Origin: Bacillus mojavensis RO-H-1 = KCTC 3706
Lineage (GTDB): Bacteria > Bacillota > Bacilli > Bacillales > Bacillaceae
Direction: 5' to 3'
Assembly: GCF_000245335.1 (NCBI RefSeq)
Contig: NZ_JH600280.1
Coordinates: 62,001-126,000 of the forward strand
DNA: 64,000 nt
In this document: positions 1 through 64,000 of the stretch, piece by piece
How positions within the stretch are numbered: the stretch's first letter is position 1
How the letters are laid out: each line of letters begins with the position of its first letter
Position numbers and translations under genes: made by a program
Notes under the pieces: generated by a model
The model's input: only the letters and a program-made list of their open reading frames with translations
Told to the model about the DNA's origin: nothing
Database searches by the model: none

Positions 1-2
1 AC

Positions 3-506
3 AACTTCTTTTTGAAAATGAAAGGAAAAGGAAAAACACCTTTACAGGTAAACGGAAAGGATGCCGTCACAGGATTTTTAGGAGGGTTCATCACCATTCT
101 GACTCTTGCAGTATTAACCTCTTATACAGCAAGCCCATGGTTAATGGCCCCTTTTGGAGCTAGCTGCGTACTGGTATTCAGCGCTTGGAATGCACCTTTA
201 TCGCAGCCGAGAAATGTGATTGGCGGCCATTTTATATCTGCCCTTACAGGACTGGCTGTCCTTCATATATTCGGGGCTCATCCCTGGACTTTTGCATTGG
301 GGACAGGGCTTGCCATCTTCTTTATGATGCTGACCAAAACCACTCATCCTCCTGCCGGCGCAGATCCCATTGTTGTCATTCAAGGGGCGTATGCTTGGAG
401 TTATTTACTGTTTCCTGTTTTCATTGGATCTGCCATCATTGTGATCCTCGCTATCGTGATCAATAACTTGCGTAAAAACCGCCAATATCCCTCGTTTTGG
501 CTTTGA
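3..506 (+). CDS. HPP family integral membrane protein (5' end outside window)
   Basis: Partial gene; the frame is open to the left edge, so the true start may lie outside. TTG at 12 and ATG at 18 exist but neither has a visible ribosome site. The protein has several hydrophobic segments and the typical HPP-family stretch TKTTHPPAGADP near residues 108-119, plus an early MAPFGASCVLVF block. HPP proteins are small polytopic membrane proteins; some plant members are implicated in nitrite transport, but no role can be assigned here. It ends about 130 bp before csbC on the same strand, without an obvious terminator. The family assignment is good; the function is unknown. Confidence 0.75.
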   Translation, partial: NFFLKMKGKGKTPLQVNGKDAVTGFLGGFITILTLAVLTSYTASPWLMAPFGASCVLVFSAWNAPLSQPRNVIGGHFISALTGLAVLHIFGAHPWTFALGTGLAIFFMMLTKTTHPPAGADPIVVIQGAYAWSYLLFPVFIGSAIIVILAIVINNLRKNRQYPSFWL

Positions 507-543
507 ATTTCCTTTTGTGAAATCAAGATTTTTTCAAACAAAT

Positions 544-570
544 GTTTCAAATCGATTAGGAAAAGGGTAC
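544..570 (+). promoter_or_regulatory. Sigma-B-type promoter of csbC
   Basis: GTTTCA (544-549) and GGGTAC (565-570) are separated by 15 bp and lie 65 bp before the csbC start. They resemble the general-stress sigma-B consensus GTTTAA/GGGTAT. csbC is known as a sigma-B-controlled gene, which supports the call. Confidence 0.65.
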
Positions 571-634
571 TACTCTATTAACTTTGTTAAATATAGTACA
601 TACTCATTGGCTCAAAGACTGAGGAGGAACATTT

Positions 635-2020
635 GTGAAGACAAATATAAGGAAATATTTGATCTACTTTTTCGGCGCTTTAGGGGGGCTGCTTTACGGT
701 TACGATACGGGCGTCATCTCGGGCGCGCTGCTATTTATCAACAATGATATCCCTTTAACAACACTGACAGAAGGATTGGTTGTCAGCATGCTGCTACTCG
801 GCGCGATTTTTGGTTCCGCATTCAGCGGGACGTGCTCCGATCGCTGGGGCAGGAGAAAAGTCGTATTTGTCCTTTCCATCATTTTTATCATTGGGGCGCT
901 CGCTTGTGCGTTTTCTCAAACCGTCACCATGCTAATAATGTCTCGGGTCATTCTCGGTTTAGCCGTAGGCGGTTCAACGGCGCTGGTGCCTGTCTACCTT
1001 TCAGAAATGGCGCCGACAAAAATCCGCGGAACACTCGGCACGATGAACAACCTAATGATTGTCACCGGTATTTTACTTGCATATATTGTAAACTTTCTAT
1101 TCACACCGTTTGAAGCGTGGCGCTGGATGGTGGGGCTGGCTGCGGTTCCTGCCGTGCTTTTATTAATCGGGATCGCGTTTATGCCGGAATCGCCAAGATG
1201 GCTCGTGAAGCGCGGACGTGAAGATGAAGCAAAACGAATCATGAAAATCACTCATGATCCAAAAGATATTGAAATAGAATTGGCGGAGATGAAGCAAGGG
1301 GAAGCTGAGAAAAAAGAAACAACACTCGGCGTGTTAAAAGCCAAATGGATTCGTCCCATGCTTTTGATTGGGGTCGGTCTTGCTATATTCCAGCAGGCTG
1401 TCGGCATTAACACGGTGATATACTATGCGCCAACCATTTTTACAAAGGCTGGCCTTGGTACGTCAGCTTCTGCACTCGGCACAATGGGAATCGGTGTCCT
1501 CAACGTCATCATGTGTATCACCGCCATGATCTTAATTGACCGTGTCGGCCGCAAAAAGCTTCTGATCTGGGGAAGTGTCGGCATTACGCTGAGCTTGGCC
1601 GCACTATCGGGTGTGCTCCTGATGCTGGGGCTCTCTACATCAACAGCTTGGCTCACCGTCGTATTTCTCGGAGTTTATATCGTATTCTACCAGGCGACAT
1701 GGGGGCCGGTGGTTTGGGTGCTCATGCCTGAGCTCTTCCCGTCCAAAGCGCGCGGAGCAGCGACAGGGTTCACCACTTTGGTGCTATCGGCGGCCAACCT
1801 GATCGTGTCGCTCGTCTTCCCGCTCATGCTCAGCGTGATGGGCATCGCATGGGTCTTTATGATTTTCTCAGTCATTTGTCTTCTCTCATTTTTCTTCGCC
1901 CTTTACATGGTTCCTGAAACCAAAGGGAAAAGCTTGGAAGAAATTGAAGCAAGCCTGAAACAACGTTTTAAAAGGAAAAACAATAGACAAAGCCGTGTGC
2001 TCAATGAACGGACGTCATAA
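635..2020 (+). CDS. csbC: CsbC sugar:proton symporter (MFS)
   Basis: A 461-residue major-facilitator sugar porter with about 12 membrane segments, expected to take up sugars with protons across the cell membrane. Sugar-porter signatures are visible: DRWGRRK after the second segment, PESPRWLVKRGR before the central loop, DRVGRKK in the second half, and PETKGKSLEEIE at the cytoplasmic C terminus. The start is a GTG preceded by GAGGAGG at 621-627 with normal spacing. A sigma-B-like promoter lies upstream, fitting its description as a general-stress gene. A strong hairpin follows and is shared with the convergent htpG gene. The family includes arabinose and inositol permeases, so the exact substrate is not certain from sequence. 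Confidence 0.93.
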   Translation: MKTNIRKYLIYFFGALGGLLYGYDTGVISGALLFINNDIPLTTLTEGLVVSMLLLGAIFGSAFSGTCSDRWGRRKVVFVLSIIFIIGALACAFSQTVTMLIMSRVILGLAVGGSTALVPVYLSEMAPTKIRGTLGTMNNLMIVTGILLAYIVNFLFTPFEAWRWMVGLAAVPAVLLLIGIAFMPESPRWLVKRGREDEAKRIMKITHDPKDIEIELAEMKQGEAEKKETTLGVLKAKWIRPMLLIGVGLAIFQQAVGINTVIYYAPTIFTKAGLGTSASALGTMGIGVLNVIMCITAMILIDRVGRKKLLIWGSVGITLSLAALSGVLLMLGLSTSTAWLTVVFLGVYIVFYQATWGPVVWVLMPELFPSKARGAATGFTTLVLSAANLIVSLVFPLMLSVMGIAWVFMIFSVICLLSFFFALYMVPETKGKSLEEIEASLKQRFKRKNNRQSRVLNERTS

Positions 2021-2022
2021 AT

Positions 2023-2062
2023 AAAAAAAGGAATCGTCTCATTTGGACGATTCCCTTTTTTT
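2023..2062. terminator. Bidirectional terminator between csbC and htpG
   Basis: Stem GGAATCGTC/GACGATTCC with a short loop, flanked by an A-run on the left and a T-run on the right, so it can serve both convergent genes. Confidence 0.9.
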
Positions 2063-2066
2063 ATTC

Positions 2067-3947
2067 TTACACCATTACTTTGCACATATTGTTCGTAAAT
2101 TCCACAGGGTCCTGAATTGGCAGACCTTCGATCAGAAGCGCCTGATTGTACAGGAGATATGTGTACAGGCTTAGTTTCTCTTTATCTTGTTCGAAAGCGT
2201 TCTGCAGCGTGTTGAATACCTCGTGATTCGGGTTGATTTCCAGCACTTTGTCCGCTTTTACATTTTGGCTGTCCGGCATCGCATTTAAGATTTTTTCCAT
2301 CTCGATTGTCACTTCACCATCAGCTGCAAGGCAGACCGGATGAGATTTGAGGCGTTTGGATACTCTGACGTTTTTCACTTTGCCGGACAGTATATTTTTC
2401 ATTTCCTCAAACAGATCCTTGTATTTGCTTTCTTCTTCTTCAGACTGCTTTTGATCCTCATCTGAATCGATGCCAAGGTCGCCGCTTGATACAGATTTAA
2501 ACTCTTTTTCTTGATATGAAGCGAGCATCTTGATCGCAAATTCATCAATATCCTCTGTAAAGTAAAGAATTTCATAGCCTTTGTCCGCTACCATTTCCGT
2601 TTGCGGCAGTTTTTCAATGCGATCGTATGAATCACCGGTCGCGTAGTAAATATATTTCTGTTCTTCAGGCATTCTGGATACATACTCGTCTAGGCTGACC
2701 AGTTTTTTCTCTTTGGAAGAGTAGAATAATAAGAGATCCTTCAATTGATCTTTATTCGCGCCAAAATCATTGTACACGCCGAACTTCAGCTGTCTGCCGA
2801 ATGATTTGTAGAAGGTCTCATATTTTTCTCTGTCTTTTTTCAGCAGGCTCTGCAGCTCGCTTTTGATCTTTTTGCTGATGTTTTTCGCAATCAGCTTCAG
2901 CTGGCGGTCATGCTGCAGCATTTCTCTGGAAATGTTCAGCGACAGATCCTCAGAATCGACCATACCCTTTACAAAGCTGAAGTGGTCCGGCAGCAGATCC
3001 GCGCATTTGTTCATAATCAGCACGCCGTTGGAATACAGCTCCAAGCCTTTCTCATATTCCTTAGAGTAATAGTCAAACGGCATGTTTTCAGGAATAAATA
3101 GAATCGCGTTGTAACGAACGGCACCATCCACACTGATATGAACATGTGTGAGCGGTTTATCAAATCCGTAATGCTTTTCAGAATAGAACGTTTCATAGTC
3201 CTCATCTGTCAGCTCGCTCTTGTTTTTTCTCCAGATCGGCACCATGCTGTTGACCGTCTGTTCTTCCTGCACCTCTTCAAATTCATTCTCGCTGCCTTCC
3301 TTCGGCTTGTTAACTGTTGTATCCATTTTGATCGGGTAGCGAATGAAGTCGGAGTACTTTTTGATGATTGCTTTTAAACGATATTCTTCTAAAAATTCAT
3401 CATAGCTCTCATCTTCCGTGTTCTCTTTGATCTTCAGAATAATGTCTGTGCCGACAGAATCCTTTTCACACGGCTCAATTGTGTAGCCGTCCGCGCCTGC
3501 AGACTCCCATTTATACGCTTCTTCACTGCCGAGCGCCTTACTGATAACGGTCACCACGTCGGCAACCATAAACGCCGCATAAAATCCGACACCGAATTGC
3601 CCGATGATGTCATGGCCGTCCTTCAGTTCGTTTTCTTTTTTAAACGCAAGAGAGCCGCTTTTGGCGATCGTACCGAGGTGCTGTTCAAGTTCGTCCTTTG
3701 TCATTCCGATCCCTGTATCCGTGATTGTCAGCGTTCTCGCACCTTTGTCAGCCGCAACTTTTATGTAGTAATTGTCTTTATCGAAGGTTAGCGCATCATC
3801 AGTCAGCGCTTTGTAATAGATTTTGTCAATCGCGTCACTCGCATTGGAAATTAACTCGCGCAGAAAAATTTCTTTTTGGGTGTAAATGGAATTAATCATC
3901 ATATCCAGCAGCCGTTTGGACTCTGCTTTAAACTCTTTTTTGGCCAT
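2067..3947 (-). CDS. htpG: HtpG, Hsp90-type molecular chaperone
   Basis: Full-length bacterial Hsp90 of 626 residues: an ATP-dependent cytosolic chaperone. The N-terminal GHKL ATPase domain shows [12 protein letters not shown] (about 35-46), [14 protein letters not shown] (about 74-87) and [15 protein letters not shown] (about 116-130). The middle domain carries [18 protein letters not shown] and the [10 protein letters not shown] segment, and the C-terminal dimerisation domain is present. The ATG start follows AAAAGGAGCGAG. It is convergent with csbC. In B. subtilis htpG is heat-induced independently of HrcA and CtsR; a GAAAAG element just after its promoter is discussed in the promoter entry. 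Confidence 0.97.
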
Positions 3948-4001
3948 TCCGCTCGCTCCTTTTTCATGCTTTGTGATGTTATGTAAACTCTTTTCAGCAT
4001 C

Positions 4002-4030
4002 TATTTATCACAAATGATGACTTCTGTCAA
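4002..4030 (-). promoter_or_regulatory. Sigma-A promoter of htpG
   Basis: On the minus strand TTGACA (4030-4025) is followed after 17 bp by TAAATA (4007-4002). Just downstream, minus-strand GAAAAG (about 3996-3991) resembles the GAAAAGG element reported to be needed for heat induction of htpG. Confidence 0.6.
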
Positions 4031-4125
4031 TATGGTTTTCATCAAAGAACGATAGATGCATATATATGTCAATTTAACATTAGTTGGGTGAGTTTTCACT
4101 ATTTTTTCTAGACAATCGGATAAGA

Positions 4126-4150
4126 AAAAGAGAGGATCAGCCTCTCTTTT
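4126..4150 (-). terminator. Terminator of yxcA
   Basis: Minus-strand stem AGAGAGG-CTGAT-CCTCTCT followed by TTTTTC. It overlaps the last codons of yxcA. Confidence 0.75.
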
Positions 4151-4421
4151 GTCCTGCATCATTCCAACGGCCAAACTCCCGCTTCATCCAAATATGCACC
4201 GGATAGAAAAACAAACAGAACGGTATCAGAAACAATAGATTATGCCATGACGCATTCAGAAGTGCGCTAGCTGTAACCGGAAACGTAATCTCTTTCAATA
4301 AAAAAGAGATGACAGTCAGCACAGCAAACGCAGCCGGAATCGTGACAAGACAATAAAATTTGAGTTCCTTCTTATGCTGTATCTTCAAAACACATAAAAC
4401 CTCCCACAATTTCTCATTCAT
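4137..4421 (-). CDS. yxcA: YxcA, small membrane protein of unknown function
   Basis: Short protein of 94 residues from the ATG at 4421. An in-frame GTG at 4469 would give 110 residues; neither start has a convincing ribosome site. Two hydrophobic segments are visible, FYCLVTIPAAFAVLTVISFLL and a later HNLLFLIPFCLFFYPVHIWM stretch, suggesting a two-helix membrane protein. It stands alone on the minus strand between htpG and the divergent yxbG. No catalytic motif is recognisable. The name rests on gene order (htpG-yxcA-yxbG). Confidence 0.7.
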   Translation of the reverse strand: MNEKLWEVLCVLKIQHKKELKFYCLVTIPAAFAVLTVISFLLKEITFPVTASALLNASWHNLLFLIPFCLFFYPVHIWMKREFGRWNDAGQKRG

Positions 4422-4504
4422 CTTACCATATGCAGGTATTACTTTTTTCACATGTTTATCACTGCACACAGCGGGAAGACAAATAAAAAAGGAGGATTCT
4501 TGTA

Positions 4505-5323
4505 ATGGGAAGATTAGAAAACAAAACAGCTGTGATCACAGGCGCTGCGACAGGCATTGGACAAGCAACGGCAGAGGTTTTTGCCAATGAAGGCGCGCGT
4601 GTGATTGTCGGCGACATTAATGAAGATCAAATGAAAGAGACAGTCGAAGCGATCAGACAAAACGGAGGACAGGCTGAGGCTTTTCATCTTGATGTGTCAG
4701 ATGAAGAAAATGTGAAACAATTTGCTGATCAACTCAAAGACGCGTACGGCACAATTGATATTCTCTTTAACAACGCCGGCGTCGATCAGGAAGGCGGCAA
4801 AGTCCACGAATATCCCGTTGACCTGTTTGACCGCATTATCGCAGTCGATCTGCGCGGCACGTTCCTTTGCAGCAAATACCTGATTCCGCTCATGCTCGAA
4901 AAAGGAGGCTCCATCATCAACACCTCCTCCATGTCAGGCAGGGCTGCGGACCTTGACCGCTCCGGCTATAACGCCGCAAAAGGCGGTATCACAAACCTGA
5001 CAAGAGCGATGGCAATTGATTACGCAAGAAACGGCATTCGGGTCAATTCCATCTCACCGGGTACGATTGAAACGCCGCTGATTGACAAATTAGCTGGCAC
5101 CAAGGAACAGGAAATGGGCGAGAAATTCCGCGAAGCCAACAAATGGATCACGCCGCTCGGCCGACTCGGCAAACCGAAGGAAATGGCGACGGTGGCACTG
5201 TTCCTCGCATCTGACGACAGCTCATACGTCACAGGCGAAGACATCACCGCAGACGGCGGCATCATGGCGTATACATGGCCTGGGAAGATGCTGATTGATG
5301 AAAAATGGAAGGAAGAGAAGTAA
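4505..5323 (+). CDS. yxbG: YxbG, short-chain dehydrogenase/reductase
   Basis: Classical SDR oxidoreductase of 272 residues. The NAD(P)-binding GAATGIGQ motif is at about residues 13-20, NNAG near 91-94, catalytic Ser in the NTSSMSG region, and the YNAAKGG catalytic Tyr-Lys pair around 158-162. The C-terminal VTGEDITADGG segment is typical of glucose-dehydrogenase-like SDRs. The start has an AAAGGAGG site at 4487-4494 and the gene ends at its own terminator. The substrate cannot be read from sequence. It marks the left border of the bacteriocin insert. Confidence 0.9.
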   Translation: MGRLENKTAVITGAATGIGQATAEVFANEGARVIVGDINEDQMKETVEAIRQNGGQAEAFHLDVSDEENVKQFADQLKDAYGTIDILFNNAGVDQEGGKVHEYPVDLFDRIIAVDLRGTFLCSKYLIPLMLEKGGSIINTSSMSGRAADLDRSGYNAAKGGITNLTRAMAIDYARNGIRVNSISPGTIETPLIDKLAGTKEQEMGEKFREANKWITPLGRLGKPKEMATVALFLASDDSSYVTGEDITADGGIMAYTWPGKMLIDEKWKEEK

Positions 5324-5350
5324 GAGAGGGAATGTCCCTCTCTCTTTTTA
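5323..5350 (+). terminator. Terminator of yxbG
   Basis: Stem GAGAGGGA/TCCCTCTC with loop ATG followed by TCTTTTTATT. Confidence 0.85.
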
Positions 5351-5606
5351 TTACGTTTATTTTAATAATCTTAGACTCGTCTTATTTAATATAAGGTAAA
5401 TAAAATTGTACAGATAATCAGAAAAAACCATAGTGATTTTATGTAGGGTTAACTACTTTATAATAATTGAGCAACCTGAAAAATCCAAACTAAACTTAAT
5501 CCTAAATATTTATTAAAGATGAATTCTCACGAACTTTTTGGGGGTATTTAAGTCTATAAAAATACATATAAACAGTTATATAAGATCATAAAATTGAAAT
5601 AAAATG

Positions 5607-5635
5607 TTGATTTATGTATATTTTTTCTATATAAT
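5607..5635 (+). promoter_or_regulatory. Sigma-A promoter of the bacteriocin operon
   Basis: TTGATT (5607-5612), 17-bp spacer, TATAAT (5630-5635), about 45 bp before the first prepeptide gene. The remainder of 5351-5606 is AT-rich and I see no gene in it. Confidence 0.7.
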
Positions 5636-5679
5636 CTTTTTGCGACGTCGATATATTTATGAAAAGGAGGTTTTTTCAA

Positions 5680-5910
5680 ATGTCTGTTGAAAAAGATCTG
5701 AATACAAACTTTATTGCTTTAGATGAAAAAGAACTGATGAATATCGATGGAGGTAAGTATTCGGCTAAAGGTTATGCTAAAACGTTATTAACAGGTACTG
5801 CCTTCTCCGCCGGATCAGGCGCTTTAATTGCTGGCCCTGCAGGCGCTTTTGTAGGAGCTCATTTCGGAGCAATCGGAAGCTCAGTAAAATATTTGATTAC
5901 TGGGGATTGA
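5680..5910 (+). CDS. Class IIb bacteriocin prepeptide, peptide 1
   Basis: A 76-residue prepeptide. The ATG at 5680 has AAAAGGAGG at 5661-5669; a longer frame from 5659 would start on top of that site and is rejected. The leader has the double-glycine pattern (ELMNIDGG, cleavage after residue 25), leaving a mature peptide of 51 residues beginning KYSAKGYAK. It is Gly/Ala-rich and contains two overlapping GxxxG motifs in GAFVGAHFG, the helix-packing signature of two-peptide bacteriocins. Its partner follows 39 bp downstream and the processing exporter lies in the same cluster. Expected role: membrane permeabilisation of related Gram-positive bacteria together with peptide 2. The exact peptide is not one I recognise. 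Confidence 0.85.
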   Translation: MSVEKDLNTNFIALDEKELMNIDGGKYSAKGYAKTLLTGTAFSAGSGALIAGPAGAFVGAHFGAIGSSVKYLITGD

Positions 5911-5949
5911 TAAAGTATACATATTAACATAATATAGGAGGGTATATTG

Positions 5950-6198
5950 TTGAAAAACTTAAATTGTTTAGAACTAAATGAACAAGAATTACTAGAAATA
6001 GACGGAGGAGGCTGGAAAACAGTAGCACGTGATGCTGTAGGTGGTGCTGTAGGTGGTGCTATTACAGGAGCAGGTAAAGGACTTATTCGCGGTATGGTAG
6101 GCGCTCCTGTATCCGGAGGTTCTAGTATAGTTGGTGGCATGATTCTTGGGGGAGCCATTGGTGCAGGCTATGGTGTCTATAAATCAATTCGTCATTAA
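5950..6198 (+). CDS. Class IIb bacteriocin prepeptide, peptide 2
   Basis: An 82-residue prepeptide. TTG at 5950 is chosen over TTG at 5947 because GGAGGG at 5937-5942 gives better spacing. The leader ends ELLEIDGG (20 residues); the mature part of about 62 residues begins GWKTVARDAVGG and carries several GxxxG motifs (GGAVG, GAITG, GMILG) with a cationic tail YKSIRH. Two adjacent double-glycine peptides, both with GxxxG, are the hallmark of class IIb systems in which both are needed for full activity. A hairpin follows the gene and may reduce read-through to the export genes. Confidence 0.85.
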   Translation: MKNLNCLELNEQELLEIDGGGWKTVARDAVGGAVGGAITGAGKGLIRGMVGAPVSGGSSIVGGMILGGAIGAGYGVYKSIRH

Positions 6199-6205
6199 TT
6201 ATAGT

Positions 6206-6238
6206 AAATTATCTCTCTTCTTCGAAGAGGGATAATTT
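6206..6238 (+). terminator. Hairpin between prepeptide genes and export genes (possible attenuator)
   Basis: Imperfect stem AAATTATCTCTCTTC-TTC-GAAGAGGGATAATTT with only a weak T-run after it. A partial terminator here would give more peptide than exporter message. Confidence 0.45.
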
Positions 6239-6268
6239 GATTTAAGAATAATGAGATGGGTGTTTAAT

Positions 6269-6496
6269 TTGAAGAAAATGACTAAAAAGGATTTTAAACT
6301 AAATTTACTTGGATGGGGCTTGCCATTCTTTTTCATTTTTTGCGGCATGCATTATAAAGATTTTTATTCCTACTTTAGGACCCATGATTACTTAGGTGCA
6401 TGTATGGACTTGTCCGTAATAGCAATTTTGTGTTTTGTAGGAACATATTTTTATACACTTCTTGAGGCAAAACTAAATCAATTAAAAAGCAAATGA
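6269..6496 (+). CDS. Small two-helix membrane protein, probable bacteriocin immunity protein
   Basis: About 75 residues from TTG at 6269, which has a GGGTG-type site 6 bp upstream; an ATG at 6251 is the alternative. It has a basic N terminus (KKMTKKDFK), two hydrophobic segments (GLPFFFIFCGMHY and MDLSVIAILCFVGTYFYTLL) and a basic tail. Its position between the two prepeptide genes and the exporter, with its small membrane topology, is what class II immunity proteins look like. The immunity role is inferred from context, not from recognised homology. Confidence 0.6.
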   Translation: MKKMTKKDFKLNLLGWGLPFFFIFCGMHYKDFYSYFRTHDYLGACMDLSVIAILCFVGTYFYTLLEAKLNQLKSK

Positions 6497-6565
6497 ACTT
6501 TCACCTATGAAAATATAATTTTTTCATTATAAATATTTCACTTTCAGTAATTATTGGAGAAAAAA

Positions 6566-8758
6566 ATGCTATTTAAAAAGTATCATTGTGTAAAACAACT
6601 TGATGAAAAAGATTGTGGAGCAGCATGTTTAGCTACAATTTTAAGGCATTATGGATCACGAATTTCTTTGTCGAAAATTCGTGACATTGCTGGCACAAAT
6701 CAAGAGGGAACAAGCGCTTTAGGTATAGTTAAAGCTGCAGAAAAGTTGGGTTTTTCCGCCAAAGGGGTCAGGGGAGATCATACAGTTTTAGATCAACCCT
6801 TTGGGCTACCTGCTATTGCTCATGTCGTTCTTGATGGTAATTTAATGCATTACGTTGTTATTCATAAAATCAAAAAAAACGAAATAATTATAGCGGATCC
6901 TGGAAGGGGATTAGTAAGGTATACAAAAGAAGAATTTTTAAGCATATGGACTGGAGTATTACTACTAATGCTCCCTGCAGCAAATTATAAGGAATATAAC
7001 GAGAGAAGTACAGTAAAGCAAGATATTTTTCGCTTGATAGCACATCAAAAATCGCTTATAATCCATACAATTTTAACTTCATTAATTATAACAATCCTCG
7101 GTATTACGGGGGCTTTTTATTTTCAGTACATAATTGACGATATCTTGCCTAACAATTCAGTAGGAACTTTACACATCCTTTCTATAGGAATGCTGATAAT
7201 GTTTTTATTTAAAGTAGTTTTAACTGCATTCAGGCAATATCTCATGATTATTTTAGGGCAAAAATTGAGTATATCAATCATGTTTGGATACTTTAAACAT
7301 GTAGTAAAACTCCCTATGAAATTTTTCAATACCAGAAAAATAGGAGAGATTATATCACGATTTAATGATGCTACGAAAGTAATTGATGCAATTGCAAGTG
7401 TTTCTATTTCTGTATTTCTAGATACATTTATGCTTCTGTTAGCTGGAATATTTTTATTTTTGCAGAATTCAACTTTATTCTTTGTTGTTTTAGCAATAGT
7501 CCCTGTATATATATTTGTGGTACTTTTATTTGTAAAACCCTATCATAGGATAAATGATGAAGAAATGGAGAATAATGCACAACTAACTTCTACAATTGTT
7601 GATTATCTAGAGGGCATGGAAACAATTAAAGCTCACAATGCCGAATATAAAGTAACTGCTGATACAGAAAAAAAATTAGTAAAATATCTACGATCAGCAT
7701 ATAAACATGGAGTTCTTGATAACTTCCAAAATTCGATAAAAGTTTTTATTGATTTAACAAGCGGCATTGTTATCCTTTGGATAGGATCAATTCAAGTGAT
7801 GAAAGGCAACCTTTCAATCGGACAACTTATTGCTTATAATGCTTTACTAGTTTACTTTTTTGATCCTTTGCAAAGTTTACTTGGTTTACAATCTAAACTC
7901 CAATCAGCTACTGTTGCTTCCAAAAGACTAGAAGAAGTTCTAGAGATAGAGCCAGAACTAATAAACACGGAAAATGCTAGAACTAAAATAACTAATACTG
8001 AACTAATAAAAGGGCCTATTCAATTCAATAAAGTCAGTTTTCAATATGATTTAAAAAGAAAAATATTAAACGAGGTTACTTTAAATATAAAATCTGGAGA
8101 AAAGGTTGCTTTTGTAGGAGAAAGCGGATCCGGTAAGTCTACTCTAGCCAAACTGTTAATGAATTTTTATAAGGTAGAAAGTGGAGATATTTTAATTAAC
8201 GAAAATAATTTAAAAGATATAAGTATAACTACTTTAAGGGAAGCAATTAGTTACATACCACAAGAACCTTATTTTTTCAATGGAACAATTATTGAGAATT
8301 TATTATTAGGATCTTCAAAGTCTTATACTTTTGAAGAAATAGTTAAAATTTGTAAATTAACAATGATTCATGACTTTATCAATGATCTACCCTTCCGCTA
8401 CGAAACAGTTATTGAAGAAAATGGATCAAATTTGTCCGGTGGCCAAAAACAAAGACTTGCAATTGCACGGGCATTGCTAAGAAAACCTTCTATTCTAATA
8501 ATGGATGAATCGACAAGTAATTTAGACTCGTTAACTGAGATAGAGATTTCTAAAGTTATTAGAAACCTTTCAAAAGATATTACCGCTATAATAATTGCTC
8601 ATAGATTAAGTATAGTAAAAAATTGCGACAAAATTTTTGTAATTGAAAACGGAGAAGTCTTAGAACAAGGTAATCACCAGGAATTAATATGCTTAGAAGG
8701 TAAATATTTTAATTTGTGGGATAATCAAACGTCATCAGAAAAGTTGGTGACTAATTAG
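6566..8758 (+). CDS. Peptidase-containing ABC transporter (bacteriocin leader cleavage and export)
   Basis: A 730-residue PCAT protein of the LagD/ComA type, predicted to cut double-glycine leaders and export the mature peptides. The N-terminal C39 peptidase shows catalytic Cys in DEKDCGAACLATIL (Cys17), His in GNLMHYVVIH (about 96) and Asp in ADPGRG (about 112). A six-helix membrane domain follows (about 160-440). The nucleotide-binding domain has Walker A GESGSGKST, signature NLSGGQKQR, Walker B ILIMDEST and switch IIAHRLS. ATG at 6566 is preferred over TTG at 6554 because GGAG at 6556-6559 then has 6-bp spacing. It is followed after 2 bp by the accessory gene. The DNA is AT-rich compared with flanking core genes, suggesting transfer. 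Confidence 0.93.
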   Translation: MLFKKYHCVKQLDEKDCGAACLATILRHYGSRISLSKIRDIAGTNQEGTSALGIVKAAEKLGFSAKGVRGDHTVLDQPFGLPAIAHVVLDGNLMHYVVIHKIKKNEIIIADPGRGLVRYTKEEFLSIWTGVLLLMLPAANYKEYNERSTVKQDIFRLIAHQKSLIIHTILTSLIITILGITGAFYFQYIIDDILPNNSVGTLHILSIGMLIMFLFKVVLTAFRQYLMIILGQKLSISIMFGYFKHVVKLPMKFFNTRKIGEIISRFNDATKVIDAIASVSISVFLDTFMLLLAGIFLFLQNSTLFFVVLAIVPVYIFVVLLFVKPYHRINDEEMENNAQLTSTIVDYLEGMETIKAHNAEYKVTADTEKKLVKYLRSAYKHGVLDNFQNSIKVFIDLTSGIVILWIGSIQVMKGNLSIGQLIAYNALLVYFFDPLQSLLGLQSKLQSATVASKRLEEVLEIEPELINTENARTKITNTELIKGPIQFNKVSFQYDLKRKILNEVTLNIKSGEKVAFVGESGSGKSTLAKLLMNFYKVESGDILINENNLKDISITTLREAISYIPQEPYFFNGTIIENLLLGSSKSYTFEEIVKICKLTMIHDFINDLPFRYETVIEENGSNLSGGQKQRLAIARALLRKPSILIMDESTSNLDSLTEIEISKVIRNLSKDITAIIIAHRLSIVKNCDKIFVIENGEVLEQGNHQELICLEGKYFNLWDNQTSSEKLVTN

Positions 8759-8760
8759 TT

Positions 8761-10230
8761 ATGAAATATAACTTTTTTAATATAGAAGAATTAAAAGACA
8801 GCAGAGAACTCTATGAATCAAAACCAAAACCAATTGGTCTAATCTTTGTCTATTTACTCATGGCCTTATTAATAGCTGTTATTGTTTTTAGTTTCTATGG
8901 AAAGAAAGAAGTGATTCTAAAAACAACAGCTGACATCCAATATACTATACCTGACAGCAACGTAACAAACGAAGTAGCCGGGAAAGTAAAGACAGTTACT
9001 TTTAAACAAGTTGATAAGGTACAAAAGGGAGATACACTGCTTACGCTAGAAAATACTGAAATTCAAGCGCAGAAAAAGGCGGTTAAAGCAGATATCAAAG
9101 ATTTAAAAGAACAAGCTGCGTTAAACAAAACTCTAAAAAAAAGTATTGAAAATGACAAAAACTTATTCAGTGAGGATGATCATTGGGGTTATCAAGATCA
9201 ATATCTCTCTTACAAAAAACAGAGTAATTTGTTAGAGTCATCAGAAGAAAATGCAAAAACTCAACAGAATAAACTTGAGAAGCAGAAAAAAACCGCAAAA
9301 AATAGTCTCGATAAGAAAAAAAACAAAGTGGAATTAAAGCTTCGACGAATTTCTGATCTGCAAGACTCCATTAAAAACAATAAATCCTTTGCCAAACAGG
9401 ATGATAAGTATAGTTCTTACTATAATAGTTATCAAACTAACAAACAAAATGTGGCGCAGCAGCTTGATGATCTACAGAAGATGAAAGATGAGCTCGATAA
9501 AAACAGTTTTTCACAGCAGAAAGAGAATCTGAACGGACAGCTAGAAAGTTTAAAACAAGATATGTTAGTAAAACTAAGTGAAGAAAAAGACGAATTAAAT
9601 CAATCTCTTGATGAGATTAACAGTTCAATGAAAAGTAACGATTTTGACAGTGATTCCGATAACTCAGAGCAAACAAATTATAAGCTTTCAATTGAGCAAC
9701 TCAAAACAAACTTGCTAAATCAAACATCTCAAAAGCAAACAGATCTTCAGACCACTCTTAAATCAAGAGAAGATGATCTAAAGATGATAGATTTACAATT
9801 AGAAAAATATAAAATAAAAGCAACAAGTGATGGCTATGTTAATGTATTAACAAATATATCTCCAGGTGACAATTTACAAGCAGGCACTGCTATTTTGACT
9901 ATTGTCCCTGATAAAGAGAAGCTTAAAGGTAACATTTATATTCCGAGTCATGAGATCACAAATATTAATGAAAAAGATAAGGTTAGATTCCATATTGAAA
10001 ATACAAATCAAACCATTAAAGGTGTCATTACAAAAATAAGTCCAGACAGTATTAGTGATCAAAACGGGCAAAAATTTTATATTGCTGAAAGCACGATAGA
10101 AAGCAAAGAAATTGTTAAAGATAACGGAACAAAAATACATTTAAAAAATGGCATGCAGACAGATGTATCAATTATCGTTGATTCAAAAAGATATATTGAT
10201 TATTTTTTAGATGTATTACACTTACGTTAA
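8761..10230 (+). CDS. HlyD/LcnD-like bacteriocin export accessory protein
   Basis: A 489-residue membrane-fusion-type protein that usually pairs with PCAT exporters. One membrane segment lies near residues 27-47 (IFVYLLMALLIAVIVFSFYG). A lipoyl-like half (VAGKVKTVTFKQVDKVQKGDTLL, spanning about 77-99) precedes a long Lys/Gln/Asp-rich coiled coil (about 105-345). The second lipoyl half (KATSDGYVNVLTNISPGD) and a C-terminal beta-barrel region complete the HlyD pattern. It starts 2 bp after the exporter stop with GGTGA about 11 bp before the ATG, so the two are probably translationally linked. A strong terminator follows. Confidence 0.88.
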   Translation: MKYNFFNIEELKDSRELYESKPKPIGLIFVYLLMALLIAVIVFSFYGKKEVILKTTADIQYTIPDSNVTNEVAGKVKTVTFKQVDKVQKGDTLLTLENTEIQAQKKAVKADIKDLKEQAALNKTLKKSIENDKNLFSEDDHWGYQDQYLSYKKQSNLLESSEENAKTQQNKLEKQKKTAKNSLDKKKNKVELKLRRISDLQDSIKNNKSFAKQDDKYSSYYNSYQTNKQNVAQQLDDLQKMKDELDKNSFSQQKENLNGQLESLKQDMLVKLSEEKDELNQSLDEINSSMKSNDFDSDSDNSEQTNYKLSIEQLKTNLLNQTSQKQTDLQTTLKSREDDLKMIDLQLEKYKIKATSDGYVNVLTNISPGDNLQAGTAILTIVPDKEKLKGNIYIPSHEITNINEKDKVRFHIENTNQTIKGVITKISPDSISDQNGQKFYIAESTIESKEIVKDNGTKIHLKNGMQTDVSIIVDSKRYIDYFLDVLHLR

Positions 10231-10254
10231 TTTCCATTTAGAGAAATGTTCATA

Positions 10255-10302
10255 TATGTCTCAAAAGCAGATGAGAATCTGCTTTGAGGCATTTTATTTT
10301 TT
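10255..10302 (+). terminator. Terminator of the bacteriocin operon
   Basis: Long stem TGTCTCAAAAGCAGAT-GAGA-ATCTGCTTTGAGGCA followed by TTTTATTTTTT. It closes the insert on the right. Confidence 0.85.
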
Positions 10303-10330
10303 AGAAGAAAGGTATAGGACGTATAGAACC

Positions 10331-10519
10331 ATGTCTCAAAACAAACTATTATTTTTACTCTTTTCATTTTCTTCAAGCGTTCGCCTGCTCTTCAATACGA
10401 TTTTAGTCCCCACTGGAAGCTGGAAGTCTTGGACGGTGAATATTGCTTTTATTCTTTTGGCTCTTCTATTTCTCAATCTCACTTTAAAAGAAAGAAAATC
10501 AAAAGACCAAGTATCTTAA
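10331..10519 (+). CDS. Small hydrophobic protein, unknown
   Basis: A 62-residue frame from ATG 10331 with two hydrophobic stretches (KLLFLLFSFSSSVRLLF and WTVNIAFILLALLFLNL) and a basic tail. It lies beyond the bacteriocin operon terminator; only a weak AGGAC site is seen 12 bp upstream. It could be a second immunity-like protein or a remnant at the insert border. Reading the frame further upstream would pass through the terminator hairpin and is unlikely. I do not recognise it. Confidence 0.4.
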   Translation: MSQNKLLFLLFSFSSSVRLLFNTILVPTGSWKSWTVNIAFILLALLFLNLTLKERKSKDQVS

Positions 10520-10523
10520 CAAC

Positions 10524-10552
10524 ACAAAGCCCGGGTCAAGTCTCCGGGCCGC
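10524..10552 (-). terminator. Possible terminator of yxbF
   Basis: Minus-strand stem GCCCGG-agacttgac-CCGGGC followed by TTTGTGTT, just after the yxbF stop. Confidence 0.4.
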
Positions 10553-10553
10553 T

Positions 10554-11714
10554 TCAAAGCAATACAACCTTATACTTTTTCACATCCAAAAACTGCAAAA
10601 ACTCCCTGGCCAGCACCCTCGGATCGTGCGCCTTTCCCTCATCCAGCCGATACAACATCAAACCGATAATCATAGCGGAAACATAATAAGCATAAAGTTT
10701 CTTTCCCGCGCGGATATCAAGCTGCTGATGCAGGTAAAAAGATTCCAGCGCTTTGAACATGCTGGGTATCACATGAGGAATTCCCCATTCAGGTTTGAGA
10801 AACCGGACAATAGGCGAGCGCTCCGATAACGCAGAAAGCAGGCTGGCAAGCGCCGTCTCAGCTTCCGCTAAAGAAAGCTCATCCGGACTGGCACTCACCG
10901 TCAGCCGGTCAATCATATCTGCACACGATTGATGAATCATCGCTTGTACCAGCTCATCTTTATTGGCATAGTGATCATAAAAGGTCGCCCTGCGAATGTT
11001 GCTTTTTCTGGTAATATCCGAAATCGTCACCGCCGCATAGTCTTTTTTCTCCGCCAATACGTCCAGCAACGCCTCCTGCAGCGCCTGTCTCGTGCGGACA
11101 ACACGACGGTCAATTTGCTTGTTCTCCTCCGGCTCCGCTTCAACAGCCTGTCCAAACAGCCAATAAAACCGTTTCTGAGAAACAAGTTCCCATACCTTGT
11201 GGCTAATGGCTTCTGGAGACGCTGACGCATCCTCATTCAGCCAGTACAAAATAATCGCATACGTATACAAAGCCCTGTAATGTCCGTAAATCTCCTGCTC
11301 CATGGGCGTCAAATTGACATGAATCGGAGACAGCATGACATCCTGCTGAAACACATCTTTAAAAAATCGGTGGAAATTGTGATACGGTACGTTGTCTCTA
11401 ACCATCATTGCTGAGAAGAAAGATTGATGCTGATGAACAAAAGACAATGTCGGATGCACGGTTTGCCGCTTTTGGCTGAGATGAAGTGTATCCATATGCT
11501 TGAACGCTTCATAGAGCGCTTCGCTCAATCCTTCCTGCATGTCACCCATCAAATCCTCAATGATGGAAAACTTATCCTCGTAATAAAGATAGAGTGTCCC
11601 GCGGCTCACTTGTGCGTGTTCAGCAATTTCTTTCATTGTAATCTGTCGAATATCCCTTTTTTCTAATAAATCCAGAAGCGCCTGTTTGATTTGAGCCTCA
11701 GCAGATTCCGGCAA
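10554..11714 (-). CDS. yxbF: YxbF, tandem TetR-family transcriptional regulator
   Basis: About 386 residues from TTG 11714, which has GGAGGTG at 11727-11721; a TTG at 11729 would overlap that site. The length is double the usual TetR size because the protein contains two TetR units. The first HTH is near the N terminus (ITMKEIAEHAQVSRGTLYLYY) and a second one is near the middle (VTISDITRKSNIRRATFYDHY). Each is followed by a helical ligand/dimerisation region. Divergent from aldX, so it may control that gene or itself; the ligand is unknown. The name rests on protein type and position. Confidence 0.85.
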   Translation of the reverse strand: MPESAEAQIKQALLDLLEKRDIRQITMKEIAEHAQVSRGTLYLYYEDKFSIIEDLMGDMQEGLSEALYEAFKHMDTLHLSQKRQTVHPTLSFVHQHQSFFSAMMVRDNVPYHNFHRFFKDVFQQDVMLSPIHVNLTPMEQEIYGHYRALYTYAIILYWLNEDASASPEAISHKVWELVSQKRFYWLFGQAVEAEPEENKQIDRRVVRTRQALQEALLDVLAEKKDYAAVTISDITRKSNIRRATFYDHYANKDELVQAMIHQSCADMIDRLTVSASPDELSLAEAETALASLLSALSERSPIVRFLKPEWGIPHVIPSMFKALESFYLHQQLDIRAGKKLYAYYVSAMIIGLMLYRLDEGKAHDPRVLAREFLQFLDVKKYKVVLL

Positions 11715-11747
11715 AAGAGTCACCTCCAAACTTAGACAGATGTTCGA

Positions 11748-11767
11748 TATATGTACGGTAACGTATA
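11748..11767. promoter_or_regulatory. Imperfect palindrome, possible YxbF operator
   Basis: TATA-x-GT...AC-x-TATA symmetry (TATATGTACGGTAACGTATA) in the yxbF-aldX divergent region. TetR operators are often of this length; this is only a candidate. A TATAAT at 11809-11814 may be the aldX -10. Confidence 0.3.
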
Positions 11768-11855
11768 GATGATTCTCCGTTGTCTTTCTTATAGAAAAGA
11801 TACCACTTTATAATAGTTCCGAGATAAGCAGAAAGCAAATGAGGGGGATTTTACA

Positions 11856-13193
11856 ATGGAACAGCAAGTAAAAGACGACATTCAGCGCGTCTTCCAGCTT
11901 CAGAAAAAACAGCAAAAAGTGCTGCGCGCTTCAACAGCGGAACAGCGCAAAGAAAAGCTTCAGCGCTTTCTGGATTCCGTCATCGCACATGAAGAGGAAA
12001 TCATCGAAGCGATCCGCAAAGACGTGCGGAAGCCGTATCACGAGGTCAAAAAAGCAGAAATCGAAGGTACAAAAAAAGCGATCAGAGATAATATGAACAA
12101 CCTGGAAACATGGATGGCACCCAAAGAAGTCGGTTCATCCTTAAGCTCTGATGCCAACGGAATCCTCATGTACGAGCCTAAAGGCGTTACGCTTATACTC
12201 GGTCCGTGGAACTACCCGTTTATGCTGACGATGGCGCCGCTTGCCGCTTCTATCGCAGCAGGAAACAGCGCCATTGTGAAGCTGTCAGACTTTACGATGA
12301 ACACGAGCAACATTGCCGCAAAAGTCATTCGAGATGCTTTCGACGAAAAAGAAGTTGCCATTTTTGAAGGAGAGGTTGAAGTGGCCACTGAGCTTCTTGA
12401 TCAGCCGTTCGACCACATTTTCTTCACCGGAAGCACAAATGTGGGAAAAATCGTCATGACAGCAGCCGCCAAGCACTTGGCATCTGTCACGCTTGAGCTT
12501 GGCGGCAAGAGTCCGACCATCATCGACAGTGAATACGACTTAATGGACGCAGCGAAAAAAATTGCTGTCGGCAAGTTCGTAAATGCCGGTCAAACCTGCA
12601 TCGCGCCGGATTATGTCTTCATTAAAAAAGACGTGCAGGACAAGTTCGCAGGCATTTTACAAACCATTGTCAACGCAGGATTTATGGAAGATGATTACAC
12701 GCCGGACCGAAACAAATTTACGCAAATTGTCAATGACCGCAACTTTAACCGCGTCAAAGCTTTATACGACGATGCCATCGAGAAAGGCGCGGAAGTTGTG
12801 TTCGGCGGCGTATTTGATGCAAGCGACCGTACGATCTCGCCAACCGTTTTGAAAAACGTTACGCCAGATATGAAGATCATGCAGGAAGAAATCTTTGCAC
12901 CGATCCTGCCGATGATGAACTATGAAGACATCGAGGAAGTCATTGATTACGTAAATGACCGCGATAAACCGCTCGCGCTTTATGTATTCAGCCACAACCA
13001 AGACCTGATCGGCAATGTCCTTCAGCACACCACATCAGGAAATGCAGCCATCAATGATGTCGTCGTTCATTTCAGTGACGTCAACCTGCCATTCGGCGGC
13101 GTCAACACAAGCGGAATCGGCTCCTATCATGGGGTATACGGATTTAAAGAGTTCTCCCATGAAAAAGGTGTGTTTATTCAAGCTACTAAATAA
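11856..13193 (+). CDS. aldX: AldX, aldehyde dehydrogenase
   Basis: NAD(P)-dependent aldehyde dehydrogenase of 445 residues, the short form resembling fatty-aldehyde dehydrogenases. Visible motifs are LGPWNYPF (about 112-119), the FTGSTNVGK cofactor loop, LELGGKSP with the general-base Glu, and NAGQTCIAPDY with catalytic Cys. The C-terminal NLPFGGVNTSGIG and EFSHEKGV blocks complete the fold. A GAGGGGG site precedes the ATG and a strong terminator follows. Probable role: oxidation of aldehydes to carboxylates in the cytosol. It is divergent from the TetR-type yxbF. Confidence 0.93.
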   Translation: MEQQVKDDIQRVFQLQKKQQKVLRASTAEQRKEKLQRFLDSVIAHEEEIIEAIRKDVRKPYHEVKKAEIEGTKKAIRDNMNNLETWMAPKEVGSSLSSDANGILMYEPKGVTLILGPWNYPFMLTMAPLAASIAAGNSAIVKLSDFTMNTSNIAAKVIRDAFDEKEVAIFEGEVEVATELLDQPFDHIFFTGSTNVGKIVMTAAAKHLASVTLELGGKSPTIIDSEYDLMDAAKKIAVGKFVNAGQTCIAPDYVFIKKDVQDKFAGILQTIVNAGFMEDDYTPDRNKFTQIVNDRNFNRVKALYDDAIEKGAEVVFGGVFDASDRTISPTVLKNVTPDMKIMQEEIFAPILPMMNYEDIEEVIDYVNDRDKPLALYVFSHNQDLIGNVLQHTTSGNAAINDVVVHFSDVNLPFGGVNTSGIGSYHGVYGFKEFSHEKGVFIQATK

Positions 13194-13202
13194 ACATGGT
13201 TC

Positions 13203-13237
13203 AGAGAATCTGCATCCCTTGCAGATTCTCTTTTTCT
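13203..13237 (+). terminator. Terminator of aldX
   Basis: AGAGAATCTGC-atcccttGC-AGATTCTCT hairpin followed by TTTTCT. Confidence 0.85.
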
Positions 13238-13316
13238 ATCATCCCCAGTTCAGTCATTTCCAGTTTGTGAATAAATGTAGTTCACAGAAAAATCATGCAT
13301 CAGCAAAAATAGAAAA

Positions 13317-13748
13317 CTATGTAAAGTTCCTTGTGACAGGTTTCTTTGACGAAGAACGAAAAACGGCAAAAAACCAAATGATGTTTACAGCCGCTGAAGC
13401 GAGACAGAGCCCCATCACAGTAATCACATCAGAAAGCGGATGGTCACCGAATACACTCACCATCAGCACAATGGCAGCAGTAGATAAGTGAATCAGCAAA
13501 CCCATGCCGCAAAGCGCCGCCATCACAAATTTCATCGCATCCACACCCAGCATGTACATGAGGATGGGAATGAGATAGAAAACAAGTATCATACCAATTG
13601 CCGACCACATACCGATAGAGTTGAACTGATTGGCTGAGGACCCCGTGTCTGCCAGCGGAGAAAGTGAAGCCGCAGCAATCATAGCGCAAAAAAGGAATGC
13701 AGAAATTGCAGTCAAGATCACCACGCGATTTTTTCTGGACATGATCAA
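13317..13748 (-). CDS. yxaJ: YxaJ, four-helix membrane protein
   Basis: A 143-residue protein from TTG 13748; AGGAGGTG lies immediately upstream, and ATG 13742 would also be possible. Four hydrophobic segments are visible, beginning with VVILTAISAFLFCAMIAAASL and ending with LASAAVNIIWFFAVF. There are no catalytic or binding motifs. It lies directly after aldX on the opposite strand, whereas in strain 168, as I recall, the asnH gene cluster separates these genes. Name assigned by size, topology and the following yxaI-yxaH-qdoI order. Confidence 0.7.
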   Translation of the reverse strand: MIMSRKNRVVILTAISAFLFCAMIAAASLSPLADTGSSANQFNSIGMWSAIGMILVFYLIPILMYMLGVDAMKFVMAALCGMGLLIHLSTAAIVLMVSVFGDHPLSDVITVMGLCLASAAVNIIWFFAVFRSSSKKPVTRNFT

Positions 13749-13824
13749 TTGACACCTCCTAAAATAGAAATATTAACCTTTATTTTCAATTAGCTCCCAT
13801 ACCTGCTTGCAGCTCGTGCTCATA

Positions 13825-13985
13825 TCATCCAACCCGTCTGTCGATCAACAGCTGTCGTTTCTTATCGTCCTCACTAAACACCCGATGCCCTTCGCCTTTC
13901 GTTTATCCGGCAGAAGCAAGCCGATTTTCTCATCATAACGAACTGCATCCTCAGGCATTTGGCACTGCTTTATGGCTTCTAATAA
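13825..13985 (-). pseudogene. Remnant of a MerR-family regulator
   Basis: Reading the minus strand gives AVRYDEKIGLLLPDKRKAKG and, after a frame change near 13888, GHRVFSEDDKKRQLLIDRR before a stop at 13825. This is the recognisable winged-helix part of MerR proteins (RYYDEIGLL...GYRVFSEDD). The first helix, the C-terminal half and any effector domain are missing. It fills most of the gap between yxaJ and yxaI. Confidence 0.7.
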
Positions 13986-14153
13986 TGTATAAAAATGCTT
14001 TTTAACAATCTCTGGTATATTTATATAGTAGAAAAGAAAGGATATAAGACTCATTTTTCAGTAATATCAGGATTTTATCACCATATCATATTGCAAAAGC
14101 TTTTTTTACAAAGTATACTGTTCCAGATTAATTCAAAGGAGAGAGAAATATAC

Positions 14154-14609
14154 ATGGAAAAACCGGCAGGATTTTGGATTCGTGTTTTAGCTTATTTGAT
14201 TGATGGCATTATTGTATCTGTTCCTAGCTATATTATTCTATTTATTATCAATTCTGTATTCATCGCTGGATCCATCGCAACAGACCCATACATGACAAAA
14301 GACGAATATATGGTGAAATACTTAACGCTTGCCTTTTTGCCAACCATGCTGATTATGATTGTCATCAGTGTGTTATATTACGGGCTGCTTACAGCTTCTA
14401 AAATGCAAGGCACGCTCGGCAAGAAAATTCTCGGGCTGAAAGTAGTCAATGAACAAGGCGGACGCGTGTCTATCGGGCAGGCAATCGGCCGTTACTTTGC
14501 GTACATATTATCTGGAATTATCTTTTATATCGGTTTTATCATGGTGGCATTCGGAGAGAAAAAGGGCCTTCATGACATCATTTGCCGCACACGGGTTGTA
14601 TATAAATAA
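14154..14609 (+). CDS. yxaI: YxaI, RDD-family membrane protein
   Basis: A 151-residue protein starting at ATG 14154, with GGAGAGA about 10 bp upstream; the frame is open further upstream but without a ribosome site. The N-terminal GFWIRVLAYLIDGIIV carries the Arg and Asp that define the RDD domain. A second hallmark, the TLGKKILGLKVV loop, precedes the last membrane helix, and the tail KKGLHDIICRTRVV is typical. Three to four membrane helices. RDD proteins are of unknown or varied function, some acting in ion exchange. Convergent with yxaH across a shared terminator. Confidence 0.88.
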   Translation: MEKPAGFWIRVLAYLIDGIIVSVPSYIILFIINSVFIAGSIATDPYMTKDEYMVKYLTLAFLPTMLIMIVISVLYYGLLTASKMQGTLGKKILGLKVVNEQGGRVSIGQAIGRYFAYILSGIIFYIGFIMVAFGEKKGLHDIICRTRVVYK

Positions 14610-14619
14610 TTGAAAACCT

Positions 14620-14660
14620 GAAAAAGTCTAGACTCCAATATGAGTCTAGACTTTTATTTA
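14620..14660. terminator. Bidirectional terminator between yxaI and yxaH
   Basis: AAAAGTCTAGACT-ccaatatg-AGTCTAGACTTTTATTT, near-perfect 13-bp arms. Confidence 0.85.
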
Positions 14661-15863
14661 TCTTGATTTCTTCAAGATCGGCTGCCATTTCATATACGTA
14701 AGGCTCCTCCAAAGCCACTCAAACGGCCCCATTCGAAATGCCCGAAGCCAAAGATGGCTGAAAATCATTTGAAGGGCACATACCGCGATCGTGATCAGCA
14801 CGCCCGCAGCCGGATACACTTTGCCGTATAACCCCAACCCGTAATAATAGAAAATCCACGTACAAATGATTGATTGCATGAGATAGTTGGTAAATGCCAT
14901 TCTCCCGACTGCAGAAAAGTATTGCAGCGGCTTAGCCAGTCTTGTCTTATGATATAGATACACAATCGTAGTGACGTAGAAAAACATAAGAAAAGGCGCT
15001 CCAACCAGCAAACATACTTCTTTTTCGGTCACACTGTACAATATATGAGCGCTGATGCCAATGACCAGCCCAGACAGCCATACTCTTTTTAACGCTTTGC
15101 GGTGCTTTTCCGGCTGATGCAGCAATCTTGATTTTGCCGCCGCGGCGCCCAGCAAAAACATACTAAAATATGGGATGGAGGCAAAAAAGAAATTCAGCGG
15201 ATTATAGGTCAGCATGCCATTCATTGACATATATACGAGACGGTCGTGGATTCGCTGTTCCGCAATGTCTTTCAGGGTGCCGTTTCCGTAAGCATGCAGC
15301 GCCTGCTTCGCCTGCTGAATGGCCGCCTGTGCCCATTCTTGACCGTTCGCTTGATGAAAGCTTGCCAAAATGAACGGAAGCGAAAACAGGAGATACAAAG
15401 AGACTGCCCATATCAACAGTGTTTTCGGCTTTGCTTTTCTAAACAATAGTAAAACCAAACCAAGCAGGGCATATTCCGTTAAGATATCCCCGTCCCATAT
15501 CAAAAAAGCATGAATGGTGCCAAAGATGAAGAGTGCCAATAATCTTCTGATATAAAGCGGGACAAAACGTTTTCCTTTGCTTAACGCTCTCTCCATCATC
15601 ACCACCATGCCAAACCCAAATAAAAATGAAAACAGTAAAATACATTTGGTTTGAATCAAAAATTTCAATATGTCTGCTGCAGCAAAATCTGCATCAGACC
15701 ACTTTTCCGTGAAAAAATTATCCTTTCCAAGCATAGACAAATACATATCCGGATAACTGAAGTGCGCCAAATTCACAAATAGGATGCCGAAAATGGCAAT
15801 TCCTCTTAACACGTCAAGCACACCAATCCGCTCATTTGTCAGAGTCGGCTGTAATGAAGCCAT
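14658..15863 (-). CDS. yxaH: YxaH, DUF418 family membrane protein
   Basis: About 401 residues from ATG 15863, which has AAAGGAG 10 bp upstream; the GTG at 15872 is too close to that site. The N-terminal RIGVLDVLRGIAIFGILFVN and the C-terminal GRMAFTNYLMQSIICTWIFYYYG with a final GPFEWLWRSLTY are diagnostic for DUF418. About ten hydrophobic segments. The family is of unknown biochemical function and related to acyltransferase-type membrane proteins. It lies 149 bp downstream of qdoI on the same strand, but a terminator-like hairpin separates them. Confidence 0.88.
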   Translation of the reverse strand: MASLQPTLTNERIGVLDVLRGIAIFGILFVNLAHFSYPDMYLSMLGKDNFFTEKWSDADFAAADILKFLIQTKCILLFSFLFGFGMVVMMERALSKGKRFVPLYIRRLLALFIFGTIHAFLIWDGDILTEYALLGLVLLLFRKAKPKTLLIWAVSLYLLFSLPFILASFHQANGQEWAQAAIQQAKQALHAYGNGTLKDIAEQRIHDRLVYMSMNGMLTYNPLNFFFASIPYFSMFLLGAAAAKSRLLHQPEKHRKALKRVWLSGLVIGISAHILYSVTEKEVCLLVGAPFLMFFYVTTIVYLYHKTRLAKPLQYFSAVGRMAFTNYLMQSIICTWIFYYYGLGLYGKVYPAAGVLITIAVCALQMIFSHLWLRAFRMGPFEWLWRSLTYMKWQPILKKSR

Positions 15864-15975
15864 ATGAATCACGCTCCTTTATTTCTATACCTCAAGCGTA
15901 TGAAAAATAGAAGCGAAGAAACATCGATTTAGATGGCAACACAAAGGAAAAACCTTACAATTCTGTCACCTTCAC

Positions 15976-16008
15976 AATAAAAAGCCAGGCTTCACAGGAA
16001 GCCCGGAG
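15976..16008 (-). terminator. Terminator-like hairpin after qdoI
   Basis: Minus-strand CCGGGCTTC-ctgt-GAAGCCTGG-CTTTTTATT. Partial read-through to yxaH is possible. Confidence 0.7.
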
Positions 16009-16011
16009 ATA

Positions 16012-17025
16012 TTATGGTTTCATGACCTTTAAATCTAATGTGTCGATATTCTGCAAGACACGGTCGAATCGCAAAGCTTGAGGTTCACTCGGGAAGATAT
16101 GCCCCTCATACGGATCTCCTAACGTGCGGAAAAACGGCTCGAATAAGCCCGGAACCAATACCCCCACCATTTTTGTATAGTGAGAATCCAAGCGATAGGA
16201 GTGTACAGTGTTGGCAGGAACATGCAGAAAATCTCCTGGATTAAGCTGAATTTCTTCACCATCGGCCCACATCGTCATTTGTCCTTCAAGGCAATAGAAT
16301 GTTTCTGTATGATGCTCATGGTAATGATCAACGATGCGATCGCCTTTAGGGCCTTCAGATGATACAACGATAAATTGCCCGTCTGTATTCTTTTGCGCAG
16401 CCACTATCCGGTGTAGCTGATCGCCCGTCAACAAACGGTCTCCTTCTCCAGACTCAAGCACATATGGAACAACGCCATCCGGAAGTTCTGTATTCTCCAC
16501 TAGTTTTGGAGCACCGGCAGGGTTTTCATCCTCCGCAAACATAATGTCCGCCACCTCAGCCGCTTTTACAAAACGCTCTTTTGACACTTCTTCGCTTGCG
16601 TGCGGCGGATGTTCAGCGTGATCATACGGCGTTCCAAGCACGGAATACATATGTGCGACATTTCCTTTCATTGTGTAAGACACCAGCCGTGTTCTATGGC
16701 TCTGCATCCGGTAGCTGTGCGGCGTTCCGGCCGGAATATTCGCATAATCACCAGCTACTAAAAGATAATGTTCACCATCAAGCGTCAGTTCAAGCTTACC
16801 GTCCAGAACAAGAAGCCCTTCATGCGTATTTTTGTGAATATGAAGCGGAAAGGCATCCCCTTTTCCCCCAGAAAGCAGTACGATCTCGAACAAATCTCCC
16901 GTGCTCTTTCCGTTTGCCATCACTGTCGCAACCTGTCTGCCGAACAAGTAGCGCTCTCCCTCTCCGCTGCGGAGCAAGTAAGGCACTTTTTCTTTGGGCA
17001 GTGAATGTTTACTTAACGTTTTCAT
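16012..17025 (-). CDS. qdoI: QdoI, quercetin 2,3-dioxygenase
   Basis: A 337-residue bicupin enzyme (formerly yxaG) that cleaves quercetin and related flavonols with O2, releasing CO. The first cupin shows the metal-binding set PLHIHKNTHEG (about 60-70) with a later His in PHSYRM; the second cupin shows DHYHEHHTETFYCLEG (about 230-245) and VHSYRLDSHY. Two intact metal sites agree with the known bicupin. ATG 17025 has TTGGAGGAAA upstream. Two operators for the flavonoid-responsive TetR repressors QdoR and LmrA lie within 65 bp of the start. Divergent expression is not involved; qdoR is upstream on the same strand. Confidence 0.94.
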   Translation of the reverse strand: MKTLSKHSLPKEKVPYLLRSGEGERYLFGRQVATVMANGKSTGDLFEIVLLSGGKGDAFPLHIHKNTHEGLLVLDGKLELTLDGEHYLLVAGDYANIPAGTPHSYRMQSHRTRLVSYTMKGNVAHMYSVLGTPYDHAEHPPHASEEVSKERFVKAAEVADIMFAEDENPAGAPKLVENTELPDGVVPYVLESGEGDRLLTGDQLHRIVAAQKNTDGQFIVVSSEGPKGDRIVDHYHEHHTETFYCLEGQMTMWADGEEIQLNPGDFLHVPANTVHSYRLDSHYTKMVGVLVPGLFEPFFRTLGDPYEGHIFPSEPQALRFDRVLQNIDTLDLKVMKP

Positions 17026-17039
17026 GTTGTTTCCTCCAA

Positions 17040-17058
17040 TTTAGACCAGTCTATATAT
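17040..17058. promoter_or_regulatory. QdoR/LmrA operator 1 of qdoI
   Basis: TAGAC-CA-GTCTA at 17042-17053 with an extra TATATA on the right, close to the reported QdoR/LmrA box (TATAGACCGGTCTATA type). Confidence 0.75.
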
Positions 17059-17070
17059 TTTAGGTTTCTA

Positions 17071-17090
17071 ACTAGACCGTTCTATATAAT
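17071..17090. promoter_or_regulatory. QdoR/LmrA operator 2 of qdoI
   Basis: TAGA-CCGT-TCTA at 17073-17084 followed by TATAA; second copy about 31 bp (three helical turns) from the first. Confidence 0.7.
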
Positions 17091-17114
17091 TGTAGGGGAA
17101 AGGATAACAAATTG

Positions 17115-17690
17115 CTACCCTTTTTTCCTCACCAATACTGGAATTTGTTCGGCAATGAGAAGAAGGGGCGTTTTGTCTTTATTCGTTAACGAAAGCATAA
17201 TACCGCCTTCAATCATCGAATTGATCAGCATCCCAAGCTGATTTGCTTCTTCTTCTGCAAATCCGTTTTCCTTTAATTTTCTGGCGAAAACCGCTTCCCA
17301 GCTTTTAAACACCTTCATGCAAACCGTGCGCAGCGACTCGCTGATTAACGCCGTTTCACTCGCCAGCAAGCCGACTGGAATCCCTTGAATGCTTTCCGTA
17401 TTGTCAAACTGGCTGGCGGTTTTTTTGATAAAATGCTGAATCGCTTCTGTTGGATCAGAGGATTCATCCATACTTTGCTGTATCACATGCTCAACGATCT
17501 TTCCTGTATATGAAACCGCTTCAATTGCTAATTCTTCTTTGCCATTCGGAAAAAAGTGATAAAGCGATCCCTTAGGAGCACCGCTTTCTTTCACAATCTG
17601 GTTTAAGCCCGTCGCGTGATATCCTTGCAGCTGGAACAGACGTGATGCTGTGTGAAGGATTTTTTCACGTGAATCTCCTCTGCTAGTCAT
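17115..17690 (-). CDS. qdoR: QdoR, TetR-family flavonoid-responsive repressor
   Basis: A 191-residue TetR protein (formerly yxaF), the paralogue of LmrA. The N-terminal HTH is REKILHTASRLFQLQGYHATGLNQIVKESGAPKGSLYHFF in two blocks (residues about 8-47), the sub-family that carries the PKGSLYHFFPNGKEEL turn. The C-terminal domain binds flavonoids such as quercetin, releasing the repressor from the lmrAB, qdoI and qdoR promoters according to published work. The ATG has AGGAGGGAA upstream. Located just upstream of the qdoI operators. Confidence 0.92.
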   Translation of the reverse strand: MTSRGDSREKILHTASRLFQLQGYHATGLNQIVKESGAPKGSLYHFFPNGKEELAIEAVSYTGKIVEHVIQQSMDESSDPTEAIQHFIKKTASQFDNTESIQGIPVGLLASETALISESLRTVCMKVFKSWEAVFARKLKENGFAEEEANQLGMLINSMIEGGIMLSLTNKDKTPLLLIAEQIPVLVRKKG

Positions 17691-17791
17691 TGAAACATTC
17701 CCTCCTAGGTATGGTAGAGCGACTTATATAATATAAAAAAGAACCTTGGGATTGTCAAAAAGGGGTAGTGGCCTCCCGGTTGGGGTAAATG

Positions 17792-17807
17792 TAGACAAAC
17801 ATGTCTA
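17792..17807. promoter_or_regulatory. Palindrome before the SDR gene
   Basis: TAGACA-AACA-TGTCTA, perfect 6-bp arms, abutting the ribosome site of the downstream dehydrogenase. The half-sites TAGAC/GTCTA are the same as in the QdoR boxes but with 6 rather than 2 bp between them, so binding by QdoR is only a possibility. Confidence 0.4.
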
Positions 17808-17821
17808 GGAGGGGATTCTCG

Positions 17822-18892
17822 ATGCCAAATGATGATACGGTCACCAATACTGAACAGCTTGAAAAACAGCAAAACCCGAAAACGAAGCTCAAACTGAAAA
17901 AAGTAAAGGATCAAGTCATCGTCATTACCGGTGCTACAAGCGGAATCGGCCTCGTCACCGCGAGAATGGCAGCCGAAAAAGGAGCAAAAGTCGTCGCAGC
18001 AGCCCGAAATGAAGAGGCCCTTCAGGAGCTCGTTGACGAAGTAAAGAAAAAAGGGCACGAAGCCATCTATGTAAAGGCGGATGTGGGAAAAGAAGAAGAC
18101 GTCAACCGCATCGCAGAAACCGCGATCAGCACATTCGGCCAGTTTGACACATGGGTTAACAACGCTGCTGTTTCGGTTTTCGGACACGCCATGGATGTGA
18201 CCACCGAAGACATGAAGCGCGTGTTTGACACCAATTTCTGGGGTCCGGTCTATGGAACAAGGGCAGCCGTCAAACACTTTACAAGCAGAGGCGGTCCGGG
18301 TGCTCTCATCAATGTAGGAAGCCTGTTCGGCGACAGAGGAACCGTCATTCAATCCACCTACGCGTCTGCGAAATTCGCGCTTCACGGATGGACAGAAAGC
18401 ATTCGAATGGAGCTTGAAAAAGAACAGGCACCCGTCTCGGTCACACTCATCCATCCAGGCAGAATCGACACACCCTACAACGAACACGCCAGAAGCTACC
18501 TGGACAAACAGCCGGCTCATTACCGCTCTATGATCTATCCGCCGGAAGCTGCAGCCGAAGCCATCCTGTTTGCCGCTGAACATCCGAAACGCGACATGTA
18601 CATCGGCTCGCAGGCAAAAGCCATCGCCATGCTGGGTGCACTCTTTCCCCGGCTGACCGACAGGCTGATGGAAAAAATCATGTACTACAGCCAGCATGCG
18701 GAAAGACCGTCCAAACCGCGTGAAGAAAGCGCGCTTTACCATGCGGGCTACGGCATGCATGACAGGGGGACAAATAAAGGGTGGCTTCGGTCAAGAAGCT
18801 ATTATGCAAAGGCCACAAAGCGCCCGGCGGTAACTGCGGCTGCGGCTGTCGGGCTTGCTTGTGTCTGGGCTGCCGTTAAACGCACCAAATAA
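17822..18892 (+). CDS. Short-chain dehydrogenase with C-terminal hydrophobic tail
   Basis: A 356-residue SDR. ATG 17822 has AGGAGGGG at 17807-17814; an in-frame ATG at 17801 overlaps this site. A 35-residue polar N terminus precedes the cofactor motif GATSGIGL (about 46-53), followed by NNAAVS (about 119-124) and the catalytic YASAKFALHG (about 187-196). The C terminus is longer than in ordinary SDRs and ends with an Ala-rich hydrophobic stretch (AVTAAAAVGLACVWAAV) and a basic end, suggesting peripheral membrane attachment. Not a gene I remember at this place in strain 168. It ends in a hairpin shared with the yxaD remnant. Substrate unknown. Confidence 0.85.
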   Translation: MPNDDTVTNTEQLEKQQNPKTKLKLKKVKDQVIVITGATSGIGLVTARMAAEKGAKVVAAARNEEALQELVDEVKKKGHEAIYVKADVGKEEDVNRIAETAISTFGQFDTWVNNAAVSVFGHAMDVTTEDMKRVFDTNFWGPVYGTRAAVKHFTSRGGPGALINVGSLFGDRGTVIQSTYASAKFALHGWTESIRMELEKEQAPVSVTLIHPGRIDTPYNEHARSYLDKQPAHYRSMIYPPEAAAEAILFAAEHPKRDMYIGSQAKAIAMLGALFPRLTDRLMEKIMYYSQHAERPSKPREESALYHAGYGMHDRGTNKGWLRSRSYYAKATKRPAVTAAAAVGLACVWAAVKRTK

Positions 18893-18917
18893 GAGCTTCC
18901 CATTTGATTGCACACCA

Positions 18918-18955
18918 TAAAAACCCATGCAGATTTAACATGCATGGGTTTTTTG
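18918..18955. terminator. Bidirectional terminator after the SDR gene
   Basis: AAAACCCATGCA-gatttaaca-TGCATGGGTTTTTT. Confidence 0.85.
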
Positions 18956-18958
18956 ATG

Positions 18959-19200
18959 TTAATCGACAAAGGCCTTGTTCATACGCTGCAGAAGTTCGCC
19001 AAACATCTCTTTTTCATGTATTGACCACTCTTTCAGCATCTGTTCATAACGTTCTAGGCGCATCTGCTGATCTGCCTTTAATGCTTGTTTGCCGAGTTTT
19101 GTAATAGTAAACAGACTGACTCTTCTATCGGAAGGATCGGTAAAACGATAGATGAGCTCCTTGGCTTCCAAAGCTGCAGCTTGTCTCAAAAGCATTTGAA
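18959..19200 (-). pseudogene. yxaD: yxaD remnant: C-terminal part of a MarR-family regulator
   Basis: The minus strand encodes the MarR wing and C-terminal helices: LEAKELIYRFTDPSDRRVSLFTITKLGKQAL in two blocks, followed by the long helix ending RMNKAFVD. The DPSDRR motif is the MarR wing. The N-terminal half, including the recognition helix, is absent. In its place the frame runs into antisense sequence of yxaC (from about 19201), giving a chimeric frame starting at 19264. Not expected to make a functional regulator. Confidence 0.75.
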
Positions 19201-19203
19201 TAT

Positions 19204-19302
19204 GGAGAACTAGCCGTATCCATGAGTTCTGTCTCCATGACACTCTATGCGGTTCTCGGCTCATTTTTCGGACCGCTTGTCATCTGGCTGTTTCATATTT
19301 AA
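19204..19302 (+). pseudogene. yxaC: yxaC remnant: 3' end of an LrgB-family membrane protein gene
   Basis: About 32 codons ending at 19302 read ELAVSMSSVSMTLYAVLGSF and then FGPLVIWLFHI, matching the last membrane segments of LrgB/YxaC-type proteins. All upstream codons are missing. It adjoins the yxaD remnant at about 19200, so one deletion removed the divergent promoter region and the 5' parts of both genes. Confidence 0.65.
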
Positions 19303-19304
19303 TA

Positions 19305-19340
19305 AAGAAAGACTGCCCCGGAGGAGGGCAGTCTTTCTTG
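19305..19340. terminator. Terminator after the yxaC remnant
   Basis: AAGAAAGACTGCCC-cggagga-GGGCAGTCTTTCTT, perfect 14-bp arms. Confidence 0.85.
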
Positions 19341-19380
19341 GGATACGAATCGGCGAAAGTAAACAGGCATTTTGGCCTGT

Positions 19381-19899
19381 TTATTTTAGTTCTCCGATAT
19401 CTCTTAAATATTGTTCACGCTCTTTTTTATCGGGGTAAGCGGTTTTGATGTATTCTTCTTTTTCTTTCTTGGTGTATTCGCTCCAATCTGTAAAACGATT
19501 ACCTACATCCTCAGGGTAACTCATTCCGTCCACTTTATTGGAATCATAAATTAAATCTGCTGAGAAGTAAAACTTATCTGGATTGTCATTTATATATCCA
19601 TTTACTATTATTCTTCCCATTGGGTTTATTTCAACTTTATCCTCGAAAGTAATTTTTTTAATAAAATTATGAATATCTTCCTCCTTTAGATGTTCTTTAA
19701 TTTTTGGTTTCATCTTTTCTACATATTCTTCTGCTTTTTCTTTATCGCTTTTTTCTTCTTTTTTCACTGTCTGTTTACCTCCAGTCTCTTCTGTTGTTCG
19801 ATCTGATATATTCATTTTTTTTACTATTCCGTAAGAAATACCTAATACAACAATCAATACGATCGTACCTATTATAAGTATTTTTTTTACAAATGACAT
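19381..19899 (-). CDS. Membrane-anchored DUF1433-like protein, candidate immunity protein
   Basis: A 172-residue protein with one N-terminal membrane segment (ILIIGTIVLIVVLGISYGIV, about 7-26), then a charged linker and an extracytoplasmic domain with PMGRIIVNGYIND and FYFSADLIYD. ATG 19899 has AAGGATG 7 bp upstream. There is no lipobox Cys, so it is a membrane anchor rather than a lipoprotein. DUF1433 proteins are found beside type VII-secreted lipases, and the staphylococcal member TilA is a lipoprotein that protects from the lipase toxin TslA. Here the gene is divergent from such a lipase, 60 bp away. Family call by memory of the fold and context; function inferred. Confidence 0.6.
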   Translation of the reverse strand: MSFVKKILIIGTIVLIVVLGISYGIVKKMNISDRTTEETGGKQTVKKEEKSDKEKAEEYVEKMKPKIKEHLKEEDIHNFIKKITFEDKVEINPMGRIIVNGYINDNPDKFYFSADLIYDSNKVDGMSYPEDVGNRFTDWSEYTKKEKEEYIKTAYPDKKEREQYLRDIGELK

Positions 19900-19959
19900 G
19901 GTATTTCATCCTTTTTTAATTTATTATACAATATATACAAGTTTTTGGAGAGTGAAGTT

Positions 19960-21417
19960 ATGTCTAGAAAAAAGAATTCACTTACAGACGAAGATTATAA
20001 TAAAGCATCAAGTGCTGCATATAATCTTAGAAACTATCGTATTGGTACTAACATTGAGATAAGTAATGGACAAAAGTTATATGTAGTTGATCATAAAAAA
20101 ACGAAAAAAGGGCTTGATGCCCTTACTTTAGTATCCGAAAAAGATTACAAAATTTCCAACCATGGAAAAGACAAAGAAAAAATCCAAAACGCCATCATCG
20201 CATACCGTGGATCAGAACCCCTCAGCCCCGGCCAATTCCAAGATACAATAAAACAATATCGTGATGAGCGGGAACAGCTTATTAAAGAAGTAGAGAAAAA
20301 GGGAATCAACATTCCTGAAGATGAAGATGGTTCCTTTTATGATTCAGCAAAAGGGCTTCGTGAATATTCAAATGAGATTTTGCAGGATTGGCTTCACATG
20401 GATACTAGTTATCTAGTTGGCAAAAAGCCGTTTGATGATGGAACAGATAATCAGGCCATTCAGGCAGATCAATATGCAAAAACAATACATCAAAGTTTTA
20501 AAAATGCTGACATTCAAGTAACGGGTCACTCATTAGGCGGTTCTAATGCAGGCTATGTCGTAGTGATGAATGACTTTATAGAACGCGGTGTCACTTTCGA
20601 GAATCCTAACATATATGAAAACCTGCCTGAGGATGTAAAAGCCCGAGCGTTAAAGGGAGAGTTTCGCAGCCGTTTAACAGAATATATTAATTTAAATGAT
20701 GGATTATCCTTGCTGAATCGGGATGCTGCTGAAGTAGGCAAAGTAAAAGTGATGTATGACGAAGCTTTGCCGAATGGTGTACAGAATAATAGCCTCCCTG
20801 ATGAAGTGAAAATGCTGGGCCTTGGACTTAAACATTATGGCAATCAATCTCTTGATATTACACTATTTGCTGAAGCCTTGATGGGAAGTCACGGCTTGGA
20901 TCGATACAACTTCCATTCAGATGGCTCTGTCCAAACTGTGGATGATGTTTTAAAGAACAACCCTGACTTTGCATTAGCGATGCTTGAGCAAATGAAATCA
21001 ACGAATGTGAAGGCCAATACAGGTGTTTCGATTCTGATCAAATCACATGTATTAATGAATACAAGTACTCAGTTGAAGCATATTGCCGAAACGGAATGGT
21101 CAAAAATGATACGCCAGATTGAAAGAATCGATGACAAAGTAAAGGATTCAATTGAGGATGTCAGGAATATGCATGCACGAATGGTTGGTTTTGGCGCCTA
21201 TGATGAATTATCAGTTTCCGATGTCGATGATCTGATCAATAAGATCAAAATGAACAAACCGCACCACCTTTTTTACTCAAAAGAAAAATATGATCAGGCA
21301 GTAGATGCAGCGCTCAATCTGCAACACTTTCTACAGATGATTGCAGATGATCTCGGACATATGGGACATGCGTATCATGATGCAGATCTGGCAGCGGCCA
21401 GTCGAATGGGGATTTCA
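19960..21417 (+). CDS. Lipase-domain protein with C-terminal helical secretion-like domain (TslA-like T7SS effector)
   Basis: About 485 residues from ATG 19960 with GGAG at 19947-19950. The N-terminal two-thirds is an alpha/beta-hydrolase of the class 3 lipase type: IIAYRGSEP near residue 85-95 precedes the nucleophile elbow VTGHSLGGSNAGY (about 187-199), with further acid and His candidates downstream. The last 150 residues are purely helical (LKHIAETEWSKMIRQIERI onward, ending DLAAASRMGIS) and resemble LXG/WXG100-type targeting domains, but at the C terminus. This order, with a small helical gene directly downstream and a DUF1433 gene beside it, is that of staphylococcal TslA, a type VII-secreted lipase toxin. 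Substrate would be membrane lipid. The stop codon lies at 21418-21420. Confidence 0.75.
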
Positions 21418-21434
21418 TAAGGAGAGAAAGAAAC

Positions 21435-21845
21435 ATGGATTTTATGAATAAGAAACCAACAGACGCTGACCGTTTTATGCAAAGAATGACGAGTCAGCAT
21501 TCAAGCACTTCGATTTTTTCAAATGCTGGTGTAAATACCTCTGAAATGACACCTGAACAATTGGCTGCGTTCAAAGAGAGGAAGAGACAAGAACAAAAAT
21601 TGGCGTTAATGAATTCAATCAAAAAACAATTAAGCTATGCATTCCAGGAAGACCGTAAGAATTTGTCTTCGATCCTTGAAAACATTACAGATGCCGAGCA
21701 GGCTATAAAGACAAAACGAGAAATCCTCAACCATCATATGTCTGGAAAAGCAATAGATAGTGTCACTGATAAAATGAAAGATCACCTTTCATTTGATAAA
21801 GTTCATTCTGATGTTTCGAGTGTAATCAATTCCATTGGCTTATAA
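21435..21845 (+). CDS. Small helical partner of the lipase effector (Lap-like)
   Basis: A 136-residue hydrophilic, all-helical protein; AAGGAGAG at 21419-21426 overlaps the lipase stop, so the two are co-translated. The segment KLALMNSIKKQLSYAFQEDRKN and the following helix up to TKREILNHH suggest a helical hairpin of WXG100/LXG-helper type. In TslA systems two such proteins (Lap1, Lap2) bind the C-terminal domain and deliver the toxin to the secretion machine; here only one is seen. No secretion-machine genes (yukE-yueC type) are in the window, so export would rely on genes elsewhere. Confidence 0.6.
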   Translation: MDFMNKKPTDADRFMQRMTSQHSSTSIFSNAGVNTSEMTPEQLAAFKERKRQEQKLALMNSIKKQLSYAFQEDRKNLSSILENITDAEQAIKTKREILNHHMSGKAIDSVTDKMKDHLSFDKVHSDVSSVINSIGL

Positions 21846-21907
21846 GGTAGAGAGTCAATATCGCTTAAAATAAGGAAGATATCATCTCCGACAAAGTGGC
21901 GCAGCAC

Positions 21908-21941
21908 AGAAAAAGCAGACTGTTCCCAGTCTGCTTTTTTC
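21908..21941. terminator. Bidirectional terminator between the Lap-like gene and yxaB
   Basis: AAAAGCAGACTG-ttcc-CAGTCTGCTTTTTT. Confidence 0.9.
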
Positions 21942-21943
21942 CA

Positions 21944-22975
21944 TTACGATCTAAAGAAATCAACCAGCGGCTGAAAATCCTTAGACAAATCAACATCATT
22001 CGGCTCAGCTTGAAGCAGGCGGTCAATCATTTGCTCTAATTCCTCAATATCATTTTTATCTGTGTATTCAATGAAGTTTAAGCTTTCAAGCCAATCCCGG
22101 TAGGAATGTTTAGCTTTGCCGTAGCTATTTCCAAAGACAAGGCATGGTGTTTTGGTGATAATCGAGAAAATCATTGCGTGAAGGCGGTCGGTAATGACCA
22201 ATTTACTTGAACCGATGCGGTCAAGCATCTCCATAAAATGCTTTTCCCGATCCTCGTAATCAATCATATCGACCGTATCAAGCACCGTGTCTGTACGCTC
22301 CGCGTAGGTTGTTTTTTCTGCCCATTTCATCATGTGTGAAATAAAATCTTCATCGGTTACCTTCTCCTTGTCCGCTCTTAAAATAAAAAGAACGCCGTCC
22401 CGTTCAAGCTCTTTCGGTACGATATCCAAAGACAGCACCATATCCGGTGTAAAGATCACATCTGAATTAAAGGTTTCTTTCACAACATCGAGCGTCTGCG
22501 TCTCCCGCGCGGCAATCGTTAAATGTGGATTTTGATGGTACGCATCCTGTGTTTTTTTCTTTTCTTTGTTTCCGTCCTCTGTATCTTCAAAATAGACGGA
22601 TTGAGGAAGAGAAATGGATTTATAGTCTTTAAACGCTGCAAAGACCTTCCTTCTGTCCTCTTCAATATCGAGATAAAGATTGCCTAAATTTCCTCCGCCG
22701 GTAAAGCAGACAATATCGTCTTCACGGATGATTTCCTTCACCAATTCGATGCCTTCATCCGTCGCATAGTCCATAATTTCAATATATTCATAGTACGGAA
22801 AACGATTTTTAATAAATTTCTCTTCCGCATACGCAATCGCTTGGTCTCCGATGTTTGTGTAACTCGGGGAACCAAACAAAAATACTTTTCGTTTATCATT
22901 TAATAAGGCTTCGGGTTTTACATTCGGCGCGATCCCTTTACCTAGTTTTTTGCCTTTGATTTCTTGTACAGTCAT
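21944..22975 (-). CDS. yxaB: YxaB, polysaccharide pyruvyl transferase family protein
   Basis: A 343-residue protein of the polysaccharide pyruvyltransferase family, reported in B. subtilis as general stress protein 30. Motifs: FLFGSPSYTNIGDQAIAYAE (about 32-51), CFTGGGNLGNLYLDIE (about 90-105), and KLVITDRLHAMIFSII (about 263-278) with the family's DRLHA signature, followed by GNSYGKAKH. ATG 22975 has AGAAGGAGGA upstream. It would transfer pyruvate from phosphoenolpyruvate to a cell-surface sugar; the acceptor is unknown. Confidence 0.9.
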   Translation of the reverse strand: MTVQEIKGKKLGKGIAPNVKPEALLNDKRKVFLFGSPSYTNIGDQAIAYAEEKFIKNRFPYYEYIEIMDYATDEGIELVKEIIREDDIVCFTGGGNLGNLYLDIEEDRRKVFAAFKDYKSISLPQSVYFEDTEDGNKEKKKTQDAYHQNPHLTIAARETQTLDVVKETFNSDVIFTPDMVLSLDIVPKELERDGVLFILRADKEKVTDEDFISHMMKWAEKTTYAERTDTVLDTVDMIDYEDREKHFMEMLDRIGSSKLVITDRLHAMIFSIITKTPCLVFGNSYGKAKHSYRDWLESLNFIEYTDKNDIEELEQMIDRLLQAEPNDVDLSKDFQPLVDFFRS

Positions 22976-23063
22976 GTCTGCGTCCTCCTTCTAGGTTGTG
23001 CTTGTTACCTGTCTGTACCCAGAAAGGAGGGTGAATATGCACGGGTATGTGCTTGCCCCGGCT

Positions 23064-24212
23064 TTATATCAGATACATCGTTTTCGCCAGTTTTAAGGAT
23101 GCCGCAATGTTTCTTGCCGTTCTTTCCATATTCTCGGCTGCATGCCCAAGTGCGTCTGCAAGGGGCACGGCTCCCGGCACGATGCTAAAAAGGGCATCCA
23201 TCCCGTGTGCATAGACCGCATCACTGTCTCGCGAAACGGATCCCGCAAGTCCAATGACAGGCACATCGTATGCCTTAGCCGCTTTGGCCACGCCAATCGG
23301 CGTCTTCCCGTAAACTGTCTGGCTGTCAATCCGCCCTTCGCCGGTAATCACAAGATCTGCATCCTGAACCTCGCTTTCAAACTGGACCGCATCGAGGACG
23401 ATGTCAATGCCTCTCTTCAAATCAGCATGGAGAAAAGCAAGAAGACTCAATCCGAGACCGCCTGCTGCACCGGCGCCCTCTGTTTCCCTGAAGCTTGTTT
23501 CAAGCGTTTTCTCTGCCACATCCGCAAAGTGAGACAGGTTCTGGTCAAGGATAGGCACCATGTCAGGCGTGGCGCCTTTTTGAGGACCGAAAACAGCGGA
23601 AGCCCCTTTTGGCCCTGTTAACGGGTTATCCACGTCGCAGGCGACTTCGATTTTTACATTTCGTAATCTGGGATCAAGTCCTGCCAAATCTATTGAAGAA
23701 AGCTGAGAAAGCGCACCGCCTCCGGGTCCAATTTCATGGCCTGATTCATCAAGAAGCCTTCCGCCCAGCGCCTGAACCATCCCGGCTCCGCCATCGTTTG
23801 TAGCGCTTCCGCCGATTCCGATGATCAAATGCTCTGCACCCGCATCAAGAGCGGCTCCGATTAATTCTCCCGTTCCTTTAGTAGATGTGGCAAACGGATT
23901 TCTCTTCTCTGCGGGCACAAGGTGCAATCCCGATGCGGCAGCCATCTCAATCACAGCCGTTTTTCCGTCTCCCATTAGGCCAAAAAACGCTTTTACTGGT
24001 TCCCCGAGCGGACCCGTAACCATCTGCTCTTTTATGATTCCGCCTGTGGCATCGATTAATGACTGTACCGTTCCCTCACCGCCGTCCGCCATCGGCAGCT
24101 TCCGATATTCAGCATTCGGGAAAACTGTTTTGAAGCCTCTTTCTATGGCGTGAGCCGCCTCCAACGCTGATAAGCTTTCCTTAAAAGAATCTGGTGCAAT
24201 AATGATTTTCAT
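23064..24212 (-). CDS. glxK: GlxK, glycerate kinase
   Basis: A 382-residue GarK-type glycerate kinase. The start is ATG 24212 (MKIIIAPDSFKESLSA), preceded by GAAAGAGG; the frame is open much further upstream on this strand but that part lies opposite gntR regulatory DNA. Motifs: PMADGGEGTVQSL near 40-52, GIGGSATNDGGAGMVQALGG near 125-144, and EGRIDSQTVYGKTPIGVA near 280-297. It phosphorylates glycerate using ATP, linking glycerate/glyoxylate utilisation to glycolysis. It is divergent from gntR. Confidence 0.93.
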   Translation of the reverse strand: MKIIIAPDSFKESLSALEAAHAIERGFKTVFPNAEYRKLPMADGGEGTVQSLIDATGGIIKEQMVTGPLGEPVKAFFGLMGDGKTAVIEMAAASGLHLVPAEKRNPFATSTKGTGELIGAALDAGAEHLIIGIGGSATNDGGAGMVQALGGRLLDESGHEIGPGGGALSQLSSIDLAGLDPRLRNVKIEVACDVDNPLTGPKGASAVFGPQKGATPDMVPILDQNLSHFADVAEKTLETSFRETEGAGAAGGLGLSLLAFLHADLKRGIDIVLDAVQFESEVQDADLVITGEGRIDSQTVYGKTPIGVAKAAKAYDVPVIGLAGSVSRDSDAVYAHGMDALFSIVPGAVPLADALGHAAENMERTARNIAASLKLAKTMYLI

Positions 24213-24335
24213 CCAATCGCCTCTTTCAAAAAGTGATGATTTACAGTGTCTTTTCTTCAATTTACCATAATTACTTTTGGAGATATATACCAATTTACCA
24301 GTAAAAATCTTATTAAAAATTAGAAATGAAAGTGT

Positions 24336-24364
24336 TTGCATTAATAAAACATTCACGTTATCAT
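24336..24364 (+). promoter_or_regulatory. Promoter of the gntRKPZ operon
   Basis: TTGCAT (24336-24341), 17-bp spacer, TATCAT (24359-24364). The GntR operator begins inside the -10. A weak catabolite-type sequence, TGAAAGTGTTTGCA (24327-24340), overlaps the -35. Confidence 0.8.
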
Positions 24365-24380
24365 ACTTGTATACAAGTAT
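24363..24380. promoter_or_regulatory. GntR operator
   Basis: Perfect 18-bp palindrome ATACTTGTATACAAGTAT covering the end of the -10 and the expected start of transcription, matching the known gluconate operon operator. Confidence 0.93.
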
Positions 24381-24405
24381 ACTCCTTAGTGAAGTAGGTG
24401 AGCGT

Positions 24406-25137
24406 ATGCTAGACTCCAAGGACCTGTTATATCCCGCAAAATGGCTTTCAAAAGCGTCAACCGGCGTTCGCGTTGCATGCGAGCTGAGAATGCGAATTAT
24501 TTCAGGCATGATTGAAAGCGGTACCATTCTATCAGAAAATACAATCGCGGCTGAGTTTTCCGTAAGCCGTTCGCCGGTTCGCGAAGCGTTAAAAATACTG
24601 GCTTCCGAAAAAATCATCCGTTTAGAACGAATGGGAGCGGTTGTGATTGGGTTAACTGAAAAGGAAATCGCAGAAATATATGACGTGCGTTTATTATTAG
24701 AAACGTTTGTCTTTGAACGGCTTGTCAAAATCGACGTTGAGCCTTTAGTCAAAGATCTCAGCAAGATTCTAGAAATCATGAAAGTCTCCATCAAATACGA
24801 GGATGCGGACGAGTTTTCATTTCAGGATGTGTTATTCCATGAAACGATTATCCGCGCCATTGATCACTCATACATTCAGATGATCTGGAACAATCTAAAA
24901 CCCGTAATGGAAAGCTTTATTCTTTTATCAATGCGGGTACGGTTAAAGGAAAAGTACGAAGATTTCTCAAGGATTCTGGACAACCATGAGCTATATATTC
25001 AAGCGATCAAAACAAAGGACAGGGCGCTGATGGTTCAGTCTCTGCACCAGAATTTTGACGATGTGCAAGAAAAAGTAGAGGACCTCTGGCTCTCACAACA
25101 AATGCTGGCAAAAGGAGCTGAACACCAAAATGACTAG
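24406..25137 (+). CDS. gntR: GntR, gluconate operon repressor
   Basis: A 243-residue FadR-subfamily GntR regulator, the family founder. Start at ATG 24406 shortly after the operator. N-terminal winged helix: IISGMIESGTILSENTIAAE followed by FSVSRSPVREALKILASE (about 36-75). The C-terminal helical effector domain carries FHETIIRAIDHSYIQMIWNNL. Gluconate releases it from the operator. The last 8 bp overlap gntK. Confidence 0.97.
   Translation: MLDSKDLLYPAKWLSKASTGVRVACELRMRIISGMIESGTILSENTIAAEFSVSRSPVREALKILASEKIIRLERMGAVVIGLTEKEIAEIYDVRLLLETFVFERLVKIDVEPLVKDLSKILEIMKVSIKYEDADEFSFQDVLFHETIIRAIDHSYIQMIWNNLKPVMESFILLSMRVRLKEKYEDFSRILDNHELYIQAIKTKDRALMVQSLHQNFDDVQEKVEDLWLSQQMLAKGAEHQND
24513..24526. 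promoter_or_regulatory. Catabolite-responsive element (cre) inside gntR
   Basis: TGAAAGCGGTACCA fits the CcpA consensus with one deviation and lies about 110 bp into gntR, where the gnt cre has been described. Confidence 0.85.
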
Positions 25138-26671
25138 TTATATGTTAGGAATCGATATCGGTACGACCAGCACAAAGGCTGTATTATTCACTGAAAACGG
25201 AGACGTGGTACAGAAAGAAAGCATCGGCTACCCGCTCCATACACCGGACATCTCAACAGCTGAACAAAATCCGGAAGAGATTTTTCAGGCTGTTATCCAT
25301 ACAACTGCAAAAATCACGAAACAGCACCCGGAAAAACAAATCTCATTTATTTCCTTCAGCAGCGCCATGCACAGCGTCATTGCCATGGACGAAAATGATC
25401 AGCCGCTGACGCCATGCATCACGTGGGCAGACAACCGAAGCGAAGGCTGGGCGCATAAGATTAAAGATGAGCTCAATGGGCATGAGGTTTACAAACGAAC
25501 AGGAACACCCATTCATCCGATGTCACCGTTAAGCAAAATTACATGGATCACAAACGAACGAAAAGAAATTGCTTCTAAAGCCAAAAAATATATCGGCATC
25601 AAAGAGTACATTTTTAAACAGCTATTTAATGAGTATGTAATCGATTACTCATTGGCATCAGCGACAGGGATGATGAACCTGAAAAGCTTGGATTGGGACG
25701 AGGAAGCACTGACGATCGCAGGCATTACGCCGGATCACTTATCCAAACTCGTGCCGACAACCCAGATCTTTCAGCACTGCAGCCCGAAATTAGCGATACA
25801 GATGGGAATCAATCCGGACACACCTTTTGTCATCGGCGCAAGCGACGGCGTACTGTCCAATCTCGGTGTGAATGCCATTAAAAAAGGAGAAATCGCCGTT
25901 ACGATCGGTACGAGCGGCGCTATCCGAACCATTATCGACCAGCCGCAAACCGACGAAAAGGGGAGAATTTTCTGCTACGCGTTAACGGACAAGCATTGGG
26001 TTATCGGCGGTCCGGTGAACAATGGGGGCATCGTTCTTCGCTGGATCAGAGATGAATTTGCTTCATCAGAAATCGAAACAGCGACAAGACTGGGAATTGA
26101 CCCGTATGACGTGCTGACGAAGATTGCTGAACGCGTCAGACCGGGTTCTGACGGCCTGCTGTTCCATCCGTATCTCGCCGGGGAACGCGCTCCGTTATGG
26201 AACTCGGATGTACGCGGCTCATTTTTCGGCCTGACCATGTCACATAAAAAAGAACATATGATACGTGCAGCATTAGAAGGGGTCATTTACAACCTGTACA
26301 CTGTGTTCCTGGCGCTAACAGAATGCATGGACGGACCGGTCACCCGAATTCAAGCGACTGGCGGCTTTGCAAGATCAGAGGTTTGGCGGCAAATGATGTC
26401 GGATATCTTTGAATCAGAGGTTGTCGTTCCGGAAAGCTATGAAAGTTCATGTCTCGGCGCCTGCATTTTAGGCCTGTATGCGACAGGGACAATCGATTCG
26501 TTCGATGCCGTGTCCGACATGGTCGGCAGCACGTACAGACATACGCCAATTGAAGACTCGGCCAAAGAATATAGAACATTAATGCCGATTTTCATTAATC
26601 TATCAAGATCATTAGAAAATCAATATACCCAAATTGCAAATTACCAAAGAAGCCTAATTACACACAAATAG
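25130..26671 (+). CDS. gntK: GntK, gluconate kinase
   Basis: A 513-residue FGGY-family carbohydrate kinase converting gluconate to 6-phosphogluconate with ATP. N-terminal phosphate-binding LGIDIGTTSTKAVLF (about 4-18), substrate loop CITWADNRSEGWA, TIGTSGAIR (about 263-271) and the second FGGY signature region RIQATGGFARSEVWRQM (about 405-421). It overlaps gntR by 8 bp, so translation is coupled. Second step of gluconate use in the cytosol. Confidence 0.96.
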   Translation: MTSYMLGIDIGTTSTKAVLFTENGDVVQKESIGYPLHTPDISTAEQNPEEIFQAVIHTTAKITKQHPEKQISFISFSSAMHSVIAMDENDQPLTPCITWADNRSEGWAHKIKDELNGHEVYKRTGTPIHPMSPLSKITWITNERKEIASKAKKYIGIKEYIFKQLFNEYVIDYSLASATGMMNLKSLDWDEEALTIAGITPDHLSKLVPTTQIFQHCSPKLAIQMGINPDTPFVIGASDGVLSNLGVNAIKKGEIAVTIGTSGAIRTIIDQPQTDEKGRIFCYALTDKHWVIGGPVNNGGIVLRWIRDEFASSEIETATRLGIDPYDVLTKIAERVRPGSDGLLFHPYLAGERAPLWNSDVRGSFFGLTMSHKKEHMIRAALEGVIYNLYTVFLALTECMDGPVTRIQATGGFARSEVWRQMMSDIFESEVVVPESYESSCLGACILGLYATGTIDSFDAVSDMVGSTYRHTPIEDSAKEYRTLMPIFINLSRSLENQYTQIANYQRSLITHK

Positions 26672-26699
26672 CACATGACATGAAGGGGAGGGCATTACC

Positions 26700-28046
26700 A
26701 TGCCGTTAATCATTGTTGCACTTGGGATCCTAGCTTTACTGATTTTGATTATGGGCTTAAAATTAAACACATTTATTTCATTACTGATCGTATCATTCGG
26801 CGTGGCACTGGCACTTGGGATGCCGTTTGATAAAGTTGTCAGTTCGATTGAAGAAGGTATAGGGGGGACACTTGGCCACATCGCACTCATCTTCGGACTC
26901 GGTGCGATGCTGGGCAAGCTGATTGCTGATTCAGGCGGCGCACAGCGTATAGCAATGACGCTCGTCAACAAATTCGGCGAGAAAAATATACAGTGGGCTG
27001 TTGTGATTGCTTCATTTATTATCGGAATCGCGTTGTTCTTTGAGGTAGGATTGGTTCTCTTAATCCCGATTGTATTTGCGATTTCAAGAGAATTGAAGAT
27101 TTCTATTTTATATCTCGGTATTCCGATGGTCGCAGCATTATCCGTCACACACGGTTTCCTGCCGCCGCACCCGGGACCGACAGCGATTGCCGGGGAATAC
27201 GGCGCAAACATCGGTGAAGTGCTGCTGTACGGCTTCATTGTTGCGGTTCCGACAGTGCTGATTGCAGGGCCAATATTTACAAAGTTGGCGAAAAAAATCG
27301 TTCCTGCATCATTTGCGAAAAACGGAAATATATCGTCACTCGGTACACAAAAAACATTCAAGCTTGAAGAAACACCAGGCTTTGGAATCAGTGTATTTAC
27401 AGCAATGCTTCCGATTATCATCATGTCGATCGCTACCATCATTGATTTGCTTCAGGAAACAATAGGATTTGCGGATAACAGTTTCCTGGCTTTCATCCGT
27501 TTAATCGGAAATGCATCGACTGCCATGATCATCTCACTGCTCGTTGCTGTTTACACAATGGGAATCGCACGCAACATTCCAATCAAAACCGTCATGGACT
27601 CTTGTTCTACAGCCATCTCGCAAATTGGCATGATGCTGTTGATCATCGGGGGAGGCGGCGCCTTTAAACAAGTGTTAATCAACGGCGGTGTCGGCGACTA
27701 CGTTGCAGATTTATTCAAAGAAACGGCATTATCACCGATTCTGCTGGCATGGCTCATTGCAGCGATCCTGCGCATCTCCTTAGGATCAGCAACCGTTGCC
27801 GCATTAAGCACGACGGGGCTCGTCATTCCATTGCTGGGACAGTCAGATGCCAACCTTGCATTAGTGGTGCTCGCAACAGGCGCGGGAAGCGTCATCGCTT
27901 CACACGTCAACGATGCCGGCTTCTGGATGTTCAAAGAATATTTTGGATTAAGCATGAAAGAAACATTTTTCACATGGACCTTGCTGGAAACAATTATCTC
28001 CGTTGCTGGACTAGGATTTATTTTATTGTTAAGTTTAGTTGTATGA
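26700..28046 (+). CDS. gntP: GntP, gluconate permease
   Basis: A 448-residue GntP-family proton symporter with about 12 hydrophobic segments. The family block VTHGFLPPHPGPTAIAGEYG (about 150-169) and LRISLGSATVAALSTTGLV (about 357-375) are clear, and SHVNDAGFWMFKEYFGLS is the usual C-terminal signature. GAAGGGGAGGG precedes ATG 26700, 28 bp after gntK. Confidence 0.96.
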   Translation: MPLIIVALGILALLILIMGLKLNTFISLLIVSFGVALALGMPFDKVVSSIEEGIGGTLGHIALIFGLGAMLGKLIADSGGAQRIAMTLVNKFGEKNIQWAVVIASFIIGIALFFEVGLVLLIPIVFAISRELKISILYLGIPMVAALSVTHGFLPPHPGPTAIAGEYGANIGEVLLYGFIVAVPTVLIAGPIFTKLAKKIVPASFAKNGNISSLGTQKTFKLEETPGFGISVFTAMLPIIIMSIATIIDLLQETIGFADNSFLAFIRLIGNASTAMIISLLVAVYTMGIARNIPIKTVMDSCSTAISQIGMMLLIIGGGGAFKQVLINGGVGDYVADLFKETALSPILLAWLIAAILRISLGSATVAALSTTGLVIPLLGQSDANLALVVLATGAGSVIASHVNDAGFWMFKEYFGLSMKETFFTWTLLETIISVAGLGFILLLSLVV

Positions 28047-28069
28047 AATTATTGAAGGAGATGTAACAC

Positions 28070-29482
28070 ATGTTCAATACAATTGGTGTCATAGGCTTAG
28101 GCGTAATGGGAAGCAATATCGCCTTAAACATGGCAAATAAAGGCGAAAAAGTCGCCGTCTATAATTACACCAGGGATTTAACGGACCAGCTTGTGAAAAA
28201 GCTGGATGGACAATCGTTAAGCCCGTACTACGAGCTTCAAGATTTTGTTCAATCACTAGAAACACCAAGAAAAATCTTTCTGATGGTCACAGCGGGAAAA
28301 CCGGTCGATTCCGTCATCCATTCGTTAATGCCTTTGCTTGAAGAAGGAGACGTCATTATGGACGGAGGCAACTCCCACTACGAAGACACAGAAAGAAGAT
28401 ATGACGAGCTGAAGGAAAAAGGAATCGGCTACTTAGGAATCGGCATTTCCGGCGGGGAAGTCGGCGCATTACAAGGGCCTTCCATCATGCCGGGCGGAGA
28501 TCGAGACGTCTATGAAAAAGCCGCTCCGATCCTGACCAAAATCGCAGCGCAAGTCGGAGAAGACCCTTGCTGTGTCTACATCGGGCCAAAAGGGGCAGGG
28601 CACTTTACAAAAATGGTGCACAACGGCATTGAGTATGCAGATATGCAGCTGATTGCAGAAGCCTATACATTTCTTAGAGAAACGCTTCGTCTGCCGCTCG
28701 AAGAAATCGCCAGCATCTTTGAAACATGGAATCAAGGTGAGCTGAAAAGCTATTTAATAGAGATTACAGCGGAGATTTTACGGAAAAAGGACGAACATAC
28801 AGGTCAGCCGCTGATCGATGTCATTCTTGATAAAACCGGCCAGAAAGGCACAGGAAAATGGACAAGCATGCAAGCCATTGATAACGGCATTCCATCCGCT
28901 ATTATCACCGAGTCCTTGTTCGCCCGCTACCTGTCGTCCTTAAAAGAAGAACGTATGGCGGCTGAACCATTGTTAGCCGGTCCGAAAACAGAGGAAAAAC
29001 ATTACGATAAGGACCTCTGGATTGAATACGTCAGACAAGCCTTATACATGGGAAAAGTTTGCGCCTACGCACAAGGCTTTGCTCAATATAAAATGTCATC
29101 TGAGCTTTACGGATGGAACCTGCCGCTGAAAGACATCGCTTTGATTTTCCGCGGCGGCTGCATCATCCGCGCGGATTTCCTAAATGTCATCAGCGAGGCA
29201 TTCCAAGAGCAGCCAGAGCTCTCAAACCTGCTGATTGCACCTTATTTTTCAGAAAAAATGAAAGCCTATCAGACAGGCATGCGAAAAGTTGTTTGCGAGG
29301 GAATCAGCGCCGGCAGCGCGTTCCCATGCTTAAGCACCGCGCTCTCTTACTACGACGGCTACCGTACAGGTCGTTCCAACGCCAACCTATTACAGGCGCA
29401 GCGCGATTATTTCGGCGCCCACACGTACGAGCGGACAGATATGGATGGCGTTTTCCATACCAATTGGTCTGATGCAAACTAA
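28070..29482 (+). CDS. gntZ: GntZ, 6-phosphogluconate dehydrogenase
   Basis: A 470-residue 6-phosphogluconate dehydrogenase. Rossmann motif GLGVMGSNIALNMANKG (about 7-23), the substrate-binding signature GISGGEVGALQGPSIMPGG (about 128-146) and the catalytic KMVHNGIEYADMQ (about 183-195). It oxidises 6-phosphogluconate to ribulose 5-phosphate and CO2; B. subtilis also has the main housekeeping enzyme GndA. Last gene of the gnt operon, 23 bp after gntP with AAGGAGATG, and followed by a terminator. Confidence 0.95.
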   Translation: MFNTIGVIGLGVMGSNIALNMANKGEKVAVYNYTRDLTDQLVKKLDGQSLSPYYELQDFVQSLETPRKIFLMVTAGKPVDSVIHSLMPLLEEGDVIMDGGNSHYEDTERRYDELKEKGIGYLGIGISGGEVGALQGPSIMPGGDRDVYEKAAPILTKIAAQVGEDPCCVYIGPKGAGHFTKMVHNGIEYADMQLIAEAYTFLRETLRLPLEEIASIFETWNQGELKSYLIEITAEILRKKDEHTGQPLIDVILDKTGQKGTGKWTSMQAIDNGIPSAIITESLFARYLSSLKEERMAAEPLLAGPKTEEKHYDKDLWIEYVRQALYMGKVCAYAQGFAQYKMSSELYGWNLPLKDIALIFRGGCIIRADFLNVISEAFQEQPELSNLLIAPYFSEKMKAYQTGMRKVVCEGISAGSAFPCLSTALSYYDGYRTGRSNANLLQAQRDYFGAHTYERTDMDGVFHTNWSDAN

Positions 29483-29486
29483 TAGA

Positions 29487-29532
29487 TAAAGCTGACAGCT
29501 GGAGCTTTTATACCAGCTGCCAGCTTTTTTTA
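29487..29532 (+). terminator. Terminator of the gnt operon
   Basis: AAAGCTGACAGCTGG-agcttttata-CCAGCTGCCAGCTTTTTTT. Confidence 0.9.
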
Positions 29533-29673
29533 TAGGATAAACTCACATATCACAACTAATTGAGAATCAAACATATAAAATTTAATATGGGTCAAAGTGC
29601 AATTTATGCTGATCACACCAGCACTTTCCTTCACGATGAGTGGAAAAAGAGAAAATAATTAAGGGGTTTTGTC

Positions 29674-29702
29674 TTGACAAAAAATATATATTAATTAATA
29701 AT
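29674..29702 (+). promoter_or_regulatory. Sigma-A promoter of ahpCF
   Basis: TTGACA at 29674-29679 with an AT-rich -10 near 29696-29702 (TAATAA/AATAAT) at normal spacing. Confidence 0.6.
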
Positions 29703-29712
29703 TCATATATAA

Positions 29713-29727
29713 TTAGAATTATTATTG
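29713..29727. promoter_or_regulatory. PerR box of ahpCF
   Basis: TTAGAATTATTATTG matches the Per box TTATAATNATTATAA at 11 of 14 defined positions and lies just downstream of the -10, as expected for peroxide-inducible ahpC. Confidence 0.75.
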
Positions 29728-29771
29728 AAAGCACTATTGCTTTCTAAACCATTTTTAGGAGGAATAACATT

Positions 29772-30335
29772 ATGTCTTTAATCGGTAAAGAAGTACAACC
29801 ATTCGAAGCAAAAGCATTCAAAAACGGTGAATTCATCGATGTAACAAACGAATCTCTAAAAGGTCAATGGAGCGTATTCTGCTTCTACCCAGCAGATTTC
29901 TCTTTCGTATGCCCAACTGAGCTTGAAGATCTTCAAAACCAATACGCTGCACTTAAAGAATTAGGTGTTGAAGTGTACTCTATCTCTACAGATACTCACT
30001 TCGTACACAAAGGCTGGCATGACAGCTCTGAAAAAATCGGCAAAATCACTTACGCAATGATCGGTGACCCATCTCAAACGATCTCTCGCAACTTCGATGT
30101 GCTTGACGAAGAAACTGGTCTTGCTGACCGCGGAACATTCATCATCGATCCAGATGGCGTGATCCAAACTGTTGAAATCAATGCAGGCGGTATCGGCCGT
30201 GACGCAAGCAACCTGATCAGCAAAGTAAAAGCAGCACAATACGTTCGTCAAAATCCAGGTGAAGTTTGCCCGGCTAAATGGGAAGAAGGCGGCGAAACGC
30301 TTACACCTAGCCTTGATCTAGTAGGTAAAATCTAA
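29772..30335 (+). CDS. ahpC: AhpC, alkyl hydroperoxide reductase peroxiredoxin subunit
   Basis: A 187-residue 2-Cys peroxiredoxin. Peroxidatic Cys lies in [12 protein letters not shown] (about 43-54), resolving Cys in [14 protein letters not shown] near the C terminus (about 160-173). It reduces H2O2, organic peroxides and peroxynitrite and is recycled by AhpF. Strong AGGAGG site before ATG. Codon use looks highly adapted, as expected for an abundant protein. A Per box precedes the operon. Confidence 0.97.
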
Positions 30336-30348
30336 GGAGTGCATTCAA

Positions 30349-31878
30349 TTGGTACTTGATCCAAATATCAAAGCACAATTAAATCAATACATGCAGCTAA
30401 TTGAGAACGACATTGTTCTCAAAGTGAGTGCAGGTGATGATGACACTTCTAAGGACATGCTGGCTCTCGTTGATGAGCTGGCCTCCATGTCATCTAAAAT
30501 CACTGTTGAAAAAGCTGAATTGAACAGAACGCCAAGCTTCAGTGTGAACCGCGTCGGAGAAGACACTGGCGTCACTTTCGCCGGTATTCCTCTTGGACAC
30601 GAATTCACTTCATTAGTGTTGGCATTGCTGCAAGTGAGCGGCAGACCGCCTAAGGTAGATCAAAAAGTCATTGATCAGGTGAAAAAGATCAGCGGTGAAT
30701 ACCACTTTGAATCTTATATCAGCCTGACATGCCACAACTGTCCTGATGTTGTACAAGCTTTAAACATGATGAGCGTGCTGAACCCGAACATCACTCACAC
30801 CATGATTGACGGTGCGGCATACAAAGCAGAAGTTGAAAGCAAAAACATTATGGCAGTGCCAACGGTTTATCTAAACGGCGAATCCTTCGGAAGCGGCCGT
30901 ATGACCCTCGAAGAGATTCTTGCGAAAATGGGCAGCGGCGCAGATGCATCTGAGTTTGCTGACAAAGATCCTTACGACGTTCTTGTTGTCGGCGGCGGAC
31001 CTGCCGGCGCAAGTGCAGCCATTTATACGGCACGTAAAGGAATCCGCACAGGTGTTGTCGCTGAACGCTTCGGCGGACAAGTTCTCGACACACTGAGCAT
31101 CGAAAACTTCATCAGCGTAAAAGCAACTGAAGGACCGAAGCTTGCTGCAAGTCTTGAAGAGCACGTGAAGGAATATGATATTGATGTCATGAACCTTCAG
31201 CGCGCAAAACGACTTGAGAAAAAAGATCTGTTCGAACTTGAACTCGAAAACGGTGCTGTCCTGAAAAGTAAAACAGTCATCCTTTCAACAGGTGCCCGCT
31301 GGCGCAATGTCAACGTACCTGGTGAACAAGAGTTCAAAAACAAAGGTGTCGCATACTGCCCGCACTGTGATGGCCCATTGTTTGAAGGCAAAGACGTAGC
31401 CGTTATCGGCGGCGGAAACTCTGGTATCGAAGCAGCGATTGATCTTGCAGGTATTGTCAATCACGTCACTGTGCTAGAGTTCGCGCCGGAACTGAAGGCA
31501 GACGAAGTCTTGCAAAAACGTCTCTACAGCCTGCCAAACGTCACTGTACTCAAAAATGCACAAACAAAAGAAATCACAGGCGATCAGAGCGTAAACGGCA
31601 TCACATACGTAGACCGTGAGACAGGCGAAGAAAAACACGTTGAACTCCAAGGTGTATTCGTCCAAATCGGTCTCGTGCCAAACACTGAATGGTTAGACGA
31701 AACCGTTGAACGCAACCGCATCGGCGAAATCGTAGTCGACAAACATGGCGCTACAAGCGTACCAGGCTTATTCGCTGCCGGCGACTGCACAGACGGCCCT
31801 TACAACCAAATCATTATTTCAATGGGATCAGGAGCAACTGCCGCTTTAGGCGCGTTTGATTACCTTATCCGTAACTAA
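30349..31878 (+). CDS. ahpF: AhpF, alkyl hydroperoxide reductase flavoprotein subunit
   Basis: A 509-residue NADH-dependent disulfide reductase for AhpC. TTG start with AAGGAG at 30334-30339, overlapping the ahpC stop. The N-terminal double-thioredoxin domain has CHNC in [12 protein letters not shown] (about 128). The flavoprotein core has FAD motif [19 protein letters not shown] (about 214-232), active-site CPHC in [10 protein letters not shown] (about 342-351), NADH-binding [12 protein letters not shown] and the FAD-closing LFAAGDCTD. Followed by a terminator. Confidence 0.97.
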
Positions 31879-31881
31879 TAT

Positions 31882-31927
31882 GAAAAGCCGCTATGCTGCT
31901 CGAGCTGCAGTATAGCGGCTTTTTTTG
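31882..31927 (+). terminator. Terminator of ahpCF
   Basis: AAAAGCCGCTAT...ATAGCGGCTTTTTTT with an inner GCTGC/GCAG stem. Confidence 0.9.
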
Positions 31928-31932
31928 CCCAT

Positions 31933-31978
31933 TAAAAACCCGAACCAGGCACTTCGGTTAAGTGCTCGATTCGGGCCA
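31933..31978 (-). terminator. Terminator of bglA
   Basis: Minus-strand CCCGAAtcgaGCACTT-aaccg-AAGTGCctggTTCGGG followed by TTTTTAAT. Confidence 0.85.
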
Positions 31979-31984
31979 TCTGCT

Positions 31985-35306
<3,322 letters not shown>

Positions 35307-35326
35307 TTTCACCCACCCCTTTATTT

Positions 35327-35340
35327 TGGTTACGCTTTCA
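35327..35340. promoter_or_regulatory. Candidate cre for the PTS-bglA operon
   Basis: Minus-strand TGAAAGCGTAACCA fits the relaxed CcpA consensus WTGNAARCGNWWWCA with one mismatch and sits right after the -10. Confidence 0.6.
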
Positions 35341-35368
35341 TTATAATTGTACCGGTATAATTTATCAA
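35340..35368 (-). promoter_or_regulatory. Sigma-A promoter of the PTS-bglA operon
   Basis: Minus-strand TTGATA (35368-35363), 17-bp spacer, TATAAT (35345-35340). Confidence 0.8.
35345..35362. promoter_or_regulatory. Candidate YydK operator
   Basis: AATT-g-TACCGGTA-t-AATT, an 18-bp palindrome with one mismatched pair, filling the spacer of the PTS promoter. A TreR/HutC-type GntR repressor (YydK) is encoded divergently next to it. Confidence 0.6.
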
Positions 35369-35418
35369 TACTCTAACAAAGTATTTATACCTTTATCATT
35401 TCTGTAAGCGGTTTATGC

Positions 35419-35424
35419 TATAAT
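35419..35424 (+). promoter_or_regulatory. Probable -10 of yydK
   Basis: TATAAT at 35419-35424, 40 bp before the yydK start; no clear -35 is visible. Confidence 0.4.
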
Positions 35425-35463
35425 TTTGACAAGTGAAACTAAACGAATGAATGAGGAATGCGT

Positions 35464-36174
35464 ATGTTAAAGTACCAGCAAATCGCAGAGGAAATTGAAA
35501 AGTATATAGAAGAACACGAGCTTAAACAGGGAGATAAGCTGCCAGTGCTAGAAACCCTCATGGCCCAGTTTGAGGTCAGCAAAAGCACAATCACAAAGTC
35601 TCTGGATCTACTAGAACAAAAAGGCGCGATCTTTCAGCTCAGAGGAAGCGGCATTTTCGTCCGAAAGCATAAACGAAAAGGCTACATCAGCCTCCTGTCG
35701 AATCAGGGATTTAAAAAAGACCTCGAGGATTTCAATGTCACCTCAAAGGTCATTGAGCTGGACGTGAGAAAACCAACACCGGAAGCGGCAGAAAACCTCA
35801 ACATCGGACTTGATGAAGACGTCTACTATGTCAAAAGGGTCCGCTATATCAACGGACAAACCCTATGCTACGAAGAATCCTATTACAACAAATCCATCGT
35901 GACGTACTTGAACAAGGAAATTGTGTCTCACTCAATCTTTCATTACATCCGGGAAGGATTGGGACTGAAGATTGGCTTTTCTGATTTGTTTCTTCACGTG
36001 GGTCAGCTTAATGAAGAAGAAGCGGAGTACTTGGGGCTGGAGGCAGGACTTCCGAAGCTTTATATAGAAAGTATTTTTCATCTGACAAATGGGCAGCCGT
36101 TTGATTTCTCGAAAATCTCTTATCATTATGAGCAGTCGCAGTTTGTGGTGCAGGCGAATAGTTTTTTGTTGTAG
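35464..36174 (+). CDS. yydK: YydK, GntR/HutC-family transcriptional regulator
   Basis: A 236-residue HutC-subfamily GntR protein. ATG 35464 has GAGG 7 bp upstream; the ATG at 35458 is too close. Winged helix: YQQIAEEIEKYIEEHELKQG and VSKSTITKSLDLLEQKGAI (about 3-60). The C-terminal UTRA ligand domain shows VYYVKRVRYINGQTLCYEESYYN (two blocks, about 122-145) and the closing PFDFSKISYHYEQSQF. Such proteins sense phosphorylated sugars; it probably represses the divergent PTS-bglA operon. Confidence 0.92.
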   Translation: MLKYQQIAEEIEKYIEEHELKQGDKLPVLETLMAQFEVSKSTITKSLDLLEQKGAIFQLRGSGIFVRKHKRKGYISLLSNQGFKKDLEDFNVTSKVIELDVRKPTPEAAENLNIGLDEDVYYVKRVRYINGQTLCYEESYYNKSIVTYLNKEIVSHSIFHYIREGLGLKIGFSDLFLHVGQLNEEEAEYLGLEAGLPKLYIESIFHLTNGQPFDFSKISYHYEQSQFVVQANSFLL

Positions 36175-36243
36175 GGCAGCTGCTTCTTGCTTCTAATGAA
36201 GAAACACCCCTCTTCTATCAATCAACTATGGAAGGTGGTCGAC

Positions 36244-36402
36244 ATGTACAAAATCATCATTCCTGCCATACTAGCCATCTTCGTGCTCTGGATACTATTA
36301 CAGATTTCACTAGAGATGAGCATTTTTAAGAATCCAATGAATTACTTTATCGTATTTATTATCTTTTTCCTCTTTATCAAGATGGCGAAAGAAAAACATT
36401 GA
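36244..36402 (+). CDS. Small membrane protein, unknown
   Basis: A 52-residue protein from ATG 36244 with GGAAGGTGG 6 bp upstream. Two hydrophobic stretches (IIIPAILAIFVLWILLQI and NYFIVFIIFFLFIKM) and a basic C terminus. It lies between yydK and a good terminator. In strain 168 I recall the yydFGHIJ epipeptide operon between yydK and fbp; that operon is absent here. No function can be proposed. Confidence 0.65.
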   Translation: MYKIIIPAILAIFVLWILLQISLEMSIFKNPMNYFIVFIIFFLFIKMAKEKH

Positions 36403-36412
36403 ACGGCTATAG

Positions 36413-36446
36413 GAAACCAGATTTGTACTGAAATCTGGTTTTTTTG
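36413..36446 (+). terminator. Terminator after yydK and the small membrane gene
   Basis: AAACCAGATTT-gtactg-AAATCTGGTTTTTTT. Confidence 0.9.
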
Positions 36447-36643
36447 TGCTTCACTTTTATTCATCCATTTTATCCTCACTCATTTCGCCACCCTCTTTCC
36501 CTCATTTTCATTGTCTCTAAAAGGAGTTATGCGTTACTATCGTATAAGGGTCCAATGATGAAAAATAATGACATACTTTTAAATTAACCTGATATGCACA
36601 TGCTCATAAATAGGGGTTTATTCTAAAAAGGGGATGGACGGTT

Positions 36644-38569
36644 TTGGAAAGCAAGTACTTAGATCTACTCGCACAAAAATACGATTGTGAAGAAAAAGTG
36701 GTAACGGAAATCATTAATTTGAAAGCGATACTGAACCTGCCAAAAGGCACTGAGCATTTTGTCAGTGATTTGCACGGGGAATATCAAGCATTCCAGCACG
36801 TGCTGCGTAATGGTTCGGGACGAGTAAAAGAGAAGATACGCGACATTTTCAGCGGTGTCATTTACGATAGAGAAATTGACGAATTAGCAGCATTGGTCTA
36901 CTATCCGGAAGACAAACTGAAGTTAATCAAACATGACTTTGATGCGAAAGCAGCATTAAACGAGTGGTATAAAGAAACGATTAACAGAATGATTAAGCTC
37001 GTTTCTTATTGCTCCTCGAAGTATACCCGCTCCAAACTGCGCAAAGCACTGCCTGCCCAGTTTGCTTATATTACGGAGGAGCTGCTATACAAAACAGAAC
37101 AAGCTGGCAACAAGGAGCAATATTACTCCGAAATCATTGACCAGATCATTGAACTTGGCCAAGCCGATAAGCTGATCACCGGTCTTGCTTACAGCGTTCA
37201 GCGATTGGTGGTCGACCATCTGCATGTGGTCGGCGATATTTACGACCGCGGACCGCAGCCGGATCGGATTATGGAGGAGCTGATCAATTATCATTCAGTC
37301 GATATTCAGTGGGGAAATCACGATGTCCTTTGGATCGGCGCCTACTCCGGTTCCAAAGTGTGCCTGGCCAATATTATCCGTATCTGTGCCCGCTATGACA
37401 ACCTGGACATTATTGAAGACGTGTACGGCATCAACCTGAGACCGCTGATGAACCTGGCCGAAAAATATTACGATGATAATCCAGCGTTCCGTCCAAAAGC
37501 AGACGAAAACAGACCGGAAGAAGAGATTAAGCAAATCACAAAAATCCATCAAGCCATTGCCATGATCCAATTCAAGCTTGAGAGCCCGATTATCAAGAGA
37601 CGGCCGAACTTTAATATGGAGGAACGGCTGTTACTAGAAAAAATTGATTATGATAAAAATGAAATTACGCTGAATGGAAAAACATATCAACTGGAAAACA
37701 CCTGCTTTGCGACAATCAATCCGGAACAGCCGGATCAGCTATTAGAAGAAGAAGCAGAAGTCATAGACAAGCTGCTATTCTCTGTCCAGCATTCCGAAAA
37801 GCTGGGCCGCCATATGAATTTTATGATGAAAAAAGGCAGCCTTTATTTAAAATATAACGGCAACCTGTTGATTCACGGCTGTATTCCTGTCGATGAAAAC
37901 GGCAATATGGAAACGATGATGATTGAGGATAAACCGTATGCGGGCCGTGAGCTGCTCGATGTATTTGAGCGGTTCTTGCGGGAAGCGTTTGCCCACCCGG
38001 AAGAAACCGATGATCTGGCGACAGATATGGCTTGGTATTTATGGACAGGCGAGTACTCCTCCCTCTTCGGAAAACGCGCCATGACGACATTTGAGCGGTA
38101 TTTCATTAAAGAAAAGGAAACACATAAAGAAAAGAAAAACCCGTATTATTATTTACGCGAAGACGAGGCAACCTGCCGAAACATCTTGGCAGAATTCGGC
38201 CTCAATCCAGATCATGGCCATATCATCAACGGCCATACGCCAGTAAAAGAAATCGAAGGAGAAGACCCAATCAAAGCAAACGGAAAAATGATCGTCATCG
38301 ACGGCGGCTTCTCCAAAGCCTACCAATCCACAACAGGCATCGCCGGCTACACGCTGCTATACAACTCCTACGGCATGCAGCTCGTCGCCCATAAACATTT
38401 CAACTCCAAGGCAGAAGTCCTAAGCACCGGAACCGATGTGTTAACGGTGAAACGATTAGTGGATAAAGAGCTTGAACGGAAGAAAGTGAAGGAAACGAAT
38501 GTGGGTGAGGAACTGCTGCAGGAAGTTGCGATTTTGGAGAGTTTGCGGGAATATCGGTATATGAAGTGA
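36644..38569 (+). CDS. fbp: Fbp, class III fructose-1,6-bisphosphatase
   Basis: A 641-residue enzyme of the Firmicutes-type FBPase, which makes fructose 6-phosphate in gluconeogenesis. Metallophosphatase-like motifs: [15 protein letters not shown] (about 41-55), [15 protein letters not shown] (about 196-210), [12 protein letters not shown] (about 222-233) and [16 protein letters not shown] (about 527-542). TTG start with an AGGGGATGG site. An in-frame TAG at 36611-36613 blocks any longer form. Ends with a terminator; the SCC-like island begins about 270 bp downstream. Confidence 0.95.
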
Positions 38570-38578
38570 GGAAGTATA

Positions 38579-38611
38579 GAGTTCAGAGATGACATTCTCT
38601 GGGCTCTTTTT
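38579..38611 (+). terminator. Terminator of fbp
   Basis: GAGttCAGAGA-tgacat-TCTCTGggCTC followed by TTTTTTA. The rest of 38612-39100 has no gene that I can support; it holds the att-like site and the DUF262 terminator. Confidence 0.7.
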
Positions 38612-38840
38612 TACGGTTTATTCAACCTCTCTTTTTACACCTTAACTTGCTAACAAGTCTGATCATCTGCTTATTACTAGTACGTTAAATATACCAACTG
38701 AATTTGATTTTACAGGAAGTCAACACATCCTCGACTTTTTCACCTACACTGGCTATATCTTAAAACGATAAAGATAATTTTCACATCCATTATCCATTCC
38801 AGACAATAAAATAGCACTTTACTTATAACTTTTATCACTT

Positions 38841-38864
38841 CTACTTATGATACGGTTCACCGTG
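38841..38864 (-). other. att-like site: second copy of the rlmH 3' end (left end of island)
   Basis: The minus strand reads GGT GAA CCG TAT CAT AAG TAG, i.e. GEPYHK-stop, the exact C terminus of RlmH. It matches the true rlmH end (46449-46466) with differences at third codon positions and the stop codon, and shares the 10-bp core ACTTATGATA on the plus strand (TATCATAA on the minus strand). No rlmH frame lies upstream of it. TATCATAA is the core reported for SCC attachment sites. Confidence 0.8.
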
Positions 38865-38954
38865 GTAGGTCAAAGTGAGGTTTTGCACTCTAATAAGATA
38901 CATCTTTTTCTTCAAAGTTAGTTCCCGATTGAGTCACTGCTAGTAAAAATCACA

Positions 38955-38990
38955 AAAGGAGAAAGCGCGTTTTTTACGCCGCTTTCTCTA
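38955..38990 (-). terminator. Terminator of the CHAT-DUF262 operon
   Basis: Minus-strand GAGAAAGCG...CGCTTTCTC with an inner GCGT/ACGC stem, followed by CTTTTG. Confidence 0.6.
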
Positions 38991-39100
38991 TACTTATCTA
39001 ATAAATAATACTTCCTCAGCATTCTAGCTCAAATTTATTATTAACTTTAGTACTGCTTTACATTGCAATGATAATGTTTTACGGGCTAGTTCAACTTCTC

Positions 39101-40870
39101 TTAAATTAAACCTTTTCTCTTTAACTCTTCAATTATCTTTGATTCTTTAGCGGTTGGAATTGTAGAATGTTCTTCTTGAACTGGGAGATCTGATTGATTT
39201 AACCCCCAATCCTTTAGTAACATCAACAACTCGTCTGAAACCCTAATATCTCTTTCACGAATTTCATCTAGTCCCCAATTTTCATGCTGCTTAGAAAGGT
39301 CAAGTAATAACTGCACTTTTGATTTCTCATAACTCTCTTGTTTCTTTTTAAAGTAACCGTTACTTGCAATAATGTTCAGCTTTTTTTCAAAAGGAATTTT
39401 ATTCCCTATATGTTCCACTAACTCTTTTACCTCTCCATCTGAATTAATTGGAAAATAACTTGATTGCCATTTCTGAGGAAGTATATGCTCTATCTCCCAT
39501 TTCTCAGGGAGTAGTTCCTCTTGGCGTTGATAAGCAAGGATCTTTAATATCATACGGACTGTATTACGGTGAGCCGTCTTAACCTTTACTTTTAATTCTT
39601 GTTCATCTACTTTAGTAAAATTAAATATTGGCATAGACGATTTTATAATTTCAGAGTTTAATTTCAAGATTCCTCTTTTCACAGCATTAATAGTTGGTGT
39701 AACAATATACTGTGCCGCCAGATCTGCGAATAATTTCTTGAGAAATTTTAAAAATAGTTCTTCAAAATCTTGCGAACCAATATATTTGAGATAGTAAATG
39801 ACAACGGGATATTTCCAAAATTCATTTGGATACGAAGATAATCCATCAAGAACTTGTTTAATTTTAATATTTTTTGACCAATTCTCATCTTCAATTTCTA
39901 CACGATTATTAACTACAATCCATAAATTAAGCATCTTATTTAGATTGTTCATCACATCGCTCTTATATAACTGATTAAAATTATTCCTTGAATAGTATTT
40001 CCTTATCCCTGGTGTCGTTGTATTTCTATCATTTTCTAAGGCTCTTAAATAAAACATATAATAATAAAATAACTTTTGAATACTCTCATTGGCATTTGCA
40101 GCTTCTACATCTAGTTGTTGCCACTGTTCAATAAAAGCTGCTTTTCCCTCAGCATCCAATTGATTATAGATCTTCGCTTTAAAGATATCTGCGTCGGACA
40201 AAGCTAGTCCCCTATCATTCAGGGTGGAGAAGATTGTTAACGCCGTATCCTGTGAATCAGCGGTAATTGGTAATAAAATTGCTTTGTTCAAAACATTCCG
40301 GATGAACCAGAAAAACAACTCTGGCTCATTCGTAGTATAATTCTCTATTAGCTCTGTAAATATTTTATAGTTTAGCGAATAACTATCTTTTGCACCTTTT
40401 TCAATAGTGCCTTTGGTAAGTATTTTTGAAAAGGTTTGATTTCCTTCATCCCTCATCACCCTGGATTCAATAAGCGTTTTTTCGTAATCAACCTCAGCAG
40501 TTAATTCATCTTGTTCCCACAAAGCTGATTCAATTTGTCCCTTGAAATTTTTCACTTCTCTTGTTTCTGTCATTGTATCAAGTTTCGAGTAAAGTGCACG
40601 GAGCAATAGAAACAAAGAAGTAATGCGCTGTTGACCATCTATAATTTCCTGTTCCTCCTTCTCATTCTCATAGGAAACGATGGTCCCCAGAAAATAAGTG
40701 CTCTCGTTCTTATTTTTCGTGTATTCAACTAAATCATCAAAGAGCGTTTGAACTTGTTCGTCAGACCACGCATATGGACGTTGGTACTCAGGTATAATAA
40801 ACTTATTAACTTTGCCGGTCTCTAACAATTGTTTGACACTCTGTTTGTTCACTTCGATTGTTGTGGCCAT
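39101..40870 (-). CDS. DUF262-DUF1524 (GmrSD-like) nuclease
   Basis: A 589-residue protein with the two-domain layout of GmrSD-type modification-dependent nucleases. N-terminal DUF262: FIIPEYQRPYAW (about 20-31) and EIIDGQQRITSLFLLLRALY (about 75-94), containing the DGQQR nucleotide-binding motif. A long helical middle precedes C-terminal DUF1524 with EIEHILPQKW (about 457-466), the HNH-like His-Pro nuclease motif, then HIGNKIPFEKKLN. Family members cleave modified phage DNA using nucleotide hydrolysis. ATG at 40870 follows a GGAGAACAG sequence. It is the second gene of an operon with the CHAT gene, 82 bp downstream of it. Confidence 0.88.
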   Translation of the reverse strand: MATTIEVNKQSVKQLLETGKVNKFIIPEYQRPYAWSDEQVQTLFDDLVEYTKNKNESTYFLGTIVSYENEKEEQEIIDGQQRITSLFLLLRALYSKLDTMTETREVKNFKGQIESALWEQDELTAEVDYEKTLIESRVMRDEGNQTFSKILTKGTIEKGAKDSYSLNYKIFTELIENYTTNEPELFFWFIRNVLNKAILLPITADSQDTALTIFSTLNDRGLALSDADIFKAKIYNQLDAEGKAAFIEQWQQLDVEAANANESIQKLFYYYMFYLRALENDRNTTTPGIRKYYSRNNFNQLYKSDVMNNLNKMLNLWIVVNNRVEIEDENWSKNIKIKQVLDGLSSYPNEFWKYPVVIYYLKYIGSQDFEELFLKFLKKLFADLAAQYIVTPTINAVKRGILKLNSEIIKSSMPIFNFTKVDEQELKVKVKTAHRNTVRMILKILAYQRQEELLPEKWEIEHILPQKWQSSYFPINSDGEVKELVEHIGNKIPFEKKLNIIASNGYFKKKQESYEKSKVQLLLDLSKQHENWGLDEIRERDIRVSDELLMLLKDWGLNQSDLPVQEEHSTIPTAKESKIIEELKRKGLI

Positions 40871-40952
40871 TTTCTGTTCTCCGTTCTGTACCTTGTCATT
40901 ATGTATTAAGCTATTTTTTTATTAAAACCGTTCTTTTCATGATACTAGCTAA

Positions 40953-43040
40953 TTAAGAATCAAAGCGTTTTTGAAATTCTTCAAGGATTGGTTCTGTTAA
41001 AATCACATTTTCCGGCGTTCCAGACCATACATAGAAACAGGATTCAGGAAATACTCCTTGTGAAGCAATGGATGATTTGAACTCTTTTTGAAAGCCAGTT
41101 TCTTTAGCCATTTCCTCTAAGATACTGATTGTATCTGTATAGACAAAACCGTATCTTAACCGCCCAGTTGATCTAACCAATCCAAACTCTTCTATAATAC
41201 TATGTCCTCCATAAGTCTTGCTTTGTGCCCATTTTTTAAAGTTTCTTGAAGAAGAAATTATTTCGTGAACCGCATTTGATGCAACGACCATTCTCCAAGC
41301 ATCATTAAGAGTTCTCATCTTTCCACGTCCACTTAATGCTTCGCAAATATAAACAAAAAGCCTGATAGTGAGTATAGCATTACTGAAAACATTAACTGGT
41401 ATTAAAGTACCCAGAATAGCTTTTGCTCCTTTTCTATGAAGTAAATCTGTGACTGTTACCGCTCCTCCCCCCCGTGGTGATACATGACAAGCACTTAATA
41501 TTACTATAGGAGGTACTATTATCTCATCGTCATCAGCAGCAAACCATAAATCATCACCTATCCATAAACCCGCAACATTTTTTTTATCATCATAATACCC
41601 GTGAGCTGAAATTACTAATATGTCAGCATCTGTGTTCGCTCCAAGAAAAGTTTTAAGCTCTTCCACATCCTTTATTTCTGAATACGAAACATTAACATTC
41701 TTATTAGAATTTAACATTTCCACTGCCATTTTCCATGCACTATCAGAAGCTTTTCTAATACCATCTTCTGGAAGTAAACACTCTGCAATTACAACTTTAA
41801 ATCCCTTACCTATATATAATTCACCAACTCTAGGAAGTTCCATTTGAAGAGCTCGTGTTAAAGGAGTTAAAGATCTATACGAAATAGGCTTTATACAACA
41901 CAAAGGGTCATCATAACCAGGTAATATGGCAAGCCCTACAGGAAAATCAGTAAATGCTGTAATATGAGAAGCCCGATCTATTATCGTTAAACCCTCTTCT
42001 CCTACATGTGATGCTAATATTCTTCCAATTCTCTTCATGGAACTCCATACATATTTATTGGATATCTTTCTACCCTTACAATGTGTTTCTAATTGATTTA
42101 ATTCAATAAATATCCCCTTAGGTAAATAGCCGCCGTCGAACCAATAACCATTTCTCGCTGCAGCTCTGTGAATACCTAATATATCAACAACATCTTTTTC
42201 ATTTCTTTCCAATACATTATCTTCAATGTTACGTGGTCTATGGCGATTAGCTGTTCCTGAAAGAGTTATTACTGTAGGCACTTGTGCTAGATTTCTTTGT
42301 ATCTCATCTTGTTCTAACAATTCTTTTTCAGTTGGAGAGTAGTTGTTGTGGTCTTCCAAGTGAACCAATACTTTAATTCGTGAATGAAGCTGAATAGTAA
42401 AGTAATAGATAGCTTTATTTATAAAGTCGTAATTCCGTAGAGATTCAAGTATACCTTCATACCAATCTAACTGGTTTGCATTAAAGGATAACGGAATTGC
42501 CGAGATAGCCTCACCGCTTAATAGTTTTGGCTTAGTAATTAAAAATTCATCTTCACTATTTATTGTATTCATTAACTGTGTAATAGCTTTCCAGTGATTT
42601 TGTAACATTTCTTCGGATAGATCTGATATTTTTACATGGCCTAAAGGTGCCTTGCATTCTAAGGTGATTTTCTCTGCAGTCTCCGTGAAATTGTCTTCAC
42701 TTATAAATAACGTTGGTGGATAATTCACCAAAACTTTGCTCTCTATTATTTCAGATAAACTATATGATGGTATTAAGATGATACTGTGTGGTACTTCGTA
42801 TCCTTTTTCCAATACCTTTGGTTGCAAATCAAATGTATCTAAACCGTTTCGTGGAAGATGCAAACAATACCTAATTGCTGGGAGCACATTATTTAGCTCA
42901 GGATCAAATCCATGTATCGCTCCGTCGTACATTGTTGAAAACGGCTGATCAGTTATTGGAATATAATCCTCTATTGGTTTTTCCGCATTAAAAATCACAT
43001 AATAATTAAAATAAAGATCATTTACCCTTGAAATATCCAT
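40953..43040 (-). CDS. CHAT-domain (caspase-like) protease, unknown N-terminal region
   Basis: A 695-residue protein. The C-terminal third is a CHAT domain: the catalytic His in ADILVISAHGYYDDKKNVAG (about 473-492) and Cys in PPIVILSACHVSPRGGGAVT (about 508-527), followed by the usual DLLHRKGAKAILGTLIPV helix and strand. The first 400 residues carry no repeat or sensor domain that I recognise. CHAT proteases act in bacterial defence, e.g. the type III-E CRISPR protease Csx29. ATG 43040 has GAGGAGA about 13 bp upstream. First gene of the two-gene operon with the DUF262 nuclease. Confidence 0.82.
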   Translation of the reverse strand: MDISRVNDLYFNYYVIFNAEKPIEDYIPITDQPFSTMYDGAIHGFDPELNNVLPAIRYCLHLPRNGLDTFDLQPKVLEKGYEVPHSIILIPSYSLSEIIESKVLVNYPPTLFISEDNFTETAEKITLECKAPLGHVKISDLSEEMLQNHWKAITQLMNTINSEDEFLITKPKLLSGEAISAIPLSFNANQLDWYEGILESLRNYDFINKAIYYFTIQLHSRIKVLVHLEDHNNYSPTEKELLEQDEIQRNLAQVPTVITLSGTANRHRPRNIEDNVLERNEKDVVDILGIHRAAARNGYWFDGGYLPKGIFIELNQLETHCKGRKISNKYVWSSMKRIGRILASHVGEEGLTIIDRASHITAFTDFPVGLAILPGYDDPLCCIKPISYRSLTPLTRALQMELPRVGELYIGKGFKVVIAECLLPEDGIRKASDSAWKMAVEMLNSNKNVNVSYSEIKDVEELKTFLGANTDADILVISAHGYYDDKKNVAGLWIGDDLWFAADDDEIIVPPIVILSACHVSPRGGGAVTVTDLLHRKGAKAILGTLIPVNVFSNAILTIRLFVYICEALSGRGKMRTLNDAWRMVVASNAVHEIISSSRNFKKWAQSKTYGGHSIIEEFGLVRSTGRLRYGFVYTDTISILEEMAKETGFQKEFKSSIASQGVFPESCFYVWSGTPENVILTEPILEEFQKRFDS

Positions 43041-43064
43041 GAGCCTGTATTCTCCTCATTTTGT

Positions 43065-43082
43065 GAGTATTATAAAATACTC
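43065..43082. promoter_or_regulatory. Palindrome over the -10 of the CHAT operon
   Basis: GAGTATT-ATAA-AATACTC, perfect 7-bp arms. The minus-strand TATAAT (43074-43069) lies inside it, 29 bp before the CHAT start, so a bound repressor would block the promoter. The -35 is weak. Confidence 0.5.
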
Positions 43083-43204
43083 TAAATTAATTGATATATT
43101 CGTCCTATGGATTTCTGTTGAATCATTTTCCATTTATAATCACGACGCAATAACCATTACTTGGGGTTGTCCTAGAAAATGTTTGCTGGAACACTTACCA
43201 ATAA

Positions 43205-43282
43205 TTATACATTTCTTTGATTGAATACAATAGCCAAACTTGCAATTATGCCTAGAACTGTTCCTAATAAAAAGCATTTCAT
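43205..43282 (-). CDS. Tiny hydrophobic peptide (25 aa)
   Basis: ATG 43282 with AGGGGG just upstream. The peptide begins MKCFLLGTVLGIIASLAIVF and ends in QRNV: a single membrane helix with a short basic tail, the size and character of type I toxin or regulatory membrane peptides. It lies 36 bp downstream of a second tiny gene on the same strand. Not a peptide I recognise. Confidence 0.45.
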   Translation of the reverse strand: MKCFLLGTVLGIIASLAIVFNQRNV

Positions 43283-43318
43283 ATATCCCCCTGCTATTTG
43301 TTTTTGATAATGTTCTCT

Positions 43319-43384
43319 TTAAAAAGAGAGAAAGACCGATAAACCAAAGATGATTCCCGATTTGAATAATTCAATTGACGACAA
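43319..43384 (-). CDS. Tiny hydrophobic peptide (21 aa)
   Basis: TTG 43384 preceded by a perfect GAGGAGGTG at 7-bp spacing. The peptide starts MSSIELFKSGIIFGLSVF and ends LSF. One short membrane-like helix. The strong ribosome site is the main evidence that it is translated. It precedes the 25-residue ORF; both sit upstream of the CHAT operon on the same strand. Confidence 0.45.
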   Translation of the reverse strand: MSSIELFKSGIIFGLSVFLSF

Positions 43385-43593
43385 AGTTACTCACCTCCTC
43401 AATGAATCCTTAAATGAGGATAAGTTTATAACATACGGAGTTTTTATCCTTTTTTAAATAAAGCTAATAGGTTTCACTAATTGTCCACCCCTTATAAGAC
43501 CCATCCCAATATTTTGAATACCTCGTCTAACCTGTAACAAGTACACAACATTTGATTCACCACCATAATAGAAGAACACCCAGCATTTTAGTT

Positions 43594-43740
43594 TTAGTTT
43601 GTATCTTCTGGAAGCTCTTTTACCTCCTCATTGCTTATCTCCTGTACCGATATGGTTCTAACATCCACTTTCCTGTCCTTTAAAGCTAAATGTGAATGAT
43701 ATTCCTCAATGTAATTTCTGAATACATTAAGAATGTTCAT
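43594..43740 (-). CDS. Small hydrophilic protein downstream of the recombinase remnant (48 aa)
   Basis: ATG 43740 with AAAGGAG 11 bp upstream; 48 residues starting MNILNVFRNYIEEYHSHLA and ending ELPEDTN. Charged and probably helical. It follows the broken recombinase but is separated from it by a terminator. A role as accessory factor of the recombinase is only a guess. Plus-strand reading of this stretch shows nothing. Between 43400 and 43590 I see no other gene. Confidence 0.4.
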   Translation of the reverse strand: MNILNVFRNYIEEYHSHLALKDRKVDVRTISVQEISNEEVKELPEDTN

Positions 43741-43781
43741 ATAGTTATTTGCTCCTTTCATAGATCAAGTAAAATAGAAAA

Positions 43782-43824
43782 AGGGGGAGAGAACTCATCT
43801 GCAATAGATGAATACTCTCCCCCT
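43782..43824 (-). terminator. Terminator after the recombinase remnant
   Basis: GGGGGAGAG...CTCTCCCCC with inner CATCT/AGATG; the minus strand continues into TTTTTCTATTTTACTT. Confidence 0.8.
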
Positions 43825-44480
43825 CTATAGGTGAAGTGTTTTGCTACTTCTTTATTAAGTTGGATCTGTATAGTATCTACTTTCCTGTCCTGTCCTCTCC
43901 TATCGTTATCTTATGGATTAACAGGTGTAGCAACCTTTTTCTCTGTTCCCTAGTCAAAGACTCCTTGTATACATTCACAAAATTCTGCATAACCTGCTTA
44001 ACTAACTTGTAGGATACTGTTTCGATCGAGTTATTTCTAATAAGCTCTTCTAACGGTGTTAGTCTTTTCTCGATCCGCTCTTTTTCTTCGTTTAACTTGC
44101 CTAACCTTTCACTAAGATCCTTCCTGTTTACTGATCAAGTCATCTTCATATAATGTAAGTAAAGTACTTTACTCTTTTTCTTCTGGATAGAATCCAAAGT
44201 GTTCTTGAAGGCTTGGTATTCCGTTTGGATTGTTCCTTTATCTTGATTCTTACTATTAATCTTTTCTGTAATTTGTTTGATGAGTACCTCATTGTCTGCA
44301 AAGCTCGCTATTCTTTCTAGGACATATTTGTCTGCATAATTCGTTCTGACCCTGTTTGACCGACAAACAGTTGAATCCTTTGCTTTTCCATGCTCCGCAT
44401 ACATAGTATTTTAAAACCTTTTCTCTACATTCTTATTTCGGTTGGTGGTTTTCTCCAATACCATACCAGCTCCACATATT
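43825..44480 (-). pseudogene. Large serine recombinase, frameshifted C-terminal remnant
   Basis: Minus-strand pieces join into one protein tail: GAGMVLEKTTNRNKN, then (frame change near 44410) KYYVCGAWKSK, then VCRSNRVRTNYADKYVLERI with the helix to KKKSKVLYL, then (frame change near 44150) LYEDDLISKQEGS, then DLSERLGKLNEEKERIEKRL through REQRKRLLHLLIHKITIGED and finally VDTIQIQLNKEVAKHFTYRG. This is the zinc-ribbon (CGxCG...Cxx), coiled-coil and C-terminal region of large serine integrases such as Ccr and SpoIVCA-like proteins. The N-terminal resolvase domain with the catalytic Ser is absent, and at least three frameshifts are present. Non-functional. Confidence 0.8.
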
Positions 44481-44661
44481 TATACCCATCTAGTAAGTGT
44501 ACTTTTATGAACGTAGACTCTGTTGTTGTTGGAATACCTTGTATCGCGGTACATGGAAACAAATGTTATATTATAATAGCCGAAACTAACAATAAACGAT
44601 TATAATTAATTTAAGCAATACCACACACTAAAATGGATGTAAAGGTAGGTTTAAAATATTT

Positions 44662-45750
44662 ATGTTACTTAAGATTCCTATAAGAGAAGCAGAGTTTGTT
44701 ATGGCGCAAGGAGAACTAACATATCAAGAAATTCTAGATGATTTTAAAAGTACTGACTATGTGTTTATTCTTACTTATAATATCTCTGCAAGAAATACTA
44801 ATTTAATCAATACTTTAGAAACATTACCTTCAACTACCACTGTAGATATTATTACAAATATACCCAATAGGTTTGAAACGTATTATGGTAAGGCTAGAAA
44901 TAGAGCGAGAGAAGTTATAAATGTATATCTGAATAAGCTTGATCCTGAAAATTTTAATTCTATATTCAGTACTCATTTTAATTTTAAAAATCATGCCAAG
45001 ATTATTATGACGAATAATATAGTATTTATCGGTTCATCTAACTTCTCGGATGAATCAGCGAATAATATTGAATGCGGAATTATTTCTCGTGATGCCGACT
45101 TTATTAGTACGCTTAAAAATTCTATAGTGCCACGATTAAAAGAAAATTCTGAAGAGTACTATTCTGACGACTCTATAAATAAACTAAGAATCGAGTACAA
45201 GTTTAATTACTATTTATTATCCAGTATAATTGAAGAGGTTCGAATGTCATGCCATAGTGTATATGACGAACGAGGGTTGTATCAGGAGTTTTTGGATCTA
45301 ATGAATAGTTATCACTTCTCTGAAAACCTCGATAAGCTAACATCAACAATGGATGACTTTGAAAGTACTTGTTATAGAATAATGCATCAACTTGAAGAAT
45401 TAGGAATCGAAACTGAGGACATTAATCAAATTGTTGAGGACCTTGGTACGGAAGAAATCCAATTAATGTATTCTACTGATACAAGTATTGATGAATTCTT
45501 ATCGTTTAATACTCAAGAGTATGCGATGGAATACATTAATGAGAATGAACATTCTGCTGACTTCGATGATGTAGATGAATTTCGTGCTTCTGCCTCTCAA
45601 ATAGCTTATGAAAAAGAAAGCGAACTGGCAGAATTAGCAGAGACTGATGTTGAAAAATTTTTGGAAGAATTAGATGAACTAAAAGATAAAGCGGAAGATT
45701 TATTATCTTTAATCCCGCAAAGCATAAATGAAAATATCGATAATACTTAA
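44662..45750 (+). CDS. Phospholipase D-fold protein, single HKD-type motif
   Basis: A 362-residue protein. Residues about 110-135 read NHAKIIMTNNIVFIGSSNFS then DESANN: the HxK...GSxN pattern of one PLD half-site, so a dimer would form the active site as in Nuc/BfiI-type nucleases. The N-terminal part is alpha/beta; the C-terminal 150 residues are acidic and helical. Only a weak site (GGTAGG at 44643-44648) lies before ATG 44662; ATG 44701 is an alternative. Single gene, AT-rich, inside the island. A defence nuclease is plausible, unproven. Confidence 0.75.
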   Translation: MLLKIPIREAEFVMAQGELTYQEILDDFKSTDYVFILTYNISARNTNLINTLETLPSTTTVDIITNIPNRFETYYGKARNRAREVINVYLNKLDPENFNSIFSTHFNFKNHAKIIMTNNIVFIGSSNFSDESANNIECGIISRDADFISTLKNSIVPRLKENSEEYYSDDSINKLRIEYKFNYYLLSSIIEEVRMSCHSVYDERGLYQEFLDLMNSYHFSENLDKLTSTMDDFESTCYRIMHQLEELGIETEDINQIVEDLGTEEIQLMYSTDTSIDEFLSFNTQEYAMEYINENEHSADFDDVDEFRASASQIAYEKESELAELAETDVEKFLEELDELKDKAEDLLSLIPQSINENIDNT

Positions 45751-45889
45751 TACATCTAGCACAACTTTCTGGGTTGTGTTTTTCTAATGCTATGCAGAAG
45801 GTAATGTACTTTAATGAAAGATACTAATCATTGCTAATTGGATTTTTAGTAAGACTCATAAAAATTACGTATAATACAATTCAAAATAA

Positions 45890-45928
45890 GAAAAGAAAAA
45901 AAGACCAAACGGACATATGTCTGGTCTG
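45890..45928 (-). terminator. Terminator after the MerR remnant
   Basis: Minus-strand AGACCAGACA-TA-TGTCcgttTGGTCT followed by TTTTTTTCTTTTCTT. Confidence 0.75.
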
Positions 45929-45935
45929 TGTAATC

Positions 45936-46329
45936 TTATGCAATTTGTATGTTTTGTTTTCTAAACTCTTGTTCACGCTTATCAAAGTAATTCAGCTTAA
46001 TTTTTACTTTCTCAAATGCTTTATCCAATTGCTGTTGTTGTTCTTCTAAGGTTTTTCGGTTTCTAACAAGAATGATCGCTTTAGATCAAAATTGTCCTCC
46101 CCACTCACTGTAAGTGTTATCATTTTTCTCAGATCATTTACTGACATTCAAGTTACTTTTAAACAAGTTATAAAATCTAACCAACCCAGATTTTCTTTTC
46201 GAAATACCCGATACCCATTATCGTTCCCCCATTAAAAAGGGGGGAGCCCTTCACTTTCATAATATCTGATGGTATAGGCAGGTATGTTCATCATTTCATT
46301 TCTGAAACTTCTTTAATTGTGTATCTCAT
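45936..46329 (-). pseudogene. MerR-family regulator, frameshifted
   Basis: Minus strand from ATG 46329: MRYTIKEVSEM, frameshift, then MNIPAYTIRYYESEGLLP (the MerR helix-turn-helix), a damaged wing, and after further frame changes RKTLEEQQQQLDKAFEKVKI and LNYFDKREQEFRKQNIQIA-stop, the C-terminal coiled coil. At least three lesions. An ordinary MerR regulator would be about 130 residues, as here. Confidence 0.75.
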
Positions 46330-46448
46330 ATTGGTTAACCCTCACTGTTTAATATAACTTCACATGCTTAAATAAATAAACCTTAAAGTGGACTTTAATG
46401 CAAATAGGGATAGTTGTATCTATAACAATGTATCATAAAAAACCCCAT

Positions 46449-46466
46449 TCACTTATGATAAGGCTC
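46449..46466 (-). other. att-like site at the true rlmH 3' end (right end of island)
   Basis: Codons GAG CCT TAT CAT AAG TGA (EPYHK-stop) of rlmH. It shares the core TATCATAA with the second copy at 38841-38864. Confidence 0.75.
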
Positions 46467-46928
46467 CCCACGATTAATCCGAAAAGCCCGATAAATCTGC
46501 TCGACTAGAATCAACCGCATCAACTGATGAGGAAACGTCATTTTCGAGAACGAAAGCTTGTCATCCGCTCGCTTCATCACCGCGTCACTCAATCCGAGTG
46601 ATCCGCCGATGACGAAGGTGACTTTGCTTTTTCCATAAGTAGCCAGCTTATCTATTGTATCGGCTAGTTCTTCGGATGTTTTCATTTTTCCTTCGATGGC
46701 GAGGGCGATGACGTGGGCGTCGGGGCTGATTTTGGATAGGATGCGGTCGCCTTCTTTGTCTTTTATGATTTTCATGTCCTGGTCGCTTAGGTTTTCCGGC
46801 GCTTTTTCGTCCGGGAGTTCGATGATGTCGATTTTTGCGTAGGCCGAAAGTCGTTTGGTGTATTCTTCAATGCCTTGCTTGAGGTATTTTTCTTTTAGTT
46901 TTCCGATTGTCACAATATTGATATTCAC
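46449..46928 (-). CDS. rlmH: RlmH, 23S rRNA pseudouridine1915 N3-methyltransferase
   Basis: A 159-residue SPOUT methyltransferase (formerly yydA, OrfX in staphylococci) that methylates pseudouridine 1915 in helix 69 of 23S rRNA. GTG start with GGGGATGA upstream. SPOUT knot residues: [10 protein letters not shown] (about 73-82), [11 protein letters not shown] (about 104-114) and [25 protein letters not shown] toward the C terminus (two blocks), ending INRGEPYHK. Its 3' end is the SCC target in staphylococci and here borders the island. Confidence 0.96.
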
Positions 46929-47008
46929 AGGTCATCCCCACTTTAGAAACAAGTTATTCATATATGTTGTCCACAATTGTGGATATCTTTTCTGTATTTT
47001 GTGTAAGA

Positions 47009-47179
47009 TCATTCGTTCCCCACTATATATACTGCGGGGTCTCCACATAATTCACAGGCTGTGGATAAACTGTTAGTATGTTCGATTTTTCTGATTTCGG
47101 GCGGCAGCTCGTGGTCGTCTATGTACATATCCAGCACGGTTTCGATGTGTTCTTCACAGGAATAATACGTTTGTTTCAT
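47009..47179 (-). CDS. yyzF: YyzF, CxxH/CxxC small protein
   Basis: A 56-residue protein from ATG 47179 with CGGAGGA upstream; a longer frame to 47206 overlaps this site. It has CEEH near residue 8 and CELC near residue 44, a likely zinc site, with a short linker carrying DMYIDDHELPPEI. This CxxH/CxxC family is common next to rlmH in Bacillus. Function unknown. Confidence 0.75.
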   Translation of the reverse strand: MKQTYYSCEEHIETVLDMYIDDHELPPEIRKIEHTNSLSTACELCGDPAVYIVGNE

Positions 47180-47362
47180 GTCAAATCCTCCGATGGTTTC
47201 TTGCATTTTTGCAAATATTCTCTTCCCAATATAACCTATTTATTCACATGTTAGTAGTGCTTCGGGCTGAGTTTTATCCACAAATCGACAAACAAGCTGT
47301 TGATGACTCTATTTCGCTCGTATGTTAGTTTGGTTGTAACCGATGTTTGGGGAGGTCTGCAT

Positions 47363-47776
47363 GTGCGCTTCAGATTGGTTTGGCTTTTTGTGATCATGTT
47401 GCTGCTTCCTGGGTGTCAGTCGTCTTATTGGGTGTTAGAGAAGGATCGGATCGGTGAAGGGAGTTCCGAGCTAGAATTATACGCAAATTACCTTCAAACA
47501 CATGATGAAGTGAAAGGATACCAAGTCTTCACCATATCAGAAGGCAAAAAAATGGTCGTGGTGTCTCTCGGAAGCAGCGAGAATGATAAGAAGCTTGATG
47601 TGTCAGACGTCAAATTCTCGCCTAAAGAAACGATTGTAACTGTGAAACGAAAGCCGGCTCCCGAGGAAAATGAGAAAAGCCCTTATATTCTGATTGGACT
47701 GGACAAAATCGAAGGGGATTTAATTGTCCAAGACGAATCAGGAGATCGCTTTGAAGAAACCGATTATCAGCAATAA
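47363..47776 (+). CDS. yycS: Lipoprotein of unknown function
   Basis: About 137 residues from GTG 47363, which has GGGGAGG 7 bp upstream. A short basic N terminus and hydrophobic core (VWLFVIMLLLPG) lead to a lipobox LLPGC, so the mature protein would be lipid-anchored outside the membrane. The rest is hydrophilic with repeated beta-like segments and no catalytic motif. The symbol is assigned by position between the yyd and yyc gene series, not by recognised sequence. Confidence 0.7.
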   Translation: MRFRLVWLFVIMLLLPGCQSSYWVLEKDRIGEGSSELELYANYLQTHDEVKGYQVFTISEGKKMVVVSLGSSENDKKLDVSDVKFSPKETIVTVKRKPAPEENEKSPYILIGLDKIEGDLIVQDESGDRFEETDYQQ

Positions 47777-47811
47777 AGCCGGCGTTCGATTGAACCGCCG
47801 GCTTTTTTTTA
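47773..47811. terminator. Bidirectional terminator between yycS and yycR
   Basis: AAAGCCGGCG-ttcgattgaac-CGCCGGCTTTTTTTT. Confidence 0.88.
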
Positions 47812-49020
47812 TTGCAATGTTCCATGCGGATCAATCACAAATTTCTTCGCCGCTCCTTTGTCAAAGTCGCTGTAGCCTTTTGGCGCGTCGTCCAGAGAAA
47901 TGACAGTGGCGTTGACGGCTTTTGCGATTTGCGCTCTGCCGCTGAGGATCGCTTTCATCAAGTTGCGGTTGTATGTCATTGCGGGTGTTTGTCCGGTGAC
48001 GAAGGTGTGGGCTTTGGCCCAGCCGAGTCCAAAGCGAATTTTTAAAGAGCCTGTTTTGGCGTCCGCATCCTTTGCACCGGGATCTTCGGTCACGTATAAG
48101 CCTGGAATACCGAGACTTCCGCCGACCTGAGTGACATCCATGATCGAGTTCAGCACGGCGGCCGGCGCTTCTCCTTGGCTGCCGTGTCCGGATGCTTCAA
48201 AGCCGACACAGTCCACTGCGGCATCAACGGTTGGTTCACCTAGTATTTGTTCAATTTGTTCGCCGAGGCGGTCGTGTTTTTGCACGTTGACGGTTTCACA
48301 GCCAAAGCTTCTCGCCTGTGCCAGTCTGTCGTCGTTCAAATCGCCGACAATCACTGTGGAAGCGCCAAGGAGCTGGGCGGAGTGTGCAGCTGCTAAACCG
48401 ACAGGCCCCGCTCCTGCGATATAAACGGTAGAACCCGTTTGCACGCCCGCTGTGTATGCCCCGTGGAAGCCGGTCGGAAAAATATCGGACAGCATCGTCA
48501 AATCGAGAATCTTTTCTAACGCCTGTTCTTTATCCGGGAAGACCAACAGCTGAAAATCGGCGTACGGCACCATGACGTATTCCGACTGCCCGCCGACCCA
48601 GCCGCCCATATCAACGTAGCCATAAGCCGATCCCGGCCGGTCCGGATTGACATTCAGGCACACATGCGTTTTCTGCGTTTTGCACATCACACAGCGTCCG
48701 CAGGCAATGTTAAAGGGAACGGATACGATGTCGCCTTTTTTGATAAATTCAACGTCCCGACCTGTTTCAATGACTTCTCCCGTAATTTCATGCCCGAGCA
48801 CCAAGCCATCAGGCGCCGTCGTGCGGCCTCTGACCATGTGCTGGTCGCTTCCGCAAATGTTTGTGGTAATCACCTTCAAAATCACCCCGTGCTCACATTT
48901 CCGATTCACATTCGCCTTCGGAACGCCGGGCCCGTCCCTCAAGATTAACTCCGGATAGCCGATATCCTCCACCGCCACGTTTCCTTTGCCTTTGTACACA
49001 ACCGCTTTGTTTCCTGTCAA
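47809..49020 (-). CDS. yycR: YycR, zinc-containing alcohol/formaldehyde dehydrogenase family protein
   Basis: A 403-residue medium-chain dehydrogenase. TTG 49020 has GGGAGG at 49033-49028 with 7-bp spacing; ATGs at 49026 and 49035 lack proper sites. Catalytic zinc: CGSDQHMVRG (about 51) and GHEITGEV (about 70). Structural zinc: four Cys in CGRCVMCKTQKTHVC (about 97-111). Cofactor motif GAGPVGLAAAHSAQ (about 186-199). The arrangement matches the glutathione-independent formaldehyde dehydrogenase branch. Substrate not proven. Confidence 0.9.
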   Translation of the reverse strand: MTGNKAVVYKGKGNVAVEDIGYPELILRDGPGVPKANVNRKCEHGVILKVITTNICGSDQHMVRGRTTAPDGLVLGHEITGEVIETGRDVEFIKKGDIVSVPFNIACGRCVMCKTQKTHVCLNVNPDRPGSAYGYVDMGGWVGGQSEYVMVPYADFQLLVFPDKEQALEKILDLTMLSDIFPTGFHGAYTAGVQTGSTVYIAGAGPVGLAAAHSAQLLGASTVIVGDLNDDRLAQARSFGCETVNVQKHDRLGEQIEQILGEPTVDAAVDCVGFEASGHGSQGEAPAAVLNSIMDVTQVGGSLGIPGLYVTEDPGAKDADAKTGSLKIRFGLGWAKAHTFVTGQTPAMTYNRNLMKAILSGRAQIAKAVNATVISLDDAPKGYSDFDKGAAKKFVIDPHGTLQ

Positions 49021-49097
49021 CGCCATTCCTCCCATTCATGTGTTTGGACTTTGCGTCCTTGAACATGACTTCGGTTCGGCATGACCCTTTCCCTTTT

Positions 49098-49268
49098 TCA
49101 CGCCTGCTTTTTCTGTATTCTTACAACAACAAATATGCCAAGAAAGCAGCCGATAATGATTCCGATGATGTCGAACCAATCTGCTTTACCTCCGTTTAAC
49201 AGGAACATCGTAGCCGCCGAAATCAAACTGATGATAACTGCCAGAAGAATGACCCGTTTGGTGCGCAT
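49098..49268 (-). CDS. Small two-helix membrane protein (56 aa)
   Basis: ATG 49268 preceded by AAGGAGGA at 6-7 bp. The 56 residues start MRTKRVILLAVIISLISAAT and end VVRIQKKQA; two membrane helices joined by NGGKADWFD. The excellent ribosome site supports a real gene. It lies upstream of yycR on the same strand. The plus-strand frame over it has no comparable site. Unknown function. Confidence 0.65.
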   Translation of the reverse strand: MRTKRVILLAVIISLISAATMFLLNGGKADWFDIIGIIIGCFLGIFVVVRIQKKQA

Positions 49269-49414
49269 ATGCTTCCTCCTTTATCTGCATCCATTTTATA
49301 TATTCATTTTACAGTAATTAACACCTGTTTGCTTGAAAAGGCCATTCGAGCTTTATATGTTTAGATGGAGGCTGGACAACGTTCTATCATTGATATGTAT
49401 CACATTGCGCAACA

Positions 49415-49442
49415 GAAAAAAGAGACTTCACAAGTCTCTTCA
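49415..49442 (-). terminator. Terminator after yycQ
   Basis: Minus-strand GAGACTT-gtg-AAGTCTC followed by TTTTTT. Confidence 0.8.
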
Positions 49443-49464
49443 TAAACAGTGGTCAGTTGAATAA

Positions 49465-49701
49465 TCATTTCCTGAGAAATAATGTGACAACACTGGCTGC
49501 TAACGCAATTGCAGTATAAAGCACAACCCAAAACATGAATGAACTGTTACCAGAGGCTAACGTAAACAACAATATCAAACTCGCAATAAGCACGATGAGC
49601 GGACCCATCCAAACTTTCTTACATATGAAATAACCGGCTGCACCAATTACGCCTGACATCATCGGAAAAACAAAAACGATGAGCAGTATAACGGCTCCCA
49701 A
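49465..49701 (-). CDS. yycQ: YycQ, small membrane protein
   Basis: A 78-residue protein from TTG 49701 with AAGGGGGTT upstream. Three hydrophobic segments, from AVILLIVFVFPMMSGVIG to YTAIALAASVVTLFL, and a basic end. It is 18 bp downstream of yycP and probably in one operon with yycO and yycP. No known function. Confidence 0.78.
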   Translation of the reverse strand: MGAVILLIVFVFPMMSGVIGAAGYFICKKVWMGPLIVLIASLILLFTLASGNSSFMFWVVLYTAIALAASVVTLFLRK

Positions 49702-49719
49702 GTCGGAACCCCCTTCACC

Positions 49720-50883
49720 TTAAAAATTCTTCATCATCTCAAAATCATACAGCTTCAAATGACTCTTCGGCGCCACAATCTCCTTTACCTTCCCGATCTC
49801 TTTTTCCTTCACTTTCTTTCCGGTTTTCAGGCTGTATTGTTCAATGTATGCAGGCTGGTTGTAGGTATATGTGAAGAAATAGAGGCTGCTGCCTTTTTGT
49901 GTGATTTCTTTGAAATCGGCCTTCATTTTTTCTGGGGAAAGAGTAAAGGCGATGCTAGTTTTTCCTGTCTTTGCATCGATCTTGTATACCTTTCCGAAGC
50001 CGTCAATGAAATACAGGGACCCGTGATACGAGAAAAAGCTTTTTTTAAAGCTGAAGGGCATGGAGCTGTATATTGTTTGCTCGTCATTTTTGTATTCGGC
50101 GATATCGTAAAGCTCCACGTTACCGCTTTTCTTATTGATTTTCACCATTTGATAGAGATTGCTGGATTTTTGCCCCCGAACCATCACATATACAGCTTGA
50201 TCGTCCGCAGCAAGCTGAGACTCGATTGAGGCTCCTTCCCGATACTGCCATTCCGTGATGGCGTGATAGGTAAGCTTCTTTTGATCGGCCTGAATCTGAA
50301 GGAGCTGATAGCCTTTCTCGTCTTCTGTCGGGACAAGTGCGTAAATGGCGCCATCGTGAAATCCCGATGCTCGGATATAGTAGGGGATGACGTCTTTTTT
50401 CCACTCTCCGTCCATCTGGCGGTACAGCTCTGAGCGATATCCGCCTCCCTTTTTGTCATAGCCGGAGTTGTAGAGGGTGTAAAAGCCGTCCGTGTTTTGC
50501 AGAAACCCCGCGCTGTCGCCTGTATGCTGATAGGCTCTTTTATGGGAGTGCAAGCCGTTTTTGATCGTGAAAATCATGTTTTTGTCCTCCAGCATCACAC
50601 TGTCGTCATGAACCTTGGCGGAACCCAGCTCAAGGCCCTTCATCTGAAATGAAGACAGCGACCTGTCTTGGCTGATAAACAGGGCAAAGCTTTTCCCGCC
50701 CCCGAATGCATCTTGATCCGCTGAGGTTGAGAAATACAGCAGGACTTCTTTGTCGTTCAGAAAATCAGGGTCTCGGAGATCCTGCTGACTCACGGCTTTA
50801 TGGCTTTTGAGGGGAGAAACGAAGACAAATAGTGCGATTCCTGCGAGAATCAGCATGACAATGGTGATCATCCACTTTTTCAT
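49720..50883 (-). CDS. yycP: YycP, membrane-anchored extracytoplasmic protein
   Basis: A 387-residue protein with one N-terminal membrane segment (MITIVMLILAGIALFVFV) and a large outside domain. The domain is made of recurring beta-strand units (YTLYNSGYDKKGGGYRSELY, IYALVPTEDEKGYQLLQI, AVYVMVRGQKSSNLYQMVKI, LYFIDGFGKVYKIDAKTGKT), which suggests a beta-propeller. 10 bp downstream of yycO. No enzymatic motif; function unknown. Confidence 0.82.
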   Translation of the reverse strand: MKKWMITIVMLILAGIALFVFVSPLKSHKAVSQQDLRDPDFLNDKEVLLYFSTSADQDAFGGGKSFALFISQDRSLSSFQMKGLELGSAKVHDDSVMLEDKNMIFTIKNGLHSHKRAYQHTGDSAGFLQNTDGFYTLYNSGYDKKGGGYRSELYRQMDGEWKKDVIPYYIRASGFHDGAIYALVPTEDEKGYQLLQIQADQKKLTYHAITEWQYREGASIESQLAADDQAVYVMVRGQKSSNLYQMVKINKKSGNVELYDIAEYKNDEQTIYSSMPFSFKKSFFSYHGSLYFIDGFGKVYKIDAKTGKTSIAFTLSPEKMKADFKEITQKGSSLYFFTYTYNQPAYIEQYSLKTGKKVKEKEIGKVKEIVAPKSHLKLYDFEMMKNF

Positions 50884-50893
50884 AACCGTCTCC

Positions 50894-51631
50894 CTAATTG
50901 ATCGTCATGACGGTTGTCGTATAGGAAGAACTTGTGATGTCGCGCGGGTAAACGCCTAATCCTTTATTGCTGTCGATATCAATGCCGGCTTTCAGTAAAA
51001 ATGCAGACCATAGGAGCTTCGAACAGTTTTTGGCACCGTCATGGCCGGTATTTCTGTTATTGACGAAGTTAAATGAGTATGGGTCGCCGACTCTTGATAC
51101 CGCCCAGTCGGCAGCGGATGTTTTTTTAGATGAGGTGACGTTGACTGTTTGTACTATGGAGTTGTCTTCCACGTCTCTGGCATTATAAGCGATCTGCCTG
51201 ACGCCGTCGCTTGGAACCGATTCAACAATCTTGTCAGCGGCGGAGTACATGCCGACGTGGCCATGGTTGTAGTAGGCTGTGTAGGAGTTGGTATAGTAGA
51301 TGTTTCCTTTCGTGCTAGTGGGAAGTTTTTTCGTACCGGATGAGCCGCCCATCATGGACATGCCGCTTTCCTTGGCGAGTTGGTCTCCTTCTGCTTTATC
51401 GGCGGTAATTTCCTTGTAAAACTGTTTGAGAATCACATCGGTCTTTACGTGTTGCTGTTTGGCAATCTGGCTGGCGGACTTTGTGATTTCTTCTGGGGTC
51501 GTGCCTGGCTGAAGCGTTGCGATTTGTTCAGCATAGTTCGTGGTCCTTGCAGCTTTTGCGGGAGAAACAAACAGGCCGACGTACATTGTAAGCGCTACCA
51601 AAATAATTGACACCTTTTTCTTCATACTCAT
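50894..51631 (-). CDS. yycO: YycO, secreted NlpC/P60-like (YiiX) cysteine hydrolase
   Basis: About 245 residues from ATG 51631, which has AAAAGAGGAG 5 bp upstream. A signal peptide (KKKVSIILVALTMYVGLFVSPAKA) spans residues about 3-26 with AKA cleavage. The mature protein has a helical lead-in, then a permuted papain-type domain: NHGHVGMYSA carrying the catalytic His, GDPYSFNFVNNR, and CSKLLWSAFL carrying the catalytic Cys. Such proteins hydrolyse amide or thioester bonds outside the cell; the target is unknown. First gene of yycO-yycP-yycQ. Confidence 0.82.
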   Translation of the reverse strand: MSMKKKVSIILVALTMYVGLFVSPAKAARTTNYAEQIATLQPGTTPEEITKSASQIAKQQHVKTDVILKQFYKEITADKAEGDQLAKESGMSMMGGSSGTKKLPTSTKGNIYYTNSYTAYYNHGHVGMYSAADKIVESVPSDGVRQIAYNARDVEDNSIVQTVNVTSSKKTSAADWAVSRVGDPYSFNFVNNRNTGHDGAKNCSKLLWSAFLLKAGIDIDSNKGLGVYPRDITSSSYTTTVMTIN

Positions 51632-51779
51632 GACATCTCCTCTTTTCATGTGTGTAGGAAAGAAGATTTCCTTTATCATCATTATATTAGGGAAATGTGG
51701 AAGGTAACTAGGTGATTTACAGAATTTTTAGAAATCATTTACAGGAAGGTTGTCTCACAAAAAAAGGCCTTCCCCAGGC

Positions 51780-52250
51780 CTAGATCTTCTTACTCATGAT
51801 CACATCAGTCTCCTGAAATCCCGTTTGCTCATACAGCCGCCTTGCCGTCTCATTGTGAGCGAATACGTGGAGAGACAGCTTTCGAATGCCCATGTTTCCT
51901 GCCATCTCATCCAGTGCGTTCAAGGCTTGCTTCGCGAAACCTTTTCCCCGATATGATTCATACAATCCGAAATCGTAAATAAACGCTTCCTGCTGCGGGT
52001 GTTCCGGTTCTGCGTGAATCCAGAGCCAGCCAGCCGTTTCCTTACCGTTCAGGATGATACTCCACAGATGGTGATGATGCGTTTGCAGCCCATTCGGCAG
52101 CAAATCAGAGAAAGTCTGTTTGGACAAAAGCATGGCCTCTTCAGGGAGCCACGATCCTGCCTTTATCTTTTCTTTTGCATAATGCTTAGTCGTGTATGTC
52201 AGATAGGATCGAAATTCCTCGGCTTGCATAGGTGTCAGCGTAATGGTCAT
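51780..52250 (-). CDS. yycN: YycN, GNAT-family N-acetyltransferase
   Basis: A 156-residue GNAT protein. Acetyl-CoA-binding motif A: YESYRGKGFAKQALNALDEMA (split as YRGKGFAKQAL about 110-120), preceded by the FIYDFGLY strand; motif B: LHVFAHNETARRLYEQTGF (about 131-149). ATG 52250 has AGGAGAGGCG upstream. Acceptor unknown. Confidence 0.9.
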   Translation of the reverse strand: MTITLTPMQAEEFRSYLTYTTKHYAKEKIKAGSWLPEEAMLLSKQTFSDLLPNGLQTHHHHLWSIILNGKETAGWLWIHAEPEHPQQEAFIYDFGLYESYRGKGFAKQALNALDEMAGNMGIRKLSLHVFAHNETARRLYEQTGFQETDVIMSKKI

Positions 52251-52359
52251 ATCGCCTCTCCTTTATTTATTGACTAGAGGATTTTACATAAAATAGAAGG
52301 AGGTGTTACTATCATGATAAGCAATGAGATTGATAAATGAATAGAGAAGGGAGTTTCAA

Positions 52360-53457
52360 ATGAATAAGATTGCACCTGCAGAAATCGCTAACATGCTCAA
52401 CGATTGGTACCTTGCGATCAAGAAACATGAAGTTGAAGAGTCCGCCCGTATCTTTGAAGAAGTGAAGCCTTTATTGGATGATATGGAAGAGGATCAGGAG
52501 GTGCTTGCCTACTTCTCCTTATTAGAATTGCGCCATAAAGTTTTGCTTCATGAAGCGAGAGGGCTGGGCTTTCAGCATGAGGAATCTCCTCATATGAATG
52601 CTACGTCAGACATGCTGAAATATTACTTTTTTCTGTTTGAAGGCATGTATGAAGCCTATAAAAATCATTACGAAATTGCCATCGGGCTCTATAAAGAAGC
52701 GGAGCAGTATCTCAGCAACATTCCCGATCCGATCGAAAAGGCCGAATTTCATCTGAAGGTCGGAAAGCTCTATTATAAGCTGGGACAAAATATTGTGTCT
52801 CTCAACCATACACGGCAAGCGGTCAAAACCTTCAGAGAAGAAACGGATTACAAAAAGAAACTCGCCTCCGCGTTAATTACGATGTCAGGCAATTTTACTG
52901 AGATGAACCAGTTTGAAGAGGCGGAAAGCTATTTGGATGAAGCCATTCGCATGACGAGAGAATTAGAGGACCATTTTTTTGAAGCCCAGCTTTTACATAA
53001 CTTTGGACTTCTCCATGCCCAAAGCGGCAAATCAGACGAGGCGATCTCAAAATTAGAAGAGGCGTTACAGAATGAAGAGTACGCCCGATCTGCCTATTAC
53101 TATCATTCTGTTTACTTGCTGATACGAGAGCTGTTTAAGACGGAAAAGAAAGAACAGGCCCTAGCTTATTACCAAAATTTGAAGGAAAAATTAAATACTG
53201 AGCCGAATAAGGTATGTGAGGCAAAAATTGATATTTTATATGCCATTTACGCAGAAGGAGGTCATGCGGAAACGTTTCACTTATGCAAAGAACATATGGA
53301 TGTGTTGATGTCGGAGAGAGAATACGACAGTGTAAGAGAACTTTCCATTTTGGCTGGCCAACGGTATAGGGAAAATGAGCTTTACAAAGAAGCTGCCCAC
53401 TTTTTTTATGAAGCATTACAGATTGAAGAACTCATTAAACAAACGGAGGTTATGTAA
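52360..53457 (+). CDS. rapG: RapG, response-regulator-binding Rap protein
   Basis: A 365-residue Rap-family protein with an N-terminal three-helix bundle (IANMLNDWYLAIKKHEVEES) and about seven TPR-like repeats in the C-terminal two-thirds (e.g. LKVGKLYYKLGQ, NFTEMNQFEEAESYLDEAI, LHNFGLLHAQSGKSDEAI). In B. subtilis RapG interferes with DegU (and is reported to act on ComA), and PhrG relieves it. GAAGGGAG precedes ATG. It ends directly against phrG. The C-terminal PhrG sequence matches strain 168, supporting the assignment. Confidence 0.93.
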   Translation: MNKIAPAEIANMLNDWYLAIKKHEVEESARIFEEVKPLLDDMEEDQEVLAYFSLLELRHKVLLHEARGLGFQHEESPHMNATSDMLKYYFFLFEGMYEAYKNHYEIAIGLYKEAEQYLSNIPDPIEKAEFHLKVGKLYYKLGQNIVSLNHTRQAVKTFREETDYKKKLASALITMSGNFTEMNQFEEAESYLDEAIRMTRELEDHFFEAQLLHNFGLLHAQSGKSDEAISKLEEALQNEEYARSAYYYHSVYLLIRELFKTEKKEQALAYYQNLKEKLNTEPNKVCEAKIDILYAIYAEGGHAETFHLCKEHMDVLMSEREYDSVRELSILAGQRYRENELYKEAAHFFYEALQIEELIKQTEVM

Positions 53458-53574
53458 ATGAAAAAATTTCTAATTGGCGCAGGCGTTGCAGCAGTGATTT
53501 TATCCGGCTGGTTTATTGCAGATCATCAATCCCACTCACAAGAGATGAAAGTCGCTGAGAAAATGATTGGATAA
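53458..53574 (+). CDS. phrG: PhrG, secreted signalling peptide precursor
   Basis: 38 codons starting immediately after the rapG stop with CGGAGG about 15 bp upstream. Basic start and hydrophobic core (KKFLIGAGVAAVILSGWFIA) form an export signal, followed by a polar segment ending EKMIG, the mature PhrG pentapeptide. The exported and cleaved peptide is re-imported by Opp and inhibits RapG. Confidence 0.93.
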   Translation: MKKFLIGAGVAAVILSGWFIADHQSHSQEMKVAEKMIG

Positions 53575-53575
53575 T

Positions 53576-53607
53576 AAAAAAACCCCCGCTGGGATGCGGG
53601 GGTTTTC
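53576..53607. terminator. Bidirectional terminator between phrG and rocF
   Basis: AAAAAACCCCCGC-tgggat-GCGGGGGTTTT. Confidence 0.9.
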
Positions 53608-53613
53608 ACATGT

Positions 53614-54504
53614 CTACAGCAACTTCTTCCCTAACAGGGATTCTACAAGCTCTACTGCTGTTTGGCCAGTCTTGTTTTCATGATCAAGGATCGGGTTGAC
53701 CTCAACGAATTCAGCTGAGGTGATGATGCCTGCGTCATACAGCATTTCCATAGCCAGGTGGCTTTCGCGGTAGCTGATGCCGCCGACGACAGGGGTTCCG
53801 ACACCCGGTGCGTCGTTTGGATCAAGTCCGTCCAGATCAAGACTGAGATGGACGCCGTCGCAGTCTGACAAATAATCGAGGGTTTCTTCAATCACCTTTG
53901 TCATGCCGAGACGGTCGATTTCATGCATCGTGTACACCTTCATGCCGCTTTCCTTAATATACTGGCGCTCTCCTTCATCAAGTGACCGGGCGCCGATAAT
54001 GACGACATGTTCTGGTTTGATTTTAGGCGCGTAGCCTTCAAGGTTAACCAGTGACTCGTGCCCGATGCCGAGGCTGACCGCAAGCGGCATGCCGTGAATA
54101 TTGCCTGAAGGTGATGTTTCAAGCGTATTCAGGTCACCGTGCGCGTCATACCAGATGACGCCGAGCTTATCGTAATGCTTTGCTGTACCTGCGAGCGTAC
54201 CGATCGCGATACTGTGATCGCCGCCCAGAACAAGCGGGAATTTTTTCTCTTCAATCACGGTGTTCACCTTTTGAGCGAGCTTTTCGTTTCCTGCCAGTAC
54301 GGAATTTAGGTTTTTCAGTTCTTCATCGTTTTTGATCTTTTCACGGCTGATCGGAATGTCACCGAGATCTTCAACCGTATAACCCATTTCTGACAGCCTC
54401 TCAATCAGATGGGCATACCGGATGGCACTTGGTCCCATGTCCACTCCGCGTCGTGCTTGTCCTAAATCCATTGGCATTCCAATAACCGAAATCGTTTTAT
54501 CCAT
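53614..54504 (-). CDS. rocF: RocF, arginase
   Basis: A 296-residue arginase converting arginine to ornithine and urea. Manganese ligands: GGDHSIAIG (about 96-104), WYDAHGDLNT (about 121-130), and LDLDGLDPNDAPG (about 225-237). ATG 54504 has GAGGTGG upstream; a GTG at 54516 lies on this site. Third gene of rocDEF. Confidence 0.96.
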   Translation of the reverse strand: MDKTISVIGMPMDLGQARRGVDMGPSAIRYAHLIERLSEMGYTVEDLGDIPISREKIKNDEELKNLNSVLAGNEKLAQKVNTVIEEKKFPLVLGGDHSIAIGTLAGTAKHYDKLGVIWYDAHGDLNTLETSPSGNIHGMPLAVSLGIGHESLVNLEGYAPKIKPEHVVIIGARSLDEGERQYIKESGMKVYTMHEIDRLGMTKVIEETLDYLSDCDGVHLSLDLDGLDPNDAPGVGTPVVGGISYRESHLAMEMLYDAGIITSAEFVEVNPILDHENKTGQTAVELVESLLGKKLL

Positions 54505-54577
54505 CTGTGATTCCACCTCAACATATAAGATAATGTCCTATGCGGGTTATAACAAAGATGACTTGCGGACAACGTTT

Positions 54578-55981
54578 TTAAAGCTCTAGCTGACGATTTG
54601 CCTGCTTGCGTTTTTTAATGACGACATGATAAATGATGTAGCAAATGACCATAAAAGGTACTCCGCAATACAGCGCGATACGCTGCTCCGGATCAAACGC
54701 GAGACTGATGAGAACGACTGTATTTAACGTTAGGCCGATCAGCGGAAGCACCGGATATAGCGGTGTTTTAAATTTCAAATCTTCCGTCTTGCCGCCTTCA
54801 CGGATATATTTGCGTCTAAACATGATTTGGGAAAGCGAAATCGTAATCCAGCCGACCTGTGCGCTCATGCCCGCCAAGGATAGAAGCACCATATATACGG
54901 TTTCAGCCCGCGCAAATTTTGTCAGAAGTGACAGGCAGGCAACAGCCATCGTCACGATTAACGCATTCATCGGCACACCGCGTTTATTTGTCTTGCCAAT
55001 CGCTTTGAAGGCCTGTCCTTCATTCGCCATCGCGAACAGGATACGTGTCGATGCGTATAAACCTGAGTTTGCAACGGATAGCAGCGCGATTAAAATCACA
55101 AAGTTCATGATGTCAGCAGCATATGGAATTCCGATTTGCTCAAATACGACAACAAACGGACTCTCCACGACTCCCGCCTGTTTCCACGGAATCATGCCGG
55201 CAATGACAACGATTGATAGAACAAAGAAGACCAGTGTTCTCCAAACCGTCTGTCTGATTGACCGCGGAATCGTTTTTTCAGGGTTTTCACTTTCTCCCGC
55301 AGCAACCCCGATCAGCTCTGTTCCCTGGAACGCGAAGTTCACAGTAATCATTGTGATCAGCATTGCTTTTATGCCGTTCGGGAATAACCCATCTTCATAA
55401 AAATGCGTCAGAAACGGTGCTTGCTCTCCGCCTTTTAGGTCAATGAAGCCGAACATAGCGGCTCCGCCGAGAATAATAAATAAAAGGATAATCAATATTT
55501 TAATGCCCGAAAACCAAAATTCAGATTCTGCAAAGGCTTTCGCGGTTATCGCATTTAAGGTAAACATGAGGGCCGCAAAGACCAGACACCAGATCCAGAC
55601 CTCCACATGCGGAAACCAGCGCTGCATCAGCTGTCCCGCTGATAAAAATTCAATAGCGCATGTAACCGCCCAGCCGAGCCAGTACAGCCAGCCAAACGCA
55701 AATCCGAAGGCCGGGCTGATAAATTTTGTCGCATAGGTCTGGAAGGACCCCGACACAGGAAAGGCGACCGCAAGCTCCCCTAAGCAAAGCATGGTCAAAA
55801 ACATGATAAAGCCGCCCACTAAATAGGACAGAACCGCACCGAGCGGTCCTGCTTGGTTAATGGTAAACCCGGTTCCCAGGAAGAAACCGGTTCCGATCAC
55901 TCCGCCCAATGAAATCATAAACAAGTGGCGAGATTTCATTGTCCGCTGGAGCTGATTTCCGTTATCTTGGTTCGTATTCAC
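54578..55981 (-). CDS. rocE: RocE, arginine/ornithine permease
   Basis: A 467-residue APC-family amino-acid permease with 12 hydrophobic segments. GTG 55981 has AAGGGGTG upstream; the frame continues further up but without a ribosome site. The segment SRHLFMISLGGVIGTGFFLG near residue 20-40 and the later GTELIGVAAGESENPEKTIP are standard family motifs. It imports arginine (and ornithine) for the arginase pathway. Middle gene of rocDEF. Confidence 0.94.
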   Translation of the reverse strand: MNTNQDNGNQLQRTMKSRHLFMISLGGVIGTGFFLGTGFTINQAGPLGAVLSYLVGGFIMFLTMLCLGELAVAFPVSGSFQTYATKFISPAFGFAFGWLYWLGWAVTCAIEFLSAGQLMQRWFPHVEVWIWCLVFAALMFTLNAITAKAFAESEFWFSGIKILIILLFIILGGAAMFGFIDLKGGEQAPFLTHFYEDGLFPNGIKAMLITMITVNFAFQGTELIGVAAGESENPEKTIPRSIRQTVWRTLVFFVLSIVVIAGMIPWKQAGVVESPFVVVFEQIGIPYAADIMNFVILIALLSVANSGLYASTRILFAMANEGQAFKAIGKTNKRGVPMNALIVTMAVACLSLLTKFARAETVYMVLLSLAGMSAQVGWITISLSQIMFRRKYIREGGKTEDLKFKTPLYPVLPLIGLTLNTVVLISLAFDPEQRIALYCGVPFMVICYIIYHVVIKKRKQANRQLEL

Positions 55982-56204
55982 ATTCTGCACCCCTTCAGCA
56001 ACTTGTATTGGATCTAAGCTGGAACATCTACATGGTGCGTATCCCAGTTTGCTGTCCAAAGAGTCTCTATCTATTTAATATAAAATTCACTTCTTCTCAT
56101 AAAGATACATTATACTAAAATACTGTAGCTGAGCAAATAGGGAGTGCTAATTTTTATGTTGTAAATTTATACAAACGAAGTGAATATACCGCCATGATGC
56201 GGAT

Positions 56205-57410
56205 TTATGCCTTTTGCAGCACATGTTTAATTTTTTCAATCGCCCAATCCAAATCCTTTTTGGAAATGATTAATGGAGGGGCAAAACGAATGACGGTATC
56301 ATGCGTTTCCTTGCATAAAAGTCCTTCATCTTTTAAACGCTCACAATACGGACGCGCCGCTTCCGTCAGTTCCACACCGATAAACAGCCCTCTGCCGCGG
56401 ACTTCTTTAATGATAGGGTTATCAATGCTCTCCAGCTCTTGTTTAAAATACTCGCCAAGCTCAAGAGAACGCTCCGCCAGCTTTTCATCTTCCAGCACTT
56501 CCAGTGAGGCGATGGACACCGCACACGCCAGCGGATTTCCGCCAAATGTGGAGCCATGTGAGCCCGGGTTAAACACGCCTAAAACGTCCCGGTCCGCCGC
56601 AATGCATGAGATCGGGAACACACCGCCGCCAAGCGCTTTCCCCAAAATGTACATATCAGGATTAATGCCATCCCAGTCACAAGCGAATGTCTTGCCTGTA
56701 CGTCCGAGACCCGTCTGAATTTCATCGGCAATCAACAGCACATTCTCTTCCTTACAAATTGCCGCCGCTTCCTGCAAAAACCCTTCAGGCGGAATCACAA
56801 TGCCCGCTTCGCCTTGAATCGGTTCAAATAAGAATGCCGCTGTGTTTGGCGTAATCGCCTGACGCAGCGCTTCCGCATCTCCGTAAGGGATTAGTTTGAT
56901 TCCTGGAAGCATCGGACCGAATCCTCTTTTATACTCTTCTTCAGAAGAAAGAGAAACCGCCAGCATCGTCCGGCCATGGAAGTTCCCGACACATGCGATA
57001 ATTTCCGCTTGATTGTCGGCTACGCCTTTCACTTCATAAGCCCAGCGTCTCGCTGCTTTTACCGCAGACTCAACCGCTTCAGCCCCCGTATTCATCGGCA
57101 GAATCATCTCTTTACCCGTCAGCTTAGCCGCCTTTTCGTAAAACGGTCCGAGCTGATCGTTGTGAAACGCGCGAGACGTCAGTGTAATTTTATCAGCCTG
57201 ATCCTTTAATGCCTGAATGATTTTCGGATGTCTGTGCCCCTGATTCACCGCAGAATAAGCACTTAGCATATCCATATATTCATTGCCTTCCGGGTCCTTT
57301 ACCCAAGCACCCAGCGCTTCAGAAATAACAATCGGCAGTGGATGATAATTGTTGGCACCATAGTGAGACGTCTGATCAATAATTTCTTTGGATTTTGATA
57401 AAGCTGGCAT
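56205..57410 (-). CDS. rocD: RocD, ornithine aminotransferase
   Basis: A 401-residue PLP enzyme transferring the delta-amino group of ornithine. ATG 57410 has AAGGGGGAA upstream. Motifs: [18 protein letters not shown] (about 98-115), [29 protein letters not shown] (about 222-236) and the PLP-Lys in [16 protein letters not shown] (about 248-263). First gene of rocDEF, with a sigma-L promoter and RocR sites upstream. Confidence 0.96.
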
Positions 57411-57469
57411 ATTTGAATTCCCCCTTGTTTTCTGTTTCAACACTATATCCTGCTTTCCCTTTTTATAAA

Positions 57470-57485
57470 TGCAAGTTTCGTGCCA
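57470..57485 (-). promoter_or_regulatory. Sigma-L (-24/-12) promoter of rocDEF
   Basis: Minus-strand TGGCAC-GAAAC-TTGCA, a near-consensus sigma-54 promoter about 60 bp before rocD. Confidence 0.93.
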
Positions 57486-57529
57486 ACTCGCACATTCGTG
57501 TATTTTCTACAATATTCGAGGCAAGGGTG

Positions 57530-57550
57530 CAAAAATATTCAGATATTTTG
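57530..57550. promoter_or_regulatory. RocR upstream activating sequence, proximal to rocD (weaker)
   Basis: AAAATAT-tcag-ATATTTT symmetry, 36-37 bp from the stronger site. Confidence 0.5.
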
Positions 57551-57568
57551 AGCGGGATTTTCTTTTAG

Positions 57569-57585
57569 TGCAAAATTCTTTTGCA
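57569..57585. promoter_or_regulatory. RocR upstream activating sequence, rocD side
   Basis: Perfect palindrome TGCAAAA-TTC-TTTTGCA, identical to the known RocR/AhrC-region UAS type. The same 17 bp occurs at 58801-58817. Confidence 0.85.
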
Positions 57586-57695
57586 TTTTCGAATGAATAT
57601 GTTCAAACAAAAAAGGTATACACAAGTCCCATAAGAAGATTTCCTGTAATTGATACAAGAATGACATGTTAAAAGAATACGTATTCGTTACAATA

Positions 57696-57733
57696 TAAAA
57701 AGGCGTAATCTGTATGATGATTACGCCTTTTAA
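57696..57733. terminator. Terminator after the SdpI-like gene
   Basis: AAAAAGGCGTAATC-tgtatgat-GATTACGCCTTTT, palindromic, usable on both strands. Confidence 0.85.
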
Positions 57734-57743
57734 TCTATAGTTC

Positions 57744-58376
57744 TTAGCTCAGTTCTTTTTGAAATATGAAATAAGATGCGAATACCGAGAAGAGTATGCT
57801 GCCTATTGCCGCTATAAAAATAATCGGCTCAGTAAAAGACTCAGGAATAAATGCAGTTAAAACAATAATGATTCCGGCTAGAACAAATATTCTTGAACTC
57901 AATCTATGGGTAAGTCTCCATACATTTTCACTGCTTAATGTCCAAGGAGTTCTAATTCCCAAGAAAAAATTTGGTCTAACCTGCTGAAGAAAATTACCGA
58001 AAACCATAAATATAGCTCCAAGAATAAATGATCCTAAATATGGAATAGGAAGTTTTACACCTAACCCCGTCAATATTGTAATCAAATTAATGATAAATAA
58101 AACGAGAAACATGGTATTAAAAATAGTTAAGTATGCACGAGTAAAGGCTGTATAGTTTCGCCGGGGATCAATTTTAGGAATAAGCACCATAAGAATATAT
58201 TGAACTATCATTATACCTACCAATGTAGCTATAGCGGTAGGTTTCTTAGAAAAATCATCTGCTTCACCGCTTATTCCCCAATGTGTTACCAATTCATTTG
58301 GTAATTGTGAATATGTTATAATCCACGCTAAAACTGTTAATGCTATCATAATTAGTGCAAAGAGATATTTTTTCAT
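57744..58376 (-). CDS. SdpI-like immunity membrane protein
   Basis: A 210-residue protein with six hydrophobic segments and the DUF1648-type start LPNELVTHWGISGEADDFSKKP split by its first loop, followed by the SdpI block VRPNFFLGIRTPWTLSSENVWRLTHR (two pieces, about 135-160). B. subtilis SdpI protects the cell from its own SdpC toxin and recruits SdpR to the membrane. Its ATG overlaps the stop of the upstream ArsR gene (TAATG). No sdpC-like toxin gene is nearby, so this is an orphan immunity gene. Confidence 0.88.
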   Translation of the reverse strand: MKKYLFALIMIALTVLAWIITYSQLPNELVTHWGISGEADDFSKKPTAIATLVGIMIVQYILMVLIPKIDPRRNYTAFTRAYLTIFNTMFLVLFIINLITILTGLGVKLPIPYLGSFILGAIFMVFGNFLQQVRPNFFLGIRTPWTLSSENVWRLTHRLSSRIFVLAGIIIVLTAFIPESFTEPIIFIAAIGSILFSVFASYFIFQKELS

Positions 58377-58660
58377 TATTCTTCACCTTCCTTCTTGTCA
58401 TGGTCTGTATCTGTAAGGGAAAAGAACCAGCCAATAAGATCTTGAAGTACAGTCGTATTTAAAGAATAAATAATATATTGTCCCTTTTTTTGATCTCGAA
58501 CTAAATCAGTGTTTTTTAAAATATTTAAGTGATGAGAAATACTAGGTTTTGACATATCAAATTGGTCAGCAATTTGCCCGGCTGTTAAATCTTGTTGTTT
58601 TAATAAATCCAGAATCCTTCTCCTTGTAGGATCGGCCAAAGCTTTAAAAGCCTTATTCAA
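58376..58660 (-). CDS. SdpR-like ArsR-family repressor
   Basis: About 94 residues from TTG 58660 with GGAGGGAG upstream; a longer frame to 58693 lacks a ribosome site. ArsR winged helix: ALADPTRRRILDLLKQQDLT (about 6-25), the recognition helix MSKPSISHHLNILKNTDLV (about 36-54) and the wing DQKKGQYIIYSLN. Very similar in plan to SdpR, which represses its own sdpRI operon until SdpI sequesters it. Translationally coupled to the SdpI-like gene. Confidence 0.88.
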   Translation of the reverse strand: MNKAFKALADPTRRRILDLLKQQDLTAGQIADQFDMSKPSISHHLNILKNTDLVRDQKKGQYIIYSLNTTVLQDLIGWFFSLTDTDHDKKEGEE

Positions 58661-58800
58661 ATAATTCTCCCTCCATTTAGGAAACATTACCATTTAGATA
58701 TTTACCTAAATACTAAATCATCTTGTTTTTCCAGTCAATATACAATATAAGTAATTCCTCCCTTATTGATAAAAGGATTAACTGTAACTGAGTCATAAAG

Positions 58801-58817
58801 TGCAAAATTCTTTTGCA
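58801..58817. promoter_or_regulatory. RocR upstream activating sequence, rocR side
   Basis: TGCAAAATTCTTTTGCA, identical to 57569-57585; it overlaps the rocR -35, which fits negative autoregulation. Confidence 0.85.
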
Positions 58818-58840
58818 TATCCTCTCCATTCTTTTATAAA
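58813..58840 (+). promoter_or_regulatory. Sigma-A promoter of rocR
   Basis: TTGCAT (58813-58818), 16-bp spacer, TATAAA (58835-58840). Confidence 0.65.
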
Positions 58841-58882
58841 ATAGAAGCAATATTAAGAAAATAAATGGGGGAGGTTTATACT

Positions 58883-60265
58883 TTGGTCAAAGACAGCGAA
58901 TTCCTCACATTAGTGTTTCAGAGCATTCTGGATGAAATTGATGTCGGCCTGCACGTGGTGGACGAGCATGGAAACACGATTGTTTATAACAACAAAATGA
59001 TGCAGATTGAAGATATGGAGAAGCAGGACGTCTTAAATAAAAACCTGATGGATGTATTTATGTTTTCGAAGCAGCAGGACAGCACGCTTGTGCAAGCCCT
59101 TCAGGAAGGCAAAACGATTAACAATGTAAAGCAAAGCTATTTCAATAATAAAGGCCAGGAAATCACGACGATCAATCATACATATCCGATTATCCAAAAC
59201 GGCGAAATCAAAGGCGCTGTCGAAATTGCCAAGGATGTGACAAAGCTTGAACGCCTGATCAGAGAGAATATGAATAAAAAAGGAAACGCGACGTACACAT
59301 TTGACAGCATTCTCGGCACCAGTCCAGCGATTCAGGATGTCATTGAAAACGCCAAGCGGGCGACCCGAACGTCTTCATCGGTGCTTCTCGCAGGTGAAAC
59401 CGGCACGGGAAAAGAGCTGTTCGCACAAAGTATCCATAACGGCAGCGACCGATCAAGCGGCCCGTTTATTTCTCAAAACTGTGCGGCTCTGCCGGACAGC
59501 CTGGTGGAAAGCATCCTGTTCGGGACGAAAAAAGGTGCGTTTACAGGTGCCGTTGACCAGCCTGGCCTGTTTGAGCAAGCCCATGGCGGCACACTTCTGT
59601 TAGATGAAATCAACTCGCTGAATTTGAGCTTGCAGGCAAAATTGCTGCGTGCCCTGCAGGAACGGAAAATCAGACGCATTGGTTCGACCAAGGATACACC
59701 GATTGACGTGCGCATTATCGCCACGATGAATGAAGACCCGATTGATGCCATTGCGGGAGAACGAATGCGGAAGGACTTGTATTACAGGCTGAGCGTCGTG
59801 ACGCTGATCATCCCGCCTCTTCGGGAGCGCAAAGAGGACATTTTGCTTCTCGCGTCGGAGTTCATCCAGAAAAACAACCACCTATTTCAAATGAATGTCG
59901 AACAGATCAGTGAAGATGTGAAGCAATTTTTCTTATCCTATGATTGGCCGGGCAATATTCGCGAGCTTGAGCATATGATCGAGGGTGCGATGAATTTCAT
60001 GACAGATGAACAAATGATTACGGCTAACCACCTGCCATACCAATACCGCATGAAAATCAAGCCAGCTGACACATCGGAGCCAGAAACCGAAGGGCATCAG
60101 CCAACAGCTGATTTAAAAGAAAAAATGGAGAGCTTCGAAAAATATGTAATCGAGAACATTCTAAGAAAACACAGCCATAACATTTCAAAAACCGCCCAGG
60201 AGCTCGGCATCAGCAGACAAAGCCTGCAATACCGGCTGAAGAAGTTTTCTCTGCACGCAAAATAA
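58883..60265 (+). CDS. rocR: RocR, sigma-54 (SigL) dependent activator of arginine catabolism
   Basis: A 460-residue NtrC/NifA-type activator. TTG 58883 has GGGGGAGGT 7 bp upstream; the ATG at 58865 lies on that site. N-terminal PAS domain (about 10-115, DVGLHVVDEHGNTIVYNN), the AAA+ domain with Walker A GETGTGKELF (about 172-181), GAFTGA sigma-54 contact (about 218-223) and LLLDEINSL Walker B, and a C-terminal Fis-type HTH ISKTAQELGISRQSLQYRLKK (about 434-454, split). It responds to ornithine/citrulline and activates rocABC, rocDEF and rocG. Confidence 0.96.
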   Translation: MVKDSEFLTLVFQSILDEIDVGLHVVDEHGNTIVYNNKMMQIEDMEKQDVLNKNLMDVFMFSKQQDSTLVQALQEGKTINNVKQSYFNNKGQEITTINHTYPIIQNGEIKGAVEIAKDVTKLERLIRENMNKKGNATYTFDSILGTSPAIQDVIENAKRATRTSSSVLLAGETGTGKELFAQSIHNGSDRSSGPFISQNCAALPDSLVESILFGTKKGAFTGAVDQPGLFEQAHGGTLLLDEINSLNLSLQAKLLRALQERKIRRIGSTKDTPIDVRIIATMNEDPIDAIAGERMRKDLYYRLSVVTLIIPPLRERKEDILLLASEFIQKNNHLFQMNVEQISEDVKQFFLSYDWPGNIRELEHMIEGAMNFMTDEQMITANHLPYQYRMKIKPADTSEPETEGHQPTADLKEKMESFEKYVIENILRKHSHNISKTAQELGISRQSLQYRLKKFSLHAK

Positions 60266-60357
60266 CAACCAGTAATCATACATAAAATAAACGCTGAAAA
60301 TGGAAAGCTGACAAGCCCTTACACACTGTTTCACGTGTAACATCCATGTATTTTCTA

Positions 60358-60390
60358 TGGAACGGGCGTGACCCCCGTTCCGCTTTTTTG
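60358..60390 (+). terminator. Terminator of rocR
   Basis: GGAACGGG-cgtgacc-CCCGTTCC-GCTTTTTT. Confidence 0.85.
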
Positions 60391-60392
60391 CA

Positions 60393-60425
60393 TAAAAAAA
60401 CAGCCTGGCATTGGTGCCAGACTGC
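60393..60425 (-). terminator. Terminator of yyxA
   Basis: Minus-strand CAGTCTGGCA-ccaa-TGCCAGGCTG followed by TTTTTTT. Confidence 0.85.
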
Positions 60426-60430
60426 TTCTA

Positions 60431-61627
60431 TTATCTTCCTAACTGATCTGCGGAGGACAGTTTCACTTCAACGGACTTTTCTTTTCCGCCTCGGTAAAAC
60501 GTCACCTTCACCCGATCACCGACACGTTTTTGATAAAGCCGCTTCCGAAGATCCACAATATCATTTACTTTTTGCCCGTCAAATTCAGTGATGACATCCA
60601 GCTCCTTGAGTCCCGCTTTTCCGGCAGGTGAAAAGGCATCTACACCCATTATCACCGCTCCGTTGGTCACATGTTTAGGAAGCTTCAGCGTTTCATCCCA
60701 ATGGTAGCTTGCGATATCATTTAACGATTTCATTTCAATGCCAAGGAACGGGCGCTTCACTTTGCCGTATTTCTCTAAATCCTCTATCACCGGAATCACG
60801 AGTTTAGATGGAATAGACAGGCCAATCCCTTCAACCGCTGACTCCGCGATTTTCATTGAATTGATGCCGATGACTTTTCCGTCCATATTTAACAAAGCGC
60901 CGCCGCTGTTCCCCGGGTTAATGGCCGCATCGGTTTGCAGCACCTCTGCATTCCAGTCAGGCTGACCGTCATCATTGGAATCAACCGGAATCGCTCTCTC
61001 TGTTCCCGAAATCACGCCCTGTGTGACAGAGCCTGCAAACTCAAGGCCTAACGGATTGCCGATTGCAATTACCGGTTCGCCTGATTTCACTTTATCTGAA
61101 TTGCCAAAATCAGCGACGGCTTTGATTTTATCGCTTTTCACCCGCAAGACGGCAAGATCCATCAGCTGGTCGCTGCCGACAAGCTCAGCAGACACGCGCG
61201 AACCGTCTTTTAAACTGATTTCAATTTGGGAAGCGCCCTCGATCACATGATGGTTGGTCACGACATAAGCTGAGTTGTCATTTTTCTTGTAGATGACGCC
61301 TGAGCCGCTCCCAGCCTCACCGCTTTCTCCCCAAATATCTGTTTTTTGAATGTTTACGACACCGACAACAGCTGGCGACACATTGCTGACAATCTTAGTG
61401 ACAGCGTTGTTCACACTGACATTCACTGTTCGAATTGGTTCCTGCCTGTTGTTCAGCTGCTGATCTGCCTCACCTGTATCTAACCCCTCATTTGAAAGGT
61501 ATGGCATTAGAAACGCCATCAATACAGCGCCGACAATCACCCCGATCAGACTTGAAAGAAAATAACCTTTTTTGCTTCTCTTCGGCTGTTCAGGAGTATT
61601 ATGTTCCTCACGCTCGTAATCCACCAT
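60431..61627 (-). CDS. yyxA: YyxA (HtrC), HtrA-like serine protease
   Basis: A 398-residue membrane-anchored DegP/HtrA-family protease. A cytoplasmic start with KRSKKGYF, one membrane segment ([18 protein letters not shown]), then the trypsin-like domain: catalytic His in [10 protein letters not shown] (about 120), Asp in [10 protein letters not shown] (about 152) and Ser in [11 protein letters not shown] (about 236). One PDZ domain near the C terminus ([14 protein letters not shown]). ATG 61627 has GAAAGGATGG upstream. Last gene of the walRK-walHIJ-yyxA cluster; degrades or folds proteins at the outer face of the membrane. Confidence 0.94.
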
Positions 61628-61708
61628 ATTCCATCCTTTCAGAGAACGTTGATATGGTTATATTGTGGATTAGAAACTCCTATAATAGTCATGTTACATA
61701 AGAAAAAA

Positions 61709-62503
61709 TTATACAGCGCAAAGCGGAGTAGCCTTTTTCGGGTCGGTATCAAACAAATCAAATGTCTCGCCTGCCACAAACCCTTTAGAAGCCAAGGTCT
61801 GCTGGACAGACATTCTGGCCAGCTCTTTCATATTGTTGTCCTGACTCAAATGGGCGAGGTAGATACGAGATGTCTCATCGCCGATGACATCAGTCATCGC
61901 CAAAGCAGCATCTTCATTTGAAACGTGCCCGACGTCACTTAAAATGCGCCGCTTAATACTCCAAGGGTATCTTCCCATTTGCAGCATGCCGACATCATGA
62001 TTGCTTTCAAAAACGAACACATTCGCCGAACGGATAATGCCCTTCATCCGGTCGCTGACATATCCTGTGTCTGTCATTAACGCGAGCTTGCGCCCATTAC
62101 AATGAAACACATAAAACATGGGCTCAGCCGCATCGTGAGAGACGCCAAACGATTCTACATCAAGTCCGCCAAACGACTTCACCGTCTCCATCGGAAACTC
62201 AAACTTTTGATCGGTATCAATTTTGCCGATCTGGTTCTCCATCGCCTTCCACGTCTTCTCGTTCGCATAGATCGGAAGCTTGTACTTTCTGGCGATGACG
62301 CCGAGGCCTTTAATATGGTCACTATGCTCATGCGTCACAAAAATGCCGTCCACATCATCCAGCTTACGTCCGATTTGCGCCATTAATCCGTCCATGGCTT
62401 TCCCGCTCAAACCGGCGTCCACTAAAAACGCGTGATCCTCTGTTTCCAGGTAAAACGCATTTCCCGTACTCCCGCTCGCAAGTACGCTAAATTGCAAGCT
62501 CAT
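61709..62503 (-). CDS. walJ: WalJ (YycJ), metallo-beta-lactamase-fold protein
   Basis: A 264-residue metallo-hydrolase. Zinc-binding [11 protein letters not shown] (about 56-66) has the HxHxDH motif; further ligands are in [10 protein letters not shown] (about 141-150) and [11 protein letters not shown]-terminal [11 protein letters not shown] is typical of this branch, which is reported to have exonuclease activity and to help coordinate DNA replication with cell division. ATG with GGAGTGAA upstream, 14 bp after walI. Confidence 0.94.
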
Positions 62504-62517
62504 TTCAGTTCACTCCA

Positions 62518-63363
62518 TTATTTTGATTGGTCTGTATCTAAAATCGTACTCTCCAAAGCATTCACAGTAAAATACTCTTGCACTTTCTTTTTCTCGCCGT
62601 TCACTTTTTTATCATACTCCACCGTAACTCTCCATACCGGCGCCAGCACCTGCGTACTTGTCAGCGGATATTGCGCCACATAGCCGAATTTCACACTCTT
62701 TATGGTGCAGTATTCTTTTAACTGATTTTGATAGTACAATAATTCAACCGCATCAAGCTCAGTAATTAAGCTTTCTTTCTGAATCTGCTTAAAGGTCTCA
62801 AGGGTCGACTGCTCGTATGACACAACCTCGTTTTTATCGTTTAAATGCAAAATCACTTGTCCGATCATATTAGAGGAGTTGTCAGTCTTCTGATAAATAT
62901 AATGGCCTTCATACGTTTGGAAGTAAATGATTTCTTTTTTAGATTTATCCACCTTCCAAAGCTTATATTTTTCACCATCTTGAATTTTAGAAGACACAAG
63001 CGCCTGTGCATCGCCCTCTATGTTTTTCTTGGAAAGGCCAATCGGGCTCGTAAACTTCATCTTTAGGTTCGTTACTTTATGATCATCACTAGGCATATCC
63101 ATCATAGGCTTTTGATCCTTGAGTGATTCGATATCATCCTTCGTGAAGACCTTTTGATTCGCCGTGATCCGATAGCCTTCTATCGCTTCCTTATCCAGAC
63201 CTTCATACGTGATATGATCTGCCTTCATGTCATGCTCTACATCGTTTTTAATGACTTCATATTCTTTACTGATCGACCGCTTTTCAAAAAACTGATAGCC
63301 TAAGAAAATATCTAAAATGAGGAAGGCAACGATGAAGATTGTTTTTGTCTTATTCCACTCCAT
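62518..63363 (-). CDS. walI: WalI (YycI), regulator of the WalK kinase
   Basis: A 281-residue bitopic protein: a short cytoplasmic start (MEWNKTKT), one membrane helix ([18 protein letters not shown], about 9-26) and an extracytoplasmic domain of about 250 residues (YycI fold), with [15 protein letters not shown] at the end. With WalH it forms a membrane complex that restrains WalK. Start ATG 63363 overlaps the walH stop by 14 bp, so translation is coupled. Confidence 0.95.
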
Positions 63364-64000
63364 TGTCCGCCCCCTCCTTCTTCAATAATTCCTTCGTAAT
63401 CGGCACCATTTTTCCGTTTATTTTCATAGCCCAAACCGGTTCAAGCTCAACAAGAGGATCATCGTTGGTTGATGTTGACACCAACTGATACGCAGGGAAA
63501 ATCTGATCAATTTTGTCCGTATCATACGCCGTTTGTTTGGATAGAAGAGCCCTCACTTCACTGCCGCTCATCAGCTCTGTTTCACTTGTTTTAATCGGAT
63601 TCGTTCCAAGACTGTAGTTCGGCCGTTTATAGCTGAGAATATCGTCATTGGCCCATTGCACGGTGATCGCCGAAGTGCCGCCAAACGGTTTAGACATGCT
63701 GTTAATGACCGGGAGCTGGTCCATAAAGATATAGAAACTCAGCTGCTGGCTGTCATTGATATTAAAAAATTGATAGTGATCCGTCCAGCTTCCTGTATCC
63801 TCTAGGTATTTCTGACTCTTTTTGATTAACTCACCTGTTTGATACGAGGTGCTCTGCACTAAATTACGCTGCTGAAATTGAACCTGTCGCTGAGTCAAGC
63901 TGACATCTAAACGGCTGATGCCATCCGTCAGTACATTTCTGTTATTATAATTTGAATCTTCTCTTACGATGCTTGGATCGCTGAACAGTGCCTGTTTAAA
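63350..64000 (-). CDS. walH: WalH (YycH), C-terminal part; 5' end outside window
   Basis: The last 216 codons of walH; the frame is open to the window end and begins [18 protein letters not shown]. The visible part belongs to the extracytoplasmic YycH domain ([47 protein letters not shown]). It acts with WalI at the membrane to inhibit the sensor kinase WalK, which controls cell-wall turnover. The upstream walRK genes should follow beyond the window. Confidence 0.95.

Follow-up and report, generated by a model that had tools for sequence, protein, structure and literature searches.

Why does the end of rlmH appear a second time, well away from the gene, in a relative of Bacillus subtilis? The window (the whole stretch of DNA analysed, 64,000 nucleotides of Bacillus mojavensis) contains the host gene rlmH on the minus strand (46449..46928; PF02590, 207.5 bits), the 3' end of which is the integration site considered here. 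Its product was 99% identical to RlmH of Bacillus tequilensis and 97% identical to that of B. halotolerans. The host gene fbp lies on the plus strand at the far side of the intervening island (36644..38569; PF06874, 944 bits). An earlier note on this DNA had proposed an island resembling the staphylococcal cassette chromosome (SCC) at the rlmH 3' end; the proposal is borne out by both arms of the element, a CcrB-type recombinase remnant, low GC content and related intact islands of this arm type that occupy the same site in other genomes. Positions 38857-46466 are very probably the decayed remnant of an SCC-like cassette.

SCC elements are recognised by insertion at the 3' end of rlmH, direct repeats, inverted arms, an intact ccr gene, a staphylococcal host and precise circular excision.

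Repeat of the rlmH end

The 21-mer encoding GEPYHK plus stop was present twice on the minus strand, at 38841..38861 and at the true rlmH end (46449..46469). A degenerate search for this 21-mer (two mismatches or fewer) returned exactly two sites in the 64 kb, so that the second copy claimed in the earlier note, 7.6 kb from the true end, was found and no third. The note had given the copies as 38841-38864 and 46449-46466; their position was right, and their extent was corrected to 21 bp. As it had also stated, the differences between the copies fell at third codon positions and in the stop codon.

For the locus survey, the window was combined with 80 named rlmH loci (the best 80 of 576) and 43 same-genus loci, giving 124 sequences, of which 119 were distinct. 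Strand-control counts were made with a shorter pattern, PYHK-stop, rather than the full GEPYHK-stop. In the 1.48 Mb downstream of rlmH, the rlmH strand had 34 occurrences of this pattern, spread over 27 loci, and the opposite strand had none; in 0.81 Mb upstream of rlmH, neither strand had any. The window's two copies are identical at just 16 of 21 bases, as might be expected if the second were a chance match; this explanation was rejected on the strand control (34 versus 0) and on the shuffles, none of 100 of which contained two GEPYHK-stop sites, and its probability is practically nil. Displaced copies of the rlmH end are therefore widespread, and the window copy is not due to chance. A tRNA scan of the whole window and an Rfam scan of 36000-48000 each gave 0 matches.

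Ends of the element

Near and far ends were aligned across the survey. In the commonest type, AACCTCATTTAGATACATCAC or close variants stood directly before the far copies and ATGAGGTTTTT directly after the near ends. Together, the near and far ends formed two inverted 24-nt arms flanking a central GA, the dinucleotide that opens the Glu codon of Gly-Glu-Pro-Tyr-His-Lys-stop.

Both arms are directly visible in the window, on the minus strand. The near (P') arm (46441..46464, 24 nt) contains the end of the Glu codon, Pro-Tyr-His-Lys-stop and then ATGGGGTT, a type-1 left-end pattern, and its central GA is at 46465-46466. The far (P) arm, AACCTCACTTTGACCTACCACGGT (38859..38882, 24 nt), adjoins the central GA of the far end at 38857-38858. 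The far arm was scored with a weight matrix built from 17 of the 33 far arms outside the window, selected by AACC[TCG]CA, with the window left out. It ranked first on both window strands (22.6 bits; next 12.4 bits). In other loci the matrix gave a few single matches of 14-23 bits away from obvious rlmH ends (in L022, L052 and L119, for example), so the score supports the far arm and is no proof by itself. The window's arms are less alike than those of many other loci (near ATGGGGTT, far AACCTCACTT).

On these sequences, the element is read as spanning 38857-46466, and symmetry places the predicted crossover at the GA of the Glu codon. The core TATCATAA, which the earlier note had found shared by the two copies, is indeed shared and lies in the half-site common to the host site and the element arm; as crossover centre it was rejected, the dyad centre being the GA just before it. 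The far copy (38841..38861), which had been taken for the end of another host's rlmH, is better read as a hybrid far att site, with the element arm to the left of the GA and the former rlmH end to its right. According to the available part of one report, CcrAB needs a central GA dinucleotide in its integration site (PMC10581047); the available part of another describes TATCATAA as conserved in SCC and ECC att sites, the 50-bp att sites of the Enterococcus cassette carrying it together with inverted repeats (PMC6222049). The window island thus shows three of the SCC features: it sits at the rlmH 3' end, both of its borders carry the rlmH end as a direct repeat, and its inverted terminal arms surround a central GA.

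The far copy might instead have arisen as a partial rlmH duplication, through recombination after uptake of foreign DNA and with no att site involved, and longer rlmH fragments do exist downstream of rlmH in G014 (residues 62-159) and in G036. In the window, likeness to rlmH stops at the Gly codon and the preceding bases are the conserved arm, common to 17 other far copies; partial duplication was rejected for the window copy on this ground and is very improbable.

It is rather unlikely, though far less so than a duplication, that the two ends come from two SCC-like cassettes of the same arm type whose internal parts were lost, so that the interval is a fusion and was never one mobile unit. 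Tandem islands are common in related loci, and the near and far arms of the window differ, as such a fusion would allow; against it, the eight best matches of the arm matrix (itself of type 1) in the window include no further type-1 arm, and only two GEPYHK-stop sites are present at two mismatches or fewer. A single decayed SCC-like cassette is the preferred reading.

Two rlmH fragments outside the window were recorded separately. The fragment in L124 (G014; ~80% identity) sits on the distal side of an island, at roughly 10.1-10.4 kb downstream of rlmH and close to part of a recombinase, and a similar, shorter one was found ~6 kb downstream of rlmH in G036 (L146). Both look like rlmH-flanked DNA gained by recombination, not simple att copies.

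Recombinase remnant and its intact relative

Two further statements of the earlier note were confirmed for the interval, namely that its large serine recombinase is broken and that it holds accessory genes of defence type. The recombinase remnant is CcrB-like and lies at 43761..44524 on the minus strand, in two frames with 4 stops; only the zinc-ribbon and coiled-coil half was found, the catalytic half being absent. By tblastn, residues 306-517 of the recombinase of genome G016 aligned at 44524-43889 and residues 517-559 at 43886-43761. An 89-aa open piece of the remnant matched the NCBIfam model SCCmet_CcrB (6.3e-8) with 31.7 bits, far below the curated CcrB equivalog cut-off of 900.

The type of the remnant can be read directly from its matches. 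Its two pieces were searched separately, and for each the five best matches were the five type-1 recombinases (best 82.4 and 79.0 bits, 53% and 57% identity), versus best scores of 46.2 and 42.4 bits for recombinases of other types. From this ranking, the arm type and the recombinase type of the window are judged to agree, each on separate evidence. Within its own genome the remnant was the sole match to the G016 recombinase at 1e-12, and PF07508 had no match there. With only this stop-ridden C-terminal fragment in place of an intact ccr gene, the island is probably not self-mobile now. Pseudo-SCC is the term for SCC without a recombinase in the available part of one publication (PMC10581047).

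The island of G016 (L126) has both type-1 ends. Its genes encode a CcrB-like recombinase, a DUF927 protein with a Cch helix-turn-helix domain, DUF1643, RadC, a D12 methylase and an LXG-domain protein. The recombinase was ~40% identical to staphylococcal recombinases and scored 447.6 bits with the NCBIfam CcrB model (below its cut-off of 900), 346 with CcrC and 106.3 with CcrA. In the staphylococcal record used for comparison, a recombinase pair stands beside DUF927, DUF960 and DUF1643 genes; a stretch from a staphylococcal record, read for its att sites, contained neither an RlmH match nor a matching repeat. When 80 of 100 genomes were searched with the G016 recombinase, 13 of the 15 best matches lay 20 kb or less downstream of rlmH; the other two (both in G088) were on contigs with no rlmH found in the stretch examined, and each was followed by a type-1 far end. 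Similar cassettes recur at rlmH in related bacilli.

The LXG-domain protein of the G016 island, about 10.8-12.4 kb downstream of rlmH, also carries a Pre-toxin TG domain and is likely to be a bacterial competition protein.

Cargo and base composition

Three cargo families were identified directly in the window. A GmrSD-type protein (DUF262 plus C-terminal domain) of HEC-06 type is encoded at 39101..40870 on the minus strand, with both GmrSD domains in one protein (PF03235 9.5e-37, PF07510 9.2e-14, PADLOC HEC-06 2.6e-49). Beside it, on the same strand, lies the gene for a CHAT-protease protein (40953..43040; PF12770 4.7e-07) whose C-terminal half aligned with BovA (PADLOC, 1.1e-34, residues 313-683), the protein of Borvo, a single-gene CHAT protease system. 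On the plus strand, 44662..45750 encodes a PLD-like protein with weak matches (PF13091 25.1 bits, cut-off 27; DrmC 2.1e-06), its score for DISARM DrmC being 26.6 bits against a curated cut-off of 133. An NCBIfam search gave no match for the GmrSD or the CHAT protein. By homology only, the cargo would have a defence function.

Relatives of the GmrSD protein were found in four of 44 same-genus genomes, window included, all 11 kb or less downstream of rlmH: the window, G008 (83%, full-length), G031 (23%) and G040 (a 31-residue fragment). The CHAT protein was found in one of the 44, the window itself, and neither it nor the PLD-like protein had a match in other loci of the survey. In 1-kb bins, GC content was 31-37% in the island versus 38-55% in the flanking DNA.

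At positions 46010-46297, within the near end of the island, weak protein likeness (24-31%) was seen to small proteins in L012 and L071, that of L071 lying beside rlmH. This is probably another gene remnant.

Older cassette and proposed history

Directly beyond the far copy, 38699..38840 on the minus strand is seen to be what survives of the left end of an older, type-2 cassette. The flank beyond the far copy aligned in register with the bases that follow the rlmH stop of L060 (Aneurinibacillus), with 70.8% identity over 130 bp (2e-6 with the repeat excluded, 6.5e-11 with it included), and this was also the nearest match to the window's far sequence, which stands directly after rlmH in no same-genus relative. 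The flank also matched L132, L006 and L134 (1e-7 to 6e-5, repeat included); all four loci have type-2 arms. L115 has a comparable stretch close to fbp (76% over 88 bp), and in the window the conserved host DNA beside fbp begins at 38691, right where the older remnant ends. The locus looks composite, with ~140 bp of an older cassette of the other arm type beyond the far end of the younger one.

The same layering was observed elsewhere: far-copy flanks matched rlmH flanks in exact register in other species pairs, namely L009 versus L145 (93% over 300 bp), L034 versus L144 (87% over 277 bp) and L036 versus L046 (81% over 250 bp). Type 3 stands before type 2 in L190 and L191, and L193 has types 2, 1-like and 3-like.

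From the arms we infer an integration event as follows: a CcrB-like large serine recombinase, once encoded here, would have joined a circular element to the rlmH 3' end at the GA of the Glu codon. The right arm of the element re-encodes Pro-Tyr-His-Lys-stop, so the RlmH tail would be preserved while the old end moved to the distal border of the island. Loss of the catalytic half of the recombinase would have followed, leaving the cassette fixed and its defence-type genes kept. As to the order of insertions, an earlier cassette of another arm type would have landed at the same site, leaving only part of its left end between the far copy and fbp; on the simplest reading, a type-2 cassette came first and decayed until only this left end survived, after which the type-1 cassette inserted ahead of it. 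The window thus displays, in one B. subtilis relative, a cassette of SCC type in decay on top of an older layer.

In L112 (G002), a second fbp 3' end with its flank was found inside the rlmH-fbp interval, 7.1-7.3 kb downstream of rlmH, as if an island had arrived together with part of a donor's fbp.

Relation to known rlmH islands

The window shares with staphylococcal SCC and pseudo-SCC the rlmH 3' end as site, rlmH-end repeats with TATCATAA, the central GA and a CcrB-type recombinase, and the intact G016 relative shares with the staphylococcal record the DUF927/Cch and DUF1643 neighbours. Unlike staphylococcal SCC, the window has a Bacillus host, an rlmH that ends GEPYHK and not GEAYHK, a recombinase reduced to a fragment and no mec genes seen, and there is a single recombinase gene in the G016 relative. 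ECC, as described in the available part of its report, resembles the window island in its location at the rlmH 3' region, in the dyad symmetry of its att sites and in having known att remnants; it differs in possessing enterococcal ccrAB and demonstrated transfer, whereas the window island is without an active recombinase (PMC6222049).

Most of the reported SCC-like islands with Pol-SSB primases are located downstream of rlmH and have a second end that corresponds to the final rlmH bases; they have large serine recombinases, and some are in tandem. Most carry conflict genes, and examples include B. cereus, B. wiedmannii, B. mycoides and B. subtilis Bsp4 (PMC10061031, available part). The window island is like these in its place downstream of rlmH, the rlmH-end match at its second end, its large serine recombinase (here a remnant), its composite locus and its conflict genes. 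Those islands carry helicase and primase genes (PMC10061031); from the window island every gene of this kind is missing, through loss or from the start. SCC-like islands at rlmH outside staphylococci are already published, so the window is a new, decayed example. The wider pattern (arm types, layering across types and codon tracking) was not found in the literature searched, a partial search that makes a prior report possible.

Arm types, rlmH end codons and recombinase phylogeny

The left-end patterns of arm types 1, 2 and 3, which were defined after looking at the data, adjoined the rlmH stop in 31, 16 and 9 of the 119 distinct loci, where nearby rates predict 0.009, 0.087 and 0.012; none of the three followed the rlmH stop in the other 63. 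The last codons of rlmH varied with arm type. The stop was TAG in 15 of 16 type-2 versus 1 of 31 type-1 loci (Fisher 3e-10) and the last Lys codon was AAA in 15 of 16 versus 2 of 31 (3e-9), both counts being uncontrolled for shared ancestry of the loci; within the genus, TAG was found in 4 of 5 versus 1 of 14. Further upstream, the leading rlmH codons were the same in both types (listed, with no statistical test). This dependence of the final Lys and stop codons on arm type suggests that both are brought in by the element.

In E. coli RlmH, the C-terminal residues Tyr152, His153 and Arg154 are needed for catalysis, according to the available part of the report (PMC5430550). It is plausible that the site would be chosen because the RlmH end codons are never missing and the element brings a set of its own.

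For the phylogeny, 36 of 43 extracted recombinases were used (7 fragments, duplicates or near-copies were left out), and type labels were assigned from the ends (near end only for G049 and G059, far end only for G088). Types 1, 2a, 2b and 3 each formed one group at 100/100, and G089_x, a row with no assigned type, fell in 2b. The 22 rlmH-side recombinases and one staphylococcal CcrB stood on one side of a branch (90/94 and 84/93 in two analyses; not starred). Tests of CcrB inside versus beside the Bacillaceae group gave p 0.308, and tests of CcrA membership p 0.476.

In the bacilli examined, the islands at rlmH thus seem to be insertions stacked in a legible order, with arm type, recombinase type and rlmH end codons in agreement; where staphylococcal SCC came from and why this site is used can then be tested directly. 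A broader proposal is offered tentatively, as one that we would not yet favour over its opposite: in the Bacillaceae, a single radiating clade of Ccr-like recombinases may have used the rlmH 3' end as its target again and again, its arm specificities (three at least and perhaps five) being stacked in time order, each landing rewriting the codons of the RlmH C-terminal tail, and staphylococcal SCC being one branch. If this were true, the element would depend on, and would itself have to encode, part of the RlmH active site.

Further arm types were seen once each directly after the rlmH stop in L188 (G078) and L192 (G097), CATGGTT-like and GTAATGG-like, respectively, each with its own recombinase beside the near end. 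Finally, in the type-3 island of L021, 3.9-5.6 kb downstream of rlmH, the recombinase open frame crosses the far att site into the neighbouring DNA, and the C-terminus of this recombinase may depend on where the island sits.
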